Below, piece by piece: positions 1-64,000 of a DNA stretch of 64,000 bases. Positions within the stretch are counted from its first letter, which is position 1, and every line of letters begins with the position of its first letter. Location of the stretch: contig CACXKA010000004.1 in the NCBI GenBank assembly GCA_902768125.1, positions 181,406 through 245,405 of the forward strand, in the 5' to 3' direction. This stretch comes from an uncultured Bacteroidales bacterium. Its GTDB lineage: Bacteria; Bacteroidota; Bacteroidia; Bacteroidales; Bacteroidaceae. Position numbers and translations under genes: made by a program. The notes below the pieces were generated by a model. That model did no database searches and was not told where the DNA came from. It saw only the letters and a program-made list of their open reading frames with translations.

Positions 1-267
1 TATGCCAACAGAACGCTCTTGACCAGCCAGCATTTCCGTGGGTACAAGAAATCCACCCTCCGTATCATGCGCAACGCCATCCTGGCAAGAAAAGGCTACC
101 GTTTCCAGTCGAAGGACTTGCAGGACTATTTTGGCAAGGAACCTTGGTACAAGCCTGCTGCCTCGAACGACAACGTGAAGCTTTCCTTCATCGAGCAGTT
201 GAACGTGGAGCTGATCAAGGCAGAGGAGGAGAATCCTAATCATGACGTGTTTCAAAAAGAACCCTAA
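1..267 (+). CDS. C-terminal part of a YARHG-domain protein (truncated by window edge)
   Basis: The frame is open from base 1 and only the last 88 codons are inside the window. The stretch ILARKGYRFQSKDLQDYF followed by W-Y-x-P matches the YARHG domain, a short motif usually found at or near the C-terminus of exported or envelope proteins, often lipoproteins. The role of that domain is not well established. The tail after the domain is charged and ends VFQKEP. The next gene starts one base after the stop, so the two are probably cotranscribed. The full domain order cannot be judged from this fragment. Confidence 0.75.
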   Translation, partial: YANRTLLTSQHFRGYKKSTLRIMRNAILARKGYRFQSKDLQDYFGKEPWYKPAASNDNVKLSFIEQLNVELIKAEEENPNHDVFQKEP

Positions 268-268
268 T

Positions 269-913
269 ATGAAAAAACTTATTTTTATCTTTTCCTGTCT
301 GTGTGCTTTGGGCATGAATGCGCAGACATTGAAGCAGCAAGGGACATCTGTGGAGCAGATCGTGCCTGAAGGCTGGGAGCACCAAGAGGCAGAGGGCGAC
401 CTGAACAAGGACGGCATCAAAGACCTCGTCGTGTTGACCAAGCCCAACTTCAAGGAAAACATGAAGACGCGTGACGACGGCTACGTGTACAACTTCAACA
501 AATATATCATCGCCATTTACTTTGGTCAGGCAGCGGGTGGTTTTCAGCTTTGGAAGCAATACAAGGAACTGTTCCCTGCCGACGACGAATGGTGCAGCAT
601 CGATGTTGACGTCAGCATCACAGAGAAGGGGGCTCTCAACATCGACAGAGATTTCTTTGCCAGCGCAGGCTCTTACGGCACCAGTCAAACCAAGTACACC
701 TATCGCTATCAGAATGGTGACTTCTTCCTGATTGGTCAAGAAGACAGGGAAATGATGCGCAACACGGGCGAGATGACCACTGTGAGCGAGAATTACCTGA
801 CTTGGAGGCGTCAGACCATCAAGGACAACGCATTCGAGGAGGGCAAGAAGAAGGAGACTTGGAGCAAACTGCCCAAGAAGCCTTTGGAGAAATTAGGAGA
901 TCACGAACTTTAA
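269..913 (+). CDS. Exported hypothetical protein with a D-x-N-x-D-G calcium-loop-like motif
   Basis: The protein has 214 residues. The chosen start gives a classical signal peptide (MKKLIFIFSCLCALGMNAQ) with likely cleavage after NAQ. A longer reading from base 242 would overlap the previous gene and hide the signal, so it was not used. Near residue 44 the string GDLNKDGIKDLVVL resembles the Ca-binding turn of FG-GAP/VCBS-like repeats, which in Bacteroidetes often mark periplasmic or surface proteins. Only one such motif is visible, so a full propeller is unlikely. The gene follows the YARHG gene by one base and precedes a lipoprotein gene by 33 bp, which suggests an envelope operon. Function unknown. 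Confidence 0.75.
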   Translation: MKKLIFIFSCLCALGMNAQTLKQQGTSVEQIVPEGWEHQEAEGDLNKDGIKDLVVLTKPNFKENMKTRDDGYVYNFNKYIIAIYFGQAAGGFQLWKQYKELFPADDEWCSIDVDVSITEKGALNIDRDFFASAGSYGTSQTKYTYRYQNGDFFLIGQEDREMMRNTGEMTTVSENYLTWRRQTIKDNAFEEGKKKETWSKLPKKPLEKLGDHEL

Positions 914-946
914 TTACTATTTATTCTATTTTTAATTCATTCAATT

Positions 947-1753
947 ATGAAGAAGATTTTTTATTTCGCCATCGTGGCATGTGTGTTGACCATGACGGCA
1001 TGTGTGGCAAAATTTGACAAGAAAGTCACTGAAACAGTAACGGATTCTATTCCTTGGTATGAGGATATGGAAGCATTGGAGGCTGACCTCAAGGCTGCTA
1101 TCGAAGACGCTCGTGACCTCGACGAGAGCAAGATGGGTGAAAACCTCATGCCTATCAAGAAGGGTACTCCCAACGAGGAATGGGAAACCATCGACGGCAA
1201 GGATATGGTGCTGCTCGTGACCCTCGTGGACAGCAGCCGCCTGCAGAAGTTCTTCGGTCAGGAAGGTGTGTACCAGATTGATCGCGAAATGGGTACTTGG
1301 GTGACCATCCCAGGCGAGTGGCTCAGCAAGAAAGATGCGTTCGTAGGTCTTGACAGTGCTGCCGCTCATATGCGTATGTTGCAGATGTATGGTCTCAGCC
1401 CAGATTGCACGTACAACATCATGGTGCAGTTCTATGCTGACGTGAACGGTATCTTCCGTCCTGCATCTGACCCAAGCATCGACACCACCACTGCTGGCAT
1501 CGAGTTCCCAGCATGGGCAGACGAGAACTACAAGGTGGGTGACACCAACTTCCGTGAGTGGTTCCGCTACAACGTATCTGCAGCCTTCGAAGATGACAGC
1601 CCACTGCCTTGGACGCGTCTTGGCTACACCTACGACTGGCACAAGGGTGCAAACCGTCAGGGACTCTCAGAGTATGTGGTGGTTGACCAGACCTACCTGA
1701 AAGTGAAGGGTTACGAAAGCGAGTGGCAGTTCATCCAGAACCTCACCAAGTAA
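947..1753 (+). CDS. Putative lipoprotein of unknown function
   Basis: The protein has 268 residues with a type II signal peptide: a basic start, a hydrophobic core and lipobox L-T-M-T-A-C with lipidated Cys19. After a short linker the rest is soluble and mixed alpha/beta, without a motif I recognise. It is the last gene before a strong terminator that faces the convergent PBP1A gene. Together with the two upstream genes it probably forms a small envelope operon. I do not recognise the family. Confidence 0.7.
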   Translation: MKKIFYFAIVACVLTMTACVAKFDKKVTETVTDSIPWYEDMEALEADLKAAIEDARDLDESKMGENLMPIKKGTPNEEWETIDGKDMVLLVTLVDSSRLQKFFGQEGVYQIDREMGTWVTIPGEWLSKKDAFVGLDSAAAHMRMLQMYGLSPDCTYNIMVQFYADVNGIFRPASDPSIDTTTAGIEFPAWADENYKVGDTNFREWFRYNVSAAFEDDSPLPWTRLGYTYDWHKGANRQGLSEYVVVDQTYLKVKGYESEWQFIQNLTK

Positions 1754-1776
1754 TCTTTTCAAGAAACAAGCTAATG

Positions 1777-1816
1777 CAGTCAGTTCCCCTCTTCTTCGGG
1801 AGCTGACTGTTTTTTT
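1777..1816 (+). terminator. Rho-independent terminator overlapping the 3' end of the convergent PBP1A gene
   Basis: The arms CAGTCAGTTCCC and GGGAGCTGACTG pair almost perfectly around a 9-nt loop and are followed by seven T on the plus strand. The minus-strand PBP1A stop codon lies inside the left arm, so this hairpin also encodes the last PBP1A residues (SAPEEEGN). Confidence 0.9.
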
Positions 1817-4125
1817 GGTGACACATAGACGGAAGGACCTATGTAGGTGTTGCGAGGAATATCCTCCTTCGCCTCAGGATACTTCGCATGATACTGTGGG
1901 AAATTCTTGTCAGCCAGCACCTTGTCGATGAAGTAACCAAAAATGGGAAGGGCTGTACGACTTCCTTGTCCGAGGGCACTGGTACGGAAGTGGATGCAAC
2001 GATATTCACCACCTACCCAAGCACCTCCCACGAGATTGGGCGAACAACCCACAAACCAAGCATCGGAATGGTTGGAAGAAGTACCCGTCTTGCCTCCTAA
2101 CTCTGTGTCGTAGCAATGGATATACTCCCAAAGCGCCTGTGTGGTGCCTCCAGGCTCCTGCATACCAGCACGAAGCAGTCGTTGGAGGTAGAAGGCAGTC
2201 TTGTAGCGCATTGCAGCCTTAGGAGCAGGTTCGTCACGTTCGCAATCATAGACAACCTCTCCATTGCGATCCAGTATCTTGGTGACAAGAATGGGCTTGC
2301 GTTGCTTACCGTCATTCATGGCTGTGCAGTAAGCATCCACCAGTTCCAAAAGATTCACATCGGAAGAACCCAATGCCAAGGAAGGTGTGGCATCGAGCTT
2401 GCTCTGGATACCCATCTTATGGGCAATATCCACTACGTTGTCAATGCCTGTATCTTGTCCCAGTCGAACTGCAATCGTGTTGACCGATTGTGCAAAGGCT
2501 GACTTCAGCGGCATATTCGCTCCAGTGCAGTATCCACCAGAGTTGTGAGGCGTCCAAGTGACGAGACGCTGAGGGTCTTGTGCATCGGGCACTTGCAAAG
2601 AAATAAGTTGGTCACGATAACGTGTGGTGGGGGTGATGTTGTCGTCATTCTCAAAAGCTGAGGCATAGACAAAAAGCTTGAAAGTGGAACCAGGCTGACG
2701 CATCGAGGTCACCTTGTCGTACTTCCAACTGTTGAAATCGACATCGCCCACCCAAGCACGCACATAGCTCGTCTGGGGCTCCATCGCCACAAAGCCACAA
2801 TGCATGAATTTGACCATATAACGGATGGAATCCATCGTGCTCATCTCCTTCTCCACCAAGTGGTCAGGCTTGTTGTAATCAAAGACCTTCACCTTGTGAG
2901 GCAGGTTCATGTAGTAGTTGATGGAATCGGCATTATTGTCAAATTTCTTTGCCAGAATCTTGTAGTAATCGCTTCGGACGGCAATATCCTCGATGAAGTT
3001 GGGAATCTCCTGTCCACGTTCATCACGCCAAGGTGACTGACTGCCCCAATGACTGTTGAAGCGTTGCTGAATCTGGCGCATCTGTTTCTGCACAGCCTGT
3101 TCAGCATATCGCTGGAGACGAGTGTCGAGTGTCGTATAGATTTTGAGTCCATCAGAATACAAATCCATGTTGTTTGCCTGACACCACTCTTCCAGATAAT
3201 CCTTGATGGCTTCGCGGAAATAGAGCGCACCCCCATCGTAAGACTTCTCAACGGTATAGTTCAGGTTGATGGGTATCTGTGTCAGGGAATCCAATTCGCG
3301 ACGGGTCAACATATTGTGGGTGTACATATTGTTGAGCACCACATTTCGACGTTCAAGGCTGTTTTTGGGGTTGACCTTGGGGTTGTAGGTGGTGGTGGCT
3401 TTCAGGAGCCCTACGAGGACGGCAGCCTGCTCAGCGGTCAAGTTCTGAGGCGTAGTCTTGAAATAAGTCTTGGCAGCCGTCTTGATGCCAAAGGAATTAC
3501 TGCCAAAATCGACGGTATTGAGATAGAGCGTGAGGATGTCCTTCTTGCTATACATGTTCTCAATCTTGATGGCTGTGATCCATTCCTTCGACTTCATCAC
3601 CAAGATGCCCAATCCTGGCACCTTACCCAACAAGCCCGTAGAGTATTGGGAACGTATCTTGAAGAGATTTTTCACCAACTGCTGGGTGATGGTGCTGGCA
3701 CCACGAGGATTTCCCTTCACGACGTCCTTCATTGCAGCAAAGAGTCCTTGGTAGTCAATACCATGATGCTGATAGAAACGCTCGTCCTCTGTGGAAATCA
3801 AGGCATCAATCACATAAGGAGAAATCTCGTCAAACTTCACAGGAGAACGGTTCTCGTTGAAATACTTGCCAATCAACACGCTATCGGCGCTGTACACAAA
3901 AGAAGCGTCGTTGGTGACTGGATTCTGTATCACATCCATCGTTGGCGACACACCAAAGAGGCCGAGGAAGTTCACATCCACAGCACCCAAATAAAGAAAA
4001 ACAAGAACGAAGAATGAGGCGATGGGAGTCACTGTCTTCTGATACCACTTGCCTCTGTATTGGTTGACATACCAACGCCACACCAATTTCAAATATACCC
4101 ACGATTTATGCAACAAAGACTTCAT
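1780..4125 (-). CDS. mrcA: Penicillin-binding protein 1A (bifunctional transglycosylase/transpeptidase)
   Basis: This 781-residue class A PBP polymerises lipid II glycan strands and cross-links the peptides at the outer face of the inner membrane. A basic cytoplasmic tail is followed by one membrane anchor (about residues 33-50). The GT51 domain shows [15 protein letters not shown] with catalytic Glu113, and GASTITQQL. The transpeptidase domain shows S480-T-F-K483, S547-V-N549 and K679-T-G-T-S, so the three active-site motifs are intact. The C-terminus is short and Glu-rich. The gene follows miaA with a 20-bp overlap, so translation may be coupled. Its last codons lie in the stem of the convergent terminator. 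Confidence 0.95.
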
Positions 4126-5020
4126 CTTCTATCGTTTTTAGCATTTCTTGTGTATTCATCTTGTCGGCATCCAACCAATGGATGTCAGCATCATGCTTGT
4201 ACCAAGTCATCTGCTTCTTAGCATACACTCTGGTGTTCTTCTTGATTCGCTCCACCGCCATCGGCAGTTCCCACTCACCATCGAGCACCTTAAAGAGTTC
4301 CTTGTAGCCCACTGTGTTGAGCGAGTTCAAATGTCGCAGAGGGTACACTCTTTTCACCTCTTCCATCAACCCTTCCTGCATCATCTTGTCCACTCGCGCG
4401 TTGATACGGGCAAACAGATGTTCCCGTTCACGCATCAAGCCAAATTTCATCATCCTGAAAGGACGCTCTTTCAATGTATTGGTACGAAAGGACGTATAGG
4501 TCTTGCCTGTCATGTAGCAGATTTCCAAAGCATGCACCACCCTCTTGTGGTTGCGCTTATCCACCAGTTCATAGTACTGAGGGTCCAGCAATTTCAGTTC
4601 TGCCAGCAGCGGTTCCAATCCTTCCTTCTCATATCGCTCCCGCATCAGGTTGCGTGTCTCCTCATCCACCGTTGGAATATCATCTATTCCTTTCGTCACA
4701 GCATCAATGTACATCATACTACCACCCGAAAGGACAACCGTCTCATGCACCTGAAACAACTCAGAAAGCAAGGCGAGCACATCCTTCTCATACTCAGCCG
4801 CACTGTAATACTCATCCAGCCTCAACGTATGCACAAAATAGTGCTTCACACGTGCCAACTCCTCTGCTGTTGGAGCAGCCGTTCCGATAGAGATGTCCTG
4901 ATAGATTTGACGAGAATCAGCGTTAATGATAGGACATTTGAAATGTTCTGCCAGCTGAAGGCTCAATTCCGTCTTGCCTACACCCGTAGGCCCTAAGAGT
5001 ACAAGAAGATTTTGGGGCAT
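4106..5020 (-). CDS. miaA: tRNA dimethylallyltransferase MiaA
   Basis: The enzyme transfers the dimethylallyl group from DMAPP to A37 of tRNAs that read UNN codons. It has 304 residues, normal for the family. The P-loop GPTGVGKT is at residues 10-17 and the substrate motif DSRQ at 35-38; a C-terminal [10 protein letters not shown] segment matches the tRNA-binding region. The gene overlaps the PBP1A start by 20 bp and follows a small exported-protein gene by 14 bp. Proximity of miaA to lipid A genes is common in Bacteroidales. Confidence 0.95.
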
Positions 5021-5034
5021 TTTCGGAAATAATC

Positions 5035-5484
5035 CTATCCTACTGCACCGATGAAACGCAAATCGCCAGAATCTGTGACACGCAGTTGGAGTCTAACGGT
5101 GTATTTCACGCCATAGTCCATCAGTATCTTGACATCGGCATAGATTTCATCTTTCTCAAGGTCGCAGAAGGTCTTCTTCACCTTGATTGACTTGATTCTG
5201 TCGAGTTGAGGAGTAATGGCATAATAATCTTTCTTGATGTTTCCTGCCAAGAATTCTGCCACAAACTGCTCTGTGCGACCTTTCAAAAAGTCGTCATGCT
5301 GTTCTGCCACATAACTGGGGTCGAAGAAGTACAATGTACCTTTCAGGTTGCCCTGCATCAGTTCAGAAATAAAGCCGTTGGCAATGCCCTTGACGGTGCT
5401 TTTTGTGTATTGCTGTGCATTGACACTGACACTCACCATCAGCATCATGACCATAAAAAATATGTTCAGCTTTTTCATTTTCAA
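5035..5484 (-). CDS. Small exported hypothetical protein
   Basis: The protein has 149 residues with an N-terminal signal peptide ending around VSVNAQ. The mature part looks like a compact alpha/beta domain (start [14 protein letters not shown]; end [20 protein letters not shown]) that could be an NTF2-like or DUF4783-like fold, but I cannot assign a family with confidence. It sits 14 bp upstream of miaA on the same strand and probably belongs to the same transcription unit. Confidence 0.65.
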
Positions 5485-5526
5485 ATCAAGATTATCAAGT
5501 TAGTTTTTAATGTTTTCATCTTTGTC

Positions 5527-6066
5527 TTAGAACTCGTCGCTGATGTCGAAACCTTCGAGGTCAATCTCACTGCTGTCAATCTCATCACCAAACAAATCCT
5601 CGTCGTCCATCACAGAAGGAGTCTCAACAATCGGGTTACGAGCAAACATCTCGTCGAAGTCCAATGTCTGAGCTGGAGGTTCACCTTGAGAACGAGTAAT
5701 CTTACCCTTCTCTAAGTTCTTGCCCGTCTTAATCTCTGAGAGTTCGATAAAGAAGACACGATCAGCCAAGGGGTCGAAGGTGTAGAGCATGTGTTGCTTC
5801 TCATCCTCCAAGAACTCGCTGAGTTCCGTCTCTGCCATGATATAACTATCTTCATCAGCATCCGTGTCCATCTCCTCCAACGTAATCTCCTGTCCTTTCT
5901 CCCATCCGTTCTCACAAATCGTGAATGAGGTCAACTGATTGTCCTCATAGCCACATGACTCAAGTATCAACTGATGCAGTTCCAAGAACTTCGCATCAGC
6001 ATCAATCTGGATTTCTCGCATGAAGCCATCCACTTCGTCTGAGATGATGATAAATCTGTATATCAT
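5527..6066 (-). CDS. pRiA4b ORF-3-like (PF07929-type) protein
   Basis: The protein has 179 residues. Its first half (IYRFIIISDEVDGFMREIQI, then FLELHQLILESCGYEDNQLTSF) resembles the plasmid pRiA4b ORF-3 family: an R-x-I-x-I strand, then a helix that starts with F-x-x-L-H, then D-x-x-x-x-F. The function of that family is unknown. The C-terminal third is very acidic (DDEDLFGDEIDSSEIDLEGF). There are no membrane segments, so it is probably cytoplasmic. It lies between lpxA and the miaA block; no link to lipid A is evident. Confidence 0.7.
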   Translation of the reverse strand: MIYRFIIISDEVDGFMREIQIDADAKFLELHQLILESCGYEDNQLTSFTICENGWEKGQEITLEEMDTDADEDSYIMAETELSEFLEDEKQHMLYTFDPLADRVFFIELSEIKTGKNLEKGKITRSQGEPPAQTLDFDEMFARNPIVETPSVMDDEDLFGDEIDSSEIDLEGFDISDEF

Positions 6067-6101
6067 TGTCGTTTAGGTTTTAGGTTAAGTGTCAGAGCTG
6101 A

Positions 6102-6875
6102 TTATCGAACGATTCCACGCTTCGAATTAGACACAAACTCAATGATGTATTCAATCTCCTTGCTCATCGGCACTTCTTCACGAATCGCCTCAATCGCTTT
6201 GGCAGCCGTCAGGTTGCACTGGTAAATCAAACGATAAGCATGCGTGATGTTGTCAATCACCTCGCGGCTGAAACCACGACGACGCAAGCCAATGATATTG
6301 AGTCCTGCAAACGCCACAGGTTCACGACCTGCCATGATGAATGGAGGAATGTCCTGACTGGTGCGTGTACCACCCTGCACCATCACATAACCGCCGATTC
6401 GGCAGAACTGATGCACCAGCACCACAGCTGAGATGATGGCATTGTCATCCACTATGACCTCACCAGCCAATTTGGTGGAATTGCCCATGATGATGCCACT
6501 ACCAAACTCGCAGTCGTGAGCGATGTGTGCATTCTCCATGATGAGGTTATTGCTACCCACAATGGTCATACCCTTGCTGGCAGTTCCACGATGGATGGTC
6601 ACATTCTCACGTATCTTGTTGTTGTCACCAATCTGGACAATAGAATCCTCTCCCTTGAACTTCAAGTCCTGAGGAATGGCACCAATCACAGCACCAGGGA
6701 ACAGGGTGTTTCCGCTACCAAGACGAGTACCTGACAACAAAGTCACACTGTTCATCAACACATTGTTATCACCCACCGTCACATTCTTGTCAATGAAACA
6801 GAATGGACCAATCTCACAGTTTTCACCAATCTTCGCTTCTGGGTCGATGAATGCTAAAGGACTAATCTTTGACAT
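6102..6875 (-). CDS. lpxA: UDP-N-acetylglucosamine O-acyltransferase LpxA
   Basis: This is the first enzyme of lipid A synthesis; it transfers a 3-hydroxyacyl chain from ACP to UDP-GlcNAc. The 257 residues show the left-handed beta-helix hexapeptide pattern through the first 190 positions, and the catalytic motif NAHIAHDCEFG with His120, followed by the alpha-helical C-terminal domain. It lies 50 bp downstream of lpxC/fabZ and in the same direction as lpxD, forming the usual lipid A cluster. Confidence 0.95.
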   Translation of the reverse strand: MSKISPLAFIDPEAKIGENCEIGPFCFIDKNVTVGDNNVLMNSVTLLSGTRLGSGNTLFPGAVIGAIPQDLKFKGEDSIVQIGDNNKIRENVTIHRGTASKGMTIVGSNNLIMENAHIAHDCEFGSGIIMGNSTKLAGEVIVDDNAIISAVVLVHQFCRIGGYVMVQGGTRTSQDIPPFIMAGREPVAFAGLNIIGLRRRGFSREVIDNITHAYRLIYQCNLTAAKAIEAIREEVPMSKEIEYIIEFVSNSKRGIVR

Positions 6876-6925
6876 CTTCTAATTACAATTTGATGATTTA
6901 CTATTTACAATTGAGCATTACTCAA

Positions 6926-8308
6926 TTATTTATTCTTGATAATCTGAGCCGTGAATTCTGCTTCAGCTGCCACCGTCTCACCCACAAAGACCAAACCTGC
7001 CATTGTAGCGATGCCACGACGCAGTGGTCCCATCATCTTCACCTTGAAAATCAGCGTATCGCCTGGCACCACCTTACGACGGAACTTCACGTTGTCAATC
7101 TTCAGGAAGTAAGTGGACCATCTTTCTGGCTCTTCCACATTGCTCAACACCAACAAGCCACCTGCCTGTGCCATTGCTTCCACAATCAGCACACCAGGCA
7201 TCACGGGTTCCTGTGGGAAGTGTCCTGTGAAGAAAGGCTCATTGCTGGTCACATTCTTCACCGCCACAATCTCTGTGTCATCCACTGCAATCACCTTGTC
7301 CACCAACTGCATTGGGTAGCGATGAGGCAGCAAGTGACGAATCTTGTTCACATCCATCAAAGGCTCGCTGTTGGGATCATAGACAGGGCACTGCACTTCG
7401 TGCTTCTTGATGTCCTTCTTGATTTCACGCGCGAACTTATTATTTATTGTATGACCAGGCTTCGTAGCGATGACACGACCCAAGATGGGCTTGCCGACGA
7501 GTGCCAAATCACCAATGATGTCGAGCAACTTATGACGGGCTGTCTCATTGTCCCAAGTGAGGGGCTTGTGGTTGATGTAACCCAGACGAGTGGCATCCAT
7601 GTGAGGAATACCCAGCGTGTCAGCCAGTTTGTCGTAACGATCCTGTGGCAGTTCCTTTTCGTAGATAACAATCGCATTGTCGAGGTCGCCTCCCTTGATG
7701 AGTCCCAGGTTCAGCAGCGGTTCTATCTCACGCACAAAGACGAAGGTACGCGCTGAAGCGATCTCTGCTGGGAAATCTTCGATATTGTCAAGGTTGGCAA
7801 ACTGGTTGTCCAGAATCTTTGAGTCGAAGGCAATCTGTGCATTCACACAGAACTTATCATCAGGCAAGAGAATCAAGTGCTCGCCATTCTCACCCTTCAC
7901 CTCCATCTTGTGCTTCACCACATAATAGTCCTTCTTCACGCTCTGCTCCTGCAAGCCCACTTTCTGAATCTCCTCCACAAATGGCAGGGCGCTACCATCA
8001 AGGATTGGCATTTCGGGGCCATCCAACTGAATGAGGCAGTTATCAATACCACTAGCATAGAGAGCCGCCATTGCGTGTTCTATCGTGCTGATCTTGATGT
8101 CTCCTTTAACAAGAACGGTGCCACGTTGTGTGTCACCTACCAAGTCAGCATTGCAATCAATGATTGGCTGACCCTCAATGTCCGTTCTTTGAATCTTGTA
8201 TCCGTGGTTCTCTTCTGCAGGGTTGAACACTGCCGTGATGAACTGGCCTGTGTGCAATCCCTTACCTTTCAAGGTGAACGACTCCTTCAGGGTTTGTTGA
8301 TTTTGCAT
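6926..8308 (-). CDS. lpxC/fabZ: Bifunctional UDP-3-O-acyl-N-acetylglucosamine deacetylase / 3-hydroxyacyl-ACP dehydratase
   Basis: This 460-residue fusion is typical of Bacteroidetes. The LpxC part (about 1-300) has the zinc ligands His78 (IEHAMAAL), His259 and Asp263 (HKLLD), and His286 as a likely acid/base residue. The FabZ part (about 318-460) has [13 protein letters not shown] and [20 protein letters not shown], with catalytic His363 and Glu377. It joins lipid A commitment with fatty-acid elongation, so both draw on the hydroxyacyl-ACP pool from one polypeptide. The ATG follows the lpxD stop directly, so coupled translation is likely. Confidence 0.97.
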
Positions 8309-9352
8309 TTATTTCTTGTTTTTGAGTTCTTCTAATTCTTTTTTCAATGCTGCCACTTCTTTGAGCAAATCTGGCAGCGAATTCAGTGCAGCCATGTTCT
8401 TGGCAAACTTCTTGTGCTCCACAGCAGGATAACCCATCAGGGTCGCCCCACCATTCTTGGCAAGATTACCTCCTGACAATCCTGCTTGTGCTCCCAAGGT
8501 CGTGCGGTCTCCCACTTTTATATGACCAGCGATGCCCACCTGACCGGCAAACACACACCACTCACCCACTTTGGAACTACCAGCCACTCCTACTTGTGCC
8601 GACATCACTGTGTTCTGTCCCACTTCCACATTATGGGCAATCTGCACGAGGTTGTCCAGTTTCACACCCTTACGGATGATGGTGCTACCCATCGTCGAGC
8701 GGTCGATGCACGTGTTGGCACCAATTTCCACATTGTCCTCGATGGTCACAATGCCGATTTGAGGTATCTTGTCATAGCCGTTGGGGGTAGGAGCAAAGCC
8801 AAAGCCATCTGCGCCAATCACACAACCAGCATGCAGGATACAGTTGTTACCAACGATACAATCGTGATAAATCACAGCATTGCTATAAATCTCCGTGTTG
8901 CTGCCCACCTTGCCATTTCTGCCAATGGTGACATGAGGATGCAGCACCACGCCGTCACCTATTTCCACACCTTCTGCGATAGCCACGAAAGGACCAATAT
9001 AACAATCCTTGCCTATCTTTGCTGAAGGATGGATATAAGCCAAAGAATCAATGCCCACACGCTTCTGCTGCATGCTCTGGTAGAGTTGCAACAATTTTGC
9101 CACTGATTCGTATGCATTATCCACGCGCACAAGTGTCGCTTTCACCTCACGAGAAGGCTGAAAGTCTTTGTTCACAAGCACGATGCTGGATTTTGTCTCG
9201 TAAATATAATCTTCGTATTGGGGATTAGCCAGAAACGAAAGGGCACCTTCGACACCTTCCTCTATCTTCGCGAAAGTGCCAATCGTCACATTAGGATCAC
9301 CCTCTACAGTTCCACCTGTATAACCTGCTATTTGTTGTGCAGTAAAAACCAT
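8309..9352 (-). CDS. lpxD: UDP-3-O-(3-hydroxyacyl)glucosamine N-acyltransferase LpxD
   Basis: The enzyme adds the N-linked 3-hydroxyacyl chain during lipid A synthesis. It has 347 residues: an N-terminal uridine-binding domain (about 1-100), a hexapeptide-repeat beta-helix, and the motif QIAHNVEVG with catalytic His240. A Lys/Glu-rich helix ends the protein. It is the promoter-proximal gene of lpxD-lpxC/fabZ-lpxA. A TAAATTTG box lies about 30 bp upstream and is divergent to the purM promoter. Confidence 0.96.
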
Positions 9353-9382
9353 TTATTGTTCTTTTAGTACTTAATATGCTTG

Positions 9383-9390
9383 CAAATTTA
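9383..9390 (-). promoter_or_regulatory. Promoter -7 box for the lpxD operon
   Basis: TAAATTTG on the minus strand matches the Bacteroidetes -7 consensus TAnnTTTG and ends 30 bp before the lpxD start. A TTG lies about 22 bp further upstream. The assignment is by motif and position only. Confidence 0.6.
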
Positions 9391-9433
9391 GGAAAGATTT
9401 TCGACATAGCGACAATTTCTCCCAATTTTTCAC

Positions 9434-9441
9434 TACCTTTG
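9434..9441 (+). promoter_or_regulatory. Promoter -7 box for the purM operon
   Basis: TACCTTTG is an exact match to TAnnTTTG and lies 39 bp before the first purM ATG. It is divergent from the lpxD promoter about 45 bp away. Confidence 0.75.
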
Positions 9442-9480
9442 CAGCATAAAACTACAAATAGATAAAAAAAACAAACAAAA

Positions 9481-10725
9481 ATGACGATTGATAACAACCG
9501 ATTGAACAGCGAGAGCCAACAAACGCGTTTGGATGGCGGAGTCGTGAAAGAGGAAGGCAAAGCCAACCAAAGATACATGATGCGAGGTGTAAGTGCTGCG
9601 AAAGAAGACGTACACAATGCCATCAAAAATATCGACAAGGGAATCTTTCCTCAGGCATTCTGCAAAATCATTCCTGACATCCTCGGAGGTGACCCAGAGT
9701 ATTGCAACATCATGCATGCTGATGGTGCTGGCACCAAGTCCAGCCTTGCCTACATGTATTGGAAGGAGACGGGCGACCTCTCCGTTTGGAAGGGCATTGC
9801 TCAGGATGCGCTCATCATGAACACGGACGACCTGCTTTGTGTGGGTGCAGTGGATAACATCCTCGTTTCCAGCACGATTGGACGCAACAAGATGCTCATT
9901 CCTGGCGAGGTGATTTCTGCTATCATCAACGGTACTGACGAACTCTTGGCAGAGATGCGCAAGATGGGTATTGGTATCTATGCAACAGGTGGTGAAACCG
10001 CTGATGTGGGTGACCTCGTGCGTACCATCATCGTTGATTCCACCGTCACTTGTCGTATGAAACGCAGCGACGTCATCAACAATGCCAACATCCGTCCTGG
10101 CGATGTGATCGTCGGTCTTTCTTCTTGTGGACAAGCCACTTATGAGAAGGAGTACAATGGTGGCATGGGCAGCAACGGACTCACTTCTGCCCGTCACGAT
10201 GTCTTTGCCAAGTACCTCGCCGAGAAATATCCTGAATCTTTCGACAAGGCTGTGCCCGACGAACTCGTCTATTCTGGTTCGTACAAATTGACTGACCCTG
10301 TGGAAGGTGCTCCCGTCAATGCAGGCAAGCTGGTTCTTTCTCCTACTCGCACTTATGCCCCAGTGGTGAAGAAGTTGTTGGACGAGATGCGTGCCGACAT
10401 TCACGGAATGGTGCATTGCACGGGTGGTGCCCAGACAAAAGTGCTGCACTTCGTAGGCGACAACTGCCGTGTCATCAAGGACAACATGTTCCCCGTTCCC
10501 CCACTCTTCAAGGCGATTGCCAAGGAGTCGGGCACCGATTGGGCAGAGATGTACAAAGTGTTCAATATGGGTCACCGTCTCGAAGTCTATCTTTCTCCTG
10601 AAAATGCCGAGAAAGTCATCAGCATCAGCAAGTCATTCAACATTGATGCTCAGATTATTGGACACATCGAGGAGGGAAAGAAATCATTGACTATCAAATC
10701 AGAATTTGGAGAGTTTAACTACTAA
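9481..10725 (+). CDS. purM: Phosphoribosylformylglycinamidine cyclo-ligase (AIR synthase)
   Basis: This is the fifth step of purine synthesis, the ATP-dependent closure of FGAM to AIR. The 414-residue sequence matches the Bacteroidetes form of PurM, which is longer than the E. coli enzyme; MHADGAGTKSSLAYMYWKET, GGETADVGDLVRTI and FNMGHRLEVYLSPENA are recognisable. Compared with homologues I recall, which begin a few residues before RGVSAAKEDVHNAIK, this one has about 30 extra residues at the N-terminus. The next in-frame ATG is at 9577 and would give a family-length protein. The stop overlaps the prfA start by one base (TAATG). Confidence 0.92.
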   Translation: MTIDNNRLNSESQQTRLDGGVVKEEGKANQRYMMRGVSAAKEDVHNAIKNIDKGIFPQAFCKIIPDILGGDPEYCNIMHADGAGTKSSLAYMYWKETGDLSVWKGIAQDALIMNTDDLLCVGAVDNILVSSTIGRNKMLIPGEVISAIINGTDELLAEMRKMGIGIYATGGETADVGDLVRTIIVDSTVTCRMKRSDVINNANIRPGDVIVGLSSCGQATYEKEYNGGMGSNGLTSARHDVFAKYLAEKYPESFDKAVPDELVYSGSYKLTDPVEGAPVNAGKLVLSPTRTYAPVVKKLLDEMRADIHGMVHCTGGAQTKVLHFVGDNCRVIKDNMFPVPPLFKAIAKESGTDWAEMYKVFNMGHRLEVYLSPENAEKVISISKSFNIDAQIIGHIEEGKKSLTIKSEFGEFNY

Positions 10726-11825
10726 TGGAAATACTGGAAAAGTTGGAGGGGTTGGTGCCTCGATTTGAGGAGGTGTCAACCCTCATCACCGACCCCAATG
10801 TCATTGCCGACCAGAAGCGTTACGTGCAGTTGACAAAGGAATATAAGAACTTGGAGGACATCATGAAAGCCCGCCAAGAATACATCAATGCCGTCAAGGG
10901 ATTGGAAGAGGCAAAGGAGATGCTCACGATGGAGGATGACCCAGAGATGAAGGAGATGGCTCGTGAGGAGATTGCCCTCAACGAGCAGCGCATCCCTGAG
11001 CTGGAGGAGGAGATCAAGCTCTTGCTCATCCCTGCCGACCCAGAGGACAGCAAGAACGTGACGCTTGAAATCCGTGGTGGTACGGGTGGTGACGAAGCAG
11101 CGCTCTTTGCTGGCGACCTCTTCCGCATGTACTCAAAATACTGCGAAATCAAGGGCTGGCATCTCACCATCTCTTCTTTCTCCGAAGGGGCTGTGGGAGG
11201 CTACAAGGAAATCATTGCCAACGTCACGGGCGAGAACGTGTATGGCACCATGAAGTATGAGTCAGGCGTGCATCGCGTGCAGCGTGTGCCCGTCACAGAG
11301 ACTCAGGGACGCGTTCACACTTCTGCTGCCACCGTTGCCGTATTGCCTGAGGCGGAAGCCTTCGACGTGCAAATCAACGAGGGTGAAATCAAGTGGGACA
11401 CTTTCCGCAGTTCAGGTGCTGGTGGTCAGAACGTGAACAAGGTGGAATCTGGTGTTCGTGCCCGTTATATGTGGACAAATCCCAATACAGGCGAGAAGGA
11501 AGAAATCCTCGTGGAATGTACGGAGACGCGTGACCAGCCCAAGAACAAGGAACGTGCTTTGGCTCGTCTGCGCACCTACATCTATGACCGTGAGCATCAG
11601 AAGTATATCGACGACATCGCCTCACGCCGCAAGACCCTCGTCTCCACTGGTGACCGCTCTGCCAAGATTCGCACTTACAACTATCCACAGGGTCGCATCA
11701 CCGACCACCGTATCAACTACACCATCTACAACCTCGCTGCCTTCATGGATGGCGACATTCAGGACTGCATCGACCACCTCATCGTGGCAGAGAATGCAGA
11801 ACGACTGAAGGAAGCAGAGCTTTAA
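10725..11825 (+). CDS. prfA: Peptide chain release factor 1
   Basis: RF1 terminates translation at UAA and UAG. The protein has 366 residues. The stop-codon reading motif appears as P-V-T in RVPVTETQGRVHTSAATVAV, and the GGQ peptidyl-hydrolysis motif as SSGAGGQNVNKVESGVRA. The start overlaps the purM stop by one base, so translation is likely coupled. It is followed by a heptamer repeat and a membrane-protein gene. Confidence 0.96.
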   Translation: MEILEKLEGLVPRFEEVSTLITDPNVIADQKRYVQLTKEYKNLEDIMKARQEYINAVKGLEEAKEMLTMEDDPEMKEMAREEIALNEQRIPELEEEIKLLLIPADPEDSKNVTLEIRGGTGGDEAALFAGDLFRMYSKYCEIKGWHLTISSFSEGAVGGYKEIIANVTGENVYGTMKYESGVHRVQRVPVTETQGRVHTSAATVAVLPEAEAFDVQINEGEIKWDTFRSSGAGGQNVNKVESGVRARYMWTNPNTGEKEEILVECTETRDQPKNKERALARLRTYIYDREHQKYIDDIASRRKTLVSTGDRSAKIRTYNYPQGRITDHRINYTIYNLAAFMDGDIQDCIDHLIVAENAERLKEAEL

Positions 11826-11826
11826 T

Positions 11827-11863
11827 GAGTTGAAAGTTTAGAGTTTAGAGTTTAGAGTTTAGA
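11827..11863. repeat. Period-7 tandem repeat (GAGTTTA units)
   Basis: About five units (GAGTTGA, AAGTTTA, then GAGTTTA three times) fill the gap between prfA and the next gene, ending 4 bp before its ATG. The unit is related to the CTAAACC repeat at 14444 when read on the other strand. Confidence 0.85.
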
Positions 11864-11867
11864 GAAT

Positions 11868-13610
11868 ATGAAGCTATCCAGTGCACCACAAGCCATCATC
11901 AATGCTTTGCAGAATTGCATCAAGCGTTTTCCCGTTGCCGTTGCTTTCATCACGGCTTTGACGCTATTCCTCATCTTCCTTATTATTGATGAGGAGAAGA
12001 CGCTCAGCGGACAAGCAAATGGCACGATCGTCTACTATTTGTCGGTGGGGTATCTGCTGTCGCTCACTTTGCGTCTGTGGGCAGAGGACGGGCGGAAACA
12101 ACGGACGGTGCTGATTGTCAACATCGTGGCACACCTCCTGTTGCTGGCTGATGCCTTCTATATTTACCACACCACAGGCGATGAGAGACAAACCAACTGG
12201 GAACTCTACGTGGCGCACGCTGCCACCATTCTCTCCCTATGGCTTTCGCTGTTCTTCCTCTCGTTCTTCAAGGAGAGAGACAACATCGCTTCGTGGAACT
12301 TCACCAAGAGGCTTATCCTCAACTCCATCATTTGCTATTTCATTGGCAACGTGCTGTCTGGCGGCTTCGTGTTGCTGCTCACATCCTTCAACTTCCTTTT
12401 CAACATCGACCTTGGGTATAAATGGATGCTCATTGCAGAGACGCTGATAGGCATGCTTCTGCCTACGCTCCTTTTCCTCGGACGCATTCCTCAGGGAGAG
12501 CAGAAGTTCGACAGGAAACCCCTCGATTCCAACTTCCTCAATGCCGTCATACGCTATCTGTTCCTGGGGTTAGAGGGGTTGTACATCATCGTCCTATACA
12601 TCTATGCCACCCTCATTCTCATTCGTTGGGAACTGCCCAACGGCAAGGTGTCGATGTTGGTCGTGGTGTCAATGGTGGGACTCATCCTCATTGAGTTCGG
12701 ACTTTATCCTGTCCGCAAGTTGCAGAACAAGAACACGGACAACTTCATCGCCCGCTATCTGCCTGTGGCAATACTGCCACTGCTGCTGCTCATGACGGTC
12801 GGCATCATCCGCCGTTTCAGCGACTACGGCGTCACCATCAGCCGCCTCTACCTCATCACCCTCAACCTGTGGTTCTACTTCGTCTGCATCACGCTCTTCC
12901 TGACCAAGGCACGACGCATCAACTGGATCACCATTTCCTTCGCCCTCATCTTCCTGCTCACATCGGCTTTCCCCATCAACTATTTCAGCATCACGCGCAA
13001 CTGCATGGACAGCAAGATCAGGAAGATGCTGTATAGCACAGACATGATAAGAGTAAGGAAGTTCCCGCTCAACGAACGGCAATACAAGCATCTCCTTCAC
13101 ATCCTGACCAAGGAGGAGGCTGTCGAGCTGAACGACAAGATGAGATACATGAGGGAATATTTCGGAAGCCACTACACGGATGCCTACGTGAAGGACACCA
13201 CAGAGGTTTACTTCTACTACGACTTCCTCAGCGACACGCCGTCTCAATCAACAATCTTAGAAAATTACTATATCGGCAACGGCTGTGAGGACTTTGCCAT
13301 CGACATATCAGAGGGATACGAAAAGATATTCAGGGTTTACACGCCGACTGTCACAGTTCCTCCCAGCCAGAACATCGTTCAGTTAGTCGCTGAATTCAGA
13401 GGCGAAGCCCTTGACACCGTCTTCGTCAATCTCGACACGCTCCGTGCTCATAAAGACTCTATGCCAGCGCCTTTCCCATTGCCTTGTGCATCGAATCGCA
13501 ACATATACATGGTGACCCATTTCAGCATCAGCCCATTGAACGACTCTCGCACCCACAAGGTCGAGAGCATCATGGTTGACGTCACGGGTTTCGTCCTACA
13601 AAAGAAATAA
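11868..13610 (+). CDS. Multi-pass membrane protein, DUF4153-like
   Basis: The protein has 580 residues. The first two-thirds hold about ten hydrophobic segments (first about 23-40; others around 55, 85, 110, 145, 175, 225, 260, 300, 340, 365), then a soluble C-terminal domain of about 200 residues that is rich in Tyr and aromatic pairs. The layout resembles the DUF4153 family of integral membrane proteins, whose function is unknown; the match is from memory. It lies between prfA and pyrF on the same strand, separated from prfA by a heptamer repeat. No catalytic motif was seen. Confidence 0.65.
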   Translation: MKLSSAPQAIINALQNCIKRFPVAVAFITALTLFLIFLIIDEEKTLSGQANGTIVYYLSVGYLLSLTLRLWAEDGRKQRTVLIVNIVAHLLLLADAFYIYHTTGDERQTNWELYVAHAATILSLWLSLFFLSFFKERDNIASWNFTKRLILNSIICYFIGNVLSGGFVLLLTSFNFLFNIDLGYKWMLIAETLIGMLLPTLLFLGRIPQGEQKFDRKPLDSNFLNAVIRYLFLGLEGLYIIVLYIYATLILIRWELPNGKVSMLVVVSMVGLILIEFGLYPVRKLQNKNTDNFIARYLPVAILPLLLLMTVGIIRRFSDYGVTISRLYLITLNLWFYFVCITLFLTKARRINWITISFALIFLLTSAFPINYFSITRNCMDSKIRKMLYSTDMIRVRKFPLNERQYKHLLHILTKEEAVELNDKMRYMREYFGSHYTDAYVKDTTEVYFYYDFLSDTPSQSTILENYYIGNGCEDFAIDISEGYEKIFRVYTPTVTVPPSQNIVQLVAEFRGEALDTVFVNLDTLRAHKDSMPAPFPLPCASNRNIYMVTHFSISPLNDSRTHKVESIMVDVTGFVLQKK

Positions 13611-13628
13611 CTAAAACATCAAGAATAT

Positions 13629-14447
13629 ATGACTCGTCAAGAACTTATCCATCAGATTTTCACGAAGAAGACCTTCCTGTGCGTGGGTCTCGATACCGAC
13701 ATCAAGAAGATTCCTGAGCACCTGCTGCAGGAGGAAGACCCCATCTTCGCCTTCAACCAGGCAATCATCGACGCCACAGCCCCCTACTGCGTGGCTTACA
13801 AGCCCAACCTCGCCTTCTATGAGAGCATGGGCGTGAAGGGCTGGATCTCGTTCGAGAAGACCATTTCCTACCTCAACGAGAACTATCCCGACCACTTCAT
13901 CATCGCTGATGCCAAGCGTGGCGACATCGGCAACACCAGCGCCATGTATGCCCGCACCTTCTTCGAGGAAATCAACCTCGACGCCCTCACCGTCGCTCCC
14001 TACATGGGCGAGGACAGCGTGACTCCTTTCCTCCAGTATCCCGGCAAGTGGGTCATTCTCCTGGCACTCACTTCCAACAAGGGCAGCCACGACTTCCAGC
14101 TCACCACCGATCAGAACGGCGAGCGTCTTTTCGAGAAAGTCCTCAAGAAGAGTCAGGAATGGGGCAACGCCGACAACATGATGTACGTGGTGGGTGCCAC
14201 ACAGGGACAGATGTTTGAGGACATCCGCAAGGTTGCTCCCGACCACTTCCTGCTCGTGCCCGGCATCGGTGCCCAAGGTGGCAGCCTCGAAGAAGTGTGC
14301 AAGTACGGCATGACCAAGGACTGCGGTCTCATCGTCAACTCCTCCCGTGCCATCATCTACGCCGACAAGACCGAACGCTTTGCCGAAGTGGCAGCCGAGG
14401 AGGCCAAGAAAGTGGCAGCGCAAATGGCCAAGCTCCTGCCTCTCTAA
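13629..14447 (+). CDS. pyrF: Orotidine 5'-phosphate decarboxylase
   Basis: The enzyme decarboxylates OMP to UMP, the last step of de novo pyrimidine synthesis. The 272 residues match the larger type of OMP decarboxylase. The active-site signature [11 protein letters not shown] places the catalytic Lys at 96 between Asp94 and Asp99; [14 protein letters not shown] is the N-terminal substrate-binding segment. Codons end strongly in C compared with many neighbours. The stop codon lies inside the first unit of a CTAAACC heptamer repeat. Confidence 0.95.
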
Positions 14448-14492
14448 ACCCTAAACCCTAAACTCTAAACCCTAAACCCTAAACCCTAAACC
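14444..14492. repeat. CTAAACC heptamer tandem repeat (seven units)
   Basis: Seven in-phase units, one with a single change (CTAAACT), start over the pyrF stop codon and end six bases before the GTG start of the HD gene. The unit is identical in sequence to the plant telomere heptamer, but here it is a short internal array. Confidence 0.95.
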
Positions 14493-14497
14493 CTCAG

Positions 14498-15736
14498 GTG
14501 GAAACTGCTAAAATCATCAACGACCCCGTGTTCGGATTCATCCGAGTGCCACGAGGACTTCTCCTCGACATCGTGCGTCACCCAGCCTTCTATCGTCTCA
14601 GCCGCATCAAGCAGCTGGGCGGTGCCAACATCGTCTATCCTGGCGCACAGCACACGCGTTTCCAGCACTCGTTAGGCGCATTCCACCTGATGGGCAAGGC
14701 GATACAGTCCCTTCAGCAGAAAGGGCATTTCATCTTCGACAGCGAAGCCGAGGCAGTGCAGGCAGCCATCCTCCTGCACGACATCGGGCACGGACCCTTC
14801 AGCCACGTGCTCGAGCACACCCTCATGAGCGGCGTCAGCCATGAAGACATCTCCCTCATGGTCATGGAACAGATGAACGAGGAGTTCCGCGGACAACTCA
14901 CCCTCGCCATCAAGATCTTCAAGGACGACTATCCCAAGCGCTTCCTTCATCAGCTCATCTCCTCACAGCTCGACATGGACCGCCTCGACTACCTCAAGCG
15001 CGACGCCTTCTTCACCGGTGTGAACGAAGCCAACATCGGCTCCTCACGCATCATCGACATGCTCGACGTCATCGACGACCAGCTCGTCGTCGACAAGAAA
15101 GGCATCTACTCCATCGAGAACTACCTCGTCAGCCGACGCCTCATGTACTGGCAAGTCTATCTCCACAAGACCTCCGTCGCAGCTGAGCACGTCATGATCA
15201 ACGCCCTCCTCCGCGCCAAGCAACTCATGAGAGCCTCCCAAACCTCAAACCTCAAACCTCAAACCTCAAACCTCTCAACTCCATTAACCTTCTTCCTCTC
15301 CAACGACATCGACCGCGACACCTTCCTCACCCATCCCGAGTGCCTCCAGCACTACCTTGCCCTCGACGACAACGACATCTGGAGCGCCCTCAAGGCTTGG
15401 TGCAACCATCCCGATCCCATCCTTTCCCTCCTCAGCCGCGACTTCGTCAACCGCAACATCTTCAAGGTGGAGACCAGCGACGAACCCTTCTCCGACGAGC
15501 ACCGACAGGAGAAGCGCATCCAGCTCGCCCAGCGCTACCACATCACCCCCGACGAAGCCAACTACCTCATCTCCGACATCGAGGTGGGCAAGGACATGTA
15601 CAGCCTCGACGACGACCAGATTGAAATCCGCTTCAACGACGGCACCACCCGCGACATCATCGAAGCGAGTGACATGCTCAACACATCGCTTGCCTCCAAG
15701 AAAGTGCGCAAACACTATTTCTGCTATCAGCGGTAA
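14498..15736 (+). CDS. HD-domain phosphohydrolase (dNTPase-like)
   Basis: The protein has 412 residues. The HD signature is clear: QHTRFQHSLGAFHLM with His52, then LLHDIGHGPFSHVLEH with His94-Asp95. This resembles the dGTPase/SAMHD-like branch, so a nucleotide or phosphoester substrate is likely but not shown. The GTG start is the only option after an in-frame stop at 14480, within the heptamer repeat. Around residues 247-260 a second heptamer repeat is translated as a seven-residue period, QTSNLKP then QTSNLST. Codon use is strongly C-ending like pyrF. Confidence 0.85.
   Translation: METAKIINDPVFGFIRVPRGLLLDIVRHPAFYRLSRIKQLGGANIVYPGAQHTRFQHSLGAFHLMGKAIQSLQQKGHFIFDSEAEAVQAAILLHDIGHGPFSHVLEHTLMSGVSHEDISLMVMEQMNEEFRGQLTLAIKIFKDDYPKRFLHQLISSQLDMDRLDYLKRDAFFTGVNEANIGSSRIIDMLDVIDDQLVVDKKGIYSIENYLVSRRLMYWQVYLHKTSVAAEHVMINALLRAKQLMRASQTSNLKPQTSNLSTPLTFFLSNDIDRDTFLTHPECLQHYLALDDNDIWSALKAWCNHPDPILSLLSRDFVNRNIFKVETSDEPFSDEHRQEKRIQLAQRYHITPDEANYLISDIEVGKDMYSLDDDQIEIRFNDGTTRDIIEASDMLNTSLASKKVRKHYFCYQR
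15239..15273. repeat. CAAACCT heptamer repeat inside the HD gene
   Basis: Five perfect CAAACCT units lie within coding sequence. Three units make 21 bases, so the peptide repeats every seven residues. The reading frame continues through the insertion without a stop. Confidence 0.9.
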
Positions 15737-15816
15737 ACAAGGATTTTGGGGAACATCGCCCCTTCAGGGCAAATTGAACGAACCTTTAGCTCGGCGTAGC
15801 CAATTTAACGAAAATA

Positions 15817-15891
15817 ATTCTCCAATTCTCAAATTCTTGATAGATAAAACTCAATGAGATATTCTTGTCAAGAATTTGAGAATTGGAGAAT
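15817..15891. repeat. Palindromic element, copy A (24-bp arms, 27-bp loop)
   Basis: Two perfect 24-bp inverted arms (15817-15840 and 15868-15891) surround a 27-bp loop. It lies 22 bp past the stop of the Gly/Pro-tail gene and may act as its terminator. A second copy is at 44438-44512. A further outer pair AACATCGCC (15752) and GGCGATGTT (15907) flanks it. The 15737-15913 gap holds nothing else that I recognise. Confidence 0.9.
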
Positions 15892-15913
15892 TCTTCTTTC
15901 TTTTAGGCGATGT

Positions 15914-16759
15914 TTAATCGCCTGTGTCGAAGCCACCAGAGCCGCCATTGTTTCCGCCACCGCCATTGTTGGGGTCGGGAGTCGGGTCAGGTGTCGGTGT
16001 TGGGGTGTCGCCACCACCACCGCTGTTGCCGCCGTCGCCCGAGCCGCTGCCAGTGGCACCTTCGTTCAGGTAGTACTGGCGGGCGTAGATTTCGATGCCC
16101 TTCAGCTGGTTGTAGAGGGCTGTGAGTTCGGCAGAGGGAAGGAGTTCCATCATTGCCTCGATGGTGCGGTAGAGGTCGGCGATGGCAAGGTCGGTGGCAC
16201 GTCGTGCCGTCCTCAGTTCACCCTTCACGAACTCGCCCTTGGTCTGGGCGCGCTGGCTCAGGTACTGGCGCACATCCTGGGCTGCGCTGACAGCCTGTGT
16301 CAGGAATGTCCACGTGCCTATCTGGGTGAGGAAAGCCTGATGCGACTGGAGGTTCTGCTGCATCTGGATGATCTTGTCAGCCTCTGCACCGTAGGAATCG
16401 TGGGTGGAGAAATTGAAGTCCTTGAACACTTGCAAGCACGTCTTCGCCTCTGCCTGTGTAGGTTCGCTCTCGGGCAGTCCTGCGTGACCACTCAGTATGT
16501 AGCGCGTGCAGCTGATGTAGCCGTCCTGGCGCTTGTCGGCAGCCTCGAGCAGGGGCACCGCCGAGTCGCGCTGCGATTTCAGCCACACCTCGTCCTCCGT
16601 CTGGCGCGCCTGATGCAGGGCAGTGCGTTTCTGGTTGAACATCTGGTTGTCGGTCACGAACGCCTGCACGTGGTCGTCAATCTGCTGGGTCGTGCCGTCG
16701 TGGTGGGCATTGGTCAGGTCGCCCAGCCACCCGTAGTTGAGTTGGTTGTTTGTTGCCAT
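15914..16759 (-). CDS. Helical protein with Gly/Pro-rich tail, paralogue A (DUF6261-like)
   Basis: The protein has 281 residues from MATNNQLNYGW; an ATG three codons upstream is possible. The first 240 residues are predicted helical, with no signal peptide or membrane segment. The last 45 residues are Gly-rich, then TPTPTPDPTPDPN, then a Gly/Asn run ending GGFDTGD. It is paralogous to the protein at 43418-44272: shared landmarks are L-x-N-A-(H/N)-H-D-G-(T/V)-T-Q-Q-I, VFKDF-(N/D)-FS, KGEL-(R/A)-x-ARK/R-x-TD and an identical tail. It recalls Bacteroidales DUF6261 proteins, which have no known function. A 42-bp tandem array lies directly upstream and a palindrome downstream. Confidence 0.75.
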   Translation of the reverse strand: MATNNQLNYGWLGDLTNAHHDGTTQQIDDHVQAFVTDNQMFNQKRTALHQARQTEDEVWLKSQRDSAVPLLEAADKRQDGYISCTRYILSGHAGLPESEPTQAEAKTCLQVFKDFNFSTHDSYGAEADKIIQMQQNLQSHQAFLTQIGTWTFLTQAVSAAQDVRQYLSQRAQTKGEFVKGELRTARRATDLAIADLYRTIEAMMELLPSAELTALYNQLKGIEIYARQYYLNEGATGSGSGDGGNSGGGGDTPTPTPDPTPDPNNGGGGNNGGSGGFDTGD

Positions 16760-16790
16760 AGTCTGCAATGTATTAAAAGTTGATAACTAA

Positions 16791-17055
16791 AGTTTCGTTT
16801 CGCCTGATTTTGAGGTCTCCCACCGAGAGGAAGACTTCGTTTCAGCCGATTTTGACGTTTCCCTCCAAGGGGGAGACTTTATTTCAGCTGGTTTTGACGT
16901 TTACCACCGAGAGGAAGACTTCGTTTCAGCCGATTTTGACGTTTACCACCGAGAGGAAGACTTCATTTCAGCCGATTTTGACGTTTACAACCGAGAGGAA
17001 GACTTCATTTCAGCCGATTTTGACGTTTCCCTCCCCGGGGAAATTGTTTTCGCAG
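16791..17055. repeat. 42-bp tandem array A
   Basis: Five full units of 42 bp start at 16812, 16854, 16896, 16938 and 16980, with partial units on both sides. The core reads GACGTTTACCACCGAGAGG then AAGACTTCGTTTCAGCCG then ATTTT. The second and sixth units diverge in the middle. It ends about 32 bp before the start of the gene on the minus strand. No spacers separate the units. On the plus strand the array is open and would encode a 14-residue period (KTSFQPILTFTTER). The rest of the gap to 17149 holds nothing I recognise. Confidence 0.95.
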
Positions 17056-17149
17056 GCAAATATCGGAAGAAAAACCACAAGAAAAAACGTATTAGCTCCC
17101 ACCCGAAATAGGGGTGAGAGCCTATGATGGAATTTTCGATAAGATACAA

Positions 17150-17707
17150 TTATTTGAACTCAACGGTCTTGAGGATGGCAATAACGTCGTTGTCCTCGTC
17201 GCCTGTGCCAAAGTTGCCATTCACCTCGCAGGTGCCACCGTCAGGCATGTCGACGCCAAACCACCATTGTGCTTTCTCTTCGGTTTCATTGGCTTTGCGA
17301 ACAGCAACCTTCCAAGTGTTGGTGCCCAAAGTCATGTCTTCAAGAGCTTCCCATTGCCAGCCGCCGCCGTCATTCTTCACCCTGCTGTCGAACTTTCTCT
17401 GAATTCCAACCACAGTGGCTGTGGGTGATGGCTTTGGACGTGCGTTAATGGTGAATGTCCTGGTGAGCGCTTCAGTCTCGCCAGGGAATTCAAACTTGGC
17501 GCAATTCTCGTATGGATTCTGGAATTTCCATCCCTCGGGAACAACTACCGTAAATGCTCCGCAATCCTTTATCTCGCCAGTAACTTTAGCCTCAGCCTCG
17601 ACAGCTGTTGAGTCCTGACCATCTGCGTTCTGCTCGGTCTTGCCACCGCAAGCCATGAGCGATGCCATCATTGTAGCGATGGCGAAAGAAAAGAATACTT
17701 TCTTCAT
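17150..17707 (-). CDS. Putative lipoprotein
   Basis: The protein has 185 residues with a lipobox S-L-M-A-C and lipidated Cys20, followed by an acidic, Ala/Glu-rich linker. The mature domain begins GAFTVVVPEGWKFQNP, a pattern common in small periplasmic domains of the PsbP/DUF1795 kind, in which a V-P-x-G-W motif precedes a compact beta sheet. Family membership is not certain. It is downstream of merR-pepD on the same strand, with a 63-bp gap. Confidence 0.7.
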   Translation of the reverse strand: MKKVFFSFAIATMMASLMACGGKTEQNADGQDSTAVEAEAKVTGEIKDCGAFTVVVPEGWKFQNPYENCAKFEFPGETEALTRTFTINARPKPSPTATVVGIQRKFDSRVKNDGGGWQWEALEDMTLGTNTWKVAVRKANETEEKAQWWFGVDMPDGGTCEVNGNFGTGDEDNDVIAILKTVEFK

Positions 17708-17770
17708 GATTGTAAAATGATTTAGTTGTTAATAGTAATTTGGTAATTCGCTTGCAAAGGGAGGGGGCAC

Positions 17771-18121
17771 CTACACCAGTCCGTTCATGTCGCGGCTGAT
17801 GGCCTGGAGCTCGTTGCGGATGGCGGTGAGCTTCTCAATGACCTCGATGTTGCGATTCACGGTCTTGCTCTTGTCGCGGCGGATGGCGTCGCGGGCTCCC
17901 TGAAGGGTCATGCCGCGCTCCTTCACGAGATGATAGACGAGCTTCACCTGCTCGATGTCGGATTTGGTGTACTGGCGGATGCCGCGGCTTGCCTTCTGCG
18001 GCTTGATGTTGGGAAACTCTTTCTCCCAGAAGCGGAGGAGTGTCTCGGACACGTTAAACATCTTGGCGACTTCGCTGATGCTGTAGTAGAGTTTCAGGTC
18101 TTTGTTCTTGTTCAGTGCCAT
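17771..18121 (-). CDS. MerR-family transcriptional regulator
   Basis: The protein has 116 residues. The N-terminal winged helix begins YYSISEVAKMFNVSETLLRFWEKEF and continues to RQYTKSDIEQVKLVYHLV, the classic MerR layout. A short C-terminal helix, probably for dimerisation, replaces the effector domain; no Cys ligands are present, so it is not a metal sensor of the usual type. It lies 4 bp downstream of pepD and may be cotranscribed with it. Confidence 0.9.
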   Translation of the reverse strand: MALNKNKDLKLYYSISEVAKMFNVSETLLRFWEKEFPNIKPQKASRGIRQYTKSDIEQVKLVYHLVKERGMTLQGARDAIRRDKSKTVNRNIEVIEKLTAIRNELQAISRDMNGLV

Positions 18122-18125
18122 AGTT

Positions 18126-19592
18126 CTATTGTTTTGGGATGTTCTTCAATATTTCGAGGGTAAAGTTGTAGAAGCGTTCGACAGAAGGGATGTGGCATGC
18201 CTCGTTGGGCGTGTGGGGACTCACGAGGGTGGGTCCGTAGCTTGCCATGTCCATGTCGGGATAGTTCACGCCGATGATGCCGCACTCCAAGCCGGCATGG
18301 CAGGCGCAGACGACGGGGCTGGTGCCGTACATCTTCTCGTAGATGTCGGACATCATCGCCACGAGCGGACTCTTCGGATTGGGCTGCCAACCGCTGTAGC
18401 CGCCCTCGAGCTTCACTTCCATCCCTGCCATGGAGAAGCAGGCGATGTACTGGTTGCAGAGATACTGCTTCATGCTGTCCTGCGAGGAACGGGCAAGGGT
18501 GATGATCTCGGCGTTGCCGTCGGCAATGTTGATGATGGCGAGGTTGCAGGAGGTCTCCACGAGCTCGGGCATGGAAGGAGTGTAGCGCAACACGCCGTCG
18601 TGGGCAGCAAGGACGGCATTGATGAGGTTCTCCTGAATGTCCTCGGGAATCGCCTTGGCTGGCATCTCCTCCACCTGCGTGGCAGTGAGCTGGAAGCCTT
18701 CCGTCTCGATGTCCTTGTACTCCTCGGCAAAGGTCTGCCTGCACTTCTCCACCATGGCGAGGAACTCCTGCTGCATCGCCTTGGGCACGAGCACCTTTGC
18801 CTCACACTCGCGTGGGATGGCGTTCCTCATGTTGCCGCCATGCCAAGAGCAGAGCCAAGCCATGCCGGTGTTGACCACGGCAAAGAGCAAGCGCGCCATG
18901 AGCTTGTTGGCATTGGCACGACCCAGGGGAATCTGGATGCCAGAGTGACCGCCGAGGAGTCCCTTGAGCACGATGTCGTAGCAGAGCATGCCCTCAGGCT
19001 CCACGTTCATCTCCTGATACTGCATGTGGCAGAGGATGTCCATGCCACCGGCACAACCGATGGTGATTTCGCCTTCCGTCTCGGAATCCATATTCAAGAG
19101 GTACTTTCCCGACAGCTCCCCAGCCTTCAGCCCGAAAGCGCCGTACAGTCCCGTCTCTTCGTCGCGGGTGATGAGCACCTCGATGGGTCCGTGCTCCACG
19201 GCGTCGTCCTCGATGATCGCCATGGCTGCCGCCACGCCCATGCCGTCGTCGGCACCCAGCGTGGTGTCACGTGCAGTGACCCATTCGCCGTCGATGTACA
19301 CATCCAAGGGGTCGGTCTCGAAGTTGTGGGCACAGCCCTTCGTCTTCTGCGGAACCATGTCCATGTGCGCCTGCAACACGGTGACCACACGGTCCTCGTA
19401 GCCTGGGGTGGCACCCTTCTTCATCACCACGTTGCCAGCTTCATCGATGTGAGCCTCAGCGCCGTGCTGCTTGGCGAAGTCCACCAGGAACTGCGCCACC
19501 TGCTCGGTGTGCCCCGACGGACGGGGTATCTGGGTGAGTGCATAGAAATTCTTCCATACAACCTTGGGAGAGAGTTCTTCAATTGGATTCAT
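18126..19592 (-). CDS. pepD: Aminoacyl-histidine dipeptidase (PepD, M20 family)
   Basis: This cytoplasmic dizinc peptidase cleaves Xaa-His and other dipeptides. The protein has 488 residues. Metal-site segments are LQAHMDMVPQ with His76 and Asp78, GADDGMG with Asp115, and the catalytic pair TRDEETG with Glu145-Glu146. A dimerisation domain occupies the middle. The neighbouring merR gene is 4 bp downstream. A 502-codon open frame on the opposite strand is a shadow of this gene. Confidence 0.93.
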   Translation of the reverse strand: MNPIEELSPKVVWKNFYALTQIPRPSGHTEQVAQFLVDFAKQHGAEAHIDEAGNVVMKKGATPGYEDRVVTVLQAHMDMVPQKTKGCAHNFETDPLDVYIDGEWVTARDTTLGADDGMGVAAAMAIIEDDAVEHGPIEVLITRDEETGLYGAFGLKAGELSGKYLLNMDSETEGEITIGCAGGMDILCHMQYQEMNVEPEGMLCYDIVLKGLLGGHSGIQIPLGRANANKLMARLLFAVVNTGMAWLCSWHGGNMRNAIPRECEAKVLVPKAMQQEFLAMVEKCRQTFAEEYKDIETEGFQLTATQVEEMPAKAIPEDIQENLINAVLAAHDGVLRYTPSMPELVETSCNLAIINIADGNAEIITLARSSQDSMKQYLCNQYIACFSMAGMEVKLEGGYSGWQPNPKSPLVAMMSDIYEKMYGTSPVVCACHAGLECGIIGVNYPDMDMASYGPTLVSPHTPNEACHIPSVERFYNFTLEILKNIPKQ

Positions 19593-19613
19593 AGTCTATA
19601 TTATATATAATGT

Positions 19614-20618
19614 TTAAAGAGTCTTCTGAGTGTGAGGAGTGCGGAAACTCAGCGCAACGAGCGAGAAGATGCCCAGAAGCGGCACGAGTGCGGTCTGGAT
19701 GGTGTGGACAATCAGCACGAACGTGACGGCATCGGTGTCTGCCAATCCGTAGAGAATCAGGATGGTCTTCACGGCAAAGTGCCAAGGACCTGCCCCGTTG
19801 GGAGTGGGCACAATGACGGAGATGCTTCCCACGATGAAACTGACGATGGCGACCGTGAAACCGAGGTGGGCAGTGAAGTCGAAGCACTGGAAGGTAATCC
19901 AATAGTGCAGGAAATAACTGACCCATATCGCCAACGTGTAGAACCCGAACAGCCCCTTGTGCTTCACCCCACTCAATGAGAGGATTCCGTCCTTCAGCTT
20001 GTTCGCCATGTCCTTGAGCTTCGCCATGAACGTGAACCGACGCATGAGCAGCCAGAGGAACGCCACCGTAATCACCAGACAGATCGCCGTCACGATATAG
20101 CCCGTCGTGGTGAATCCCCGCAAGATGTCGCCGAGGTTGGTGCCCGTCTGGTCGAAGAACGACGAGAAGATTGTCACCTGCGACAGGATGACCACCAAGG
20201 TGATGAACAGGATGAGCAAGGAGTCTATCACCCGCTCCGTCACCACCGTGCCCAGAGACTTCAGGAACGAAGTGCCGTCATATCTCGCCAAGACCCCGCA
20301 TCGGCTCAACTCGCCGCTTCGGGGAATCACAAGGCTGGACGCGTAAGAGAGGAACACGGCATGGATGCAATCCATCATGCGAGGATGTTCACCCAGTGGC
20401 TCCAGGGTCTGCTTCCACCGAATGCCCCGAAACATCTGTGCCGTCACGCCAAACACCAACGAAAACAACATCCACCCCCAATCCATCTCATGCAGGAGCG
20501 TCTGTTCCATCGCCTTGAAGTCCGTGTCACGATACATCCACCACAGAATGCCACCTCCCAACACGAAGGGCAAGGCAATATTGATAGCCTTTTTTACCGT
20601 TTTGTTGCTGTTCATCAA
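19614..20618 (-). CDS. Lysylphosphatidylglycerol synthase TM region-like / flippase-like membrane protein
   Basis: The protein has 334 residues with about eight hydrophobic segments. The pattern fits the UPF0104/YbhN-type LPG_synthase_TM family: an N-terminal membrane hairpin, then SLVIPRSGELSRCGVLARYDGTSF, which resembles the conserved P-x-R-x-G-E-x-x-R segment. Some relatives carry an added synthase domain; this one does not. Lipid transport is an inference. It is divergent from rsmA; a TAACTTTG box 56 bp upstream is the probable promoter. Confidence 0.8.
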   Translation of the reverse strand: MMNSNKTVKKAINIALPFVLGGGILWWMYRDTDFKAMEQTLLHEMDWGWMLFSLVFGVTAQMFRGIRWKQTLEPLGEHPRMMDCIHAVFLSYASSLVIPRSGELSRCGVLARYDGTSFLKSLGTVVTERVIDSLLILFITLVVILSQVTIFSSFFDQTGTNLGDILRGFTTTGYIVTAICLVITVAFLWLLMRRFTFMAKLKDMANKLKDGILSLSGVKHKGLFGFYTLAIWVSYFLHYWITFQCFDFTAHLGFTVAIVSFIVGSISVIVPTPNGAGPWHFAVKTILILYGLADTDAVTFVLIVHTIQTALVPLLGIFSLVALSFRTPHTQKTL

Positions 20619-20627
20619 GAAAATTTG

Positions 20628-20635
20628 TAACTTTG
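20628..20635 (+). promoter_or_regulatory. Promoter -7 box for rsmA
   Basis: TAACTTTG, an exact TAnnTTTG match, with TTG 20 bp upstream (20605). It lies about 90 bp before the rsmA ATG. Confidence 0.65.
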
Positions 20636-20673
20636 CAGCACAAAGTGTTCCACTCTAAATTCAATTTCAAGGA

Positions 20674-20681
20674 CAAAGTTA
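20674..20681 (-). promoter_or_regulatory. Promoter -7 box for the flippase-like gene
   Basis: TAACTTTG on the minus strand, 56 bp upstream of the start at 20618. The two divergent boxes overlap in their upstream regions. Confidence 0.6.
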
Positions 20682-20725
20682 CAAAATAATTCATAATTCA
20701 TCATCCATCAGCAAGATTTTTTTTC

Positions 20726-21517
20726 ATGGACAGCATAAAACCGAAGAAATTCTTGGGTCAACATTTCCTCACCGACCTCAGTGTAGCACAACGGATTGCA
20801 GACACCGTTGATGCCTGTCCCGACATCCCCGTCCTCGAAGTGGGTCCCGGCATGGGCGTGCTCACCCAATACATCATCCCCAAACAACGCCCCTTCAAAG
20901 TGGTCGAAATCGACTTCGACTCCGTGCCCTACCTCCATGAACATTTCCCCCAACTGGGCGACAACATCATCGAGGGCGATTTCCTGAAGATGGACTTGCA
21001 GACGGTGTTCGACGGAAAGCCCTTCGTGCTCACAGGCAACTATCCCTACAACATCTCCTCCCAGATCTTCTTCAAGATGGTGGAGAACCGCAACCTCATC
21101 CCTTGCTGCACTGGCATGATTCAGAAGGAAGTGGCAGAACGCATGGCGGCATCCCCTGGCGGCAAGACCTACGGCGTGCTGAGCGTGCTCATTCAGGCAT
21201 GGTACGACGTGGAATACCTTTTCACCGTGCATGAGAACGTGTTCAACCCTCCCCCGAAAGTGAAGAGCGCTGTCATTCGCCTCACCCGCAACAATAAACA
21301 GAGCCTCGGCTGTGACGAACAACTGTTTCGCCGCATCGTCAAGACCGTCTTCACCATGCGTCGCAAGATGATGCGCAACGGCATGAAGCAAATACTCGGT
21401 AAGGACTCTCCCATGCTTGCCGACCCTCTCTTCACCAAACGCCCCGAACAGCTCTCCGTGCAGGACTACATCGACCTGACCAACCGAGTGGAGGCAGAAC
21501 TCAACCAACAATCATAA
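20726..21517 (+). CDS. rsmA: 16S rRNA (adenine(1518)-N6/adenine(1519)-N6)-dimethyltransferase
   Basis: KsgA/RsmA dimethylates two adjacent adenines of helix 45 during 30S maturation. The 263-residue protein has the SAM-binding motif VLEVGPGMGVLT (residues 36-47) and the catalytic motif GNYPYNIS, the N-x-P-Y form used by this family. KKFLGQHFL at the N-terminus is characteristic. The gene is monocistronic; it ends at a stem-loop shared with the convergent small gene. Confidence 0.95.
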   Translation: MDSIKPKKFLGQHFLTDLSVAQRIADTVDACPDIPVLEVGPGMGVLTQYIIPKQRPFKVVEIDFDSVPYLHEHFPQLGDNIIEGDFLKMDLQTVFDGKPFVLTGNYPYNISSQIFFKMVENRNLIPCCTGMIQKEVAERMAASPGGKTYGVLSVLIQAWYDVEYLFTVHENVFNPPPKVKSAVIRLTRNNKQSLGCDEQLFRRIVKTVFTMRRKMMRNGMKQILGKDSPMLADPLFTKRPEQLSVQDYIDLTNRVEAELNQQS

Positions 21518-21521
21518 AGAA

Positions 21522-21552
21522 ACAGGCGGGAAGCACATCACTTCTCGCCTGT
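21522..21552. terminator. Bidirectional stem-loop between convergent genes
   Basis: ACAGGCG-G-GAAG pairs with CTTC-T-CGCCTGT around a 7-nt loop. The T-run is weak on both sides, so termination is inferred from position. The minus-strand gene stop (21538) lies inside the loop. Confidence 0.5.
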
Positions 21553-21789
21553 CACTTTGTTCTGCTTGATCAATTCATCCTGTATCAACGCCAGGAAATG
21601 AATTGCACCCGAGTAGTTCCTGTTCTCGTATTGCGTCCGAGCCATGTGCATCAGCGGCCCTATCGCCTGCTCCACATCATTCAGATAGACACCATGTCCC
21701 ATGTCCATCTCCTTCTCAAACGTGTGAGAGGTGAACCAATTCACCAGTTCATTAATCTCTTCTTTCGTGTATGTCGGCTTGTATTTCAT
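21538..21789 (-). CDS. Small conserved hypothetical protein
   Basis: The protein has 83 residues, is soluble and helical, with no Cys. It begins YKPTYTKEEINELVNWF and contains DMGHGVYLNDVEQAIGPLMHMARTQYENR. I do not recognise the family. It is the last gene of a probable surE-lpxB operon, from which it is separated by a 32-bp gap that is almost entirely a TGTCAAC heptamer repeat. Confidence 0.6.
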   Translation of the reverse strand: MKYKPTYTKEEINELVNWFTSHTFEKEMDMGHGVYLNDVEQAIGPLMHMARTQYENRNYSGAIHFLALIQDELIKQNKVTGEK

Positions 21790-21805
21790 ATGATATGATT
21801 TAAAT

Positions 21806-21840
21806 TGTCAACTATCAATTGTCAACTGTCAACTGTCAAC
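21806..21840. repeat. TGTCAAC heptamer repeat over the lpxB stop codon
   Basis: Five units in phase (TGTCAAC, TATCAAT, then TGTCAAC three times). The lpxB stop (21822-21824, minus strand) lies within the third unit, and the last LpxB residues (TVDS) are encoded by repeat sequence. Confidence 0.9.
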
Positions 21841-22940
21841 TCCCTCACCATTCCCTCAGCAGCCCTTCTACTCGCACCAGCACCGCCCAAGATGCGGTTC
21901 ATCTCCTCATAATCGTCCAACATCTGCTGACGGGCACTACCTCCAGGCAGGATGTCGCCCAGACATTGGATGATGTTTTCCCTCGTCATGCGGTCAGCCA
22001 CCAGCTCCTGCACAATCTCCCGATCCACGATGAGATTCACCAGTGAGATGTACTTCACCTTCAGCACCTTGCTCCTCAACCATGAAATGAATTTTCCCAC
22101 CGGCGTGGCATAGCACACCACCTGAGGCACTCGTAGAATGGCTGTTTCCAGCGTGGCTGTACCCGAAGTGACCAACGCCGCCGCCGATTCACTCAACACC
22201 TGATAGGTCTGTCCGAACCGTATCTCCACCTCCATTCCCTTGGGGATATACTTCCAATAATAAGCCTCATCCATGTTCGGCGCACCAGCAATCACCAACT
22301 TGTACCCCTCAAACGTCGCCGCACACTCCAGCATCATCCGCAAATTATCCTTAATCTCTTGCTTTCGGCTTCCTGCCAATATCGCAATCTGCTTACGGAC
22401 CTCCTCCCCTTTCGAAGATGGGGTGGCTTTCCAATTCTCCACCGCATCCACGCAAGGATTGCCCACATAATGCACCTTGTATGCTCTCTCCTCAAACCAT
22501 TTCACCTCGAAAGGCAGAATGGAGAACAACGCATCCACATCCCGCTTGATGTTCTTGATGCGATACTCTTTCCAAGCCCATATCTTCGGGCTGATATAGT
22601 AGAACACCTTGCAGATGCCCTTCTGGTGCACATACTTGGCAATGTCGAGATTGAAGCCTGGATAATCCACCAGTATCACCACATCGGGTTTCCACGCCTC
22701 AATATCCGCCTTGCATTGTCGCATATTCCGCAGAATCTGAGGCAAATGCACCAGCACAGGAATGAAACCCATATAGGCAAGCTCACGGTAATGCTTCACC
22801 AAGACGCCCCCCACGGCAGCCATCTTGTCACCACCGTAGAAGCGGAACTCTGCCTCCACATCCTGCTGTTTCAGTTCCGCCATCAGATTCGAAGCGTGCA
22901 AGTCGCCCGAAGCCTCTCCTGCTATCAAGTAATACTTCAT
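21822..22940 (-). CDS. lpxB: Lipid-A-disaccharide synthase
   Basis: LpxB condenses UDP-2,3-diacylglucosamine with lipid X to form the lipid A disaccharide at the inner membrane. The protein has 372 residues; it starts YYLIAGEASGDLHASNLMAEL, the family signature, and has YISPKIWAWKEYRIK and VTSGTATLETAILRVPQVVCY in the GT19 catalytic region. It is 2 bp downstream of surE, so translation is probably coupled. It is distant from the other lpx genes in this window. Confidence 0.95.
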   Translation of the reverse strand: MKYYLIAGEASGDLHASNLMAELKQQDVEAEFRFYGGDKMAAVGGVLVKHYRELAYMGFIPVLVHLPQILRNMRQCKADIEAWKPDVVILVDYPGFNLDIAKYVHQKGICKVFYYISPKIWAWKEYRIKNIKRDVDALFSILPFEVKWFEERAYKVHYVGNPCVDAVENWKATPSSKGEEVRKQIAILAGSRKQEIKDNLRMMLECAATFEGYKLVIAGAPNMDEAYYWKYIPKGMEVEIRFGQTYQVLSESAAALVTSGTATLETAILRVPQVVCYATPVGKFISWLRSKVLKVKYISLVNLIVDREIVQELVADRMTRENIIQCLGDILPGGSARQQMLDDYEEMNRILGGAGASRRAAEGMVRELTVDS

Positions 22941-22942
22941 TC

Positions 22943-23728
22943 CTATTCCTTAATTCCCAACTGAGCCTTCATCTTCTCCCTGAATCCATACGCCGTCATG
23001 TCCAACTGCAACGGAGTCACCGCCACATAGCCATGCTCAAACGCCCAGGTGTCACTCTCCTCGTCATGCTCATCATGCGGGGCATAGTAGCCTGCAATCC
23101 AATAATACTTTCCCCCTCTCGGATGGTCTCTCTCCTCCCATTCCTCATGCCAGTCACCCAGTCCCATCTTGCAAATCCTCATGCCCTTCAAGGGCTCCAC
23201 ATCTGGCACATTCACATTCAGGCACACCTCCAATGGCAAACCGTCTTCCAGCACCATCTTCACAATCTTCTGCACCGTCTCTTTCATATAACTGAAGTCC
23301 GCATCATCTGCCGTCCTTCCACTCGAAAAGGCTATTGACGGAACATGCTTGATGCACCCTTCCAGCGCAATGGACATCGTGCCCGAATAATGTGCATTCA
23401 CCGCACAGTTGTCACCATGATTGATGCCACCCAGCACCAAGTCGGGATGCCTCGGCAGCAACTTCTCAAACGCCATCTTCGTGCAGTCGTTCGGCGTTCC
23501 CGTACAAGCCCACACCGTCAAACTTCCCCTCGTCTCACTCCCCTCCTCTTGACTAATGAATGTATTCCTCACAGGGCTATGGCTGCTAATACTCATGCTC
23601 GAACCACTCCTTCCCCCATCGGGTGCCACCACAAACACATCGCCAAATTCCCTCGCCATCTCCGCCAACTGCTTGATGCCTTCCGCATCATAGCCATCAT
23701 CATTGCTAATAAATATAAGTTTATCCAT
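22943..23728 (-). CDS. surE: 5'/3'-nucleotidase SurE
   Basis: SurE is a metal-dependent survival-protein phosphatase that acts on nucleoside monophosphates. The protein has 261 residues from MDKLIFISNDDGYDAEG, where Asn9, Asp10 and Asp11 form the metal site, followed by SGSSMSIS and GGINHGDNCAVNAHYSGT. A longer frame exists upstream but runs across the promoter at 23749 and lacks homology, so the start at 23728 is used. Confidence 0.93.
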   Translation of the reverse strand: MDKLIFISNDDGYDAEGIKQLAEMAREFGDVFVVAPDGGRSGSSMSISSHSPVRNTFISQEEGSETRGSLTVWACTGTPNDCTKMAFEKLLPRHPDLVLGGINHGDNCAVNAHYSGTMSIALEGCIKHVPSIAFSSGRTADDADFSYMKETVQKIVKMVLEDGLPLEVCLNVNVPDVEPLKGMRICKMGLGDWHEEWEERDHPRGGKYYWIAGYYAPHDEHDEESDTWAFEHGYVAVTPLQLDMTAYGFREKMKAQLGIKE

Positions 23729-23748
23729 TTTCTTCAGTTTTCTGCCCA

Positions 23749-23756
23749 CAAAGGTA
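23749..23756 (-). promoter_or_regulatory. Promoter -7 box for surE-lpxB
   Basis: TACCTTTG on the minus strand, 20 bp before the chosen surE ATG. It supports the shorter start. Confidence 0.65.
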
Positions 23757-23827
23757 CACATTTCCATCGGCTTTTCTCCTCTAAAAAGAGAAAAATGTTC
23801 TTTCTGAGAAAAAAAAGTCCCAAACCC

Positions 23828-23858
23828 TTTGTCAGTTTCAAGAAAAGCACTACCTTTG
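23828..23858 (+). promoter_or_regulatory. Promoter for tRNA-Gln
   Basis: TTTG at 23828 and TACCTTTG at 23851 are separated by 19 bp, matching the Bacteroidetes two-box consensus. The tRNA begins about 50 bp downstream. Confidence 0.75.
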
Positions 23859-23909
23859 CATCGCAATTCAGGAAAGGGGGTGCTTTTCCAGACATTGCTG
23901 AAAGAAAAT

Positions 23910-23981
23910 TGGGATATGGTGTAATTGGCAACACAACAGATTCTGGTCCTGTTATTCCTGGTTCGAGCCCGGGTATCCCAA
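23910..23981 (+). tRNA. tRNA-Gln (anticodon CTG)
   Basis: A 72-nt cloverleaf: acceptor TGGGATA/TATCCCA pairs fully, T-arm CCTGG-TTCGAGC-CCGGG, anticodon loop TTCTGGT with CTG at the anticodon positions. The anticodon stem ACAGA/CCTGT has one A-C mismatch next to the loop. CCA is not encoded. An intrinsic terminator follows 12 bp later. Confidence 0.9.
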
Positions 23982-23992
23982 CTAGCAGAAAG

Positions 23993-24024
23993 AAGGCTTT
24001 TGAGACATTCAAGAGCCTTTTTTT
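23993..24024 (+). terminator. Rho-independent terminator of tRNA-Gln
   Basis: AAGGCTTTTGA pairs with TCAAGAGCCTT (11 bp, one G-T) around a 5-nt loop, followed by a run of T. Confidence 0.85.
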
Positions 24025-24077
24025 ATATTCCCCTGAAAAAAAATTCACTATTTTTCTTTTTTATTACAGAAAAACCG

Positions 24078-24085
24078 TATATTTG
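24078..24085 (+). promoter_or_regulatory. Promoter -7 box for the 24111 gene
   Basis: TATATTTG matches TAnnTTTG and lies 25 bp before the ATG. Confidence 0.6.
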
Positions 24086-24110
24086 CAACCACTAAAAACC
24101 TATATAGTCC

Positions 24111-24461
24111 ATGAAACTTTTAATAGAAACAGAGAGCGAACAGGCTGCGATTGATTTGACAAACGAGATTCTCGATGACGTCAGCGGAAAGAAAGTGGAA
24201 GATTGGTACCATTGTCTGAGACCCGTCAAAGGTACCGAAAGCTCATGTATCTACCATTATACCGAAAAAGATGTCACCGAAGACAACAAGCGCATCAAGT
24301 TCTATATCCATGAATCTGGTGCAAATGTCTGTTTGAAGCAGATTTGGCGAGAGGGTTACACCCCTGGTCGCCAAACCAAACTGCATCTTACCGCTGCCCT
24401 TATCAATATGATTTATACGCGCTATCCCGAGAAATTCTCTGGCTTCAAAATCCAATGGTAA
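24111..24461 (+). CDS. Small hypothetical protein
   Basis: The protein has 116 residues, is soluble, without signal peptide. Landmarks are MKLLIETESEQAAIDLTNEI and KLHLTAALINMIYTRYPEKFSGFKIQW at the end. I do not recognise it. The following gene begins 4 bp after the stop, so they are likely cotranscribed; the promoter box lies just upstream. Confidence 0.65.
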   Translation: MKLLIETESEQAAIDLTNEILDDVSGKKVEDWYHCLRPVKGTESSCIYHYTEKDVTEDNKRIKFYIHESGANVCLKQIWREGYTPGRQTKLHLTAALINMIYTRYPEKFSGFKIQW

Positions 24462-24465
24462 GGTG

Positions 24466-24921
24466 ATGCAGCCATTGAATTTGCCGACATTTCAGGCAAA
24501 CATCAAGAAGATAGACGGAATGGTGAAGATATTGGATGTTCTTCGCCAAAAGTTTGTGGCACTCACTCCTGAAGAGTGGGTGCGACAACATTTTGTACAT
24601 TTCCTAATGGAGCAGAAAGGGTATCCTCAGACACTCATGGCAAATGAAGTGGCTGTGACGCTGAACGGAATGAGCCGAAGATGCGATACGGTGGTATATC
24701 GGCAAGAAGGAATGAAGCCACGAATGATTGTGGAATATAAGCGTCCTGATGTGGAAATCACACAAAAGGTGTTTGAGCAGATATGCCGATACAACATGGT
24801 GCTGGAAGTGGAATGGCTGGTGGTGAGCAATGGAATACAGCACTATTGTTGCAAGGTGGACATAAAAAATGGAGGGTACGCCTTCGTGGAAGACATACCC
24901 TCGTATGAGGAAATCTTGTAA
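24466..24921 (+). CDS. Standalone HsdR N-terminal-like (PD-(D/E)xK) protein
   Basis: The protein has 151 residues from the ATG (a GTG one codon earlier is possible). WVRQHFVHFLMEQKGYP, then SRRCDTVVY, then PRMIVEYKRPDVEIT give the D-(x)n-E-x-K nuclease-like core seen in the N-terminal domain of type I restriction subunits. In Bacteroidetes this short version occurs alone, without hsdM or hsdS, and no such genes are seen here, so an intact restriction system is not present. Its role is unknown. Confidence 0.8.
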   Translation: MQPLNLPTFQANIKKIDGMVKILDVLRQKFVALTPEEWVRQHFVHFLMEQKGYPQTLMANEVAVTLNGMSRRCDTVVYRQEGMKPRMIVEYKRPDVEITQKVFEQICRYNMVLEVEWLVVSNGIQHYCCKVDIKNGGYAFVEDIPSYEEIL

Positions 24922-24953
24922 GGTTGGGAGCGAATGCATCGCCCACAACAAGC

Positions 24954-25772
24954 TTACTCTTCTTCTTTCTTGCGACGTGAACGACGCTTTGGCTTTTCCT
25001 CCGCTGGGACATCGGTTTTCACGCCTGCCAGTTCGGGGTCAATCAGGATTCGTCCACAGTATTCACATACAATCACCTTCTTGCGCATGCGCACATCAAG
25101 TTGACGCTGTGGTGGAATCTTTGCAAAGCAACCACCGCAGGCATCACGCTGCACATACACGATACCAAGACCGTTACGGCTGTTCTTACGGATACGTTTG
25201 AAACTCTGCAAAAGGCGTGGCTCAATGAGCGTCTCGAGGTTCTTTGCCTTCTCACGAAGTTTCTCCTCGTCAGCCTTTGTTTCAGCCACGATTTCATCAA
25301 GTTCGTTCTTTTTCACCTCAAGGTCTTGCACACGGCCGTCCAATTCTTCCTTACTCTTGGCGAGAACTTCTTCTCTACCCTTCTCCAGAGTTTGTGCCTC
25401 ACGAATACGTTTGTTGCAAAGCTCGACTTCCAGGGTCTGGAACTCGATTTCCTTGTTCAGCAGGTCGTACTCGCGGTTGTTGCGCACGTTGTCCATCTGC
25501 TCCTTGTAGGTAGCAAGCTGCGAGTTTGCCAACTCAATCTTGCCCTTGTGTTCATTGATTTTCGCACGAAGGTCTGCTATTTCAGCCTCCGTCTTGCTAA
25601 TACGTGTCTTCAGTCCCTCGATGGTGTCTTCAAGGTCTTCCACTTCGAGAGGAAGTTCACCACGCAAGGTACGAATGCGGTCAATCTCCGTCAAGATGGT
25701 CTGTAACTGGAAGAGATTTTTCAATCTATCTTCCACAGGCATCTCGGAAGGATTCTCTTTTTTCTTTGCCAT
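24954..25772 (-). CDS. C4-type zinc-ribbon coiled-coil protein
   Basis: The protein has 272 residues. A long coiled coil fills residues 30-200 (heptads rich in E, K, L), followed by C-x-x-C (DACGGCF) and C-x-x-C (CEYCGR), a four-Cys zinc ribbon of the zf-RING_7 / DUF164 type. The C-terminus is basic (KPKRRSRRKKEEE). Nucleic acid or ribosome contact is plausible but not shown. It lies 16 bp downstream of the NIF3 gene in the same orientation, a pairing I recall from other Bacteroidetes. Confidence 0.9.
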   Translation of the reverse strand: MAKKKENPSEMPVEDRLKNLFQLQTILTEIDRIRTLRGELPLEVEDLEDTIEGLKTRISKTEAEIADLRAKINEHKGKIELANSQLATYKEQMDNVRNNREYDLLNKEIEFQTLEVELCNKRIREAQTLEKGREEVLAKSKEELDGRVQDLEVKKNELDEIVAETKADEEKLREKAKNLETLIEPRLLQSFKRIRKNSRNGLGIVYVQRDACGGCFAKIPPQRQLDVRMRKKVIVCEYCGRILIDPELAGVKTDVPAEEKPKRRSRRKKEEE

Positions 25773-25788
25773 TACTTATTAAATATGA

Positions 25789-26592
25789 TTATAAATATGT
25801 GATCGGATTAATATTTGTTTCAGCTTTGCACACATGGAGTGACGGAGCGAACCGAGTGATGATGTCACGCATCAATTCGACGGTGTACTGCTCACTCTCA
25901 TAGTGTCCCACCTCCAACAAGAGGATATCTTTCTCGAAGCCAAAGAAATGATGATAGCCTATTTCGCCCGTAATGAACACGTCTGCGCCCTTCTCTATCG
26001 CCAATGGAATGAGCGATGCGCCAGAACCACCACAAAGTGCCACTCGCTTGATGCTCTTAGGGCTAGCTTCGTTGACACGCAACGACTTCAGACGGAACAC
26101 CTCCTTCACCTGCTCCATGAACTCCTTCTTTGAAACGGCTGCGGGAAGCGTGGCAATGACACCTTCACCAGCCATGAACGTCTTGCCACCAACGGTGTAG
26201 CTTTCACGCTCAGAGAGGAGTTCCACTTTCTGAAGCCCAAGCTTCTCAGCAATCTTGAAGTTCACGCCACCATAAGCCACATCCAGATTGGTGTGGGCTG
26301 CATAAACAGCAATATCATTCTTGATAGCCTTCAGAATGGCACGTTCCACATGCGTCTTTCCTGAAAAAGAACTCACGGGGTGGAACATCAGCGGATGGTG
26401 ACTCACGATGAGGTTGCAACCACGAAGGATAGCCTCATTCACTACTTCTTCAGTCACGTCCAAAGACAACAATACCCCTGTAGCCTCTGCATCCTCTGCT
26501 AATCCAATCTGCAATCCCGCATTATCGTAGCCGTCTTGCAGGGCCAGAGGAGCGAACTCTTCAAGGGCACCTAAGATATCCTTAATTTTCAT
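25789..26592 (-). CDS. NIF3-family dinuclear metal-centre protein
   Basis: The protein has 267 residues from MKIKDILGALEEFAPL; a longer frame from 26631 crosses the promoter and is not used. Metal-site motifs are VSHHPLMF and HTNLDVAYGGVN, with GEIGYHHFF and GHYESEQYTVELM near the end. Members form toroidal hexamers and were once listed as GTP cyclohydrolase type 2-like, but the substrate is uncertain. It is likely cotranscribed with the zinc-ribbon gene. Confidence 0.92.
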   Translation of the reverse strand: MKIKDILGALEEFAPLALQDGYDNAGLQIGLAEDAEATGVLLSLDVTEEVVNEAILRGCNLIVSHHPLMFHPVSSFSGKTHVERAILKAIKNDIAVYAAHTNLDVAYGGVNFKIAEKLGLQKVELLSERESYTVGGKTFMAGEGVIATLPAAVSKKEFMEQVKEVFRLKSLRVNEASPKSIKRVALCGGSGASLIPLAIEKGADVFITGEIGYHHFFGFEKDILLLEVGHYESEQYTVELMRDIITRFAPSLHVCKAETNINPITYL

Positions 26593-26628
26593 GATGTTGG
26601 AAATGTGGGGTTTTACACATTTCGGGTG

Positions 26629-26636
26629 CAAAGGTA
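26629..26636 (-). promoter_or_regulatory. Promoter -7 box for the NIF3 operon
   Basis: TACCTTTG on the minus strand, 36 bp before the chosen NIF3 start. Confidence 0.65.
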
Positions 26637-26699
26637 CGACTTTATTTCGATACTCAATGTTAAAAGAATGTTAAAAGTTTGCATTTTCTTTGGTAATTA

Positions 26700-26732
26700 T
26701 TTGGAAGTTACAATTAAGATGTTCTACCTTTG
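26700..26732 (+). promoter_or_regulatory. Promoter for the ABC/GntR operon
   Basis: TTTG at 26700 and TACCTTTG at 26725 are spaced 21 bp, a full match to the two-box consensus. The first ATG (26823) is about 90 bp downstream, leaving a leader of some 85 nt with no clear structure. Confidence 0.75.
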
Positions 26733-26822
26733 CAGTGTATTATTAAAGTAGTACACTAATAAAGCCGTAAAATATGCGTCGAATATAACACTATTTACTT
26801 ATCGATTAAAACCAAAAAGATT

Positions 26823-27563
26823 ATGCTAAAGATTGAGAACATCACCTATGGCTACAACGCCATGCACAATGTGCTGGAAAACTTCTCGCTGTCATACGAG
26901 GAGCCAGGCATCTATGGCCTATTAGGCAAGAATGGAACTGGCAAGAGCACCCTACTCTACCTTATTATGGGACTCCTGCGACCCAAGCAGGGAGAAATCA
27001 CCCTCAACGGTGCGAACACCCAGAAGCGTTTACCCGAATCCCTTCAGGAAATGTTCATCGTTCCTGAAGAGTATAACCTTCCTTCCATTCAGCTGCCCGA
27101 CTATCTGAAGGTGCTTCGCCCCTTCTATCCCAACTTCGACGAGCAACTGATGGTGAAACTCCTCGAAATGTTCGACATGCTCAACGTGAATGGTGCCACG
27201 CTCAATGCGAATGGCATTCCTCAAATCAATCTTGGTGCCCTCTCCATGGGACAGAAGAAGAAAGTGTATATGTGTATCGCCCTCGCAGCACGCACCAAGC
27301 TCCTCTTGATGGATGAGCCGACGAACGGACTCGACATCCCCAGCAAGAGTCAGTTCCGCAAGGTGGTGGCACAAGGTATGAGAGACGATCAGATTGTGGT
27401 CATCTCCACTCATCAAGTACGCGATGTGGAGACTTTGCTCGACCACGTGACCATCATCGAGCAGAACGCCGTATTGCTCAACGAGAGAATGAACATGGAA
27501 GAGCCTGTCAATCTGGAAGAGCTCTTCATTCAAACATTAACCAAAGCACAAATAGGAGGATAA
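26823..27563 (+). CDS. ABC transporter ATP-binding protein
   Basis: The protein has 246 residues. Walker A is GKNGTGKS (35-42), the signature is LSMGQKKKV and Walker B is LLLMDEPTNGLD, followed by the H-loop STHQ. It pairs with the membrane protein 4 bp downstream. With the GntR gene it resembles the YtrA-YtrB type of locus, in which a short GntR repressor controls an ABC-2 exporter, often in cell-wall stress. Substrate unknown. Confidence 0.92.
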   Translation: MLKIENITYGYNAMHNVLENFSLSYEEPGIYGLLGKNGTGKSTLLYLIMGLLRPKQGEITLNGANTQKRLPESLQEMFIVPEEYNLPSIQLPDYLKVLRPFYPNFDEQLMVKLLEMFDMLNVNGATLNANGIPQINLGALSMGQKKKVYMCIALAARTKLLLMDEPTNGLDIPSKSQFRKVVAQGMRDDQIVVISTHQVRDVETLLDHVTIIEQNAVLLNERMNMEEPVNLEELFIQTLTKAQIGG

Positions 27564-27567
27564 AGAT

Positions 27568-28518
27568 ATGAATTTCAATAAAGATAGATTTGCGAATTTC
27601 GCAACCTACGACCTGACCATCAACAAGTCGTTTTACAGGAATATGGCGATTGTCACTCTGGCTGGTGCTGTCTGCATCGCGCTGATAGGCTTTTTCGCAC
27701 GCTACTCGATGTACAGTTCCATCATCAATGGCGGCATGAGTGGTCCTGCATTTGCCTACACGCCCGACCCCAACTCCCTTGAGGGTTACAACTGGATGTA
27801 TCTCACAGCCTTATTCGAATTGGGCTTCTTCCTCATCATGCTGGAGATTTTTGCTGGCTGTTGGGCACACAACCTGCGCAACAAGCAAGGACGCATCATG
27901 GAACTCACGATGCCTGCCACCAATCTGGAGAAATTCACTTGGCACGCCCTGCTGATGCTCACAGGCGGACTCATCCTCTGCATCGTTTCCCTGCTCGTTG
28001 CCGACGGCCTCAACGCCCTGCTCACCCTCATCACCTATGGCGCTGAAAACGGTGTCACATCGCTCACAGCCTCTGTTTTCGAGATGTGTTCATACAAGAA
28101 CATTATCCATATCAATCTTAGCCTTTCTGGCGGCGCTTCATTCAATGCAGGGGAAAATCCAGCAGACCCAGTCTTCGATGCATTCACAGTCTTACTCTTC
28201 GGCACCGTCTTCTGCCACATCATGATCTATGCCCTTGGCAACGCCTTCAAGTACAAGTACAACATCATCCTCACCTACGTGGCATTGCAGGTGCTGGGTA
28301 CCATCGGAAGCGTACTCTTCTTCATTTGTCTGGCAGCAGGTGCCAACATGCCGACCATGATGGACATGTCTTCTTTAAGTGAAGAGGATGCCATTCAGGC
28401 GGCCATCATCACCTTCTATGTGCTTGCCGCTGTTGTCTTCGCTATTGGTGCATTCTTCCTCTGGTGGAGTTACAATCGCTACACAAAGGCACAAATTACG
28501 TCAACTTTTAATAAATAA
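27568..28518 (+). CDS. ABC transporter membrane subunit (ABC-2-like)
   Basis: The protein has 316 residues and about six hydrophobic segments (approx. 27-45, 75-95, 130-155, 210-225, 235-265, 280-305), consistent with an ABC-2 type permease. It follows the ATPase by 4 bp. No peptidase or substrate motif is visible, so the cargo cannot be inferred. Confidence 0.8.
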   Translation: MNFNKDRFANFATYDLTINKSFYRNMAIVTLAGAVCIALIGFFARYSMYSSIINGGMSGPAFAYTPDPNSLEGYNWMYLTALFELGFFLIMLEIFAGCWAHNLRNKQGRIMELTMPATNLEKFTWHALLMLTGGLILCIVSLLVADGLNALLTLITYGAENGVTSLTASVFEMCSYKNIIHINLSLSGGASFNAGENPADPVFDAFTVLLFGTVFCHIMIYALGNAFKYKYNIILTYVALQVLGTIGSVLFFICLAAGANMPTMMDMSSLSEEDAIQAAIITFYVLAAVVFAIGAFFLWWSYNRYTKAQITSTFNK

Positions 28519-28528
28519 TGTGAAAATT

Positions 28529-28894
28529 ATGCGATTCAAAGATAATAAAGCCATATATTTGCAAATCGCAGACCTCATCTGCGACGACATCTTGCAAGGA
28601 AAGCTGCTCGAAGACGAGCGCATCCCCAGTGTGAGAGAGTACGCCGCCACAGTGGAGGTGAACGCCAACACTTGTGCTCGTGCCTACGACTGGATGCAAG
28701 GAAAAGAGATCATCTACACGAAGCGTGGACTCGGCTACTTCGTTTCCGTAGGAGCCAAGAACGCCATCCTAAAGATGAAACGCGAGGAGTTCATGAACGA
28801 GACATTGCCCGACGTGGCACGTCAAATGGTGAATCTCAACATCAGCATGAACGAATTGACGGAAGGTATCATCAACTATCAAATGAAACAATAA
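28529..28894 (+). CDS. GntR-family regulator (YtrA-type)
   Basis: The protein has 121 residues. A GntR winged helix covers about 5-75 (YLQIADLICDDILQGKL, then RIPSVREYAATVEVNANTCARAY). The C-terminal part is short, without FadR or UTRA effector domains, as in the YtrA subfamily. It lies between the ABC pair and the DUF2807 gene and probably controls the operon. A longer upstream frame overlaps the permease and is rejected. Confidence 0.9.
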   Translation: MRFKDNKAIYLQIADLICDDILQGKLLEDERIPSVREYAATVEVNANTCARAYDWMQGKEIIYTKRGLGYFVSVGAKNAILKMKREEFMNETLPDVARQMVNLNISMNELTEGIINYQMKQ

Positions 28895-28899
28895 GAAGC

Positions 28900-29733
28900 A
28901 TGAAACAACTGCGGATCATCACCATCCTCTGCCTCGGATGGGCTGCGCTCTCCTTCACCTCTTGCAATTTCACGACAGAGGAGAAGCAACAAATGATTAA
29001 GTCGAAAAACGGCAAAGACTATTTCCGTGACAGCGAGAAATGGGGCAAGGTCGTGACCCAGACCCTCGACCTCGAACCTTTTGCTCACATCGTGATGGAC
29101 GACAATGCCGACATCAACTTGCGTCAGGGCGAAGACTTCAGCGTGGAGGTGACAGGCAACGAGAAAGCCATCGAGTCATACCACATCACCGTGAAGAAAA
29201 CGCAGAAAGAGGGCGACGACACCCTGCGTGTCATCTCCAATCCCGCCTATCGCAAGGAACTGCCCAGCATCAAGCTCAAAATCACAGTTCCCGACCTCCG
29301 AAGCGTGAAGGTGAACGGTGACGGCGACCTTGAAATCAAAGGCGACGACTTTTTCACAGGCGATCTCGACATCGAAATCAATGGCGATGGCGACTTTGAG
29401 GCTCCCCATGTGGATTGCGCCAACCTGCGTATCATCATCAATGGTGACGGCGATGTGGTTACCAAGAAGTTCAACTGTGAAGACGTCACTATCCAAATAG
29501 ACGGAAATGGTGACATCAGCACCGAACTCAAGGCCAACAACATCAACCTGCAACTGACCAGCGATGGTGAAGCCAACCTCGATGTCAAGTGCGAAAACCT
29601 CAATGTCAGCGCTGGTGGTAGTGGCGAAGTCAAGTTGAAGGGCAAATGCAAGAACTTGACCAAGCAGAGCTTCGGTAAGGCAAGCCTTGATTCTCGCAGA
29701 CTTCAGGTGAGTGGCAAAATCAAGATAAAATAA
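28900..29733 (+). CDS. DUF2807 (GIN-domain) lipoprotein
   Basis: The protein has 277 residues, lipobox SFTSC with a likely lipidated Cys22, and a repetitive parallel beta-helix: V-N-G-D-G-D-L, I-N-G-D-G-D-F, I-N-G-D-G-D-V, I-D-G-N-G-D-I. These are typical of the head-GIN/DUF2807 domain, found as a surface or periplasmic sensor or adhesin-like part in Bacteroidetes. Function unknown. It is encoded right after the GntR gene with a 5-bp gap. Confidence 0.85.
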   Translation: MKQLRIITILCLGWAALSFTSCNFTTEEKQQMIKSKNGKDYFRDSEKWGKVVTQTLDLEPFAHIVMDDNADINLRQGEDFSVEVTGNEKAIESYHITVKKTQKEGDDTLRVISNPAYRKELPSIKLKITVPDLRSVKVNGDGDLEIKGDDFFTGDLDIEINGDGDFEAPHVDCANLRIIINGDGDVVTKKFNCEDVTIQIDGNGDISTELKANNINLQLTSDGEANLDVKCENLNVSAGGSGEVKLKGKCKNLTKQSFGKASLDSRRLQVSGKIKIK

Positions 29734-29734
29734 T

Positions 29735-29995
29735 ATGAAGACAATAATCAACACAAAAATAGTGGCTTTAGCAGTAATGACCACTATGTCATTCATATCG
29801 TGCGACACTCCTCAAACTATCTCATGGAGTTACTACCATTGTGCTGAAGACGCAATGAACGCTGGTGATCCTCAAAAGGCAAAGGATTATCTGAAAGGCG
29901 TAAAAATGGATGTTGATAGTGTCCTCACCTTCAAAGCTGATTCACTGATGAAAGTTATTGAGGATGCACTCTCAGAGCAATCAGACAGTATTTAA
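29735..29995 (+). CDS. Small lipoprotein
   Basis: The protein has 86 residues, with lipobox SFISC and Cys23. The mature part (YYHCAEDAMNAGDPQKAKDYLKG) suggests a single helical TPR-like hairpin. It begins 1 bp after the DUF2807 stop and ends 3 bp before the next ABC gene, which ties the two ABC modules into one transcript. Confidence 0.65.
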   Translation: MKTIINTKIVALAVMTTMSFISCDTPQTISWSYYHCAEDAMNAGDPQKAKDYLKGVKMDVDSVLTFKADSLMKVIEDALSEQSDSI

Positions 29996-29998
29996 GTT

Positions 29999-30667
29999 AT
30001 GATGATTAGTTTGAAAGGACTCCACAAGACGTACAAGGGCGCACAACCCTTGCACGTCTTGAAAGGTATTGACCTTGAGATAAAAGAGGGGGAATTCGTC
30101 GCCATTATGGGTGCATCGGGTTCTGGCAAATCCACTTTGCTCAATATCCTCGGCATTCTCGACGATTACGATGAGGGCGAATACACGCTCAATGGCACCC
30201 TCATCAAAAACCTCAGTGAGACTAAGGCTGCCGGATACCGCAACCGCATGATTGGCTTCGTTTTTCAGTCATTCAACCTGATTCCCTACAAGGACGCATT
30301 GGAGAATGTCGCCCTACCGCTTTTCTATCAAGGTGTGAGCCGACGCAAACGCAATGCTATTGCCATGGAGTATTTGGACAAGGTGGGGTTGCGTGATTGG
30401 GCAAGTCACTTGCCTGGTGAAATGTCTGGTGGTCAGAAGCAGCGAGTCGCTATTGCCCGTGCACTTATCACACACCCACAAATCATCCTTGCCGACGAAC
30501 CCACAGGAGCCCTTGACAGCAAAACCACCATAGAAGTAATGGAACTGCTGAAGGAATTGAATCAGCAAGGACTCACGATCATTGTCGTCACACATGAGGC
30601 AGACGTGGCAGCACAAACCAACAGGACCATACACATTGTTGATGGACAACTTGGAGGAAAAGATTAA
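29999..30667 (+). CDS. MacB/LolD-type ABC ATPase
   Basis: The protein has 222 residues. Walker A GASGSGKS (38-45), signature SGGQKQR and Walker B IILADEPTGALDS are intact. This ATPase class serves MacB-like and LolCDE-like permeases. It precedes two MacB-type permease genes by 111 bp. An ATG at 30002 is also possible. Confidence 0.92.
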   Translation: MMISLKGLHKTYKGAQPLHVLKGIDLEIKEGEFVAIMGASGSGKSTLLNILGILDDYDEGEYTLNGTLIKNLSETKAAGYRNRMIGFVFQSFNLIPYKDALENVALPLFYQGVSRRKRNAIAMEYLDKVGLRDWASHLPGEMSGGQKQRVAIARALITHPQIILADEPTGALDSKTTIEVMELLKELNQQGLTIIVVTHEADVAAQTNRTIHIVDGQLGGKD

Positions 30668-30668
30668 G

Positions 30669-30778
30669 TATCTTTGCCTTCGAGTTGGGGGATGGAAGTA
30701 GCTTTATGCAAGGCAAGGAACGAAGCTGAAGCAGAAAGCGAACGGACATCGGGGGAATAAGGGAAATAAATTAAAGGC
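30669..30778. repeat. Possible interspersed repeat with TATCTTTG at its left edge
   Basis: The 110-bp gap between ATPase and permease genes starts TATCTTTG and then carries GCAAGGCAAGGAACGAAGC and AGAAAGCGAACGGACATC. Read on the minus strand it is open (DVRSLSASASFLALHK), a string I recall from spurious ORFs in Bacteroidales intergenic repeats. The recollection is unverified. Confidence 0.35.
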
Positions 30779-32035
30779 ATGTTAGATACATTCAGGGAAA
30801 TATTCGGTTCGTTAAGTCGCAACAAACTGCGTTCCATCGCCACAGGATTTGCTGTGGCGTGTGGAATCTTTCTGCTGATTATCCTGCAAGGTACCAGCAA
30901 CGGCATCATTCACACCTTCGAGCGAGCAAGCGAAGGCTTCTCGTTCGATGCCATTCGTGTTTTCCCTGGTTTCACATCCAAACCCTATAACGGAATTGAG
31001 GAAGGACGTCGCATCAAGTTGGATGATACAGATAGCGAGGTGACCATGCAAAACTTTCCCGACGAACTCAGTTCCGCCATTGCACAAATCAGCCACACCG
31101 CCAATTCGGCATCCTTCGGCAAGAACTATCTGAGCAATGTCTCCCTGCAAGGCGCACAACCCTCCACCCAAGAGATGGAAGCCATCCAACTGCTGGAGGG
31201 ACGTTTCATCAATAAGATAGACCTACAAGAGCAACGCAAGGTCATTGTCATCAGCGACGAGAACCGCGAGGACCTCTTCAAACATGGCGAACGGGCCATC
31301 AATCAGCAGGTGCGCATCGACGGCATCACTTTCACGGTGGTGGGTATCTACAAAGATGACGGCATGATGAGTGGCAACGACTTCTATGTCCCCTTCACCA
31401 CTCTCAAGACCATCTATGGAAAGGGGTACGAAATCGACCAGCTGCAACTGAAATCGAAGAGCCTCGACACCGAAGAGAAGAACGATGCCTTTGAGATTGC
31501 CTTCCGCAAGGTGATGGGAGTGAAGCATGAGTTTGCGCCCGACGACCGTTCTGCGCTTTGGATTCGTAACTCTGCCAGCGAGAATGCCGACATGACCAAA
31601 GCCAAGAACATTCTCCACACCTCTTTCTGGATACTCGGCTTGCTGACTTTGCTGAGCGGCATCGTGGGCGTGAGCAACATCATGCTCATCGCTGTGAAGG
31701 AGCGCACTCATGAGTTTGGCATCCGCAAGGCAATTGGTGCCACCCCTTGGAACATTATCAGCATGGTGGTGCTCGAAAGCATCGTTATCACCACCATCTT
31801 CGGCTATATCGGCATGTTGTTAGGCATCATCTTCTGCGAATGCATGGATGCTTATTATGGCAATCAGACGATGGACATGGGCTTCTTCCAATCCTCCATC
31901 TTTGTGGACCCCACCGTCGATATCAGCACCTGCATCCATGCCACCATTGTCATGATTATTGCAGGAGCATTGGCTGGATTCTTCCCTGCCAGCAAGGCCG
32001 CCAAAGTGAAACCTATAGAAGCATTGAGAGGATGA
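30779..32035 (+). CDS. MacB-type ABC permease 1
   Basis: The protein has 418 residues: TM1 about 15-35, a large periplasmic MacB_PCD domain (about 40-260), then the FtsX-like region with TM segments around 285-310, 330-355 and 375-405. KERTHEFGIRKAIGATPWNI is the cytoplasmic coupling motif of this family. The stop overlaps the next ATG (ATGA). Exports substrates or lipoproteins by mechanotransmission; cargo unknown. Confidence 0.9.
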   Translation: MLDTFREIFGSLSRNKLRSIATGFAVACGIFLLIILQGTSNGIIHTFERASEGFSFDAIRVFPGFTSKPYNGIEEGRRIKLDDTDSEVTMQNFPDELSSAIAQISHTANSASFGKNYLSNVSLQGAQPSTQEMEAIQLLEGRFINKIDLQEQRKVIVISDENREDLFKHGERAINQQVRIDGITFTVVGIYKDDGMMSGNDFYVPFTTLKTIYGKGYEIDQLQLKSKSLDTEEKNDAFEIAFRKVMGVKHEFAPDDRSALWIRNSASENADMTKAKNILHTSFWILGLLTLLSGIVGVSNIMLIAVKERTHEFGIRKAIGATPWNIISMVVLESIVITTIFGYIGMLLGIIFCECMDAYYGNQTMDMGFFQSSIFVDPTVDISTCIHATIVMIIAGALAGFFPASKAAKVKPIEALRG

Positions 32036-33282
32036 AGTTTAGATTCGACAGCGACCAGTGGAGCGAGATTTTCAGCGCACTATCCCGCAACAAGACCCGA
32101 ACGTTCCTGACAGCATTCGGCATCTTCTGGGGTGTGTTCATGCTCCTGTTGTTGATGGGTGGCGGACGAGGATTGGAGTCCACACTTGCCAACAATTTCG
32201 CAGGCTTTGCCAACAACTCCGGTTTCATGATGGCTGCGCCCACCAGCGAGGCATACAAGGGATTCAAGAAAGGAAGAAGGTGGTTCATTGAAACACGTGA
32301 TGTGCAGCTCATCCGTTCCTCCGTTCCTGAATTGGAAATTGTCTCGCCCACCATTTCTAATTGGCGAGGCACCGCCGCTTATGGAACCAACAAATCGAAT
32401 GTGACAGTCAAGGGAGAGTATCCCGATGTGGACAAGATAGATGACCCCAAGATTCGGAAAGGACGTGCACTGAACGATGTGGATGTGAACAAGAGACGAA
32501 AGGTCTGTACCATCGGCAGTCGCATCGTGGAAGAACTCTTCACGACCGACGAGAATGCTTTGGGCAAGTTCATCATCATCGACGGCATCCACTATCAAGT
32601 GGTGGGCATCAGTGGCAAGAGCGAAGGTGGTGTCAGCATTGGCGGCAATGCCACTACGACTGTTCACATCCCCTACACCACCATGCAGCATACCTACAAC
32701 CGAGGCAACAAAGTGGATATTCTTTGTCTGACCGCCCGTGAAGGCTACAAGATGTCAGACATTCAAAAGAAGGTGGAGGGCGTGATCAAGCGTATCCACA
32801 CCATCCATCCCGACGACACGCAAGCCGTGTTGACGGTGAATGCCGAAGCCATCTTCTCGATGATCGATAACCTCTTCCAAGGCGTGAGCATCTTGGTGTG
32901 GCTCATCGGTCTGGGCACCCTCTTCTCTGGAGCCATCGGCGTGAGCAACATCATGGTGGTCACCGTGAAGGAGCGCACTACTGAAATCGGCATTCGTCGA
33001 GCAATTGGAGCCACCCCGACCGACATCCTGACGATGATTATGAGCGAGAGTATCGTGCTGACTCTTGTAGCAGGTCTAAGCGGCATGACCTTTGCCGTAT
33101 TGGTTCTGCAGGTGGTGGAAAAAGCCTTACAGGATGACACTTCTGGTGCCACCTTCCAAATCTCTTTCGGTGTCGCCGTTGGTGCAGCCACATTGCTGGC
33201 ATTGTTGGGTGTACTGGCAGGATTGGCACCCACCATCAGGGCAATGGCAATCAAACCTGTGGATGCGATGAGAGAAGAATAA
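32032..33282 (+). CDS. MacB-type ABC permease 2
   Basis: The protein has 416 residues with the same layout as its neighbour: TM1, MacB_PCD periplasmic domain, and KERTTEIGIRRAIGATPTDI before the last two TM segments. It overlaps permease 1 by 4 bp. Two non-identical permeases with a single ATPase suggest a heterodimeric transporter. A longer frame starting at 31747 is a shadow. Confidence 0.9.
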   Translation: MKFRFDSDQWSEIFSALSRNKTRTFLTAFGIFWGVFMLLLLMGGGRGLESTLANNFAGFANNSGFMMAAPTSEAYKGFKKGRRWFIETRDVQLIRSSVPELEIVSPTISNWRGTAAYGTNKSNVTVKGEYPDVDKIDDPKIRKGRALNDVDVNKRRKVCTIGSRIVEELFTTDENALGKFIIIDGIHYQVVGISGKSEGGVSIGGNATTTVHIPYTTMQHTYNRGNKVDILCLTAREGYKMSDIQKKVEGVIKRIHTIHPDDTQAVLTVNAEAIFSMIDNLFQGVSILVWLIGLGTLFSGAIGVSNIMVVTVKERTTEIGIRRAIGATPTDILTMIMSESIVLTLVAGLSGMTFAVLVLQVVEKALQDDTSGATFQISFGVAVGAATLLALLGVLAGLAPTIRAMAIKPVDAMREE

Positions 33283-33334
33283 TGTTGAGAGTTTAGAGAC
33301 TAACGATTAGCATAGAAATTAAAAGATATATAAT

Positions 33335-34447
33335 ATGAAGAAGTATTTCAAATGGGCAGGAATCGCCCTGATCGCAGCGGTGTTCATTGGCACCTTCGTG
33401 TTCCTTTACCAAAAGTCGGTACCCAAAGTGACCACTTACGAGATCAACACGGCAAAGGTGCTCGACATCGAAAAGACCACCATCATCACGGGCAAGATTG
33501 AGCCACGTGACGAGGTGAACATCAAGCCACAAATCTCTGGTATCATCACCGAACTCTACAAGGAGGCAGGTGATGTGGTGAAGAAGGACGAGGTGATTGC
33601 CAAAGTGAAGGTCATCCCCGACATGTCGAGCCTCAGTAGTGCTGAGAACCGCGTGAAACTGGCAGAGATTTCGCTCAAGCAGGCACAGACGGATTTCGAC
33701 CGTATGAAGAATCTCTACACGGAAAAAGTGGTGAGTGCCGAGGACTATGAGAAGTCAGAAGTGGCGCTGAAGAATGCGAAGATGGAGATGAACACCGCCA
33801 AGGATGCTCTCCACATTGTCAGGGATGGTATCTCGCTCAACAATGCCAAGATGAGTACCACCCTCATCCGCTCCACCATTGACGGCATCGTGCTCGACGT
33901 GCCTGTGAAGGTCGGTAATTCCGTTATTCTCAGCAATTCTTTCAACGACGGTACCACCATCGCCACCGTTGCCAACATGCAAGACCTCATCTTCCGTGGC
34001 AAGATTGACGAAACCGAAGTGGGCAGAGTTATCACGGGAATGCCTGTGGAAATCACGGTGGGAGCCATCCAAGACTTGAAGCTCAATGCCACTCTTGAAT
34101 ATATTGCTCCGAAAGCGGTAGAGGAAAATGGTGCCAATCTTTTCGAGATCAAGGCAGCAATCCAATTGCCTGGCGATGTGAAGATACGTGCTGGCTATAG
34201 TGCCAATGCAGAGATTGTGCTCGAACGTGCCACCAAGACCATCTGCGTGCCCGAAGCATCCCTCGAGTTTGTCGGCGATTCCACTTACGTTTATGTGCTT
34301 ACCGACAGCACCAGCGCCACCCAGAAGTTTGAACGTCGTGCCGTCACCACCGGTACCAGCGATGGAATCAACATCGAAGTGAAGAAGGGACTGAAAGCAG
34401 GTGATAAGGTGAGAGGCATTGAGAGAATTGAAAAATTGGAGGATTGA
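33335..34447 (+). CDS. HlyD/MacA-type periplasmic adaptor
   Basis: The protein has 370 residues with one N-terminal membrane anchor (about 7-25), a lipoyl/barrel-sandwich half (DEVNIKPQISGIITELYKEA), an alpha hairpin, the second half (STIDGIVLDVPVKVGNSV) and a beta-barrel. It should bridge the MacB-type permeases to TolC. The last codons (ERIEKLED) are encoded by an octamer repeat that continues past the stop. Confidence 0.92.
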   Translation: MKKYFKWAGIALIAAVFIGTFVFLYQKSVPKVTTYEINTAKVLDIEKTTIITGKIEPRDEVNIKPQISGIITELYKEAGDVVKKDEVIAKVKVIPDMSSLSSAENRVKLAEISLKQAQTDFDRMKNLYTEKVVSAEDYEKSEVALKNAKMEMNTAKDALHIVRDGISLNNAKMSTTLIRSTIDGIVLDVPVKVGNSVILSNSFNDGTTIATVANMQDLIFRGKIDETEVGRVITGMPVEITVGAIQDLKLNATLEYIAPKAVEENGANLFEIKAAIQLPGDVKIRAGYSANAEIVLERATKTICVPEASLEFVGDSTYVYVLTDSTSATQKFERRAVTTGTSDGINIEVKKGLKAGDKVRGIERIEKLED

Positions 34448-34466
34448 AAAATTGAAATTTAAATTG
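34428..34466. repeat. Period-8 repeat over the adaptor gene stop codon
   Basis: Units of the type ATTGAAAA / ATTGGAGG / ATTGAAAA / ATTGAAAT run from the last codons of the adaptor gene across its TGA towards the tolC-like gene. Confidence 0.7.
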
Positions 34467-34468
34467 CA

Positions 34469-35824
34469 ATGAAACAGATTTCTTTTTCTATCATTTGTGC
34501 CTTCTTCGTCTCTTTTGCCTACGCACAAGAAAACCTCAATTCTTCAGCACTTCAATCCTCCCATTCTCCTTGGAGCTTGCGCGAATGCATCGACTATGCC
34601 ATTGAGCACAACATCAGCATCAAAAAGCAAGAAATTAGCGTGAAGAACCAGGAGGTGTCGCTCAGCACCGCCAAGAACAGCCGATTGCCCAACTTGCAGG
34701 CATCAGCCAGCGAGAGTCTGGGCTTCGGACGTGGATTGACCAGCAACAACACTTACGCCAACCGCAACACACAAAGCACTTCCTTCAATCTCGGTTCCGA
34801 CGTGCCTCTTTACACGGGCGGGCAGATTTCCAATCAGATTCGACAAAACAAGCTCGAACTGGAAGCGGCACTTGCCAATCTCGAGAAAGCGAAGGAGGAC
34901 ATCAGCATGAAGGTGGCGTCGGCATACCTCGAAGCCGTCTATCAGAAAGACCTCGTGGCGGTGGCAGAACGACAGAAGGAACTGAGCCAAGCCCAGGCAC
35001 GCCGTGTGGAACTTCTCTTCCAGAACGGGAAAGTGTCGGAGACTGAACTGGCTGAAGCTAATTCTCACGTGGCAGCTGACGAACTCTCACTCACGCAACA
35101 GCAGAACTCCTGCATGCTTGCCCTGCTCGACCTCTCTCAGTTGCTCGAACTTCCCAGTCCCGAACAGTTCGACATCCAACAGCCAGAAATCATCGACCCA
35201 TCAGCCGTCATGCTCACGGTTCCCGATGCCATCTATGCAGAGGCACTCAACATCAAGCCGGAAATCCAATCCAGCAAGCTGAATGTGCAGAGTGCGGAGA
35301 GAGGAGTCCGCATCGCACAGGCTGGACACTACCCTTCCGTCCGCTTCTCCGCTGGCATGGGCAGCAACTACTACAAGACATCGGGCTTCAAAGCCGCTTC
35401 GTTTGGCAAACAAATGGATGACAACTTCAACCAGTCCCTCGGCATTTCCCTCTCCGTTCCCATCTTCAACCGCTTTGCCACCCGCAATGCTGTGCGCCAA
35501 GCCCGTCTGCAAGTAGCCAATCAACAGATGGTGCTCGAAGAGACCAAGAAGGCACTTTACAAGGAAATCCAACAGGCCTACTACAATGCCCTTGCTGCCC
35601 AGAAGCAATGCATCAGCAGCAATGCCGCCCTCGAGAGCAGCCAGACAGCTTTCAACCTCATGCAGAAGAAATATGAGAACGGCAAGGCTACAGCCACGGA
35701 ATATCAGGAGTCCAAGACGGCTCTCCAGAAAGCGGAAAGCACAGCCCTCCAATCCCGCTACACGTTCCTCTTCCGCCAGAAGATTCTGGAATTTTATCGT
35801 GGACGTCCGTTGGAAAAGGATTGA
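34469..35824 (+). CDS. TolC-family outer membrane efflux protein
   Basis: The protein has 451 residues. Signal peptide ends around FAYAQ. Two repeated coiled-coil halves are typical of OEP/TolC: SLRECIDYAIEHNISIKKQEISV opens the first, and KPEIQSSKLNVQSAERGVRIAQAGHYPSV opens the second. With the adaptor and the permeases it forms a tripartite export system across both membranes. Confidence 0.93.
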   Translation: MKQISFSIICAFFVSFAYAQENLNSSALQSSHSPWSLRECIDYAIEHNISIKKQEISVKNQEVSLSTAKNSRLPNLQASASESLGFGRGLTSNNTYANRNTQSTSFNLGSDVPLYTGGQISNQIRQNKLELEAALANLEKAKEDISMKVASAYLEAVYQKDLVAVAERQKELSQAQARRVELLFQNGKVSETELAEANSHVAADELSLTQQQNSCMLALLDLSQLLELPSPEQFDIQQPEIIDPSAVMLTVPDAIYAEALNIKPEIQSSKLNVQSAERGVRIAQAGHYPSVRFSAGMGSNYYKTSGFKAASFGKQMDDNFNQSLGISLSVPIFNRFATRNAVRQARLQVANQQMVLEETKKALYKEIQQAYYNALAAQKQCISSNAALESSQTAFNLMQKKYENGKATATEYQESKTALQKAESTALQSRYTFLFRQKILEFYRGRPLEKD

Positions 35825-35871
35825 TGTCGGCAACTTTTTTCTTCTAAAATCGCATTTTTTCTTGAAAAGTG

Positions 35872-35902
35872 TTGGTGGTTTCGGGAAAAGTGTGTACTTT
35901 TG
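35872..35902 (+). promoter_or_regulatory. Promoter of the Phe/Tyr operon
   Basis: TTG at 35872 and TACTTTTG at 35895 are spaced 20 bp. Transcription should begin about 35908, some 14 bp before the leader peptide ATG. The 35825-36099 gap is therefore fully explained by the promoter, leader peptide, antiterminator and terminator. Confidence 0.75.
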
Positions 35903-35921
35903 CAGCGAATTTGAAAGAAAG

Positions 35922-35978
35922 ATGAAATCATTGTTTAACGCATATTACTATTTTTACTTTTACTTTGGCAACGAGTAA
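35922..35978 (+). CDS. Leader peptide of the Phe/Tyr operon (attenuation)
   Basis: The 18-residue product is MKSLFNAYYYFYFYFGNE. Eight consecutive codons (35943-35966) read Y-Y-Y-F-Y-F-Y-F. In total there are five Tyr and four Phe, half of the peptide, directly in front of phenylalanine and tyrosine biosynthesis genes. The stop codon is immediately followed by GAGCGGG, which can pair with the 5' arm of the terminator at 36036. This is the classical arrangement of translation-coupled attenuation: stalling at scarce Tyr/Phe codons would free GAGCGGG to block the terminator. Function is inferred from layout only. Confidence 0.85.
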   Translation: MKSLFNAYYYFYFYFGNE

Positions 35979-36045
35979 GAGCGGGTAGTTATGTGTTCAA
36001 ATTGAGACAATGTGACAACAATAGTGAAACAATATAGCCCCGCTC
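35979..36045 (+). promoter_or_regulatory. Candidate antiterminator helix of the attenuator
   Basis: GAGCGGG (35979-35985) is complementary to CCCGCTC (36039-36045), part of the terminator 5' arm. The two structures are mutually exclusive. A ribosome at the leader stop would cover GAGCGGG and favour termination. Confidence 0.65.
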
Positions 36046-36063
36046 AGATGAGTGGGGCTTTTT
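36036..36063 (+). terminator. Attenuator terminator before pheA
   Basis: AGCCCCGCTCA pairs with TGAGTGGGGCT (11 bp, one G-T) across a minimal loop and is followed by TTTT. It lies 37 bp upstream of the pheA ATG and downstream of the leader ORF. Confidence 0.85.
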
Positions 36064-36099
36064 AGTGAGCACGACAAACAAATATACATTATATATAAT

Positions 36100-36951
36100 A
36101 TGAAAAGAGTTGCAATACAAGGAGAGGTGGGAAGTTACCACGACGTGGCAAGCCACTATTACTTCGAAGGCGAGGAGGTGGAACTTATCTGCTGCGACAC
36201 GTTCGAAGAGGTGTTCGAGGAGATGAAGAAGGACTCGAACGTGATTGGCATGGTGGCGATTGAGAACACCATCGCAGGTTCGTTGCTGCACAACTACGAA
36301 CTGTTGCGCGACAGCGGCATGCAGATTGTGGGCGAACATAAACTGCGCATCTCACACAGCATCATGTGCTTGCCTGAAGACAATTGGGAGGACATCACGG
36401 AGGTGAACTCTCACCCTGTGGCGCTGATGCAATGCCGAAACTTCCTGAAGCAGCATCCTCAGTTCAAGATTGTGGAGACCGACGACACGGCAGGTTCTGC
36501 CAAGAACATCAGCGAGAACGGACTGCGAGGTCATGCTGCCATCTGTTCCAAGTACGCTGCCCCACTCTACGGCATGAAGATTTTGCAGGAGGGCATCGAG
36601 ACGAACAAGCACAACTTCACGCGTTTCCTGATTGTGGCAGACCCTTGGCGGGCAGAGGAACTGAGTGTGCCCAGCAAGTCAAACAAGGCAAGCATCGTGT
36701 TCAGCCTTCCCCACAGCGAGGGCTCTCTCTCCCAAGTATTGAGCATCTTCTCTTTCTACAAGATCAACCTCACAAAGATTCAGTCGTTGCCTATCATCGG
36801 ACGGGAATGGGAATATATGTTCTACATCGACGTGATGTACGACGACTACACTCGTTACCGTCAGAGCATCGACGCCGTACGGCCGCTGACCAAGCAACTG
36901 AAAGTGTTGGGTGAATATGTGGAGGGAAAAAGCACCATCGAGAAAAATTAA
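36100..36951 (+). CDS. pheA: Prephenate dehydratase
   Basis: The protein has 283 residues and converts prephenate to phenylpyruvate. The catalytic domain starts VAIQGEVGSYHDVASHYYF and contains GMVAIENTIAGSLLHNYELL and TRFLIVAD. A C-terminal ACT domain (about 195-270: SLPHSEGSLSQVLSIFSFYKI, then IQSLPI) is the expected site of Phe feedback. No chorismate mutase domain is fused; that activity is in the third gene. It is the first gene of the operon and lies behind the attenuator. Confidence 0.94.
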   Translation: MKRVAIQGEVGSYHDVASHYYFEGEEVELICCDTFEEVFEEMKKDSNVIGMVAIENTIAGSLLHNYELLRDSGMQIVGEHKLRISHSIMCLPEDNWEDITEVNSHPVALMQCRNFLKQHPQFKIVETDDTAGSAKNISENGLRGHAAICSKYAAPLYGMKILQEGIETNKHNFTRFLIVADPWRAEELSVPSKSNKASIVFSLPHSEGSLSQVLSIFSFYKINLTKIQSLPIIGREWEYMFYIDVMYDDYTRYRQSIDAVRPLTKQLKVLGEYVEGKSTIEKN

Positions 36952-36956
36952 AAAAT

Positions 36957-38126
36957 ATGATACAACCAGCAGACAGATTATCGCTCGTAAGCGAATACTA
37001 CTTTTCAAGAAAACTCAAGGAGGTGGCAAAGCTGAACGCGGAGGGCAAGGACATCATCTCGCTCGCCATCGGTTCGCCCGACATGCCACCAAGTCCTGAA
37101 ACCATCGACGTGCTCTGTGAGAACGCTCATCGTCCTGATGCGCACGGCTACCAGCCTACAGTCGGCATTCCCGAACTGAGAAAGGCAATGGCCAATTTCT
37201 ACAAGCGTTGGTATGGCGTGGAACTCGATCCAGCCACAGAGATACAGCCACTCATCGGCAGCAAGGAGGGCATCCTGCACGTGACGTTGGCACTCTGCAA
37301 CCCTGGTGATAAGGTGTTGGTGCCCAATCCAGGTTATCCCACTTACACGTCGCTGAGCAAGATTCTCGGTCAGCAGATTGTGAACTACGACCTGATGGAG
37401 AGCAACGGTTGGCAGCCCGACTTCGAACAGTTGGAGGCGATGGACTTAAGCGGCGTGAAACTCATGTGGACGAACTATCCCAACATGCCGACTGGTGGAC
37501 GTGCCACTCGTGCGTTGTATGAGAAGATTGTAGCATTCGCCAAGAAGCACGACATCGTGGTGGTGAACGACAACCCCTACTCTTTCATCCTCAACCGCGA
37601 CGAGCATCTGAGCATCCTGCAAGTGCCAGGAGCGAAGGACTGCTGCATCGAATTCAATTCTATGTCGAAGAGCCACAACATGCCGGGATGGCGTGTGGGC
37701 ATGCTGGCAACGAACAGCACCTTCGTACAATGGATTCTGAAAATCAAGAGCAACATCGATTCCGGCACATTCCGTCCGCTGCAGTTGGCAGCCGCACAAG
37801 CTTACGAGAACTCGGAGGCTTGGCACACAAACGCCAACATCGAGACTTACGCTTCTCGTCGCAAGATTGCCGAGGACATCATGACCACCCTCGGATGCTC
37901 ATTCGACCCCACACAGCAAGGCATGTTCCTCTGGGGACGCATCCCCGACAGCATCGCCGATGTGGAAGACCTGACGGAGAAAGTGCTGCACGAAGCCCGC
38001 GTGTTCATCACTCCTGGCTTCATCTTCGGCAGCAACGGCAAGCGCTACATTCGCATCTCGCTTTGTGCCAAGGACGAAAAAATGGAATTGGCTTTGCAGA
38101 GAATAAAAGAAGTATTCAAGAACTAA
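36957..38126 (+). CDS. PLP-dependent aminotransferase (probable aromatic aminotransferase)
   Basis: The protein has 389 residues, fold type I class I/II. The PLP lysine is Lys238 in SMSKSHNMPGWRVG; the segment IGSPDMPPSPE is the N-terminal substrate region, and Asn205-x-x-Tyr208 stacks the cofactor. The sequence recalls LL-diaminopimelate aminotransferase relatives, but its place between pheA and the DAHP synthase gene suggests that it transaminates phenylpyruvate and 4-hydroxyphenylpyruvate. The start is 5 bp after pheA. Confidence 0.9.
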   Translation: MIQPADRLSLVSEYYFSRKLKEVAKLNAEGKDIISLAIGSPDMPPSPETIDVLCENAHRPDAHGYQPTVGIPELRKAMANFYKRWYGVELDPATEIQPLIGSKEGILHVTLALCNPGDKVLVPNPGYPTYTSLSKILGQQIVNYDLMESNGWQPDFEQLEAMDLSGVKLMWTNYPNMPTGGRATRALYEKIVAFAKKHDIVVVNDNPYSFILNRDEHLSILQVPGAKDCCIEFNSMSKSHNMPGWRVGMLATNSTFVQWILKIKSNIDSGTFRPLQLAAAQAYENSEAWHTNANIETYASRRKIAEDIMTTLGCSFDPTQQGMFLWGRIPDSIADVEDLTEKVLHEARVFITPGFIFGSNGKRYIRISLCAKDEKMELALQRIKEVFKN

Positions 38127-38151
38127 TATAGAACTAAAACAAGATCACAAT

Positions 38152-39216
38152 ATGGAACTCGATTTACAACCCCTGAATTTGCCGAGCGACAACGAACGTC
38201 CGTTCGTGATTGCCGGCCCATGCTCCGCCGAGACTGAGGAGCAAGTGATGCAAACTGCCCGTGAACTGGCGATGAAAGGTTGCCACAACTTCCGTGCTGG
38301 TGTGTGGAAACCCCGCACCAAACCCGGAGGCTTTGAAGGTCACGGAGAGAAGGCGCTGCCTTGGATGAAGCAGGTGAAGGAAGAGACGCACATGCTTATC
38401 TCCACCGAGGTGGCAACGCCTGAGCACGTGGAGCTGGCATTGAAATACGACATGGACATCCTCTGGGTGGGCGCCCGCACGACTGCCAACCCCTTCGCGG
38501 TGCAGGCATTGGCTGATGCGCTGAAAGGTGTGGACGTGCCAGTGTTCGTGAAGAACCCAGTGAATCCTGACATCGAATTGTGGATTGGTGCTTTGGAGCG
38601 TATCAACCAGGCAGGCGTGAAGCGTATGGGTGCCATCCACCGCGGTTTCTCCAGCTACGAGCAGAAGATATACCGCAATGCACCTATGTGGCAGATTCCT
38701 ATCGAGCTGCATCGTCGCATTCCTAACCTGCCTATCATCTGTGACCCCTCCCACATCGGTGGTCGTCGCGAACTGATTGCCCCACTCTGTCAGCAGTCAA
38801 TGGACTTGGGTTTCGACGGACTCATCGTGGAGGCTCATTGCGATCCCGACAAGGCATGGAGCGATGCCAAGCAGCAGGTCACTCCTGAGGTGCTCGACTA
38901 CATCCTCTCCCTGCTCATCATCCGCGACGAGCACACAACCACCGAAGGTCTGACAAGCCTTCGCAAGCAGATTGACGAACTGGACAACCAGCTCATGGAC
39001 ATCCTTGCCAAGCGTATGAGAGTGTGCCGCGAGATTGGTCACTACAAGAAGGAGCACAACATGACCGTGCTTCAGGCTGTGCGCTACAACGAGATTCTCT
39101 CGAAGCGTGGCGTGCAAGGTTCTCTCTGTGGCATGAGCCCTGACTTCGTGGCAAAGGTCTTCGAGAGCATCCACGAGGAGAGTGTGCATCAGCAGATTGA
39201 AATCATCAATAAGTAA
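38152..39216 (+). CDS. Bifunctional DAHP synthase / chorismate mutase
   Basis: The protein has 354 residues. The N-terminal DAHP synthase (about 1-260) has GPCSAETEEQV, WKPRTKPGGFEG and PIICDPSHIGGRREL. The C-terminal AroQ-type chorismate mutase (about 268-350) has LRKQIDELDNQLMDILAKRM. This fusion links the first step of the shikimate pathway with the branch step towards Phe and Tyr, and is known from Bacteroidetes and some Firmicutes. The gene is third in the operon. Confidence 0.94.
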   Translation: MELDLQPLNLPSDNERPFVIAGPCSAETEEQVMQTARELAMKGCHNFRAGVWKPRTKPGGFEGHGEKALPWMKQVKEETHMLISTEVATPEHVELALKYDMDILWVGARTTANPFAVQALADALKGVDVPVFVKNPVNPDIELWIGALERINQAGVKRMGAIHRGFSSYEQKIYRNAPMWQIPIELHRRIPNLPIICDPSHIGGRRELIAPLCQQSMDLGFDGLIVEAHCDPDKAWSDAKQQVTPEVLDYILSLLIIRDEHTTTEGLTSLRKQIDELDNQLMDILAKRMRVCREIGHYKKEHNMTVLQAVRYNEILSKRGVQGSLCGMSPDFVAKVFESIHEESVHQQIEIINK

Positions 39217-39217
39217 A

Positions 39218-39326
39218 ATTGAAAAGTTGAAGAATTGAAAAATTGAAGTTTTTGGGCTGACGCGATGTGAGAACTCGCCGCATGGCAACTTCAATTCTTC
39301 AATCTTTCAATTCTTCAATTCTTAAA
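39218..39326. repeat. Inverted pair of AATTGAAG-type repeats
   Basis: A left block of TTGAAGAATTGAAAAATTGA type and a right block of CTTCAATTCTTCAATC type form a long inverted repeat around a GC-rich centre (39253-39286). The units are 7-8 bp. It fills the gap between the DAHP synthase fusion and tyrA. Confidence 0.75.
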
Positions 39327-39339
39327 AACGCATCGTTTT

Positions 39340-40113
39340 ATGAAGATACTGATATTAGGTGCAGGCAAGATGGGGTCGTTCTTCACCGACCTGCTGTCGT
39401 TCGACCACGAGGTGGCTGTGTACGACATCGACCCCAAGCGACTCCGCTTCATGTACAACACCCAGCGGTTCACATCGTTGGAAGAGATTGACGCCTTCGA
39501 GCCAGAACTGGTCATCAATGCCGTCAGCCTCAAGTACACGCTGCAAGTGTTCGACCAGGTGATTCCCCACCTTCCCAAGTCATGCATCCTCTCCGACATC
39601 TCGTCGGTGAAGACAGGCTTCAAGGAGTACTACGAGGCAAGCGGATTCCACTATGTGAGCACGCACCCCATGTTCGGTCCCACCTTTGCCAACCTCGGCA
39701 AGCTGAGCGACGAGAACGCCATCATCATCAATGAGGGCGACTACATGGGACGCTGCTTCTTCAAGGACCTCTACTCTCGTCTGGGTCTCAACATCTTCGA
39801 ATACACCTTCGAGGAGCACGACCAGACTGTGGCATACTCGCTCTCCATCCCCTTCATCAGCACGTTCGCCTTTGCAGCCGTGATGAAGCATCAGGATGCG
39901 CCCGGCACCACCTTCAAGCGTCACATGAAGATAGCCAAGGGCGTGCTCTCCGAGGACGACACGCTGCTCAGGGAAATCCTCTTCAACCCCTACACCAAGG
40001 GACAGGTGGAGCAAATCCGCAAGGAGATGAAGGAAATCATCGAGATCATCGACACCCGCGACGAGGAGCACATGCAGCAGTACCTGACGAAGATACGCAA
40101 GAACATCAAGTAA
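39340..40113 (+). CDS. tyrA: Prephenate dehydrogenase
   Basis: The protein has 257 residues. It begins MKILILGAGKMGSFFTDLL, an NAD(P)-binding Rossmann motif with GAGKMG, followed by YDIDPKRL. SDISSVKTGFKEYY and STHPMFGPTFANL match the TyrA catalytic region, in which the conserved His (STHPMFGP) contacts the substrate. It oxidises prephenate to 4-hydroxyphenylpyruvate. No ACT domain is visible. It completes the operon, which ends at the terminator at 40126. Confidence 0.93.
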   Translation: MKILILGAGKMGSFFTDLLSFDHEVAVYDIDPKRLRFMYNTQRFTSLEEIDAFEPELVINAVSLKYTLQVFDQVIPHLPKSCILSDISSVKTGFKEYYEASGFHYVSTHPMFGPTFANLGKLSDENAIIINEGDYMGRCFFKDLYSRLGLNIFEYTFEEHDQTVAYSLSIPFISTFAFAAVMKHQDAPGTTFKRHMKIAKGVLSEDDTLLREILFNPYTKGQVEQIRKEMKEIIEIIDTRDEEHMQQYLTKIRKNIK

Positions 40114-40125
40114 ACGAAATAAGAC

Positions 40126-40157
40126 AGCAGGAGCAAACAAGGCTCCTGCTTTTTTTG
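40126..40157 (+). terminator. Terminator of the Phe/Tyr operon
   Basis: AGCAGGAGC pairs with GCTCCTGCT across a 7-nt loop and is followed by seven T. Confidence 0.92.
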
Positions 40158-40188
40158 TTCAAAGTGTTTGTTTGTGAAAAATAAATCG

Positions 40189-40196
40189 TATCTTTG
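40189..40196 (+). promoter_or_regulatory. Promoter -7 box for the 40228 gene
   Basis: TATCTTTG with TTTG at 40167, 18 bp upstream. It lies 31 bp before the ATG. Confidence 0.65.
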
Positions 40197-40227
40197 CAGC
40201 GGAAACAATAAAGAAAGGAAATTGATT

Positions 40228-40437
40228 ATGGCAAGCAGTACATCTATTCAGGGAGTATATGTGAACGTGCCGACCGTTGACTGGTCGCTGTTCCGCGAAC
40301 TCATTCGCAAATTTGGCTGGCAGGCTGAAACCCGTGAGCAGCTGCTCGATCGTTTTATCGTCAGTCGTCCTGCCAATCCTGGCATCAGCGAAGAGGAAAT
40401 CATGGATGAGGTGAAATCCGTTAGATATGCCAAATAG
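40228..40437 (+). CDS. Small protein, possible orphan antitoxin
   Basis: The protein has 69 residues. The order is a VYVNVPTVDWSLFRELIRKFGWQ segment and a C-terminal EEEIMDEVKSVRYAK helix, typical of Bacteroidales antitoxin-like proteins that precede a PIN toxin. No toxin follows: two bases after the stop, ATG at 40440 opens a frame of only 15 codons (MKVILADFKEMMLYI). It then meets a terminator. The antitoxin role is inferred. Confidence 0.55.
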   Translation: MASSTSIQGVYVNVPTVDWSLFRELIRKFGWQAETREQLLDRFIVSRPANPGISEEEIMDEVKSVRYAK

Positions 40438-40439
40438 GT

Positions 40440-40487
40440 ATGAAGGTTATCCTTGCCGACTTTAAGGAAATGATGTTATACATCTAA
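40440..40487 (+). pseudogene. Possible relic of a toxin start (15 codons)
   Basis: MKVILADFKEMMLYI could be a truncated toxin start (such proteins often open with M-x-(I/V)-x-L-A-D or L-D). The evidence is position only, and it may be chance. Confidence 0.25.
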
Positions 40488-40494
40488 TCCCCTT

Positions 40495-40535
40495 ACGCCT
40501 CCACTCCCCTAATCTTCAGAGTTGGAGGCGTTTTT
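40495..40535 (+). terminator. Rho-independent terminator
   Basis: ACGCCTCCA pairs with TGGAGGCGT (9 bp) around a 19-nt loop and is followed by T4. Confidence 0.85.
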
Positions 40536-40569
40536 ATACTCCTTCCCAAACTTTTTTTCTTTGTATTTA

Positions 40570-40602
40570 TTTGGTAATATCGAAAGAAATGTAGTATCTT
40601 TG
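40570..40602 (+). promoter_or_regulatory. Promoter of the vapBC-like module
   Basis: TTTG (40570-40573) and TATCTTTG (40595-40602) with a 21-bp spacer. The antitoxin ATG is at 40627. Confidence 0.75.
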
Positions 40603-40626
40603 CATCGAATAATCATTATTGCAAGT

Positions 40627-40875
40627 ATGGTAGGAACACTTAACGTAAGCGATGTTTACATGGACATGCTTGGCACATTGCCTGGCGAAGATAAGCTTGA
40701 CTTGATTTCCAAGCTTGTCAAGTCTATGAAGAAAGCTGTCACGCCCAAGGTGGAGACGAAGGACATCTTCGCCTGCTTCTCTACTGACTGGGGCGGAGAC
40801 ATGAGCACAGAGGACTATGCCGACATGTTGCGTAGTGAGAATATTGAAAGTACACGAACTGTAGAAACTTGGTAA
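40627..40875 (+). CDS. Antitoxin of a vapBC-like module
   Basis: The protein has 82 residues. It begins VGTLNVSDVYMDMLGTLPGEDKLDLISKLVKSM, a form seen next to PIN toxins in Bacteroidales, and its acidic C-terminus probably binds the toxin. The spacing to the toxin gene is 6 bp. A longer upstream frame crosses the promoter and is rejected. Confidence 0.8.
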   Translation: MVGTLNVSDVYMDMLGTLPGEDKLDLISKLVKSMKKAVTPKVETKDIFACFSTDWGGDMSTEDYADMLRSENIESTRTVETW

Positions 40876-40881
40876 ACGACG

Positions 40882-41277
40882 ATGGCAAAATATCTGCTTG
40901 ACACTTGTACGTGCATTTCCATGTTTCGGAATGAGGGTCGCGTCCGCGAAACCCTCCGTCGTGTAGGCACCAAAAACTGCTACATCTCGGAAATCACTGT
41001 GGCAGAACTCTATTTTGGATTGGCAAAGGCTGAGGACAAAAAGCGCAAGCTTGATGACATTCACAATGTGCAGCGTCTTTTTCGTGTCATTCCTGCTTAT
41101 TCTTCATTCAAGGAATACGGTGAAATCCGCAAGTCACTTGAACATACAGGTCAACGAGTGGATCAATTTGACCTGCTGATTGGTGCCACAGCTTTACATC
41201 ACAAGATAACGCTTGTTACTTCCAATCTCAAACACTTTGAACGAATGCAAGGTATTGAGATTGAAAATTGGAAATAA
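40882..41277 (+). CDS. PIN-domain toxin (VapC-like)
   Basis: The protein has 131 residues. PIN active-site acids are Asp7 (YLLDTCTCI), Glu42 (TVAELYFGLA), Asp94 or Asp97 (VDQFDLLIGATA) and a conserved TSN at 113-115. Such proteins are Mg-dependent RNases; here the target is unknown. The gene is paired with the preceding antitoxin. Confidence 0.92.
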   Translation: MAKYLLDTCTCISMFRNEGRVRETLRRVGTKNCYISEITVAELYFGLAKAEDKKRKLDDIHNVQRLFRVIPAYSSFKEYGEIRKSLEHTGQRVDQFDLLIGATALHHKITLVTSNLKHFERMQGIEIENWK

Positions 41278-41290
41278 TATCGACATTGAG

Positions 41291-41322
41291 CGGATAGACA
41301 AGAATGGGGCTATCCGTTTTTT
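41291..41322 (+). terminator. Terminator of the vapBC-like module
   Basis: CGGATAG pairs with CTATCCG across a 12-nt loop and is followed by six T. Confidence 0.85.
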
Positions 41323-41427
41323 ATTCTGATAGAGAATGGAACAGAAATTTGGGATTAATAGCATAGACCTGCAGAGGTTGCGGGAGTTTTGCGAACGGGA
41401 AGAAATATAAGAGAAACCATAAACAAA

Positions 41428-41463
41428 AAAGAAGAAGAGGACTATACAACCCTCTTCTTCTTT
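41428..41463. terminator. Bidirectional terminator
   Basis: AAAGAAGAAGAGG pairs with CCTCTTCTTCTTT around a 10-nt loop. It lies downstream of the minus-strand lipocalin-like gene. Upstream of it, 41323-41427 holds only a short open stretch (MEQKFGINSIDLQRLREFCE) that is not supported as a gene. Confidence 0.7.
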
Positions 41464-41488
41464 CTTTATTATATGAAATATAGTAAGT

Positions 41489-41902
41489 TTATTGCTTTAC
41501 GCACATCACCCATATGGTTTCATTGGAGTCTGGTAAACTCATCTTCAATTCAACTGTTGAACCTGATAGGGAAAGAACTGTATAGACAACGTAAACTTCC
41601 CCACCCACATAAGTTGTAATTGTATTGCCTTTAGCTGAATAGGTTCCTGAACCATTACCAAAATAACCATATCCTGAGTAAGTTCCATTAGAATTAAATG
41701 TGGCTGTGGTCGGTGTTAATACCCAATTGGTATAAGAGCCTACTTCCGACATCTTCATTTTGCTAATTTTCCATGTTCCGTAAAGAGTCTCCATAGAATA
41801 ATTGAAACTGTTGTTGTCATCATCTTTACTACAAGAAATGACACCCACACTCAAAATTGCGACCATCAATACGGTCAGCATGCTCAAATAATACTTTTTC
41901 AT
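41489..41902 (-). CDS. Lipocalin-like lipoprotein
   Basis: The protein has 137 residues. The type II signal ends VISC and the mature N-terminus is SKDDDN; Asp-rich tails after the Cys resemble the lipoprotein export signal described in Bacteroidetes, which suggests surface display. LYGTWKISKM and later short strands fit a lipocalin-like barrel (a G-x-W near the start). Ligand unknown. It is 32 bp downstream of the beta-barrel gene. Confidence 0.75.
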   Translation of the reverse strand: MKKYYLSMLTVLMVAILSVGVISCSKDDDNNSFNYSMETLYGTWKISKMKMSEVGSYTNWVLTPTTATFNSNGTYSGYGYFGNGSGTYSAKGNTITTYVGGEVYVVYTVLSLSGSTVELKMSLPDSNETIWVMCVKQ

Positions 41903-41934
41903 TGTTTTTAATAGATTTAATTGTTAGTAATATA

Positions 41935-42513
41935 TTAGAACTCAAATCCAACTTTGATGGATATGCCTTCTGTATTTAGTTTTCTTGAATATGTTGTGTA
42001 GTTCATACTTTTATAACTAACGAAACTCTTGAAGGTCTCGAATTCCAGTTTCTCTGTCGTATAGCCTACCAAAACATTAACAGCCTGCTTTTCGTTCAGA
42101 GCAAAGCGACAGCCAAGAGAAAGATTCAGATAAAGATCGCCATTATTTGTGACATAAGTACCAGCTTTCCCATCAATGAAAGGGGTAATTTTCCCTTTAC
42201 TGAAGTTTGCTCTTAGATTGGCAAATAGGGGAATATCCACTTTACTTTCACGTTGGTCAAGAGGAATATCCATTCCTTTCGTTTTGTATTCGGGCATGAA
42301 ATGCAAACCAAGACCACCACCTACAAAGAAGAATGGATTAATTTGATAACCATGTGACGTGTTGATTTCGAAACGTCCAAAATCATAATCACCCACTCCG
42401 ATAGTATAGCCACCATCAATGAAACCACGATAGCAACCTGACGAAGTGTTTTGTGCAGACAACATCTGAGATGCCAGCAACACGGCCAAAGAGAATAAAA
42501 CCTTTTTCATCAT
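41935..42513 (-). CDS. Small outer-membrane beta-barrel protein
   Basis: The protein has 192 residues with a signal peptide ending at about LSAQN. Alternating hydrophobic/aromatic strands (FEINTSHGYQINPFFFVGGGLGL, VDIPLFANLRANF) and a C-terminal Phe (IKVGFEF) suggest an eight-stranded OmpX/OmpW-like barrel. It is the promoter-proximal gene of a two-gene unit with the lipocalin-like lipoprotein. The leader is long, about 240 nt. Confidence 0.8.
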   Translation of the reverse strand: MMKKVLFSLAVLLASQMLSAQNTSSGCYRGFIDGGYTIGVGDYDFGRFEINTSHGYQINPFFFVGGGLGLHFMPEYKTKGMDIPLDQRESKVDIPLFANLRANFSKGKITPFIDGKAGTYVTNNGDLYLNLSLGCRFALNEKQAVNVLVGYTTEKLEFETFKSFVSYKSMNYTTYSRKLNTEGISIKVGFEF

Positions 42514-42630
42514 TTCTATAGTCTAAGTTAATGACACGTTTATCTCTAAATGGCTGCACTTACCTTTTTAAACAAGAAAAAGCGCAAACCCCATCATATC
42601 TCCGACAGGCCTTCCACAGCCCATATATCC

Positions 42631-42741
42631 CTATGTGAAGTCTACGCTTATGCGTACACTCCAATTGGAATATATTGTTGCTCGTGCTTTCTTCTTGCGA
42701 GGTGGAAGTTCGTCGGAGAAATTGAGCAATATGTCTTGCAT
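42631..42741 (-). CDS. Possible short ORF in the leader of the beta-barrel gene
   Basis: ATG at 42741 (minus strand) opens 36 codons, beginning MQDILLNFSDELPPRKKKAR. It starts about 20 bp after the promoter box at 42761 and is preceded by an A/G-rich stretch. I see no homologue. It may be a leader peptide or chance. Confidence 0.3.
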   Translation of the reverse strand: MQDILLNFSDELPPRKKKARATIYSNWSVRISVDFT

Positions 42742-42760
42742 TCTTCTTAGAATGCGGTTG

Positions 42761-42793
42761 CAAAAATACTCAATTTTCTTTGAATTATCCAAA
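42761..42793 (-). promoter_or_regulatory. Promoter for the beta-barrel/lipoprotein unit
   Basis: On the minus strand TTTG (42793-42790) and TATTTTTG (42768-42761) are spaced 21 bp. Confidence 0.65.
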
Positions 42794-42874
42794 CAGAAAA
42801 GCTAAAAACATAAAAAATCTGTCATATTTCTTTATTTTTCTTGGCACAAACAATGTAGTTTGAAAGATTTCATG

Positions 42875-42882
42875 TATTTTTG
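42875..42882 (+). promoter_or_regulatory. Promoter -7 box for the candidate structured RNA
   Basis: TATTTTTG matches TAnnTTTG. No well-spaced upstream TTTG is seen. Transcription should begin near 42889. Confidence 0.55.
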
Positions 42883-42888
42883 CAATCA

Positions 42889-43060
42889 AATCTTTTAGGA
42901 AAAGAGCCACAGTTTATCGGTACAACATCAAACTACGACAATAGATTAGCACGATACAACGAAGGCTGGCAGCTCATTCCCCGATTTGGGGCATGGGCGC
43001 TGGCGATATTCAGCAGTATTGTGCTAGAGGGGTCGTAGCCTCGATGTTGACTGTTTGTTT
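42889..43060 (+). ncRNA. Candidate structured RNA with a rod-like fold (6S-like)
   Basis: Seven nested helices can be drawn in one rod: 42909-42913/43050-43054, 42923-42929/43043-43049, 42933-42939/43032-43038, 42948-42952/43021-43025, 42954-42957/43016-43019, 42972-42975/42995-42998 and 42979-42982/42988-42991, the last closing a GATTT loop. The two 7-bp helices are perfect. No protein-coding frame of note is present, and a promoter box lies directly upstream. The long interrupted hairpin of about 170 nt recalls 6S RNA, which mimics an open promoter for RNA polymerase; Bacteroidales 6S RNA or the Bacteroidales-1 motif are candidates. The identity is inferred. Confidence 0.5.
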
Positions 43061-43129
43061 ATCAAGAGTGTTCATTGCCTCCTTTATTGAATTTTCACTT
43101 GCAATGATACATATTTTAAGATAAACAAC

Positions 43130-43360
43130 ATGATTAAGAACTATACAAATGGTGAATTGGCAGAAAGTGACTCTCTCTTAGCCATGCAAAAGGTCCACTT
43201 TGCGCTTTTTGAGCCTCTTGTATCCAGTAAGAAGGTCCACTTCACGCTTTTTGAGCCTCTTGTATCCAATCAGAAGGCTCACTTTGCGGTTTTTGGACGT
43301 CTTGTATCCAATCAGAAGCTCCACTTTGCGCTTTTTGGACATCTTGTATCTAATCAGTAG
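43130..43360 (+). CDS. Possible repeat peptide encoded by array B
   Basis: The open frame of 76 residues begins MIKNYTNGELAESD and then repeats a 14-residue unit, KVHFALFEPLVSNQ, four times. The opposite strand is equally open, so translation is not established. Confidence 0.25.
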   Translation: MIKNYTNGELAESDSLLAMQKVHFALFEPLVSSKKVHFTLFEPLVSNQKAHFAVFGRLVSNQKLHFALFGHLVSNQ

Positions 43361-43375
43361 CGTCACTTTGCGAAA
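43191..43375. repeat. 42-bp tandem array B
   Basis: Four full 42-bp units start at 43191, 43233, 43275 and 43317, with a partial fifth. The core is CCACTTTGCGCTTTTTGAGC then CTCTTGTATCCAATCAGAAG. It ends 43 bp before the start of the Gly/Pro-tail gene. The sequence is unrelated to array A, but the unit length is the same. Confidence 0.95.
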
Positions 43376-43417
43376 ATTCATCAATTATATTATTAACTAA
43401 TCTAAAACTTTTGGCTT

Positions 43418-44272
43418 ATGGCAACAAAATCATTAACTACAACTTACCTAATTCGCCTGTCGAACGCTAATCATGATGGTGTGACTCAGCAAATCAACGA
43501 CCGACTCGTCGCATTCACCACCGACAACCAGTTGCTCATCGCGGCTCGGCAGACTGTCGTCGCTGCCCGTCAGGCAGAGGACATCGCCTACAAGCGTCTC
43601 AGCGGAAAGGACTTCGCCAGCGAAGACCTGAAGAAGGAGGATGGACTGGAGGACAACTACATGTCCACCATCCGAGGCATCCTGAACGGACTGCTTTACC
43701 TGCCTGAAACGGAACCGATGTACAGAAAGGCTCAGTTGGCAGCGCAAGTGTTCAAGGACTTCGACTTTTCCATCAACGACGGATTTGAGGCTGAAGCCCG
43801 CAAGATTCTCAACATGAATCAGCAATGGCAAGCGGCTACCGACTACACGTTGGCAGAACTGGGCATCGCTGAGTGGGTGAGCAAGGCAGTGACTCAGGCA
43901 AACAAGGTGTTGCAACTGGTGAGCATCCGCGTGGACAACGAGAGTGCCAAGGTGAAGGGTGAATTGGCGAATGCCCGCAAGGTGACCGATGCCGCCATCC
44001 GTCAGGCATACGACGTAGTGAACGCCCTCAGTGTGCTCCAACCCAGCGAATCGCTCAACGCTCTCATCACCGTGCTGCTCAGCATCGAGGAACGCGCCAA
44101 GCTCTACTACATCAGCGGCGCATCAGGTGCAGGCATCGACAAGCCCAACAACGGCGGCGGTGACAACGGTGGTGGCGACACGCCAACCCCAACACCCGAC
44201 CCGACGCCCGACCCTAACAATGGCGGCGGTGGAAACAATGGCGGAAGTGGCGGCTTCGACACAGGAGACTAA
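43418..44272 (+). CDS. Helical protein with Gly/Pro-rich tail, paralogue B (DUF6261-like)
   Basis: The protein has 284 residues. The helical body is about one third identical to paralogue A by eye: LSNANHDGVTQQINDRL, VFKDFDFSINDGFEAEA, KVKGELANARKVTDAAIRQA. The C-terminal run of about 34 residues (Gly, then TPTPTPDPTPDPN, then Gly/Asn, ending GGFDTGD) is identical in both. No signal peptide or TM is visible, so a cytoplasmic location is likely, although Pro/Gly tails of this kind are more usual on exported proteins. It lies between array B and a heptamer run plus palindrome B. Confidence 0.75.
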   Translation: MATKSLTTTYLIRLSNANHDGVTQQINDRLVAFTTDNQLLIAARQTVVAARQAEDIAYKRLSGKDFASEDLKKEDGLEDNYMSTIRGILNGLLYLPETEPMYRKAQLAAQVFKDFDFSINDGFEAEARKILNMNQQWQAATDYTLAELGIAEWVSKAVTQANKVLQLVSIRVDNESAKVKGELANARKVTDAAIRQAYDVVNALSVLQPSESLNALITVLLSIEERAKLYYISGASGAGIDKPNNGGGDNGGGDTPTPTPDPTPDPNNGGGGNNGGSGGFDTGD

Positions 44273-44278
44273 GGGTTT

Positions 44279-44412
44279 GAGATTTGAGGTTTGAGGTTTA
44301 AGAGTTCAAGGTTCAAAGTTCAAAAGTTCAAAGTTCAAAAGTTCAAAGTTCAAAAGTTCAAGGTTCAAAAGTTCAAGGTTCAAAAGTTCAAGAGTTCAAA
44401 AGTTCAAGGTTA
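44279..44412. repeat. Period-7/8 tandem repeats after paralogue B
   Basis: GTTTGAG units change into AGTTCAA / AAGTTCAA units that alternate 7 and 8 bp for about 130 bp. They fill the gap between the paralogue B stop and palindrome B. Confidence 0.9.
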
Positions 44413-44437
44413 GCTTGAACGAATAAAAGAAAGAAGA

Positions 44438-44512
44438 ATTCTCCAATCCTCAAATTCTTGATAGGTAAAACTCAATGAGATATTCTTGTCAAGAATGAGA
44501 GAATTGGAGAAT
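44438..44512. repeat. Palindromic element, copy B
   Basis: Arms 44438-44461 and 44489-44512 (24 bp, with a few mismatches) surround a 27-bp loop that differs from copy A at one base. A T-run follows the right arm, so it may terminate paralogue B transcription. The flank to 44555 matches copy A in inverted orientation (TTTGCCC, then GAAGGGGCGATGTT). The remaining 44556-44594 holds only short repeats of the GTGAAATCTGTG type. Confidence 0.9.
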
Positions 44513-44594
44513 TTTTTTCGTTAGATTTGTTTCATTTGCCCAGAAGGGGCGATGTTGAAATGATCTGTGAAATCTGTGTTATCTGTGTGACCGA

Positions 44595-46964
44595 TTATTC
44601 CACCGAGCTTTCGGAGAGATAATGGGTGCGGAGAGGCTGGGTGACGGGCTTGCCGGTGAGGGTCACGGTCTCTTGCAGGTGGATGTCGGCGGAGGAGCTG
44701 CCCACCTTGACGGTGAAGGTGCCGGGGTGGATGTTCCACTGGCGGTCAGCGTCGTGGGAGTAGAAGCCGAACTGTTCGAGCCAGAGCTTGGTGCGGACGG
44801 TCTTGCGCTCGCCGGGCTGGAGGGAGACGCGGGCGAATCCTTGCAACTGGATGGGTCGCAGGGGCTGGTCGGCAGCGGTGGGCGAGAGATAGATCTGTGC
44901 CACTTCGTCGGCTGCGACGGTGCCAGTGTTGGTGACGTCGAAGGTGAGTTCGAGGCTCTCGTCGGTGGTGGCGTGGTCACGGCTCAACTGGAGGTTGGCG
45001 TAGGAGAAAGTGCTATAGGAAAGTCCGTATCCGAAGGGCCACTGGATGCGTGGATCGGGAGTGGCGGACTGGTTGTAGCAGATGGGCGTGGTGATTTCGG
45101 TGTTGGGATAGCTGACGGAGAGTTTGGCAGAGGGAGAGACCTTGCCGTAGAGGATGTCAGCCACGGCATTGCCGCCTTCTTCGCCGGGATACCATGCCTG
45201 AATGACGGCGGCACAGCGTTCGGCAAGTCCGGAAACAATCTGTGCCCTGCCACCGAAGATGACGAGCACGACGGGCTTGCCTGTCTGGATGAGCTGCTCC
45301 ACGAACTGCTCTTGCTTGCCAGGGAGTCGGAGGCTCTGACGGTCACGGTTCTCGCCACAGAGCATCACGTTCTCGCCGACGGCTGCCACGATGACATCGC
45401 TCTGGCGGGCTTTGTCGAGGGCATCCTGCCAGTTGGCTTCCTCGCCGGAATCGACCTTGCGGTGGAGGATTTCATATTCCCAAGCACGTTCGTCACCGAG
45501 TTCCTGATACTTGGTTTCTATCTCTTCGGTCCAGTCGCATCCACGGGAATAGACGATGTTAACGCCCTCAGGCTTGCGTGACTTCATGCCCTCGAGCAGA
45601 CGGACGATGTGGGGACTGTCGAAGTCCATCACGTTCTCCAGCCGCTTCCAGAAGTAGGACATGGCGGGATAGGTGTAGTCGCCACACATCGCCCAAGGAG
45701 AGTTGGCGTTGGGTCCTGTGACGAGGATGTTGAGCTTGGACGAGTCGCTGGTCTTGAGGGGCAAAGTGCCGTCGTTCTCGAGCAGCACCACCGACTGAGA
45801 GGCGATGGCATAGGCAGTCTGACGGTCATCGTGGGCATCGAGACGGATGGGTTCGGTGCTGTATAAGTAAGGATTCTTGTCGAGCAGACCAGCACGGGCT
45901 TTCTGACGCAGCACGTTCTTGACGGCACGCTCGAGGGTTTCGGGAGAGACAAGCCCCTTGTCGATGGCTTCCTGCAGATGCTGGTAGTTGCCGCCGTCGG
46001 GGAAATCGACGTCGTTGCCGGCATTGAGGGCTGCCGCTGCCTTCTCGGCACGACTGTTCATGCCAGGCACTTGGTCGATGGCGGTGTAGTCGCTCACCAC
46101 CATGCCGTCGAAGCCCACATAGTCGCGCAGGATGTCCTTGAGGATTTCTTCATTGGCGACGCAATTGACGCCGTGCACCGCATGGTAGCCGGGCATGACC
46201 ACCTTGCTGCCAGCGAGCCGTATCATCGCCTCGTGGGGCATCAGGATTTCTTCCATCAGCTCCTTCTCCTCGGCATCGCCACCGCCGCCATAGCCCAGAT
46301 AGTGCTTGGAGCAGGCCATGACGCCCTTCTCAAGACCGCCATGCTGGAGACCACGGACAAAGGCGACGCCCATCGCGGCAGAGAGGTAGCCGTCCTCGCC
46401 GTAGGACTCTTCCAAACGGTTGAAGCTGGGCGTGCGACACACATCGACCATCGGCGAGAGTGCCAGCACTCCACCCATCTGGCGCAGTTGCTCGCTGGTC
46501 TGGATGGTCTTGAGCATCGCCAGCTCGGGATTGAACGAACCCGCCTGCCCTATCTGCTGGGGATAGATGGTGGAACCGAGCGTGTTCACACCCGTCAGCA
46601 CCTCCTCGTGGAAGAGGGCAGGAATGCCGTTGGGCGTGTTGTGGATGAGCCAGTCTTGCAACGCTGCCACACGGTCGCGAATCTCGTTGGGGTCGCGAGG
46701 TTTCTGCAGACAGAACTGGCAGAAGTGTCCGAGTCCGTTGGGAATCAACTGGCGACACTTGGCGGTGTCGAGCTGTCCCTGCTCGTCGAACAGGCTTTCC
46801 ATATACATACTGCGCAGTTGGGCTATGCGCTCCTCCTGCGACATCTTGCAGTAGAGCTCGTCAATCTGCTGCTCCACGTCTTTCTCTCCGCGGCACCCTG
46901 CCAGCAGGAACGCCACGCACAAGAGCCAAACGACTCCTGCCATGTGTAGGAAATGTTTCTTCAT
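44595..46964 (-). CDS. Glycoside hydrolase family 3 (beta-glucosidase-like) lipoprotein
   Basis: The protein has 789 residues, lipobox LLAGC with Cys24, so it is membrane-anchored in the periplasm or at the surface. The GH3 N-domain shows KHYLGYG (220-226) and GFDGMVVSDYTAID with nucleophile Asp292. The (alpha/beta)6 C-domain (NANSPWAMCGDYTYPAM) and an Fn3-like domain (about 670-770) follow. Substrate is probably a beta-glucoside or related glycan. Nearby genes do not form a PUL with SusCD. Confidence 0.93.
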   Translation of the reverse strand: MKKHFLHMAGVVWLLCVAFLLAGCRGEKDVEQQIDELYCKMSQEERIAQLRSMYMESLFDEQGQLDTAKCRQLIPNGLGHFCQFCLQKPRDPNEIRDRVAALQDWLIHNTPNGIPALFHEEVLTGVNTLGSTIYPQQIGQAGSFNPELAMLKTIQTSEQLRQMGGVLALSPMVDVCRTPSFNRLEESYGEDGYLSAAMGVAFVRGLQHGGLEKGVMACSKHYLGYGGGGDAEEKELMEEILMPHEAMIRLAGSKVVMPGYHAVHGVNCVANEEILKDILRDYVGFDGMVVSDYTAIDQVPGMNSRAEKAAAALNAGNDVDFPDGGNYQHLQEAIDKGLVSPETLERAVKNVLRQKARAGLLDKNPYLYSTEPIRLDAHDDRQTAYAIASQSVVLLENDGTLPLKTSDSSKLNILVTGPNANSPWAMCGDYTYPAMSYFWKRLENVMDFDSPHIVRLLEGMKSRKPEGVNIVYSRGCDWTEEIETKYQELGDERAWEYEILHRKVDSGEEANWQDALDKARQSDVIVAAVGENVMLCGENRDRQSLRLPGKQEQFVEQLIQTGKPVVLVIFGGRAQIVSGLAERCAAVIQAWYPGEEGGNAVADILYGKVSPSAKLSVSYPNTEITTPICYNQSATPDPRIQWPFGYGLSYSTFSYANLQLSRDHATTDESLELTFDVTNTGTVAADEVAQIYLSPTAADQPLRPIQLQGFARVSLQPGERKTVRTKLWLEQFGFYSHDADRQWNIHPGTFTVKVGSSSADIHLQETVTLTGKPVTQPLRTHYLSESSVE

Positions 46965-46976
46965 TTGTGGTTGTGA

Positions 46977-47279
46977 TTATTGATTCTTGAATTCGCCATT
47001 CAGTTTCTGGAGCAACTCGGGGTTGAGGTCGAGTGCCTTGCGCATATCGCTGAGGGCACCAATCTTGTCGCCCTGCTCCATGCGGAGGGAACCGCGAAGC
47101 TGATAGACCTCGGCGTCGTCGGTGTGGAGGGTGTCGATGAGGGTGTCAAGGTCTTTCTGTGCCTCGGTGTATTGCTGCATCTGGCAGAGGGTGAGGGCAC
47201 GAGTCTTGTAGGCTGCCGCATCGGAAGGATTGGCAGCAATGGCCTGAGTGGTCTGGATGATGATTTCGATGGATGACAT
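46977..47279 (-). CDS. Short TPR-type protein
   Basis: The protein has 100 residues with two to three tetratricopeptide-like helix pairs (AAYKTRALTLCQMQQYTEAQ, then VYQLRGSLRMEQGDKIGALS). No signal peptide. It probably mediates a protein contact. It is in the same orientation as recQ upstream and GH3 downstream (12-bp gap to GH3), but a heptamer repeat block lies between it and recQ. Confidence 0.8.
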   Translation of the reverse strand: MSSIEIIIQTTQAIAANPSDAAAYKTRALTLCQMQQYTEAQKDLDTLIDTLHTDDAEVYQLRGSLRMEQGDKIGALSDMRKALDLNPELLQKLNGEFKNQ

Positions 47280-47282
47280 ATT

Positions 47283-47367
47283 ATTTACGATTTGACGATT
47301 TACGATTTACGATTTTGGGGGGTGTTATTTACGATTTGACGATTTACGATTTACGATTTGAGGGGGT
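47283..47367. repeat. Direct repeat of heptamer blocks (TTTACGA)
   Basis: Two copies of a block of about 43 bp lie head to tail, each made of ATTTACG-type heptamers (one unit 8 bp) followed by a G-run and TGTT. They lie between the TPR gene start and the recQ stop, and end right before the recQ stop. Confidence 0.9.
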
Positions 47368-47368
47368 G

Positions 47369-49285
47369 TTATGGGCGAATCAATTTGACTTGATGCGCTT
47401 TCACCTGAAGCTGCTCCTCTGCCACCATGAGCTGGACAGCCTCATCGAGCACCGCCGTGGGAATGGAGAGAGACTTCAGCGACGAGGATGGATGCGCCTC
47501 GCCATCCTGCAGGAAGTCCTTGATGAGCTTCACCGCCGTCTTCACATCCACAGCATGCGGCTCGCCAGCCTTCTTGCGCCCGATGCAGACATCGCATTGT
47601 CCGCAGTCGTGGTCGGCTTCCTCGCCAAAGTAACGGAGCAACATGCGGCTGCGGCAAGTGTCGTTGCTGGTGACATAATTCACCATCTGGTCGATGCGCT
47701 GCTGGAAGTCTGCCTTGCGGTCTTCATAGACCATCGGCGACAGGCTGATAAACTCGGTGTCAACCCGAGGAATGGGATAGCCCACCGTCGGCGTGTTGCG
47801 ATGGGGAATGAAGTCGATGATGCGATGATGGTGCAGGTCTTTCAGGATTTGATAGACACGTTCGGGAGAAAGTCCCGTGAGATGCGCGAGATGGGTCTCC
47901 TCGATATAGACGAAGTTGGCGAAGACGCCCGAATAAGTGCGCAGAATGGTCTGGATGAGCAGGTCGGACTGCTCGTCGGTCTCGTAGATGCGGTAAAGCT
48001 CCTCCTTGCGAAGAATGAAATGGAGGGCGGACTTGAATTCCTGCTCCTCGGCATACCAGATGTAGCCGGCATTGTTGAGCAAATGCAGGGCGGCGTTGGT
48101 CTGCACAGGAAACTGATGGAAGCGTCGGCAGAAGGTCTCCATGGGGAAGTAGAACGTGCGTCCCTGTGCCTCGCCGACTCCCACTTGCAGGAAGTAAGCG
48201 ACATTCTCGTAGGTCTGCTTCACGTAATCGATTTCGGGATAAGTCTCGGGAATGCGTCGGTTGAGCGTCGTGAGGTCCTGATGGTTGTAAAGCATCACGG
48301 CATAGGAAGGTTTCCCGTCGCGACCCGCACGACCTGCCTCCTGGAAGTAGGCTTCGAGGGAATCGGGCATGTTGTAGTGGATGACCAGCCGCACGTCGGG
48401 CTTGTCGATGCCCATGCCGAACGCATTGGTGGCGACCATCACGCGGACTCGGTTCTTGGTCCAGTTCACCTGACGGTAATCCTTCTCGGCATTGGTCAAT
48501 CCAGCGTGGTAGTTGCTGGCGGTGATGCCGTGCTCCTCCAGATAGCGGGCAATGTCCACCGTCTGCTGACGAGTGCGGGTATAGACAATGGCACTCCCAT
48601 TGGGCACGCCCTGCAAGATGTGCAACAACTCCCCTGCCCTGTCCTCCGTCTCGCGCACCACATAGATGAGGTTCTTGCGCTCGAAACTCATGGAGAAGAC
48701 ATTCTTCTGGCGGAAACCGAGCCGCTCCTGAATGTCGTCCACCACCTTCGGCGTGGCGGTGGCGGTGAGTGCCAAGACAGGCACATCATTCGCAGGCAGC
48801 AGGGGGCGTATCTTGGCAATCTGCAAGTAAGACGGACGGAAATCGTAACCCCATTGCGAGATGCAATGCGACTCGTCCACCACAATCATGCTCACCTGAC
48901 GCATGCGGGAGAGCTTCGCCAGAAAAAGTTCGGAAGAAAGTCGTTCGGGAGAGATATATAATAGTTTATAGGCACCCAGCACGGCATTGTCGAGCACCCG
49001 CACGATGTCCTCGTGCATCATGCCGGAATAGACTGCCTCCGCCTTGATGCCCCGGTTCTTCAACTGCTGCACCTGATCCTTCATCAACGAAATGAGGGGC
49101 GTGACCACAAGGCACACCCCTTCCCGTATCAGCGCCGGCACCTGGAAGCAAATGCTCTTGCCTCCACCCGTGGGCATCAGACCCAGCGTGTCGCGACCAT
49201 CGAGAACGCTCTCGATGATGTCTTGCTGGATGCCACGAAAGGAGTCGTAGCCCCAATATTCCTTCAGTATGTCAAGAGGTTTCAT
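47369..49285 (-). CDS. recQ: ATP-dependent DNA helicase RecQ
   Basis: The protein has 638 residues from MKPLDILKEYWGYDSF. Walker A TGGGKS (39-44) and DESHCISQWGYDF (motif II) lead the helicase core. The RQC zinc cluster has CRSRMLLRYFGEE then C-x-x-C-x-x-C. The C-terminal part is short, with no full HRDC domain visible. RecQ unwinds forks and recombination intermediates. The start overlaps the recJ stop by 14 bp, so the two are coupled, in agreement with their joint role in end resection (RecFOR pathway). Confidence 0.95.
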   Translation of the reverse strand: MKPLDILKEYWGYDSFRGIQQDIIESVLDGRDTLGLMPTGGGKSICFQVPALIREGVCLVVTPLISLMKDQVQQLKNRGIKAEAVYSGMMHEDIVRVLDNAVLGAYKLLYISPERLSSELFLAKLSRMRQVSMIVVDESHCISQWGYDFRPSYLQIAKIRPLLPANDVPVLALTATATPKVVDDIQERLGFRQKNVFSMSFERKNLIYVVRETEDRAGELLHILQGVPNGSAIVYTRTRQQTVDIARYLEEHGITASNYHAGLTNAEKDYRQVNWTKNRVRVMVATNAFGMGIDKPDVRLVIHYNMPDSLEAYFQEAGRAGRDGKPSYAVMLYNHQDLTTLNRRIPETYPEIDYVKQTYENVAYFLQVGVGEAQGRTFYFPMETFCRRFHQFPVQTNAALHLLNNAGYIWYAEEQEFKSALHFILRKEELYRIYETDEQSDLLIQTILRTYSGVFANFVYIEETHLAHLTGLSPERVYQILKDLHHHRIIDFIPHRNTPTVGYPIPRVDTEFISLSPMVYEDRKADFQQRIDQMVNYVTSNDTCRSRMLLRYFGEEADHDCGQCDVCIGRKKAGEPHAVDVKTAVKLIKDFLQDGEAHPSSSLKSLSIPTAVLDEAVQLMVAEEQLQVKAHQVKLIRP

Positions 49286-50996
49286 GTGTCCGGATGTCCT
49301 CAATCTGGAGCTGCACCTCGCCATGCTTGCGGGTGTTCTCCTCGACGGTATAGACGATGTCGAACGCCTGCTTGGTCTTGATGTAACGTGCCTCCGAACT
49401 CTGCCCGAACGCAATGCCGTTCATCACGTTGTTCGACTTGCTGTCCACCAACTCCAGCTTGATGTGCTCCTGCTGACGACCCACCACCTTGCTGGTGCCG
49501 TAGTCGAACACATTCATCGTGCAGAAGATGGGCTTGGGATTCTCAGGACCATAAGGACGCATTCGCTTGAGGTCGTTGAAGAACTTGGGCGTGATGTCCT
49601 TGAAGTTGATGACGGCATGGATGTCCAGATTCGGACGCGTCTGTTCGGGGTCGATGTTCTCATGCACATAAGCCTCGAACCGCTGCGTGAACTCCGACAC
49701 GTTCTCCACCTTCATCGACAAGCCTGCCGCATAAGTGTGACCACCAAAGTTCTCGAGCAAATCCTCGCAACTCTGGATGGCTCTGTACACATCGAATCCG
49801 CTCACGCTCCGCGCACTACCCGTCACGATGTCGCCATCGAGTGTCAGCACCACTGCCGGACGGAAAAACTCCTCGGTCAGTCGCGATGCCACGATGCCAA
49901 TGACACCCTTGTGCCAATCGGCATTATAAATCACGATGGCACTCTTGTCCTCCATGCTAGGCAACTGCGCCACCACCTGGCTCGCCTCCTCCGTCATGCG
50001 CTTGTCCAGTTCCTTGCGCTCCTCATTATAATGGTTGATGGTCTTCGCCATCTGCAATGCCCTGTCGTAGTCACGCTCCACGAGCAAATCCACTGACTCC
50101 TTACCGTTCTGAACACGTCCACTCGCATTGATGCGTGGACCAATCTTGAAGATGATGTCGCTCATCGTCAAGTCCTTGCCCGTGAGTCCGCACACCTCCA
50201 GCACCGCCTTCACACCCACACTGGCATTGTTGTTCAACTGCTTCAGACCATGATATGCCAAGATGCGGTTCTCTCCCATGATGGGCACAATGTCGCTGGC
50301 AATGCTGATGGCACACAAATCCAGCAACGGAATCAACCGACTGAACGGAATGCCGTTGCTGATGGCAAATGCCTGCATGAACTTGAAGCCCACGCCGCAA
50401 CCAGAAAGATCAAGATAAGGATATGTATTGTCCACCCGCTTGGCATTCAATATCGCCACAGCTGGAGGCAACACCTCGTCGGGCACATGATGGTCGCAAA
50501 TGATGAAGTCGATGCCCTTGTCCTTGGCATACTGAATCTCATCAATCGCCTTGATGCCACAATCCAACACAATCACCAGTTTCACACCCTGGCTCTCAGC
50601 ATAATCCACTCCCTTCATCGAAACACCATACCCTTCCTCGCTGCGGTCGGGAATGTAACATTCCACATTGGAGTAGAACTGAGTGATACACCTATAAACC
50701 AAAGCCACTGCCGTACATCCATCCACATCGTAGTCACCATAAATCATGATGCGCTCACGTTGCCCCATCGCCTCGTTCAACCGCTCCACCGCCTTGTCCA
50801 TATCCTTCATCAGATATGGGTCATGCAGCTCCAGCAACTGTGGATGAAAAAACTTACGTGCCTGATCAGCCGTGCGAATGCCGCGCGCCACAAGCATCTG
50901 CGCAATGGCAGGGTTGACTCTGATTTCTTCAGCCAGCCCCTCGGCACATGCCTCGTTCTCGGTTGTAGGTGGTTCGTAATTCCATCTGTAATTCAT
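49272..50996 (-). CDS. recJ: Single-stranded-DNA-specific exonuclease RecJ
   Basis: The protein has 574 residues. DHH motifs are GDYDVDG (87-93), LDCGIKA and CDHHVP with Asp168-His169-His170, and the DHHA1-type region is GASxRVQNGKE-like (GPRINASGRVQNGKES). RecJ degrades 5'-ended single strands during recombination and repair. It is the upstream gene of the recJ-recQ pair. Confidence 0.95.
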   Translation of the reverse strand: MNYRWNYEPPTTENEACAEGLAEEIRVNPAIAQMLVARGIRTADQARKFFHPQLLELHDPYLMKDMDKAVERLNEAMGQRERIMIYGDYDVDGCTAVALVYRCITQFYSNVECYIPDRSEEGYGVSMKGVDYAESQGVKLVIVLDCGIKAIDEIQYAKDKGIDFIICDHHVPDEVLPPAVAILNAKRVDNTYPYLDLSGCGVGFKFMQAFAISNGIPFSRLIPLLDLCAISIASDIVPIMGENRILAYHGLKQLNNNASVGVKAVLEVCGLTGKDLTMSDIIFKIGPRINASGRVQNGKESVDLLVERDYDRALQMAKTINHYNEERKELDKRMTEEASQVVAQLPSMEDKSAIVIYNADWHKGVIGIVASRLTEEFFRPAVVLTLDGDIVTGSARSVSGFDVYRAIQSCEDLLENFGGHTYAAGLSMKVENVSEFTQRFEAYVHENIDPEQTRPNLDIHAVINFKDITPKFFNDLKRMRPYGPENPKPIFCTMNVFDYGTSKVVGRQQEHIKLELVDSKSNNVMNGIAFGQSSEARYIKTKQAFDIVYTVEENTRKHGEVQLQIEDIRTHETS

Positions 50997-51000
50997 TTTA

Positions 51001-51341
51001 TGTTGTCATTTCTTATATACTTGTCTCGCATCAACACCACTTTTCATCCTCATCGTCCCACATTTCATCCATCATCCCACTCATCTCATCTATCATTCCA
51101 CTCATTTCATCATCCAATTCCCTTCATCTCACCCCACTTTTCCTCTCTCAAAAACCCCTCTTTTCACCCCAAAAAGATCTCAACAGCACCTTCTCCCGCA
51201 ATTTACGATGTAAAATTAAGAATAATAAATGACATACACACTATTTTCCCGAAAAGTTTTGAAAAATTCGTGTCTTTTTCACGTATTTTGTTGATATAAA
51301 TCAAGAAAATACAAATTTCTTCATGTTTTTTTGATTTTTTC
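51001..51341. other. Gene-free, pyrimidine-rich then AT-rich stretch
   Basis: From 51060 to 51130 the plus strand is made of C/T-rich units of about 21 bp (CACTCATCTCATC / CACTCATTTCATC). After that it is AT-rich. No coding frame is supported. I see no structured RNA here. Confidence 0.5.
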
Positions 51342-51372
51342 TTGACAGATACGAAAAAACCCTCTATCTTTG
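51342..51372 (+). promoter_or_regulatory. Promoter of a candidate small RNA
   Basis: TTG at 51342 and TATCTTTG at 51365 with a 20-bp spacer, a full two-box match. Confidence 0.75.
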
Positions 51373-51378
51373 CAACGT

Positions 51379-51442
51379 GTTTTTCATAGTATTAGATTTA
51401 AGGTTAACAAAGGTTCGGGTTGCAGCGGCAACCCATTTTTTA
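51379..51442 (+). ncRNA. Candidate small RNA with its own promoter and terminator
   Basis: A transcript of about 64 nt would run from the promoter to a terminator hairpin (GGGTTGC-agcg-GCAACCC, 51417-51434) with a T-run. It contains TTCATAGTATTAGATTT and AAGGTTAACAAAGG, strings I recall as recurrent in Bacteroidales genomes. There is no ORF. It is convergent with the metal permease gene. The identity is inferred. Confidence 0.5.
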
Positions 51443-51460
51443 TTTTAAAGCCTTTGTGCT

Positions 51461-52774
51461 TCAATTTTCAAGGCTAAATCCAATACTTTCCACCGCTTCT
51501 TTGATTGCATTGTCATCAATGTCATCGCCCGTGACTGTAGCGATGCCACTTTGCAAATCAACCGAAACAGATTCCACTCCATTCACCGTACGAATCACTT
51601 TCTCCACATTGTTTTTGCAATGATTGCAAGTCATGCCGTGTACTGTATAAGTATGACCAGCGTCTGCCTCATGGGAATCATGAGCGCAATGGGAATGATG
51701 GTGATGATGAGCATCGTGGGAACAATGGTCATGTCCACAAGAACATGCAGATTTGTGCATCAACTTCATCCGCAAGACATTGAGGAGCAGAAGCGTGAGC
51801 ACTCCCGTGCAGAGCCATTCGAACCATCCTGTCACATCATGACAGCAAGCATGAGTGCTGCTCAGATGATCGGTGAACCATTCACGGGGCAAGAGATAAT
51901 CGATGCCAAAACCAAAAAGAATGGAACCGCCGATGATGGCAGCAAGATAGAGCATCAAGGTCTTGCGTCCCAACACTCGGTTCACGACCAAGATAGACGC
52001 CACATTGCAAGCTGGACCTGCCATCAACATGACAAGCGCCGCACCAGGGGTGAGACCCTTCATCATCAAAGCCACAGCAATGGGGATGCTGCCCGTGGCA
52101 CAAATATACATGGGGACGCTGACACAAAGCACCAAGAGCATGCTCAAGGCGGTATTGTCCTTGAAGATTTCAAAGAAGGAATCTGGCACCAAAACAGTAA
52201 TCAGGCCTGCCACAATGAGACCCACAACAAGCCACTTGCCAATGTCTTCCATCATCTCGACAAAACCAAATTGGAGGGCTTCGAGACAACGGTCCCAGAA
52301 TGAGAGATGAGGTTGCTCTGAATAGGTACGAGCGCCATCAGCTTTCTCGCCTTCCTCTTCATTCTTATCCCCAAAAGTGACAAACGTTCCTCCAATCATT
52401 GCCGTGAACAATGCCGCAATGGGACGCACCACCGCAAAGGGAAGTCCCATGAGTGAATAGGTGGCGAAGATGCTATCGACACCCGTCTGAGGCGTGGCAA
52501 TCAGGAACGAAACGACGGCTCCCTTGCTCGCCCCTTCACGACGAAGCGACATGGCAGTTGGAATGACGCCGCATGAACAGAGGGGCAGAGGCACTCCGAA
52601 GATGGCAGCATTGAGCACAGAACGGAAAGTGTTGCCACTCAAATATTTCGAATACCATCCATCAGGAATAAAGGCATGCATGATGCCAGCCAACAGAAAG
52701 CCTAACAACAGATAAGGCGACATCTCATTGACGATGTCCAATACTGCCATCAATATATTCAGAACATAGTCCAT
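51461..52774 (-). CDS. SO_0444-type metal permease fused to an HMA domain
   Basis: The protein has 437 residues from MDYVLNILMAVLDIVNEMSPYL. About eight TM segments form a DUF318/YraQ-type permease with PLCSCGVIPTAMSLRREGASKG, a Cys-containing signature. After a His-rich linker (SCGHDHCSHDAHHHHHS) comes an HMA domain (HGMTCNHCKNNV) with the C-x-x-C metal site. It probably exports Cu or Zn. A TACCTTTG box lies 28 bp upstream of the chosen start. Longer starts cross it. Confidence 0.92.
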   Translation of the reverse strand: MDYVLNILMAVLDIVNEMSPYLLLGFLLAGIMHAFIPDGWYSKYLSGNTFRSVLNAAIFGVPLPLCSCGVIPTAMSLRREGASKGAVVSFLIATPQTGVDSIFATYSLMGLPFAVVRPIAALFTAMIGGTFVTFGDKNEEEGEKADGARTYSEQPHLSFWDRCLEALQFGFVEMMEDIGKWLVVGLIVAGLITVLVPDSFFEIFKDNTALSMLLVLCVSVPMYICATGSIPIAVALMMKGLTPGAALVMLMAGPACNVASILVVNRVLGRKTLMLYLAAIIGGSILFGFGIDYLLPREWFTDHLSSTHACCHDVTGWFEWLCTGVLTLLLLNVLRMKLMHKSACSCGHDHCSHDAHHHHHSHCAHDSHEADAGHTYTVHGMTCNHCKNNVEKVIRTVNGVESVSVDLQSGIATVTGDDIDDNAIKEAVESIGFSLEN

Positions 52775-52802
52775 TTCTTTCTTCCTTTTTTGTTTTCGGC
52801 CA

Positions 52803-52810
52803 CAAAGGTA
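52803..52810 (-). promoter_or_regulatory. Promoter -7 box for the metal permease
   Basis: TACCTTTG on the minus strand, 28 bp before the ATG. It supports the shorter start. Confidence 0.7.
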
Positions 52811-52840
52811 AAGAAAAAGTTTGGAAATAAAGTGAGAAAG

Positions 52841-52872
52841 TTTGGGCATCACATAGAAAATACCTAACTTTG
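52841..52872 (+). promoter_or_regulatory. Promoter of the HhH beta-barrel gene
   Basis: TTTG (52841-52844) and TAACTTTG (52865-52872) with a 20-bp spacer, 15 bp before the ATG. Confidence 0.75.
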
Positions 52873-52887
52873 TGTATCAAAAGACTC

Positions 52888-54963
52888 ATGAAACGATTCA
52901 TTCTCCTATTCTTTATATATATGTGTGTCATCTGCCCTGCTTTTTGCCAGACGGAGCGGATGGCATGGGAGAACTTTGTGGCATTGATGGTGGAGGAGAA
53001 TGATGAGGAAGAGATTGACGAGGAGACGATGGAAAGACTGTTTGAGTTGTATGGAAATCCAATTGACATTAACAAGGCCAGGAAAGAGGACTTGGAGATG
53101 TTGCCGTTTCTGAGTGAGGAGCAAGTAAACGAGGTGCTGCAGTATGTGGAGAAAAACGGACCGATGATGAGTCTGGGAGAGTTGATGATGGTGAAGAATC
53201 TGGGAATGAAAGAGCGGGAGATGCTGCGATTGTTCGTGAAAGTGGATGAGGAGTCGCAACTCCATCGAAACAAACAGGACCATGTAACGCTAAAGGAATT
53301 AATGAAATGGAGCAAGCATGAGGCGGTGTGGCGGACGGATGTGCCGTTTTATAAGAAAGAGGGATACAAGGAGATGCCGGCAGAGGTATTGCGGAAATCG
53401 CCCAACAAGGTCTATCAGGGTGACAAGTATCATCATGCGTTTCGATATGCCTTTTCGGGAATGAATCATTTGTTGGCAGGGTTGCAGATGGAGAAGGATG
53501 CCGGAGAGAGAGGCGTGGATTATGTATCGGGCTATGTGATGCTGAAAGAGATAGGATGCGTGAAAAGTGCGGTGTTGGGCAATTACAGGGTGAGTTTCGG
53601 CAAGGGATTGGCTGTGAATGGCGGAATGAGGTTTGGCAAGACGATGATGCTGAGCACCATGGACAGAATGGATGCAGGGTTTAGCAGGCACTCTTCAACC
53701 AGCGAGTCAGGCTATTTCACAGGAGCAGCAACCACCATCCAACTGAAAGACTGGCAACTGTCTGCATTCGCTTCCTACAGAAAGGGAGACAGCACTTATA
53801 ACAGCGATTCAACGGGAATGACATCGCTGAAGACGGACGGACAGCATCGCACACAACTGGAACGCAGCAAGAAGGGAAATCTGGGCATCTCCAACTTTGG
53901 TGGAAACATTCATTGGGAGCACAAGGAATTGCGACTATCGGCAACTGGGGTGTTCACGCATTTCGATGTGCCTTTGATGCCACAACATAACACCCCTGCC
54001 AGCCTTTACCGCTTTTACAATGCTTGTGGACAGGACTTTTTTGTGGGGAGTTTGGCATATGCTTATCGTTTCAAATCCCTTACATTCAGCGGAGAGACCG
54101 CATTCAGCCATACGGAGAAACAGAACGGAGTAGCAAGCCTCAATGCCTTGCGATGGCGAGTGAACAACGCCAATGTCCTCACCTTGATCGGCAGGTATTA
54201 TGGGGCAAAATTCGTCAGCATCAACGGCAAGGCTTTCGGGGAAAACTCATTAGTACAAAACGAAGAGGGCATCCTGTTGGGGTGGACATCGAAGTCCCTC
54301 CGAAACATAGAGATCCAGAGCTATATGGATGTGATGTATTTCCCATGGTTGAAACAAAACGTGTCGGCAAGTTCCAACGGCTATGAGGGAATGGTGCAAG
54401 CGCTCTATTCTGCCAACAGGAAATGGAGTCTCCTGGCTCGTTACCGCATCAAGTCGAAGCAAAAGGATTTCTTAATTGACACCAATGACAAGACAATCAG
54501 CACCCTCAAATACAATACGAATCAGAGCGTGAAACTGCAACTGAACAACAACTTGTCGTCGTTCGTCACACTTCGCACTTCCGCCACAGGGTCTCTCATT
54601 TCGTTTGGTAACAATCCCCATGAAAAAGGCTTTGCCATCAGCGAGAACATCCGTTGGCAAAACCCTCGGAACAAATGTCGCATCGATTTCGGCATCACCT
54701 ATTTCAACACCGACAGCTACAATGCCCGGGTGTACAACTATGAGCCTTCCCTCCTCTACACGTCTGGCTCCACATCTTATTATTATCAGGGAATCCGCAC
54801 CACCCTTTTAGCCTCTATTCCCATCGTCAAACAATCACTCTTCATCAATGCCAAACTCGGCATGACCCGTTATTTCAACCGCGACACCATCGGTAGCGGA
54901 TTGGAGATGATTGATGGGAACCATCGGGAGGACTTGCAGGTACAAGTACGGTGGAAATTCTAA
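52888..54963 (+). CDS. Exported helix-hairpin-helix / beta-barrel protein
   Basis: The protein has 691 residues, with a signal peptide ending PAFCQ. Residues 55-115 form ComEA-like HhH motifs (NPIDINKARKEDLEMLPFLS, then GPMMSLGELMMVKNLG). The remaining 550 residues are rich in alternating strands typical of an outer-membrane barrel and end with Phe (VQVRWKF). The architecture (HhH plus barrel) is seen in Bacteroidetes and may be a DNA-uptake component, but the function is not established. Gene is monocistronic. Confidence 0.8.
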   Translation: MKRFILLFFIYMCVICPAFCQTERMAWENFVALMVEENDEEEIDEETMERLFELYGNPIDINKARKEDLEMLPFLSEEQVNEVLQYVEKNGPMMSLGELMMVKNLGMKEREMLRLFVKVDEESQLHRNKQDHVTLKELMKWSKHEAVWRTDVPFYKKEGYKEMPAEVLRKSPNKVYQGDKYHHAFRYAFSGMNHLLAGLQMEKDAGERGVDYVSGYVMLKEIGCVKSAVLGNYRVSFGKGLAVNGGMRFGKTMMLSTMDRMDAGFSRHSSTSESGYFTGAATTIQLKDWQLSAFASYRKGDSTYNSDSTGMTSLKTDGQHRTQLERSKKGNLGISNFGGNIHWEHKELRLSATGVFTHFDVPLMPQHNTPASLYRFYNACGQDFFVGSLAYAYRFKSLTFSGETAFSHTEKQNGVASLNALRWRVNNANVLTLIGRYYGAKFVSINGKAFGENSLVQNEEGILLGWTSKSLRNIEIQSYMDVMYFPWLKQNVSASSNGYEGMVQALYSANRKWSLLARYRIKSKQKDFLIDTNDKTISTLKYNTNQSVKLQLNNNLSSFVTLRTSATGSLISFGNNPHEKGFAISENIRWQNPRNKCRIDFGITYFNTDSYNARVYNYEPSLLYTSGSTSYYYQGIRTTLLASIPIVKQSLFINAKLGMTRYFNRDTIGSGLEMIDGNHREDLQVQVRWKF

Positions 54964-55538
54964 CGATACAAGCCGTTCTTCTTGATGTATCGCGCCACTT
55001 TTTCATCCAACCAACGTCGCATCATCCGTCCTTTCTTCACCGATTCTCTAATCTGCGTAGAACTGACATCATACAACGGCGTGTCCACCACCTTCACCGA
55101 TGCTGGCAAAAACGTTTCGTCGAATTCGCATCCGGGTCTTCTGTAAATGAGAATCTGAAATTTCTCGATGATTTCATCTGCATGATACCATCGTGGAAAG
55201 CTTTCCCAATTATCGGCACCAATCACCAAGACGAACTCATGCTGCGGATAGGCTTTCTTGAGTTCCCCTAATGTCGTGATGGTGTAAGAAGGCAAAGGAA
55301 GGCTCCGTTCGAAGTCCGACACTTTCACACCCTCGATGCGCTGCGTCGCCAATTCTGCCATCCTCAACCGATGCTCATACTCGGCAATGTCGCTCACCTC
55401 ACCACTCTTCAGCGGATTCAATGGCGAGACCATCAGCCACAGTTCATCCACCAGTCCCTGCGCCACGATAGATGCTGCCAACTGCGTGTGTCCCTTGTGA
55501 ATGGGGTTGAAACTTCCTCCGTAAATGCCTATTCTCAT
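54960..55538 (-). CDS. nadD: Nicotinate-nucleotide adenylyltransferase
   Basis: The protein has 192 residues and makes NaAD from NaMN and ATP. The nucleotidyltransferase motif GGSFNPIHKGH (7-17) and SSTQIRESV are intact. The stop overlaps the convergent HhH gene by 4 bp. Its promoter box is at 55560. Confidence 0.95.
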   Translation of the reverse strand: MRIGIYGGSFNPIHKGHTQLAASIVAQGLVDELWLMVSPLNPLKSGEVSDIAEYEHRLRMAELATQRIEGVKVSDFERSLPLPSYTITTLGELKKAYPQHEFVLVIGADNWESFPRWYHADEIIEKFQILIYRRPGCEFDETFLPASVKVVDTPLYDVSSTQIRESVKKGRMMRRWLDEKVARYIKKNGLYR

Positions 55539-55559
55539 AAAAAAGCGTTATTTCGGTTG

Positions 55560-55567
55560 CAAAGATA
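55560..55567 (-). promoter_or_regulatory. Promoter -7 box for nadD
   Basis: TATCTTTG on the minus strand, 21 bp before the ATG. Divergent from the trpS promoter. Confidence 0.65.
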
Positions 55568-55590
55568 AGCGTTTTTTCACTTAAAATCAC

Positions 55591-55598
55591 TACCTTTG
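55591..55598 (+). promoter_or_regulatory. Promoter -7 box for trpS
   Basis: TACCTTTG, 23 bp before the trpS ATG. No leader peptide or T-box is seen in the short leader. Confidence 0.7.
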
Positions 55599-55621
55599 CA
55601 CAAAATTTCAAGCACATAAAC

Positions 55622-56614
55622 ATGAAAGAAATCGTATTGAGCGGCATTCGCCCTACAGGAAACCTCCATCTCGGCAATTATTACGGAGCAGTTCAGAACT
55701 TCGTAAAGATGCAGGAAGACTACAACTGCTACTACTTCATCGCCGACTGGCATTCCCTCACCACGCATCCCAAGCCCGAAGACATCCAGCAGTCGGCTCG
55801 CACCATCTTGGCTGAATATCTGGCTTGCGGCATCGACCCCGAGAAATCAACCATCTACATACAGAGCGACGTGCCCGAGACCATCGAGCTCTACCTCTAT
55901 TTCAACATGAACTGCTACTTAGGCGAGCTGGAACGTGTGACCACCTTCAAGGAGAAGGCTCGCAAACAGCCCGACAATGTCAACGCAGGTCTGCTGACCT
56001 ACCCCACCCTCATGGCTGCCGACATCCTTCAGCACCGTGCTGCCAAAGTGCCTGTGGGAAAGGATCAGGAGCAGAACATGGAGATGGCTCGCAAGTGTGC
56101 CCGCCGTTTCAACAACATCTACGGCGTAGAATTCTTCCCCGAGCCACAGAACTTCTACTTCGGCGACCATGCCATCAAGATTCCTGGACTCGACGGTTCT
56201 GGCAAGATGGGTAAGTCGGAAGGCAACTGCATCTATCTCTACGAAGATGCCAAGGCTATCGAAAAGAAGGTGAAGAAGGCGGTGACCGATTCAGGTCCAA
56301 CAGAGCCCAATCAGGAGAAGCCCGAGGTGATCCAGAACCTCTTCACGCTGATGGAGATCGCTTCTTCCAAGGAGACCTACGACTACTTCAACGAGAAGTG
56401 GAACGACATGTCCATCCGCTACGGCGACATGAAGAAGCAACTGGCTGAGGACATCGTCAAGACCATCGCCCCCATCCGCGAACGCATCCTCGAATACAAG
56501 AGCAATCAGGAACTCCTCGACAAGGTGGCCAAGATGGGTGCCGAGAAAGCCCGCGAGAGTGCGGCTGCCACATTGAAGGAAGTGCGCAAGATCATCGGCT
56601 TCAAAGTATATTAA
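55622..56614 (+). CDS. trpS: Tryptophanyl-tRNA synthetase
   Basis: The protein has 330 residues, class I synthetase. The HIGH-type motif is PTGNLHLGNY (11-20) and the KMSKS-type motif is SGKMGKSEGN near residue 195. It charges tRNA-Trp. The gene is monocistronic between a divergent nadD and a strong terminator. Confidence 0.96.
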   Translation: MKEIVLSGIRPTGNLHLGNYYGAVQNFVKMQEDYNCYYFIADWHSLTTHPKPEDIQQSARTILAEYLACGIDPEKSTIYIQSDVPETIELYLYFNMNCYLGELERVTTFKEKARKQPDNVNAGLLTYPTLMAADILQHRAAKVPVGKDQEQNMEMARKCARRFNNIYGVEFFPEPQNFYFGDHAIKIPGLDGSGKMGKSEGNCIYLYEDAKAIEKKVKKAVTDSGPTEPNQEKPEVIQNLFTLMEIASSKETYDYFNEKWNDMSIRYGDMKKQLAEDIVKTIAPIRERILEYKSNQELLDKVAKMGAEKARESAAATLKEVRKIIGFKVY

Positions 56615-56633
56615 TCATTTATATCTATAGAAT

Positions 56634-56672
56634 GAGCGGACAGACCCACACGAGTTTGTCCGCTCTTTTTTT
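56634..56672 (+). terminator. Terminator of trpS
   Basis: GAGCGGACA pairs with TGTCCGCTC across a long loop and is followed by seven T. Confidence 0.9.
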
Positions 56673-56686
56673 ATTCCCCGTTCCTT

Positions 56687-57649
56687 TCATTCATAGACAA
56701 GATAAGGCTTCAACCGCTCCACATCCTCTTTCGTGAAAATGCCCGTCTCCAGCAAAGCCTGCTCATCCTTCACCTTCCCATACAAACGGATGTATTGCAG
56801 CAAAGCCTTGGTTTGTTCGTAAGAAATGTAAGGGTGGCTATTGAGCGCTTGGAACGAAGCCTCATTGACGGGAATCTTCTGAACATTAGGAGACGACACC
56901 TCCATCCATTCCAACAATTCAGGCGACACCATCTTAATCTCCCTCAACTGCTTCACCGAATAGAATCCTCCCAATTTCTCCCTATACCTCACAATCGCCT
57001 CGCTGATCTTCGCCCCCACACCCGGGATGCGTCTCAGCATCGCCGTGTCTGCTGTATTGATGTCAACTTTGGTCAATGTGTGGAACTTATTGGAAGTGTG
57101 CTCCGTCTTTTCTTCCTTCCAATCGTCCCATCTTTTCCCATCCTTCCCATATTTCTCATTCCTCCCCTCCCATCCGGGTTGGCCCTTTTCGGTTCCCCCG
57201 AAAAGCCTCTTCCCCTTCCCATACTCCTCTTCCACTCTCACATACTCCCTCACCCTCTCCACATCCTCCGCTGTCCACCCATGCGTCTTCCCCATCTCCT
57301 CAGCCGAGCGGAACACCTTCCCCGCTGCCCGATAATGCAGGAAGTTCCTCACCTTCCAAGCCTTCAGTCCAAAGCCAATCAGCGTAAGAGAATCTACCGT
57401 GTTCGGATCAAAAGTTCCCAAAGGCCCTCTCTGTCCTGCGGACATCTCCCCCATAATGGAGAGACCATCCGGCCCGCTTTCAACACCAGTCACCCTCTCC
57501 ATAGAGGGAGAGGGCTGGGGAGAGGGTCTGTCCACCACCATCAGCACACCAACAGCAAACACCGCGATGCACCCCAGCGCCACAATCGCACGCCTGTCCC
57601 CCATCGAGAAATAAAAGATATCTTTGAACGGATTCTTCATTTCATTCAC
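56687..57649 (-). CDS. ComEA-like helix-hairpin-helix protein with a translated palindromic insert
   Basis: The protein has 320 residues, one TM (about 20-40) and several HhH motifs: FDPNTVDSLTLIGFGLKAW, VDINTADTAMLRRIPGVGAKISEAIVRYREKLGGF, and two degenerate ones after. It is probably a periplasmic DNA-binding protein. Residues about 41-75 (SPQPSPSMERVTGVESGPDG...) are encoded by a palindromic repeat element and are not family sequence. Function in uptake is inferred from ComEA. Confidence 0.85.
   Translation of the reverse strand: MNEMKNPFKDIFYFSMGDRRAIVALGCIAVFAVGVLMVVDRPSPQPSPSMERVTGVESGPDGLSIMGEMSAGQRGPLGTFDPNTVDSLTLIGFGLKAWKVRNFLHYRAAGKVFRSAEEMGKTHGWTAEDVERVREYVRVEEEYGKGKRLFGGTEKGQPGWEGRNEKYGKDGKRWDDWKEEKTEHTSNKFHTLTKVDINTADTAMLRRIPGVGAKISEAIVRYREKLGGFYSVKQLREIKMVSPELLEWMEVSSPNVQKIPVNEASFQALNSHPYISYEQTKALLQYIRLYGKVKDEQALLETGIFTKEDVERLKPYLVYE
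57424..57527. repeat. Palindromic repeat element inside the ComEA-like gene
   Basis: The left part CCTCTCTGTCCTGCGGAC and the right part CCCTCTCCATAGAGGGAGAGGG form local palindromes, and the right part carries GGCTGGGGAGAGGGT. The translated S-P-Q-P-S-P string recalls the common translation of extragenic palindromes (SPQPSP.. or PLTPALSP..) in many bacteria. Confidence 0.7.
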
Positions 57650-58590
57650 TCGTCTTCGCGTTTACCATTCTGCAACCGCAAAGTGTCATTGATGATACAA
57701 TCATATTGGCTATAAACACCACCAATATATTCAACACGAAGACTCTTCACATCAATGTCACGCACGGCCACGCTGTCTTTGTAGAGAATGTTGCTACCAT
57801 TGCGAAGGTAACAACTCGGATGATAAATAGTGTCGCGAGCATCTATTCCGTCAACGAAATAAGGAATAATTTCCAAAGGCTCGCGCAAGGAATCCACACG
57901 CACCAACTCGAACGGAGGATTGTAACCTTCAACACGTCGGACCGTATAAACAAAGTCCTTATCCACATACCACTCACCAGGAGAACACCAACTATGGCCC
58001 GCCAACCAACGGAAGGTCGCTCTGTCCACATCTACACGACGCTCATAGTAATACACATGACGACTATCACGCATCCACTCTTCCACCCAAGACAATTTGG
58101 CCTCCCCTGTGAAGTAATCAAAGCTAATTGGCAACTGCACAAAATACTCAGCCGTCGCAGGATCAATATCGCACTGAGACGGATAATAATCCCATAGATC
58201 AGACACAAACACATGGTACTTATCCTTCGGGATGCCGTTCGGACCCAGTTCGAAGGTCGCCGCATCCACATCCTTCACAGGATAATACATATGCCACACA
58301 TGGTTCTTGTCTTTCGCCCATTCGTCATCCAGCACCCTAAAGCTCCAGATGCTGGCATCTTCCAAATAACCGACATGGCAATTATCCCATAGAGGGAACC
58401 AGTACGTGAAGGGGTAATTCGTCCAAAAGATTCCCTTGATGTTCAGTTGGTAACTACCCTTCCAATTGAGGAAAATCGCCCCTGCAGGAAAAGGCAGCGC
58501 AATAATTAAGAACACCACCACACACGCCCACACCACATGTTTGCGTTTGATGCCCATCACCCAATTCCAGAATTTTTCTTTTGTCGTCAT
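57646..58590 (-). CDS. DKNYY-family protein, copy 1
   Basis: The protein has 314 residues. One N-terminal TM (about 17-38), then several D-K/D-x-x-Y-Y modules (DKNHVWHMYYPVKDVDAATFEL, DSRHVYYYERRVDVDRATF, KDFVYTVRRVEGYN), the DKNYY signature of unknown role. It is tandem with a second copy. The ends share N-terminal MTTKEKFWNWVMGIK and a similar C-terminal DTLRL. Confidence 0.85.
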   Translation of the reverse strand: MTTKEKFWNWVMGIKRKHVVWACVVVFLIIALPFPAGAIFLNWKGSYQLNIKGIFWTNYPFTYWFPLWDNCHVGYLEDASIWSFRVLDDEWAKDKNHVWHMYYPVKDVDAATFELGPNGIPKDKYHVFVSDLWDYYPSQCDIDPATAEYFVQLPISFDYFTGEAKLSWVEEWMRDSRHVYYYERRVDVDRATFRWLAGHSWCSPGEWYVDKDFVYTVRRVEGYNPPFELVRVDSLREPLEIIPYFVDGIDARDTIYHPSCYLRNGSNILYKDSVAVRDIDVKSLRVEYIGGVYSQYDCIINDTLRLQNGKREDE

Positions 58591-58647
58591 GCCACAAGAA
58601 ATTACTTCACATTCATTTTGTTCACCAATATTTTATCAAACAAACAA

Positions 58648-59640
58648 CTATTTCTTACCCACCATCTTCTCACCATGCTTCAGCCGCAAGGTGTCGTTGA
58701 TGACACAGATATCTGGCCCGCCTATTTCGCCATCCTCAATGCGGATGCTTTTCACATCCACATCACACACCACTTTGCAGATTTCGTCATCGCTGAAGAG
58801 GATGTGGCGACCATTGCGCAGATAGTGACTCGCACAATAGATGGTGTCAGGCTTATTCCTTTCATCCCAAAAATCAGGAATCACCTCCAATGGCTTACGC
58901 AAAGAATCCGCACGCACCAATTTGAAAGGCGGCCTGCTGTCATTCTCATAATTATAGTTCTCGGGACGAACCAGCGCATAAACAAAATTCTTGTCCACAT
59001 ACCATTCCGCTTGGTCAAAAAAGGTCTTCCCAGCCAACCAACGGAAGGTCGCCCTGTCCACATCCATCCGCCGTTCACGGTAATAGACATGCTTGCTGTC
59101 GCGCATCCAATTATCATTCCAATATAAATCCGCTTTAGTTGTGCGATCATCAAAATCAATATGCTGATGCACGAAATATTCCGCAGTCGCAGGGTCGATG
59201 CCGCAACGGGATGGAACGTATTCGAAAGTATAACCCCCGCGCACGAAGACATGGTATTTGTCTTTCGGAAGACCATGCTCATCCACCATGAATGTCTCCG
59301 CATCAGCCCCCTTCACAGGATGATATTCATACCACACATGACTCTTGTCCTTCGCCCAATCGTCATCCAGCACCTTAAAGCTCCTGAAGTCAGCTCCCTT
59401 CAGATAGCCAGCAGTCGCATTGCCTGTAAAGGGAAAACCCAGCATGGCAAAAGGACAAGACGTGTAGAAAACACCCCTATGATTGACCCTATAAGTAGTG
59501 TAATGCCAATTGACACGTACACCGAATGGGAAAGGGAACCAAGCGGAAACAAATAACAAAAACACCACCACACAGGTCACAATCACATGGATGGGCTTGA
59601 TGCCCATCACCCAATTCCAAAACTTTTCTTTGGTCTTCAT
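58648..59640 (-). CDS. DKNYY-family protein, copy 2
   Basis: The protein has 330 residues, about 45% like copy 1 by eye: FWNWVMGIKPIHV, KDKSHVWYEYHPVKGADAETF, DSKHVYYRERRMDVDRATFRWLAG, DKNFVYALVRPENYN. The pair is a tandem duplication with a 57-bp gap. One N-terminal TM segment. No function known. Confidence 0.85.
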   Translation of the reverse strand: MKTKEKFWNWVMGIKPIHVIVTCVVVFLLFVSAWFPFPFGVRVNWHYTTYRVNHRGVFYTSCPFAMLGFPFTGNATAGYLKGADFRSFKVLDDDWAKDKSHVWYEYHPVKGADAETFMVDEHGLPKDKYHVFVRGGYTFEYVPSRCGIDPATAEYFVHQHIDFDDRTTKADLYWNDNWMRDSKHVYYRERRMDVDRATFRWLAGKTFFDQAEWYVDKNFVYALVRPENYNYENDSRPPFKLVRADSLRKPLEVIPDFWDERNKPDTIYCASHYLRNGRHILFSDDEICKVVCDVDVKSIRIEDGEIGGPDICVINDTLRLKHGEKMVGKK

Positions 59641-59694
59641 CTTACAAAATACATTAAGTCTGATTCTTTTTGTTCACGATTCTTTCGTTCTGAA

Positions 59695-60243
59695 TCACAG
59701 CCTGTACCGACCCGCGTCACCCGCCTTGCGCAGGAATGCCCGACGCTCCGTGGCGGACATGTCATACTCGCGGCGCAGCGAAAAGTACAAATTGTTCTGA
59801 GAACCCAGACCAGAACGGCGTGCCACCTCGGCAGGCGTCATGTCCGTGTAGCGAAGCAGCTCGTCCACCAGCCTGATCTGGAAGAGCTGACGGAAGCGCA
59901 CGCCCTTCAACCCCGTCAGGATGAACACCAGCACACTCACCTCTTCCGTCTTCAGTCCGTGGCGGTTGGCAAATGCCAACATGTCCGACTGCCCCTCTGC
60001 CAGATAGTGGAGATAATCGTCCATCACATGGATGCCCGTCGGATCCGTCCGCCGTTCAATCGGCACATACCAACAACGTCCATCCTCGTCGTAGCGCCTC
60101 TTCTGTGTGAATGGCGAGATGAACAGATCATCCAACGTATATTGCGGTTCCGATTTCAGTTCACGTTTCAAGATTATGCGTGAATGAAAACCTAAATCAG
60201 CCTTCGTCCAGTTCCGTGTCTTCCAAGAATTACCCTTTGCCAT
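59695..60243 (-). CDS. AraC-like HTH protein
   Basis: The protein has 182 residues. The C-terminal half reads LVDELLRYTDMTPAEVARRSGLGSQNNLYFSLRREYDMSATERRAFLRKAG, the two-helix-turn-helix layout of the AraC family. The N-terminal half has no cupin that I recognise. A two-box promoter (60268-60299) lies just upstream, and array C with palindromic units lies directly before it, so autoregulation through the array is plausible. Confidence 0.6.
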   Translation of the reverse strand: MAKGNSWKTRNWTKADLGFHSRIILKRELKSEPQYTLDDLFISPFTQKRRYDEDGRCWYVPIERRTDPTGIHVMDDYLHYLAEGQSDMLAFANRHGLKTEEVSVLVFILTGLKGVRFRQLFQIRLVDELLRYTDMTPAEVARRSGLGSQNNLYFSLRREYDMSATERRAFLRKAGDAGRYRL

Positions 60244-60267
60244 AGTCCAATTTGCTTATTGACGCCG

Positions 60268-60299
60268 CAAATATACGACAAAATCCTCTCCCTGCCAAA
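60268..60299 (-). promoter_or_regulatory. Promoter of the AraC-like gene
   Basis: On the minus strand TTTG (60299-60296) and TATATTTG (60275-60268) are spaced 20 bp, 25 bp before the ATG. Array C begins 29 bp upstream of the TTTG box. Confidence 0.8.
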
Positions 60300-60327
60300 G
60301 TTTTTTACCTAAAAAACACAAAAAAAT

Positions 60328-60537
60328 CTTACTCTATCACGAGAGAGTATCTTACTTTTCTTCAATATAAATACTCCTTCACGAGAGAGTATCTTACTTA
60401 TCTTCAATGTAAATACTCCTTCACGAGAGAGTATCTACTATTTCTTTATGATAAATACTCTCTCGCGAGAGAGTATTATAATATTTACAATAGCAGATAC
60501 TCTGTCCCGACGGAGTGTATATTTCTCTTCCTCCGCA
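60328..60537. repeat. 42-bp tandem array C with palindromic units
   Basis: Five 42-bp units start at 60328, 60370, 60412, 60454 and 60496. Each holds an imperfect palindrome built on ATACTC..CACGAGAGAGTAT; the unit at 60454 has a perfect 24-bp palindrome (60454-60477). The last unit and part of the previous one lie inside the 3' end of the gene at 60485-60913. Between 60244 and 60327 lies only the promoter of the AraC-like gene. Confidence 0.95.
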
Positions 60538-60913
60538 TCCTCACGATGTCCTGAATGTTGGCAATGATGCTGATGAGTCCGAAGCTCATCAGCAGGGAGA
60601 GGGCGATGGCGACAAGGATGCGGGAGTTCTCGCTGATCCACTGGAGGAAGACCGAGTGCAGGCGGAAGGTGAAGAGGGGGGCGTCGGCTGGTGTGGCAAG
60701 GAGAAACGTGATGCCGACGGCTCCGCTGATGATGCCGATGACAAACGTCGCCACCATCGCCATCTTGTAACGGCGAATCGTAGCCTCCTGATACTGCTTG
60801 AGGTACTCGACGGCATCCAGACGCCGGTTGAGCGATGTCATGAACGCGTCGCTGTCGTCGAATTGCGGTTTCTGAGCGAGGAAAAGATCCTCAAGTGCTT
60901 TATCTTTCTTCAT
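60485..60913 (-). CDS. Membrane protein paired with the ECF sigma factor
   Basis: The protein has 142 residues with two TM segments (about 52-72 and 96-116). The N-terminal 45 residues are helical and cytoplasmic. The position, overlapping the sigma gene by 4 bp, is that of an anti-sigma factor, but no known anti-sigma domain is evident, so the role is inferred. The C-terminal codons are within array C. Confidence 0.7.
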   Translation of the reverse strand: MKKDKALEDLFLAQKPQFDDSDAFMTSLNRRLDAVEYLKQYQEATIRRYKMAMVATFVIGIISGAVGITFLLATPADAPLFTFRLHSVFLQWISENSRILVAIALSLLMSFGLISIIANIQDIVRMRRKRNIHSVGTEYLLL

Positions 60914-61386
60914 AGTTTCAGTCTTTCTTTTAGTTTGTCACGTCCTCGTGAGAGTTGTTTCTTAATGGCATCTTCCGAAGTGTCGGTGATGGCGGCGATC
61001 TCCTTGATGCTGTATCCGTTGAGATAGAACAGCGTGATGGCAGAGCGTTCCTTGGGGGGAAGGGTGCGCAGGGCGAGGTAGAGATCCTGGTGGGCGAAAC
61101 TGACATCAGCAGGCGTGCCGCCAATGAGTGTCCGGGCCTCGTCGATGCTGTTCATCGTCCGACAACTCGCCTTGTGATTGAGGAACGTGTTGTGGGCAAT
61201 CTTGAAGAGCCACGACCGGAACTTCCCCTTGTCCTGATAACCCGCTGAGGAGACATAAGCCTTGACCAACGCATCCTGCGCAAGGTCGTCGGCATCGTCC
61301 TTCTTGCCACAACAGAGGGCAAGCAAGAAGCCTCTCAATGCCTCCTGCTCACGCTCCACGTGGGTGATGAATTCTTCGCGAGTCAC
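60910..61386 (-). CDS. ECF-type RNA polymerase sigma factor
   Basis: The protein has 158 residues. Region 2 (DADDLAQDALVKAYVSSAGY, then FRSWLFKIAHNTFLNHK) and region 4 (LRTLPPKERSAITLFYLNGYSIKEIAAIT) are present, with no region 3. The downstream gene overlaps by 4 bp (TGATG-like junction) and encodes a membrane partner. Confidence 0.93.
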   Translation of the reverse strand: MTREEFITHVEREQEALRGFLLALCCGKKDDADDLAQDALVKAYVSSAGYQDKGKFRSWLFKIAHNTFLNHKASCRTMNSIDEARTLIGGTPADVSFAHQDLYLALRTLPPKERSAITLFYLNGYSIKEIAAITDTSEDAIKKQLSRGRDKLKERLKL

Positions 61387-61389
61387 GGT

Positions 61390-61860
61390 TTACGCCTGTT
61401 TGGTCAGTTCACGTTCTTCAGCCTCTAACTCTTTGGCAAGCATCTTCTTGGTGACAAAATAGTTGATGAAGAAGGCAATGCCGACGGCAAGGAAAATAAA
61501 GCCCCACACACTGGCGAATACAGGGTCATCTGCATCATAACCACCTACATAACCCAAGTAGGTTCCAAGCCCGACGAAGACAAGTCCAAGCATCGATAAA
61601 AGAATCCCCCACTGCAGTTTGTTAACTTGCTTCTTCCTCAGCGATTTCGGAGCCATCTTCTTCAGAAGCTCTTCAGCATCTATGTTAGGGTTCTTCTCGA
61701 TGGCAGCCAACACCACCTCCGCGCGCTTGTCGGTCTCATTCCGCTTATTGCGAATAATCAACCAAACGATTAAAATAAAAAGAGTGAATCCCAATACAAT
61801 CGGCACAAAAACGATGATTCCCGCCAAAATTGCTGCTAAGTCTGCAAAATCAGTAAACAT
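61390..61860 (-). CDS. Membrane protein with DUF6249-like layout
   Basis: The protein has 156 residues from MFTDFADLAAILAG; a longer frame to 61914 lacks support. Three TM segments (about 10-32, 85-105, 118-138) surround a cytoplasmic loop (EVVLAAIEKNPNIDAEELLKKM). It recalls DUF6249 proteins, often found next to ECF sigma genes. It ends 3 bp before the sigma start and so probably belongs to its operon. Confidence 0.7.
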   Translation of the reverse strand: MFTDFADLAAILAGIIVFVPIVLGFTLFILIVWLIIRNKRNETDKRAEVVLAAIEKNPNIDAEELLKKMAPKSLRKKQVNKLQWGILLSMLGLVFVGLGTYLGYVGGYDADDPVFASVWGFIFLAVGIAFFINYFVTKKMLAKELEAEERELTKQA

Positions 61861-61978
61861 ATTCTTATGAGTTTTTATTGTTAAACATTTATTTGTCTTG
61901 AACCAGTTCACCAATATAACAAGTCAAAACAACAAAAGGTGACATCAGTCATCATTTTTTTTGAAAGAATTTTTCAGC

Positions 61979-63160
61979 TCACGAAGAAGCTTTCCTCCTG
62001 TCGTGCATTTCCGCCGTAGCAGTGAAGAGCACGTCGCTGCTAGAGTTGAGGGCTGTCTCGACGGAATCTTGCACCACGCCAATGATGAAACCTACGGCAA
62101 CAGCCTGCATGGACACATCAGGCGAGATGCCGAAAAGGGAACAAGCCATGGGAACGAGTAGCAGAGAACCACCTGCCACACCAGAGGCTCCACAAGCTCC
62201 GAGGGTGGCAACCAAACTCAAGAAAAGAGCTGAAAGAAAAGAAACCTCGATGCCGACGGTGTGGGCGACGGCAAGGGACAGCACGGTAATGGTGACAGCC
62301 GCACCACTCATGTTGATGGTGGAACCAAGCGGAATGCTGACCGAATAGAAGTTCTTGTCAAGATTGAGTCGACGGCACAAGTCCATGTTGACAGGAATGT
62401 TGGCAGCAGAAGAGCGTGTGAAGAAAGCATTCAGTCCACTCTCCTTGAGGCATTGCCACACCAACGGATAGGGATTGCGTCGAAGATAGAAGAACACAAT
62501 CAACGGATTGAGAATAAGCGATGTGAAAAGCATGCAGCCAACCAAGAGCAGAAGCAGTTTGCCATAATCCGTGAATATCTCCAAACCACTCTCAGATACA
62601 GACATGAACACCAGTCCCATAATACCGAAAGGGGCAAACTGAATGACCCAGCTGACAACCTGTGAAATCACATCCGAGAAATCGCTGACGACTTGGATGG
62701 TATGTTCGCTGGCACGAATCTTCAATGCCAAACCCACGACGACAGCCCAAAAGAGGATGCCGATGTAGTTGGCATTTGTGATGGAATGCAGAGGATTCGT
62801 CACCATGTTGGTCAGCATGTGGGTGAAGATGTCACCCAAGCCTCCCGGGGCTTCACCGCTGGCAACCTCCTTGAGCGTCATGGTCACGGGAAAGAGGAAA
62901 CTGCCGACCACAGCCACCAGCGCTGCCATGAATGTAGCAAAAAGATAGAGCGTGATGACAGTACCGAAACGTGCTCCCAGCCCACCCTTTGCCTTGGCAA
63001 TGGAAGCAGACACCAACACCGCCACCAGCACTGGTGCAATAGCCTTCAACGCGCTGACAAACACTTTGCCCAAAACACCCACAACCTTGAGCTGCGGACA
63101 GCACAAACCCAATACGACCCCCACCACCAAACCGAGGAGGATACGCAAGACGAGGCTCAT
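61979..63160 (-). CDS. sstT: Serine/threonine:Na+ symporter SstT
   Basis: The protein has 393 residues from the ATG at 63160 (MSLVLRILLG), or 405 from 63196. It has about eight TM segments and the dicarboxylate/amino acid:cation symporter motifs TRSSAANIPVNM and GSTINMSGAAVTI. It takes up Ser and Thr with Na+. The TATCTTTG box at 63201 is only 5 bp from the ATG at 63196, so that start would be leaderless; the internal ATG is preferred. Confidence 0.92.
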   Translation of the reverse strand: MSLVLRILLGLVVGVVLGLCCPQLKVVGVLGKVFVSALKAIAPVLVAVLVSASIAKAKGGLGARFGTVITLYLFATFMAALVAVVGSFLFPVTMTLKEVASGEAPGGLGDIFTHMLTNMVTNPLHSITNANYIGILFWAVVVGLALKIRASEHTIQVVSDFSDVISQVVSWVIQFAPFGIMGLVFMSVSESGLEIFTDYGKLLLLLVGCMLFTSLILNPLIVFFYLRRNPYPLVWQCLKESGLNAFFTRSSAANIPVNMDLCRRLNLDKNFYSVSIPLGSTINMSGAAVTITVLSLAVAHTVGIEVSFLSALFLSLVATLGACGASGVAGGSLLLVPMACSLFGISPDVSMQAVAVGFIIGVVQDSVETALNSSSDVLFTATAEMHDRRKASS

Positions 63161-63200
63161 GCTCGTCCATTTTCTCAAATAATAGGTAATTTTCATGTTG

Positions 63201-63208
63201 CAAAGATA
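63201..63208 (-). promoter_or_regulatory. Promoter -7 box for sstT
   Basis: TATCTTTG on the minus strand. Used to choose the sstT start. Confidence 0.65.
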
Positions 63209-63229
63209 CACCTTTCCAGCGAATTTTCC

Positions 63230-63237
63230 TATCTTTG
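63230..63237 (+). promoter_or_regulatory. Promoter -7 box for the Mug-like gene
   Basis: TATCTTTG, 21 bp before the ATG at 63259, divergent from sstT. Confidence 0.65.
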
Positions 63238-63258
63238 CAAACAGAAAATCATGAAACC

Positions 63259-63882
63259 ATGAGTTATCTAAACAAAGAGAACATCACACGAAGCACAAAC
63301 GAGGTGGAATACCACCCCCTCATCCCGTTTCTGCCCGAAAACGCCAAGGTCCTCTTCCTCGGCAGTTTCCCGCCACAACGCAAACGGTGGTGCATCGACT
63401 TCTTTTACCCCAATTACATCAACGATCACTGGCGTCTGGAGGGAGAAATCTTCTTCGGCGACAAGAATCACTTTGTCGATTTGGAGACCAAACGCTTCCG
63501 TCTTGATGACATCATCGCCCATTGCCAAGAAAAAGGCATCGCCTTCTTCGATACCGCCACTGCCATCCGGAGACAAAAGGACAACGCTTCGGACAAATTC
63601 CTCGAAGTAGTGGAGCAGACCAACATTCGTACTCTCCTCGCTCAACTGCCCCATTGTCAAGCCATTGTCACCACCGGTGAGAAAGCCACCGACACCATCT
63701 GCGACTTCCTGGGCATCCCCCAAACACCGAAGGTCAACACCTTCGTCCCCATCCCCAACACCTATAACAAAGACGGAAAGCAACTCGTTCTCTATCGCCT
63801 TCCGTCCTCCTCACGCGCCTACCCTCTTGCCTTCGACAAGAAAGTGGAAGCCTATCGCCGTATGTTTGACCTGATGCTCTAA
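63259..63882 (+). CDS. Uracil-DNA glycosylase-like (Mug/UDG-superfamily) protein
   Basis: The protein has 207 residues from MSYLNKENITRS. AKVLFLGSFPPQRKRWCIDFFYPN is the glycosylase motif 1 region (a G-x-F-P form), and FDTATAIRRQKDNASD and ATDTICDFLGIP follow. It probably removes deaminated bases; which one is unknown. The gene is monocistronic between sstT and the rRNA operon. Confidence 0.8.
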   Translation: MSYLNKENITRSTNEVEYHPLIPFLPENAKVLFLGSFPPQRKRWCIDFFYPNYINDHWRLEGEIFFGDKNHFVDLETKRFRLDDIIAHCQEKGIAFFDTATAIRRQKDNASDKFLEVVEQTNIRTLLAQLPHCQAIVTTGEKATDTICDFLGIPQTPKVNTFVPIPNTYNKDGKQLVLYRLPSSSRAYPLAFDKKVEAYRRMFDLML

Positions 63883-63900
63883 ACACACCCAAAAACCAAC

Positions 63901-63939
63901 AAAAAAAGGAGTCCCACGCATTGCTGCATGGAACTCCTC
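63901..63939 (-). terminator. Terminator downstream of the 5S rRNA gene
   Basis: On the minus strand AGGAGTTCCATGC pairs with GCGTGGGACTCCT around a short loop, followed by seven T. It lies directly after the 5S rRNA. Confidence 0.85.
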
Positions 63940-63941
63940 TC

Positions 63942-64000
63942 AAGAAGGCGGCGACCTACTCTCCCGCATTGCGGTGCAGTACCATCGGCGCGCCCGGGCT
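63942..64000 (-). rRNA. rrf: 5S rRNA, 3' part (truncated by window edge)
   Basis: The minus strand reads CCGATGGTACTGC, then GCGGGAGAGTAGGTCGCCGC and CTTCTT, the conserved 3' end of 5S rRNA. The 5' part lies beyond the right edge, where 23S and 16S genes are expected. Confidence 0.92.

Follow-up and report, generated by a model that had tools for sequence, protein, structure and literature searches.

The pheA operon of an uncultured Bacteroidales bacterium is preceded by what is very probably (we put the probability at about 0.9) a ribosome-mediated transcription attenuator that reads both charged tRNA-Phe and charged tRNA-Tyr. The element lies in a stretch of 64,000 nucleotides, here called the window, and consists of a promoter, a short open reading frame (ORF) with eight consecutive Tyr/Phe codons, and RNA segments that can form either an antiterminator or a terminator in front of pheA. 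From its architecture, its predicted folds and its conservation, we infer ribosome stalling, coupling and switching in the cell.

Architecture of the pheA leader

All features of the element lie on the plus strand, as does the last gene of the preceding operon, an efflux gene that ends at 35824. The promoter (35872..35902) comprises TTG at 35872-35874 and TACTTTTG at 35895-35902, spaced by 20 nt, which we take to be of the Bacteroidetes -33/-7 type. Promoter elements at -7 and -33 are mentioned in passages of PMC7366714. The leader ORF, MKSLFNAYYYFYFYFGNE, begins with an ATG at 35922 and has 18 codons and a TAA that ends at 35978 (35922..35978). Upstream of its start the sequence is A-rich and without a Shine-Dalgarno (SD)-like sequence; an SD-like 4-mer is likewise present in only 4 of 82 related leaders. 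In both the sequence and our alignment of related leaders (A1), the eight regulatory codons, Tyr-Tyr-Tyr-Phe-Tyr-Phe-Tyr-Phe, are consecutive and occupy 35943..35966.

These codons overlap region 1 (35937..35967), the protector arm of the centroid structure. Region 2 (35972..35997) can pair with region 1, as a protector hairpin, or with region 3, as an antiterminator; the latter pairing runs through GAGCGGG (35979-35985), which starts at the base next to the leader stop codon. Region 3 (36036..36045), the 5' arm of the terminator, contains the alternative partner CCCGCTC (36039-36045), and the fold assigns the terminator 3' arm and T-run to region 4 (36050..36063). The terminator itself, AGCCCCGCTC-AGAT-GAGTGGGGCT (36036-36059) followed by TTTT to 36063, has a stem of 10 bp, and 36 nt separate its T-run from the pheA ATG at 36100.

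By Pfam, pheA (36100..36951) encodes a prephenate dehydratase (PDT); its best NCBIfam match, NF008865 (prephenate dehydratase), scored 206.4 bits against a cut-off of 219. It is followed by a class I/II aminotransferase (36957..38126; Aminotran_1_2), a DAHP synthase fused to chorismate mutase (38152..39216; DAHP_synth_1 and CM_2) and the prephenate dehydrogenase gene tyrA (39340..40113; PDH_N, the nucleotide-binding domain). An initial annotation of this DNA had described a two-box promoter, a leader peptide with eight Tyr/Phe codons at exactly these positions, a GAGCGGG directly after its stop that is complementary to CCCGCTC in a terminator, and downstream genes of Phe and Tyr synthesis, and we recovered every one of these. 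The terminator is also present before pheA as described, except that its stem and its distance from pheA, given there as 11 bp and 37 bp, are each shorter by one.

Folding of the window leader and the proposed mechanism

The window leader RNA folds with -44.1 kcal/mol (z -3.55) and beats 200 of 200 shuffles. The best fold of the full-length leader consists of two hairpins, region 1 with region 2 and the terminator. When the transcript was ended before the terminator 3' arm, region 2 paired with region 3 (GAGCGGG:CCCGCUC and further pairs; z -2.55, with 2 of 200 shuffles as good). Together, the two folds indicate the three mutually exclusive pairings (1:2, 2:3 and 3:4) of a classic attenuator. 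The initial annotation had read the layout as one of attenuation; comparison with relatives supports that reading, although only two of the three pairings were described and the 1:2 protector hairpin was missed. Features by which an attenuator is judged are present in the window: a leader ORF coded for the product of the operon, an intrinsic terminator, an antiterminator that shares the terminator 5' arm, a 1:2 protector over the control codons, and a region 2 that a ribosome at the stop codon would mask.

We propose that a ribosome closely follows RNA polymerase along the leader. When Phe- or Tyr-tRNA is short, the ribosome would stall in the Tyr/Phe run and cover region 1, leaving region 2 free for region 3, so that no terminator would form. 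With the antiterminator in place, pheA and the genes for the aminotransferase, the DAHP synthase/chorismate mutase and TyrA would be transcribed. When both tRNAs are plentiful, the ribosome would reach the stop codon, which abuts region 2, and cover region 2, allowing the 3:4 terminator to form. Without a ribosome, the 1:2 hairpin of the window leader would hold region 2, and termination would be expected in this state too.

Conservation and covariation among near relatives

Our near set comprised 110 pheA loci (30 + 80, from partly overlapping genomes and with the window locus included), 109 of which had at least 200 nt of upstream sequence; the other (L051) was cut short. Four or more consecutive Tyr/Phe codons stand 5' of pheA at 108 of these 109 loci, the exception being L065. 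A leader with at least six Tyr/Phe among eight codons was likewise present at 108 of 109, against 0.1% of shuffles. The 109 loci yielded 84 distinct upstream regions, of which 83 were processed and 68 non-redundant ones aligned (A1). One near locus, L056 (CADAVL010000052.1), is titled Ruminococcaceae and has a leader and a pheA 89% identical to that of the window; its contig is probably misbinned.

Across the 68 leaders, 95.0% of the cells of the 2:3 antiterminator are paired and 28 cells carry changes in both partners, values that 0 of 500 shuffles reached. A single clade-wide GC-to-AU switch accounts for 27 of the 28 double-changed cells. The remaining one is found in L022, where arm 2 carries G->A and arm 3 a compensatory C->T, with arm 4 unchanged. 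Two of the five covariation measures for the antiterminator were unexceptional: 8 of 500 shuffles had as many pairs changed on both sides, and 500 of 500 as many pair types. For the terminator, 95.7% of cells are paired and 68 cells are double-changed, again more than in any of 500 shuffles; its pair count was equalled in 51 of 500 shuffles and its type count in 15 of 500.

We also compared each leader's own arm 2:arm 3 pairing with that of swapped arms. Own arms gave a mean of -21.4 kcal/mol and swapped arms -18.9 kcal/mol, with 0 of 200 swaps as good, a result that kinship inflates; inside each of two subgroups 0 of 500 swaps were as good, and kinship inflates this result as well. Weak spots among the near relatives are the short T-runs of L011 and L040 and the poor 2:3 pairing of L024, L071, L097 and L104. 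The conservation for which the initial annotation had proposed to look in close relatives was found, in that the ORF, the antiterminator pairing and the terminator are kept, with compensatory changes.

Modelled ribosome states

To model the ribosome, we masked a 28-nt footprint in folds of the 68 aligned leaders. For the window leader, the modelled antiterminator probability was 0.99 with the ribosome stalled, 0.00 with the ribosome at the stop codon and 0.17 without a ribosome. In the model, the window leader thus acts like a classic attenuator in all three states. With the ribosome stalled in the run, the antiterminator probability over the 68 leaders was 0.94-0.98 and exceeded 0.5 in 68 of 68; with arm 2 covered, it was 0.00.

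The aligned leaders have two layouts, in which the stop codon lies either just 5' of arm 2, as in the window, or past it (the Phocaeicola type, ...FYFSNEVKREFVCVR). A leader of the long layout, MKALYNTYFFFFYYFYFSNKVKREFVCVR, occurs in the type strain Phocaeicola vulgatus ATCC 8482 (L092; NC_009614.1, about 2675402-2675491, minus strand). When the ribosome was placed at the stop codon, the mean antiterminator probability was 0.00 for the window layout (35 of 68 leaders). In the 33 distal-stop leaders, the stop codon is 21-36 nt past arm 2, which stays unmasked, and the probability was 0.87. This value indicates that masking at the stop does not explain the distal-stop layout, in which a ribosome crossing arm 2 during the synthesis of region 4 would have to act.

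Without a ribosome, the antiterminator probability averaged 0.58 over the 68 leaders, which predicts termination by default in the absence of translation for part of the leaders only. It exceeded 0.5 in 41 of 68, a sign that the 1:2 hairpin does not protect region 2 in all leaders. This hairpin is a consensus structure within each of two subgroups of the aligned leaders, and RNAalifold over all 68 together returned no 1:2 hairpin.

Distribution in the family, order and class

In the family, a strict motif matched 127 of 251 genomes and 18 of 27 genera, and the reversed control gave no match. A covariance model (R1) matched 120 of 247 order genomes at E <= 0.01; the weak tail of these matches resembles bare terminators, and many span only model positions of about 65-148. 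We fetched 80 R1 loci with up to 6 kb of downstream sequence, and tblastn detected one or more of the four operon genes at 75 of them. None of the four was found by tblastn at the other five (L272, L278, L280, L281 and L282), of which L272 and L281 reach contig ends and L281 has a tyrA-like gene by eye.

To offset the bias of R1, we searched for pheA itself in as many order genomes (247); 109 had a match, and most of the places that were new to our set were fetched. Over both sets combined, a leader (an ORF of 8-48 amino acids, at most 450 nt upstream, with at least six Tyr/Phe in eight codons) was present at 95 of 105 pheA loci in the order, against 0.5% of 4200 shuffles; the other 10 fell under the six-of-eight threshold. 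A search of the class yielded pheA in 45 of 158 genomes, six of them of the window's own order. In the other orders, leaders were present at 19 of 38 pheA loci, against 0.3% of 1520 shuffles, and 19 of 38 fell under the threshold. R1 matched 18 of 60 class genomes at E <= 0.001, all matches outside the window's family being weak (best 1e-6); two weak ones (G528 and G547) lie directly 5' of pheA. The order and class counts place the element well beyond Prevotellaceae, with about half of the class loci lacking a recognisable one. The initial annotation had proposed a comparison within Prevotellaceae; the range is wider than that.

Beyond the 19, three pheA loci of the other orders (L291, L307 and L308) have leaders that mix Trp with Tyr/Phe (MKLTQTYFWFYPTLSTGG, MQLLNTYFWFYPSPETGG and MLFICLYSGYFCWFCQ, by eye) and may sense all three aromatic amino acids. 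At L341, in a genome of 1.2 Mb (G356), the operon of pheA, aminotransferase, DAHP synthase and tyrA is complete and is preceded by no recognisable leader (4 of 8 at best); the attenuator has possibly been lost there.

We next scored the best arm 2/arm 3 helix, with a threshold of at least 14, between the 45 nt 3' of the run and the terminator 5' arm. This covered 153 leader ORFs with 5 or more of 8 Tyr/Phe codons from the order and class, some few of them overlapping or spurious. The threshold was reached by 130 of 153 leaders, compared with 10% of shuffled and 39% of swapped arms, and, with one leader per locus, by 107 of 118, compared with 10% and 49%. The 130 pairing leaders contain 99 different arm-2 motifs. 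In 131 of the 153, the helix starts 8-19 nt past the final Tyr/Phe codon of the stretch richest in such codons.

Leader codons and operon content

We defined a pheA-alone locus as one with none of the other three operon genes within about 5-6 kb. Where such loci have a leader with at least 6 of 8 Tyr/Phe codons, it is Phe-only in 5 of 5 cases (L259, L260, L275, L355 and L360, from three families). In contrast, where pheA is accompanied by one or more of the other three genes, 109 of 109 such leaders contain Tyr; DAHP synthase or tyrA was seen at 105 of these loci and the aminotransferase only at 4. Fisher's test of Tyr absence against operon content gave p 7e-9, with kinship ignored. A sixth pheA-alone locus (L354) has a weaker leader (5 of 8) with one Tyr, and no such leader was found at at least four others (L342, L343, L374 and L375).

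At seven loci (L208, L209, L211, L242, L243, L248 and L276), a leader precedes other genes and no pheA was seen; L258, with a pheA-like gene 4.3 kb downstream, was placed outside this set. The mean Tyr fraction is 0.64 at the seven and 0.43 for the 109 (p 1e-4, kinship ignored). Adding L281 (Tyr fraction 0.33) gives 0.60 for eight loci (p 1e-3, again with kinship ignored). One genome, G054, has both kinds of leader: MTRFFTHFFFFFTQQ ahead of pheA (L259), and MNNTFGYYAFYYYFFYNN ahead of a tyrA-like gene with DAHP synthase (L242). In these sequences, leader codons track operon content, in line with joint sensing of Tyr and Phe; the suggestion of the initial annotation that one leader senses both fits this link.

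Alternative explanations

The leader peptide could itself act as a nascent-chain arrest peptide, of which TnaC is an example, responding to free Phe or Tyr in the ribosome and not to a lack of charged tRNA. The codons that close the run, TTTTACTTT, are nearly invariant in the 68 aligned leaders, which could mean fixed peptide contacts. However, these codons are near-constant because they are paired with region 2, and this counts against an arrest peptide, as do two further findings: leaders across the order and class differ in length, in position and in the order of Y and F, and the amino acid identity of the leader follows the product of the operon. We consider an arrest peptide very unlikely, and favour stalling at codons whose charged tRNA is short.

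It is extremely improbable, in our judgement, that the hairpin is a constant terminator and nothing more, such as one that ends the efflux operon upstream, and the Y/F ORF a product of chance in T-rich intergenic DNA. The hairpin does lie 3' of the efflux gene on the same strand, and Tyr/Phe codons are T-rich. Moreover, the six-codon pattern TWYx6, which corresponds exactly to Tyr/Phe codons, has 13 matches in the whole genome, fewer than the 25 of the reversed control; the pheA leader accounts for three overlapping matches and is the sole site with eight codons in a row. Six-codon Tyr/Phe runs not being rare in this genome, it is run length, place and context that count, and not short runs alone. 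A constant terminator accords poorly with the promoter between the efflux gene and the leader; 79 of 82 related leaders have TAnnTTTG at most 75 nt 5' of their ATG. Such a terminator accords no better with antiterminator pairing that persists despite sequence change, or with codons that follow operon content. An ORF of 8-48 amino acids with at least six Tyr/Phe in eight codons occurred 5' of pheA in only 0.1-0.5% of shuffled upstream regions, and we rejected a chance ORF on this ground.

Equally implausible is a protein or small RNA that binds a conserved AGCGGG/TATGTG segment and makes the ORF accessory: AGCGGG is present in 82 of 82 processed near sequences (L022, with AGCAGG, and L065 are outside this set) and TATGTG is frequent in the 68-leader alignment, but the arm-2:arm-3 variants outside the family include GACGGG:CCCGTC, GGTGGGAT:ATCCCACC, AGGGCTT:AAGCCCT and GGGGCTGG:CCAGCCCC, among others, and because arm 2 varies with pairing kept, a binding site was rejected as the sole cause of AGCGGG conservation.

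Relation to known systems

No Rfam family matched the leader region above its cut-off, and we rejected a known Rfam family for the pheA leader because none matched at gathering score. Up to E 1, only Leu_leader, Phe_leader and Thr_leader (19-21 bits) matched within 35850-36100; these sub-threshold matches are a resemblance of kind, not membership. The enterobacterial pheA attenuator (pheL; RF01859 Phe_leader) shares with the window leader a short Phe-rich ORF, exclusive hairpins and a terminator before pheA, and its closest parallel is provided by the Phe-only leaders of the five pheA-alone loci above. RF01859 scored 21.1 bits against the window leader (E 0.22), below its gathering cut-off of 55, a score that does not establish homology. 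PheL of E. coli is Phe-only; unlike pheL, the window leader has Tyr codons, Tyr-pathway genes in its operon and no SD-like site.

The leader-peptide attenuators of trp, his, leu and thr operons share the logic of 1:2, 2:3 and 3:4 pairing. The whole-model matches of RF00512 Leu_leader (21.3 bits) and RF00506 Thr_leader (19 bits) are below the curated scores of 50 and 55, and these attenuators differ from the window leader in phylum and in codons. T-box riboswitches, found in Firmicutes, sense tRNA charging 5' of amino-acid genes. Here, by contrast, the codons sit in a short ORF; the window gave no T-box match at gathering score, nor did 35850-36100 with the limit relaxed to E 1.

The nearest published observations, in the same phylum and before the same gene, are the structured 5' regions of Flavobacterium psychrophilum, including those before pheA and hisG, in the available portions of PMC9723704. 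These portions offer clues for leader-peptide attenuation at flavobacterial amino-acid operons; they present neither the sequence of a leader nor Tyr/Phe codons, and no antiterminator or distribution farther afield. Small ORFs reminiscent of leader peptides in B. thetaiotaomicron appear in passages of PMC7366714, the main text of which does not contain the words phenylalanine, tyrosine or prephenate; a passage of PMC4833913 cites Lopatovskaya et al. 2010 (Mol Biol 44:128). A search by titles and the starts of abstracts, with most subscription papers outside it, returned no paper on a Bacteroidales pheA leader. The pheA leader is very probably an attenuator of known type, widespread in the class, with flavobacterial hints already in print.

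Other leaders and tandem units

In the same genome, the trp operon carries a leader, MTQTFNAYWWWRSLGFKKS* (with WWW), and a terminator before trpB (minus strand, L382 at about 3320-3540; G000:C24:11317-11539). The operon was identified through trpE by Pfam model and trpB and trpG by eye, and its leader has FNAY in common with the pheA leader. All 37 genomes of the genus, this one among them, matched the 223-nt trp leader region, some of them in part; of the 30 genus loci that were fetched, with that of this genome counted, 21 have a YWWW leader. By eye, no leaders were seen before hisG and ilvD of this genome.

Some loci appear to carry two leader-terminator units in tandem. Our script reported 27 of 118 leader loci, and about 24 were left after we removed three by eye: L210 and L257, where a spurious hairpin falls within the leader, and L273, where the same terminator had been listed twice. 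Both units are Tyr/Phe-coded; examples before pheA include L216, L222, L227, L229, L234, L240, L245, L249, L255 and L265. The run of the second tandem leader ends in YFM at L216, L222, L227, L228, L229, L234, L249 and L255.

Elsewhere in the window, 51377-51446 matches Rfam RF04319, the Bacteroidetes FopS sRNA (74.5 bits), and 40522-41277 holds two small adjacent ORFs, the second of which, by eye, presumably resembles the PIN-domain toxin of a VapBC pair.

Implications

Ribosome-mediated attenuation requires a ribosome that starts early and stays close behind RNA polymerase, and start sites in Bacteroidota are usually without SD sequences. The attenuator therefore bears on the extent of transcription-translation coupling in Bacteroidota. 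As a conserved Phe/Tyr attenuator is present in culturable gut species, such as P. vulgatus ATCC 8482, this coupling can be tested directly with a reporter, and the link between leader codons and operon content offers a natural experiment on the evolution of a sensor. On balance, we lean slightly toward a wider view, in which SD-free leader-peptide attenuation is the ancestral control of aromatic amino-acid synthesis across Bacteroidia, its codon mix evolving with operon content and tandem duplication having produced two-stage units in several families. If this is true, ancestral attenuation without SD sequences would demonstrate tight transcription-translation coupling in the phylum.
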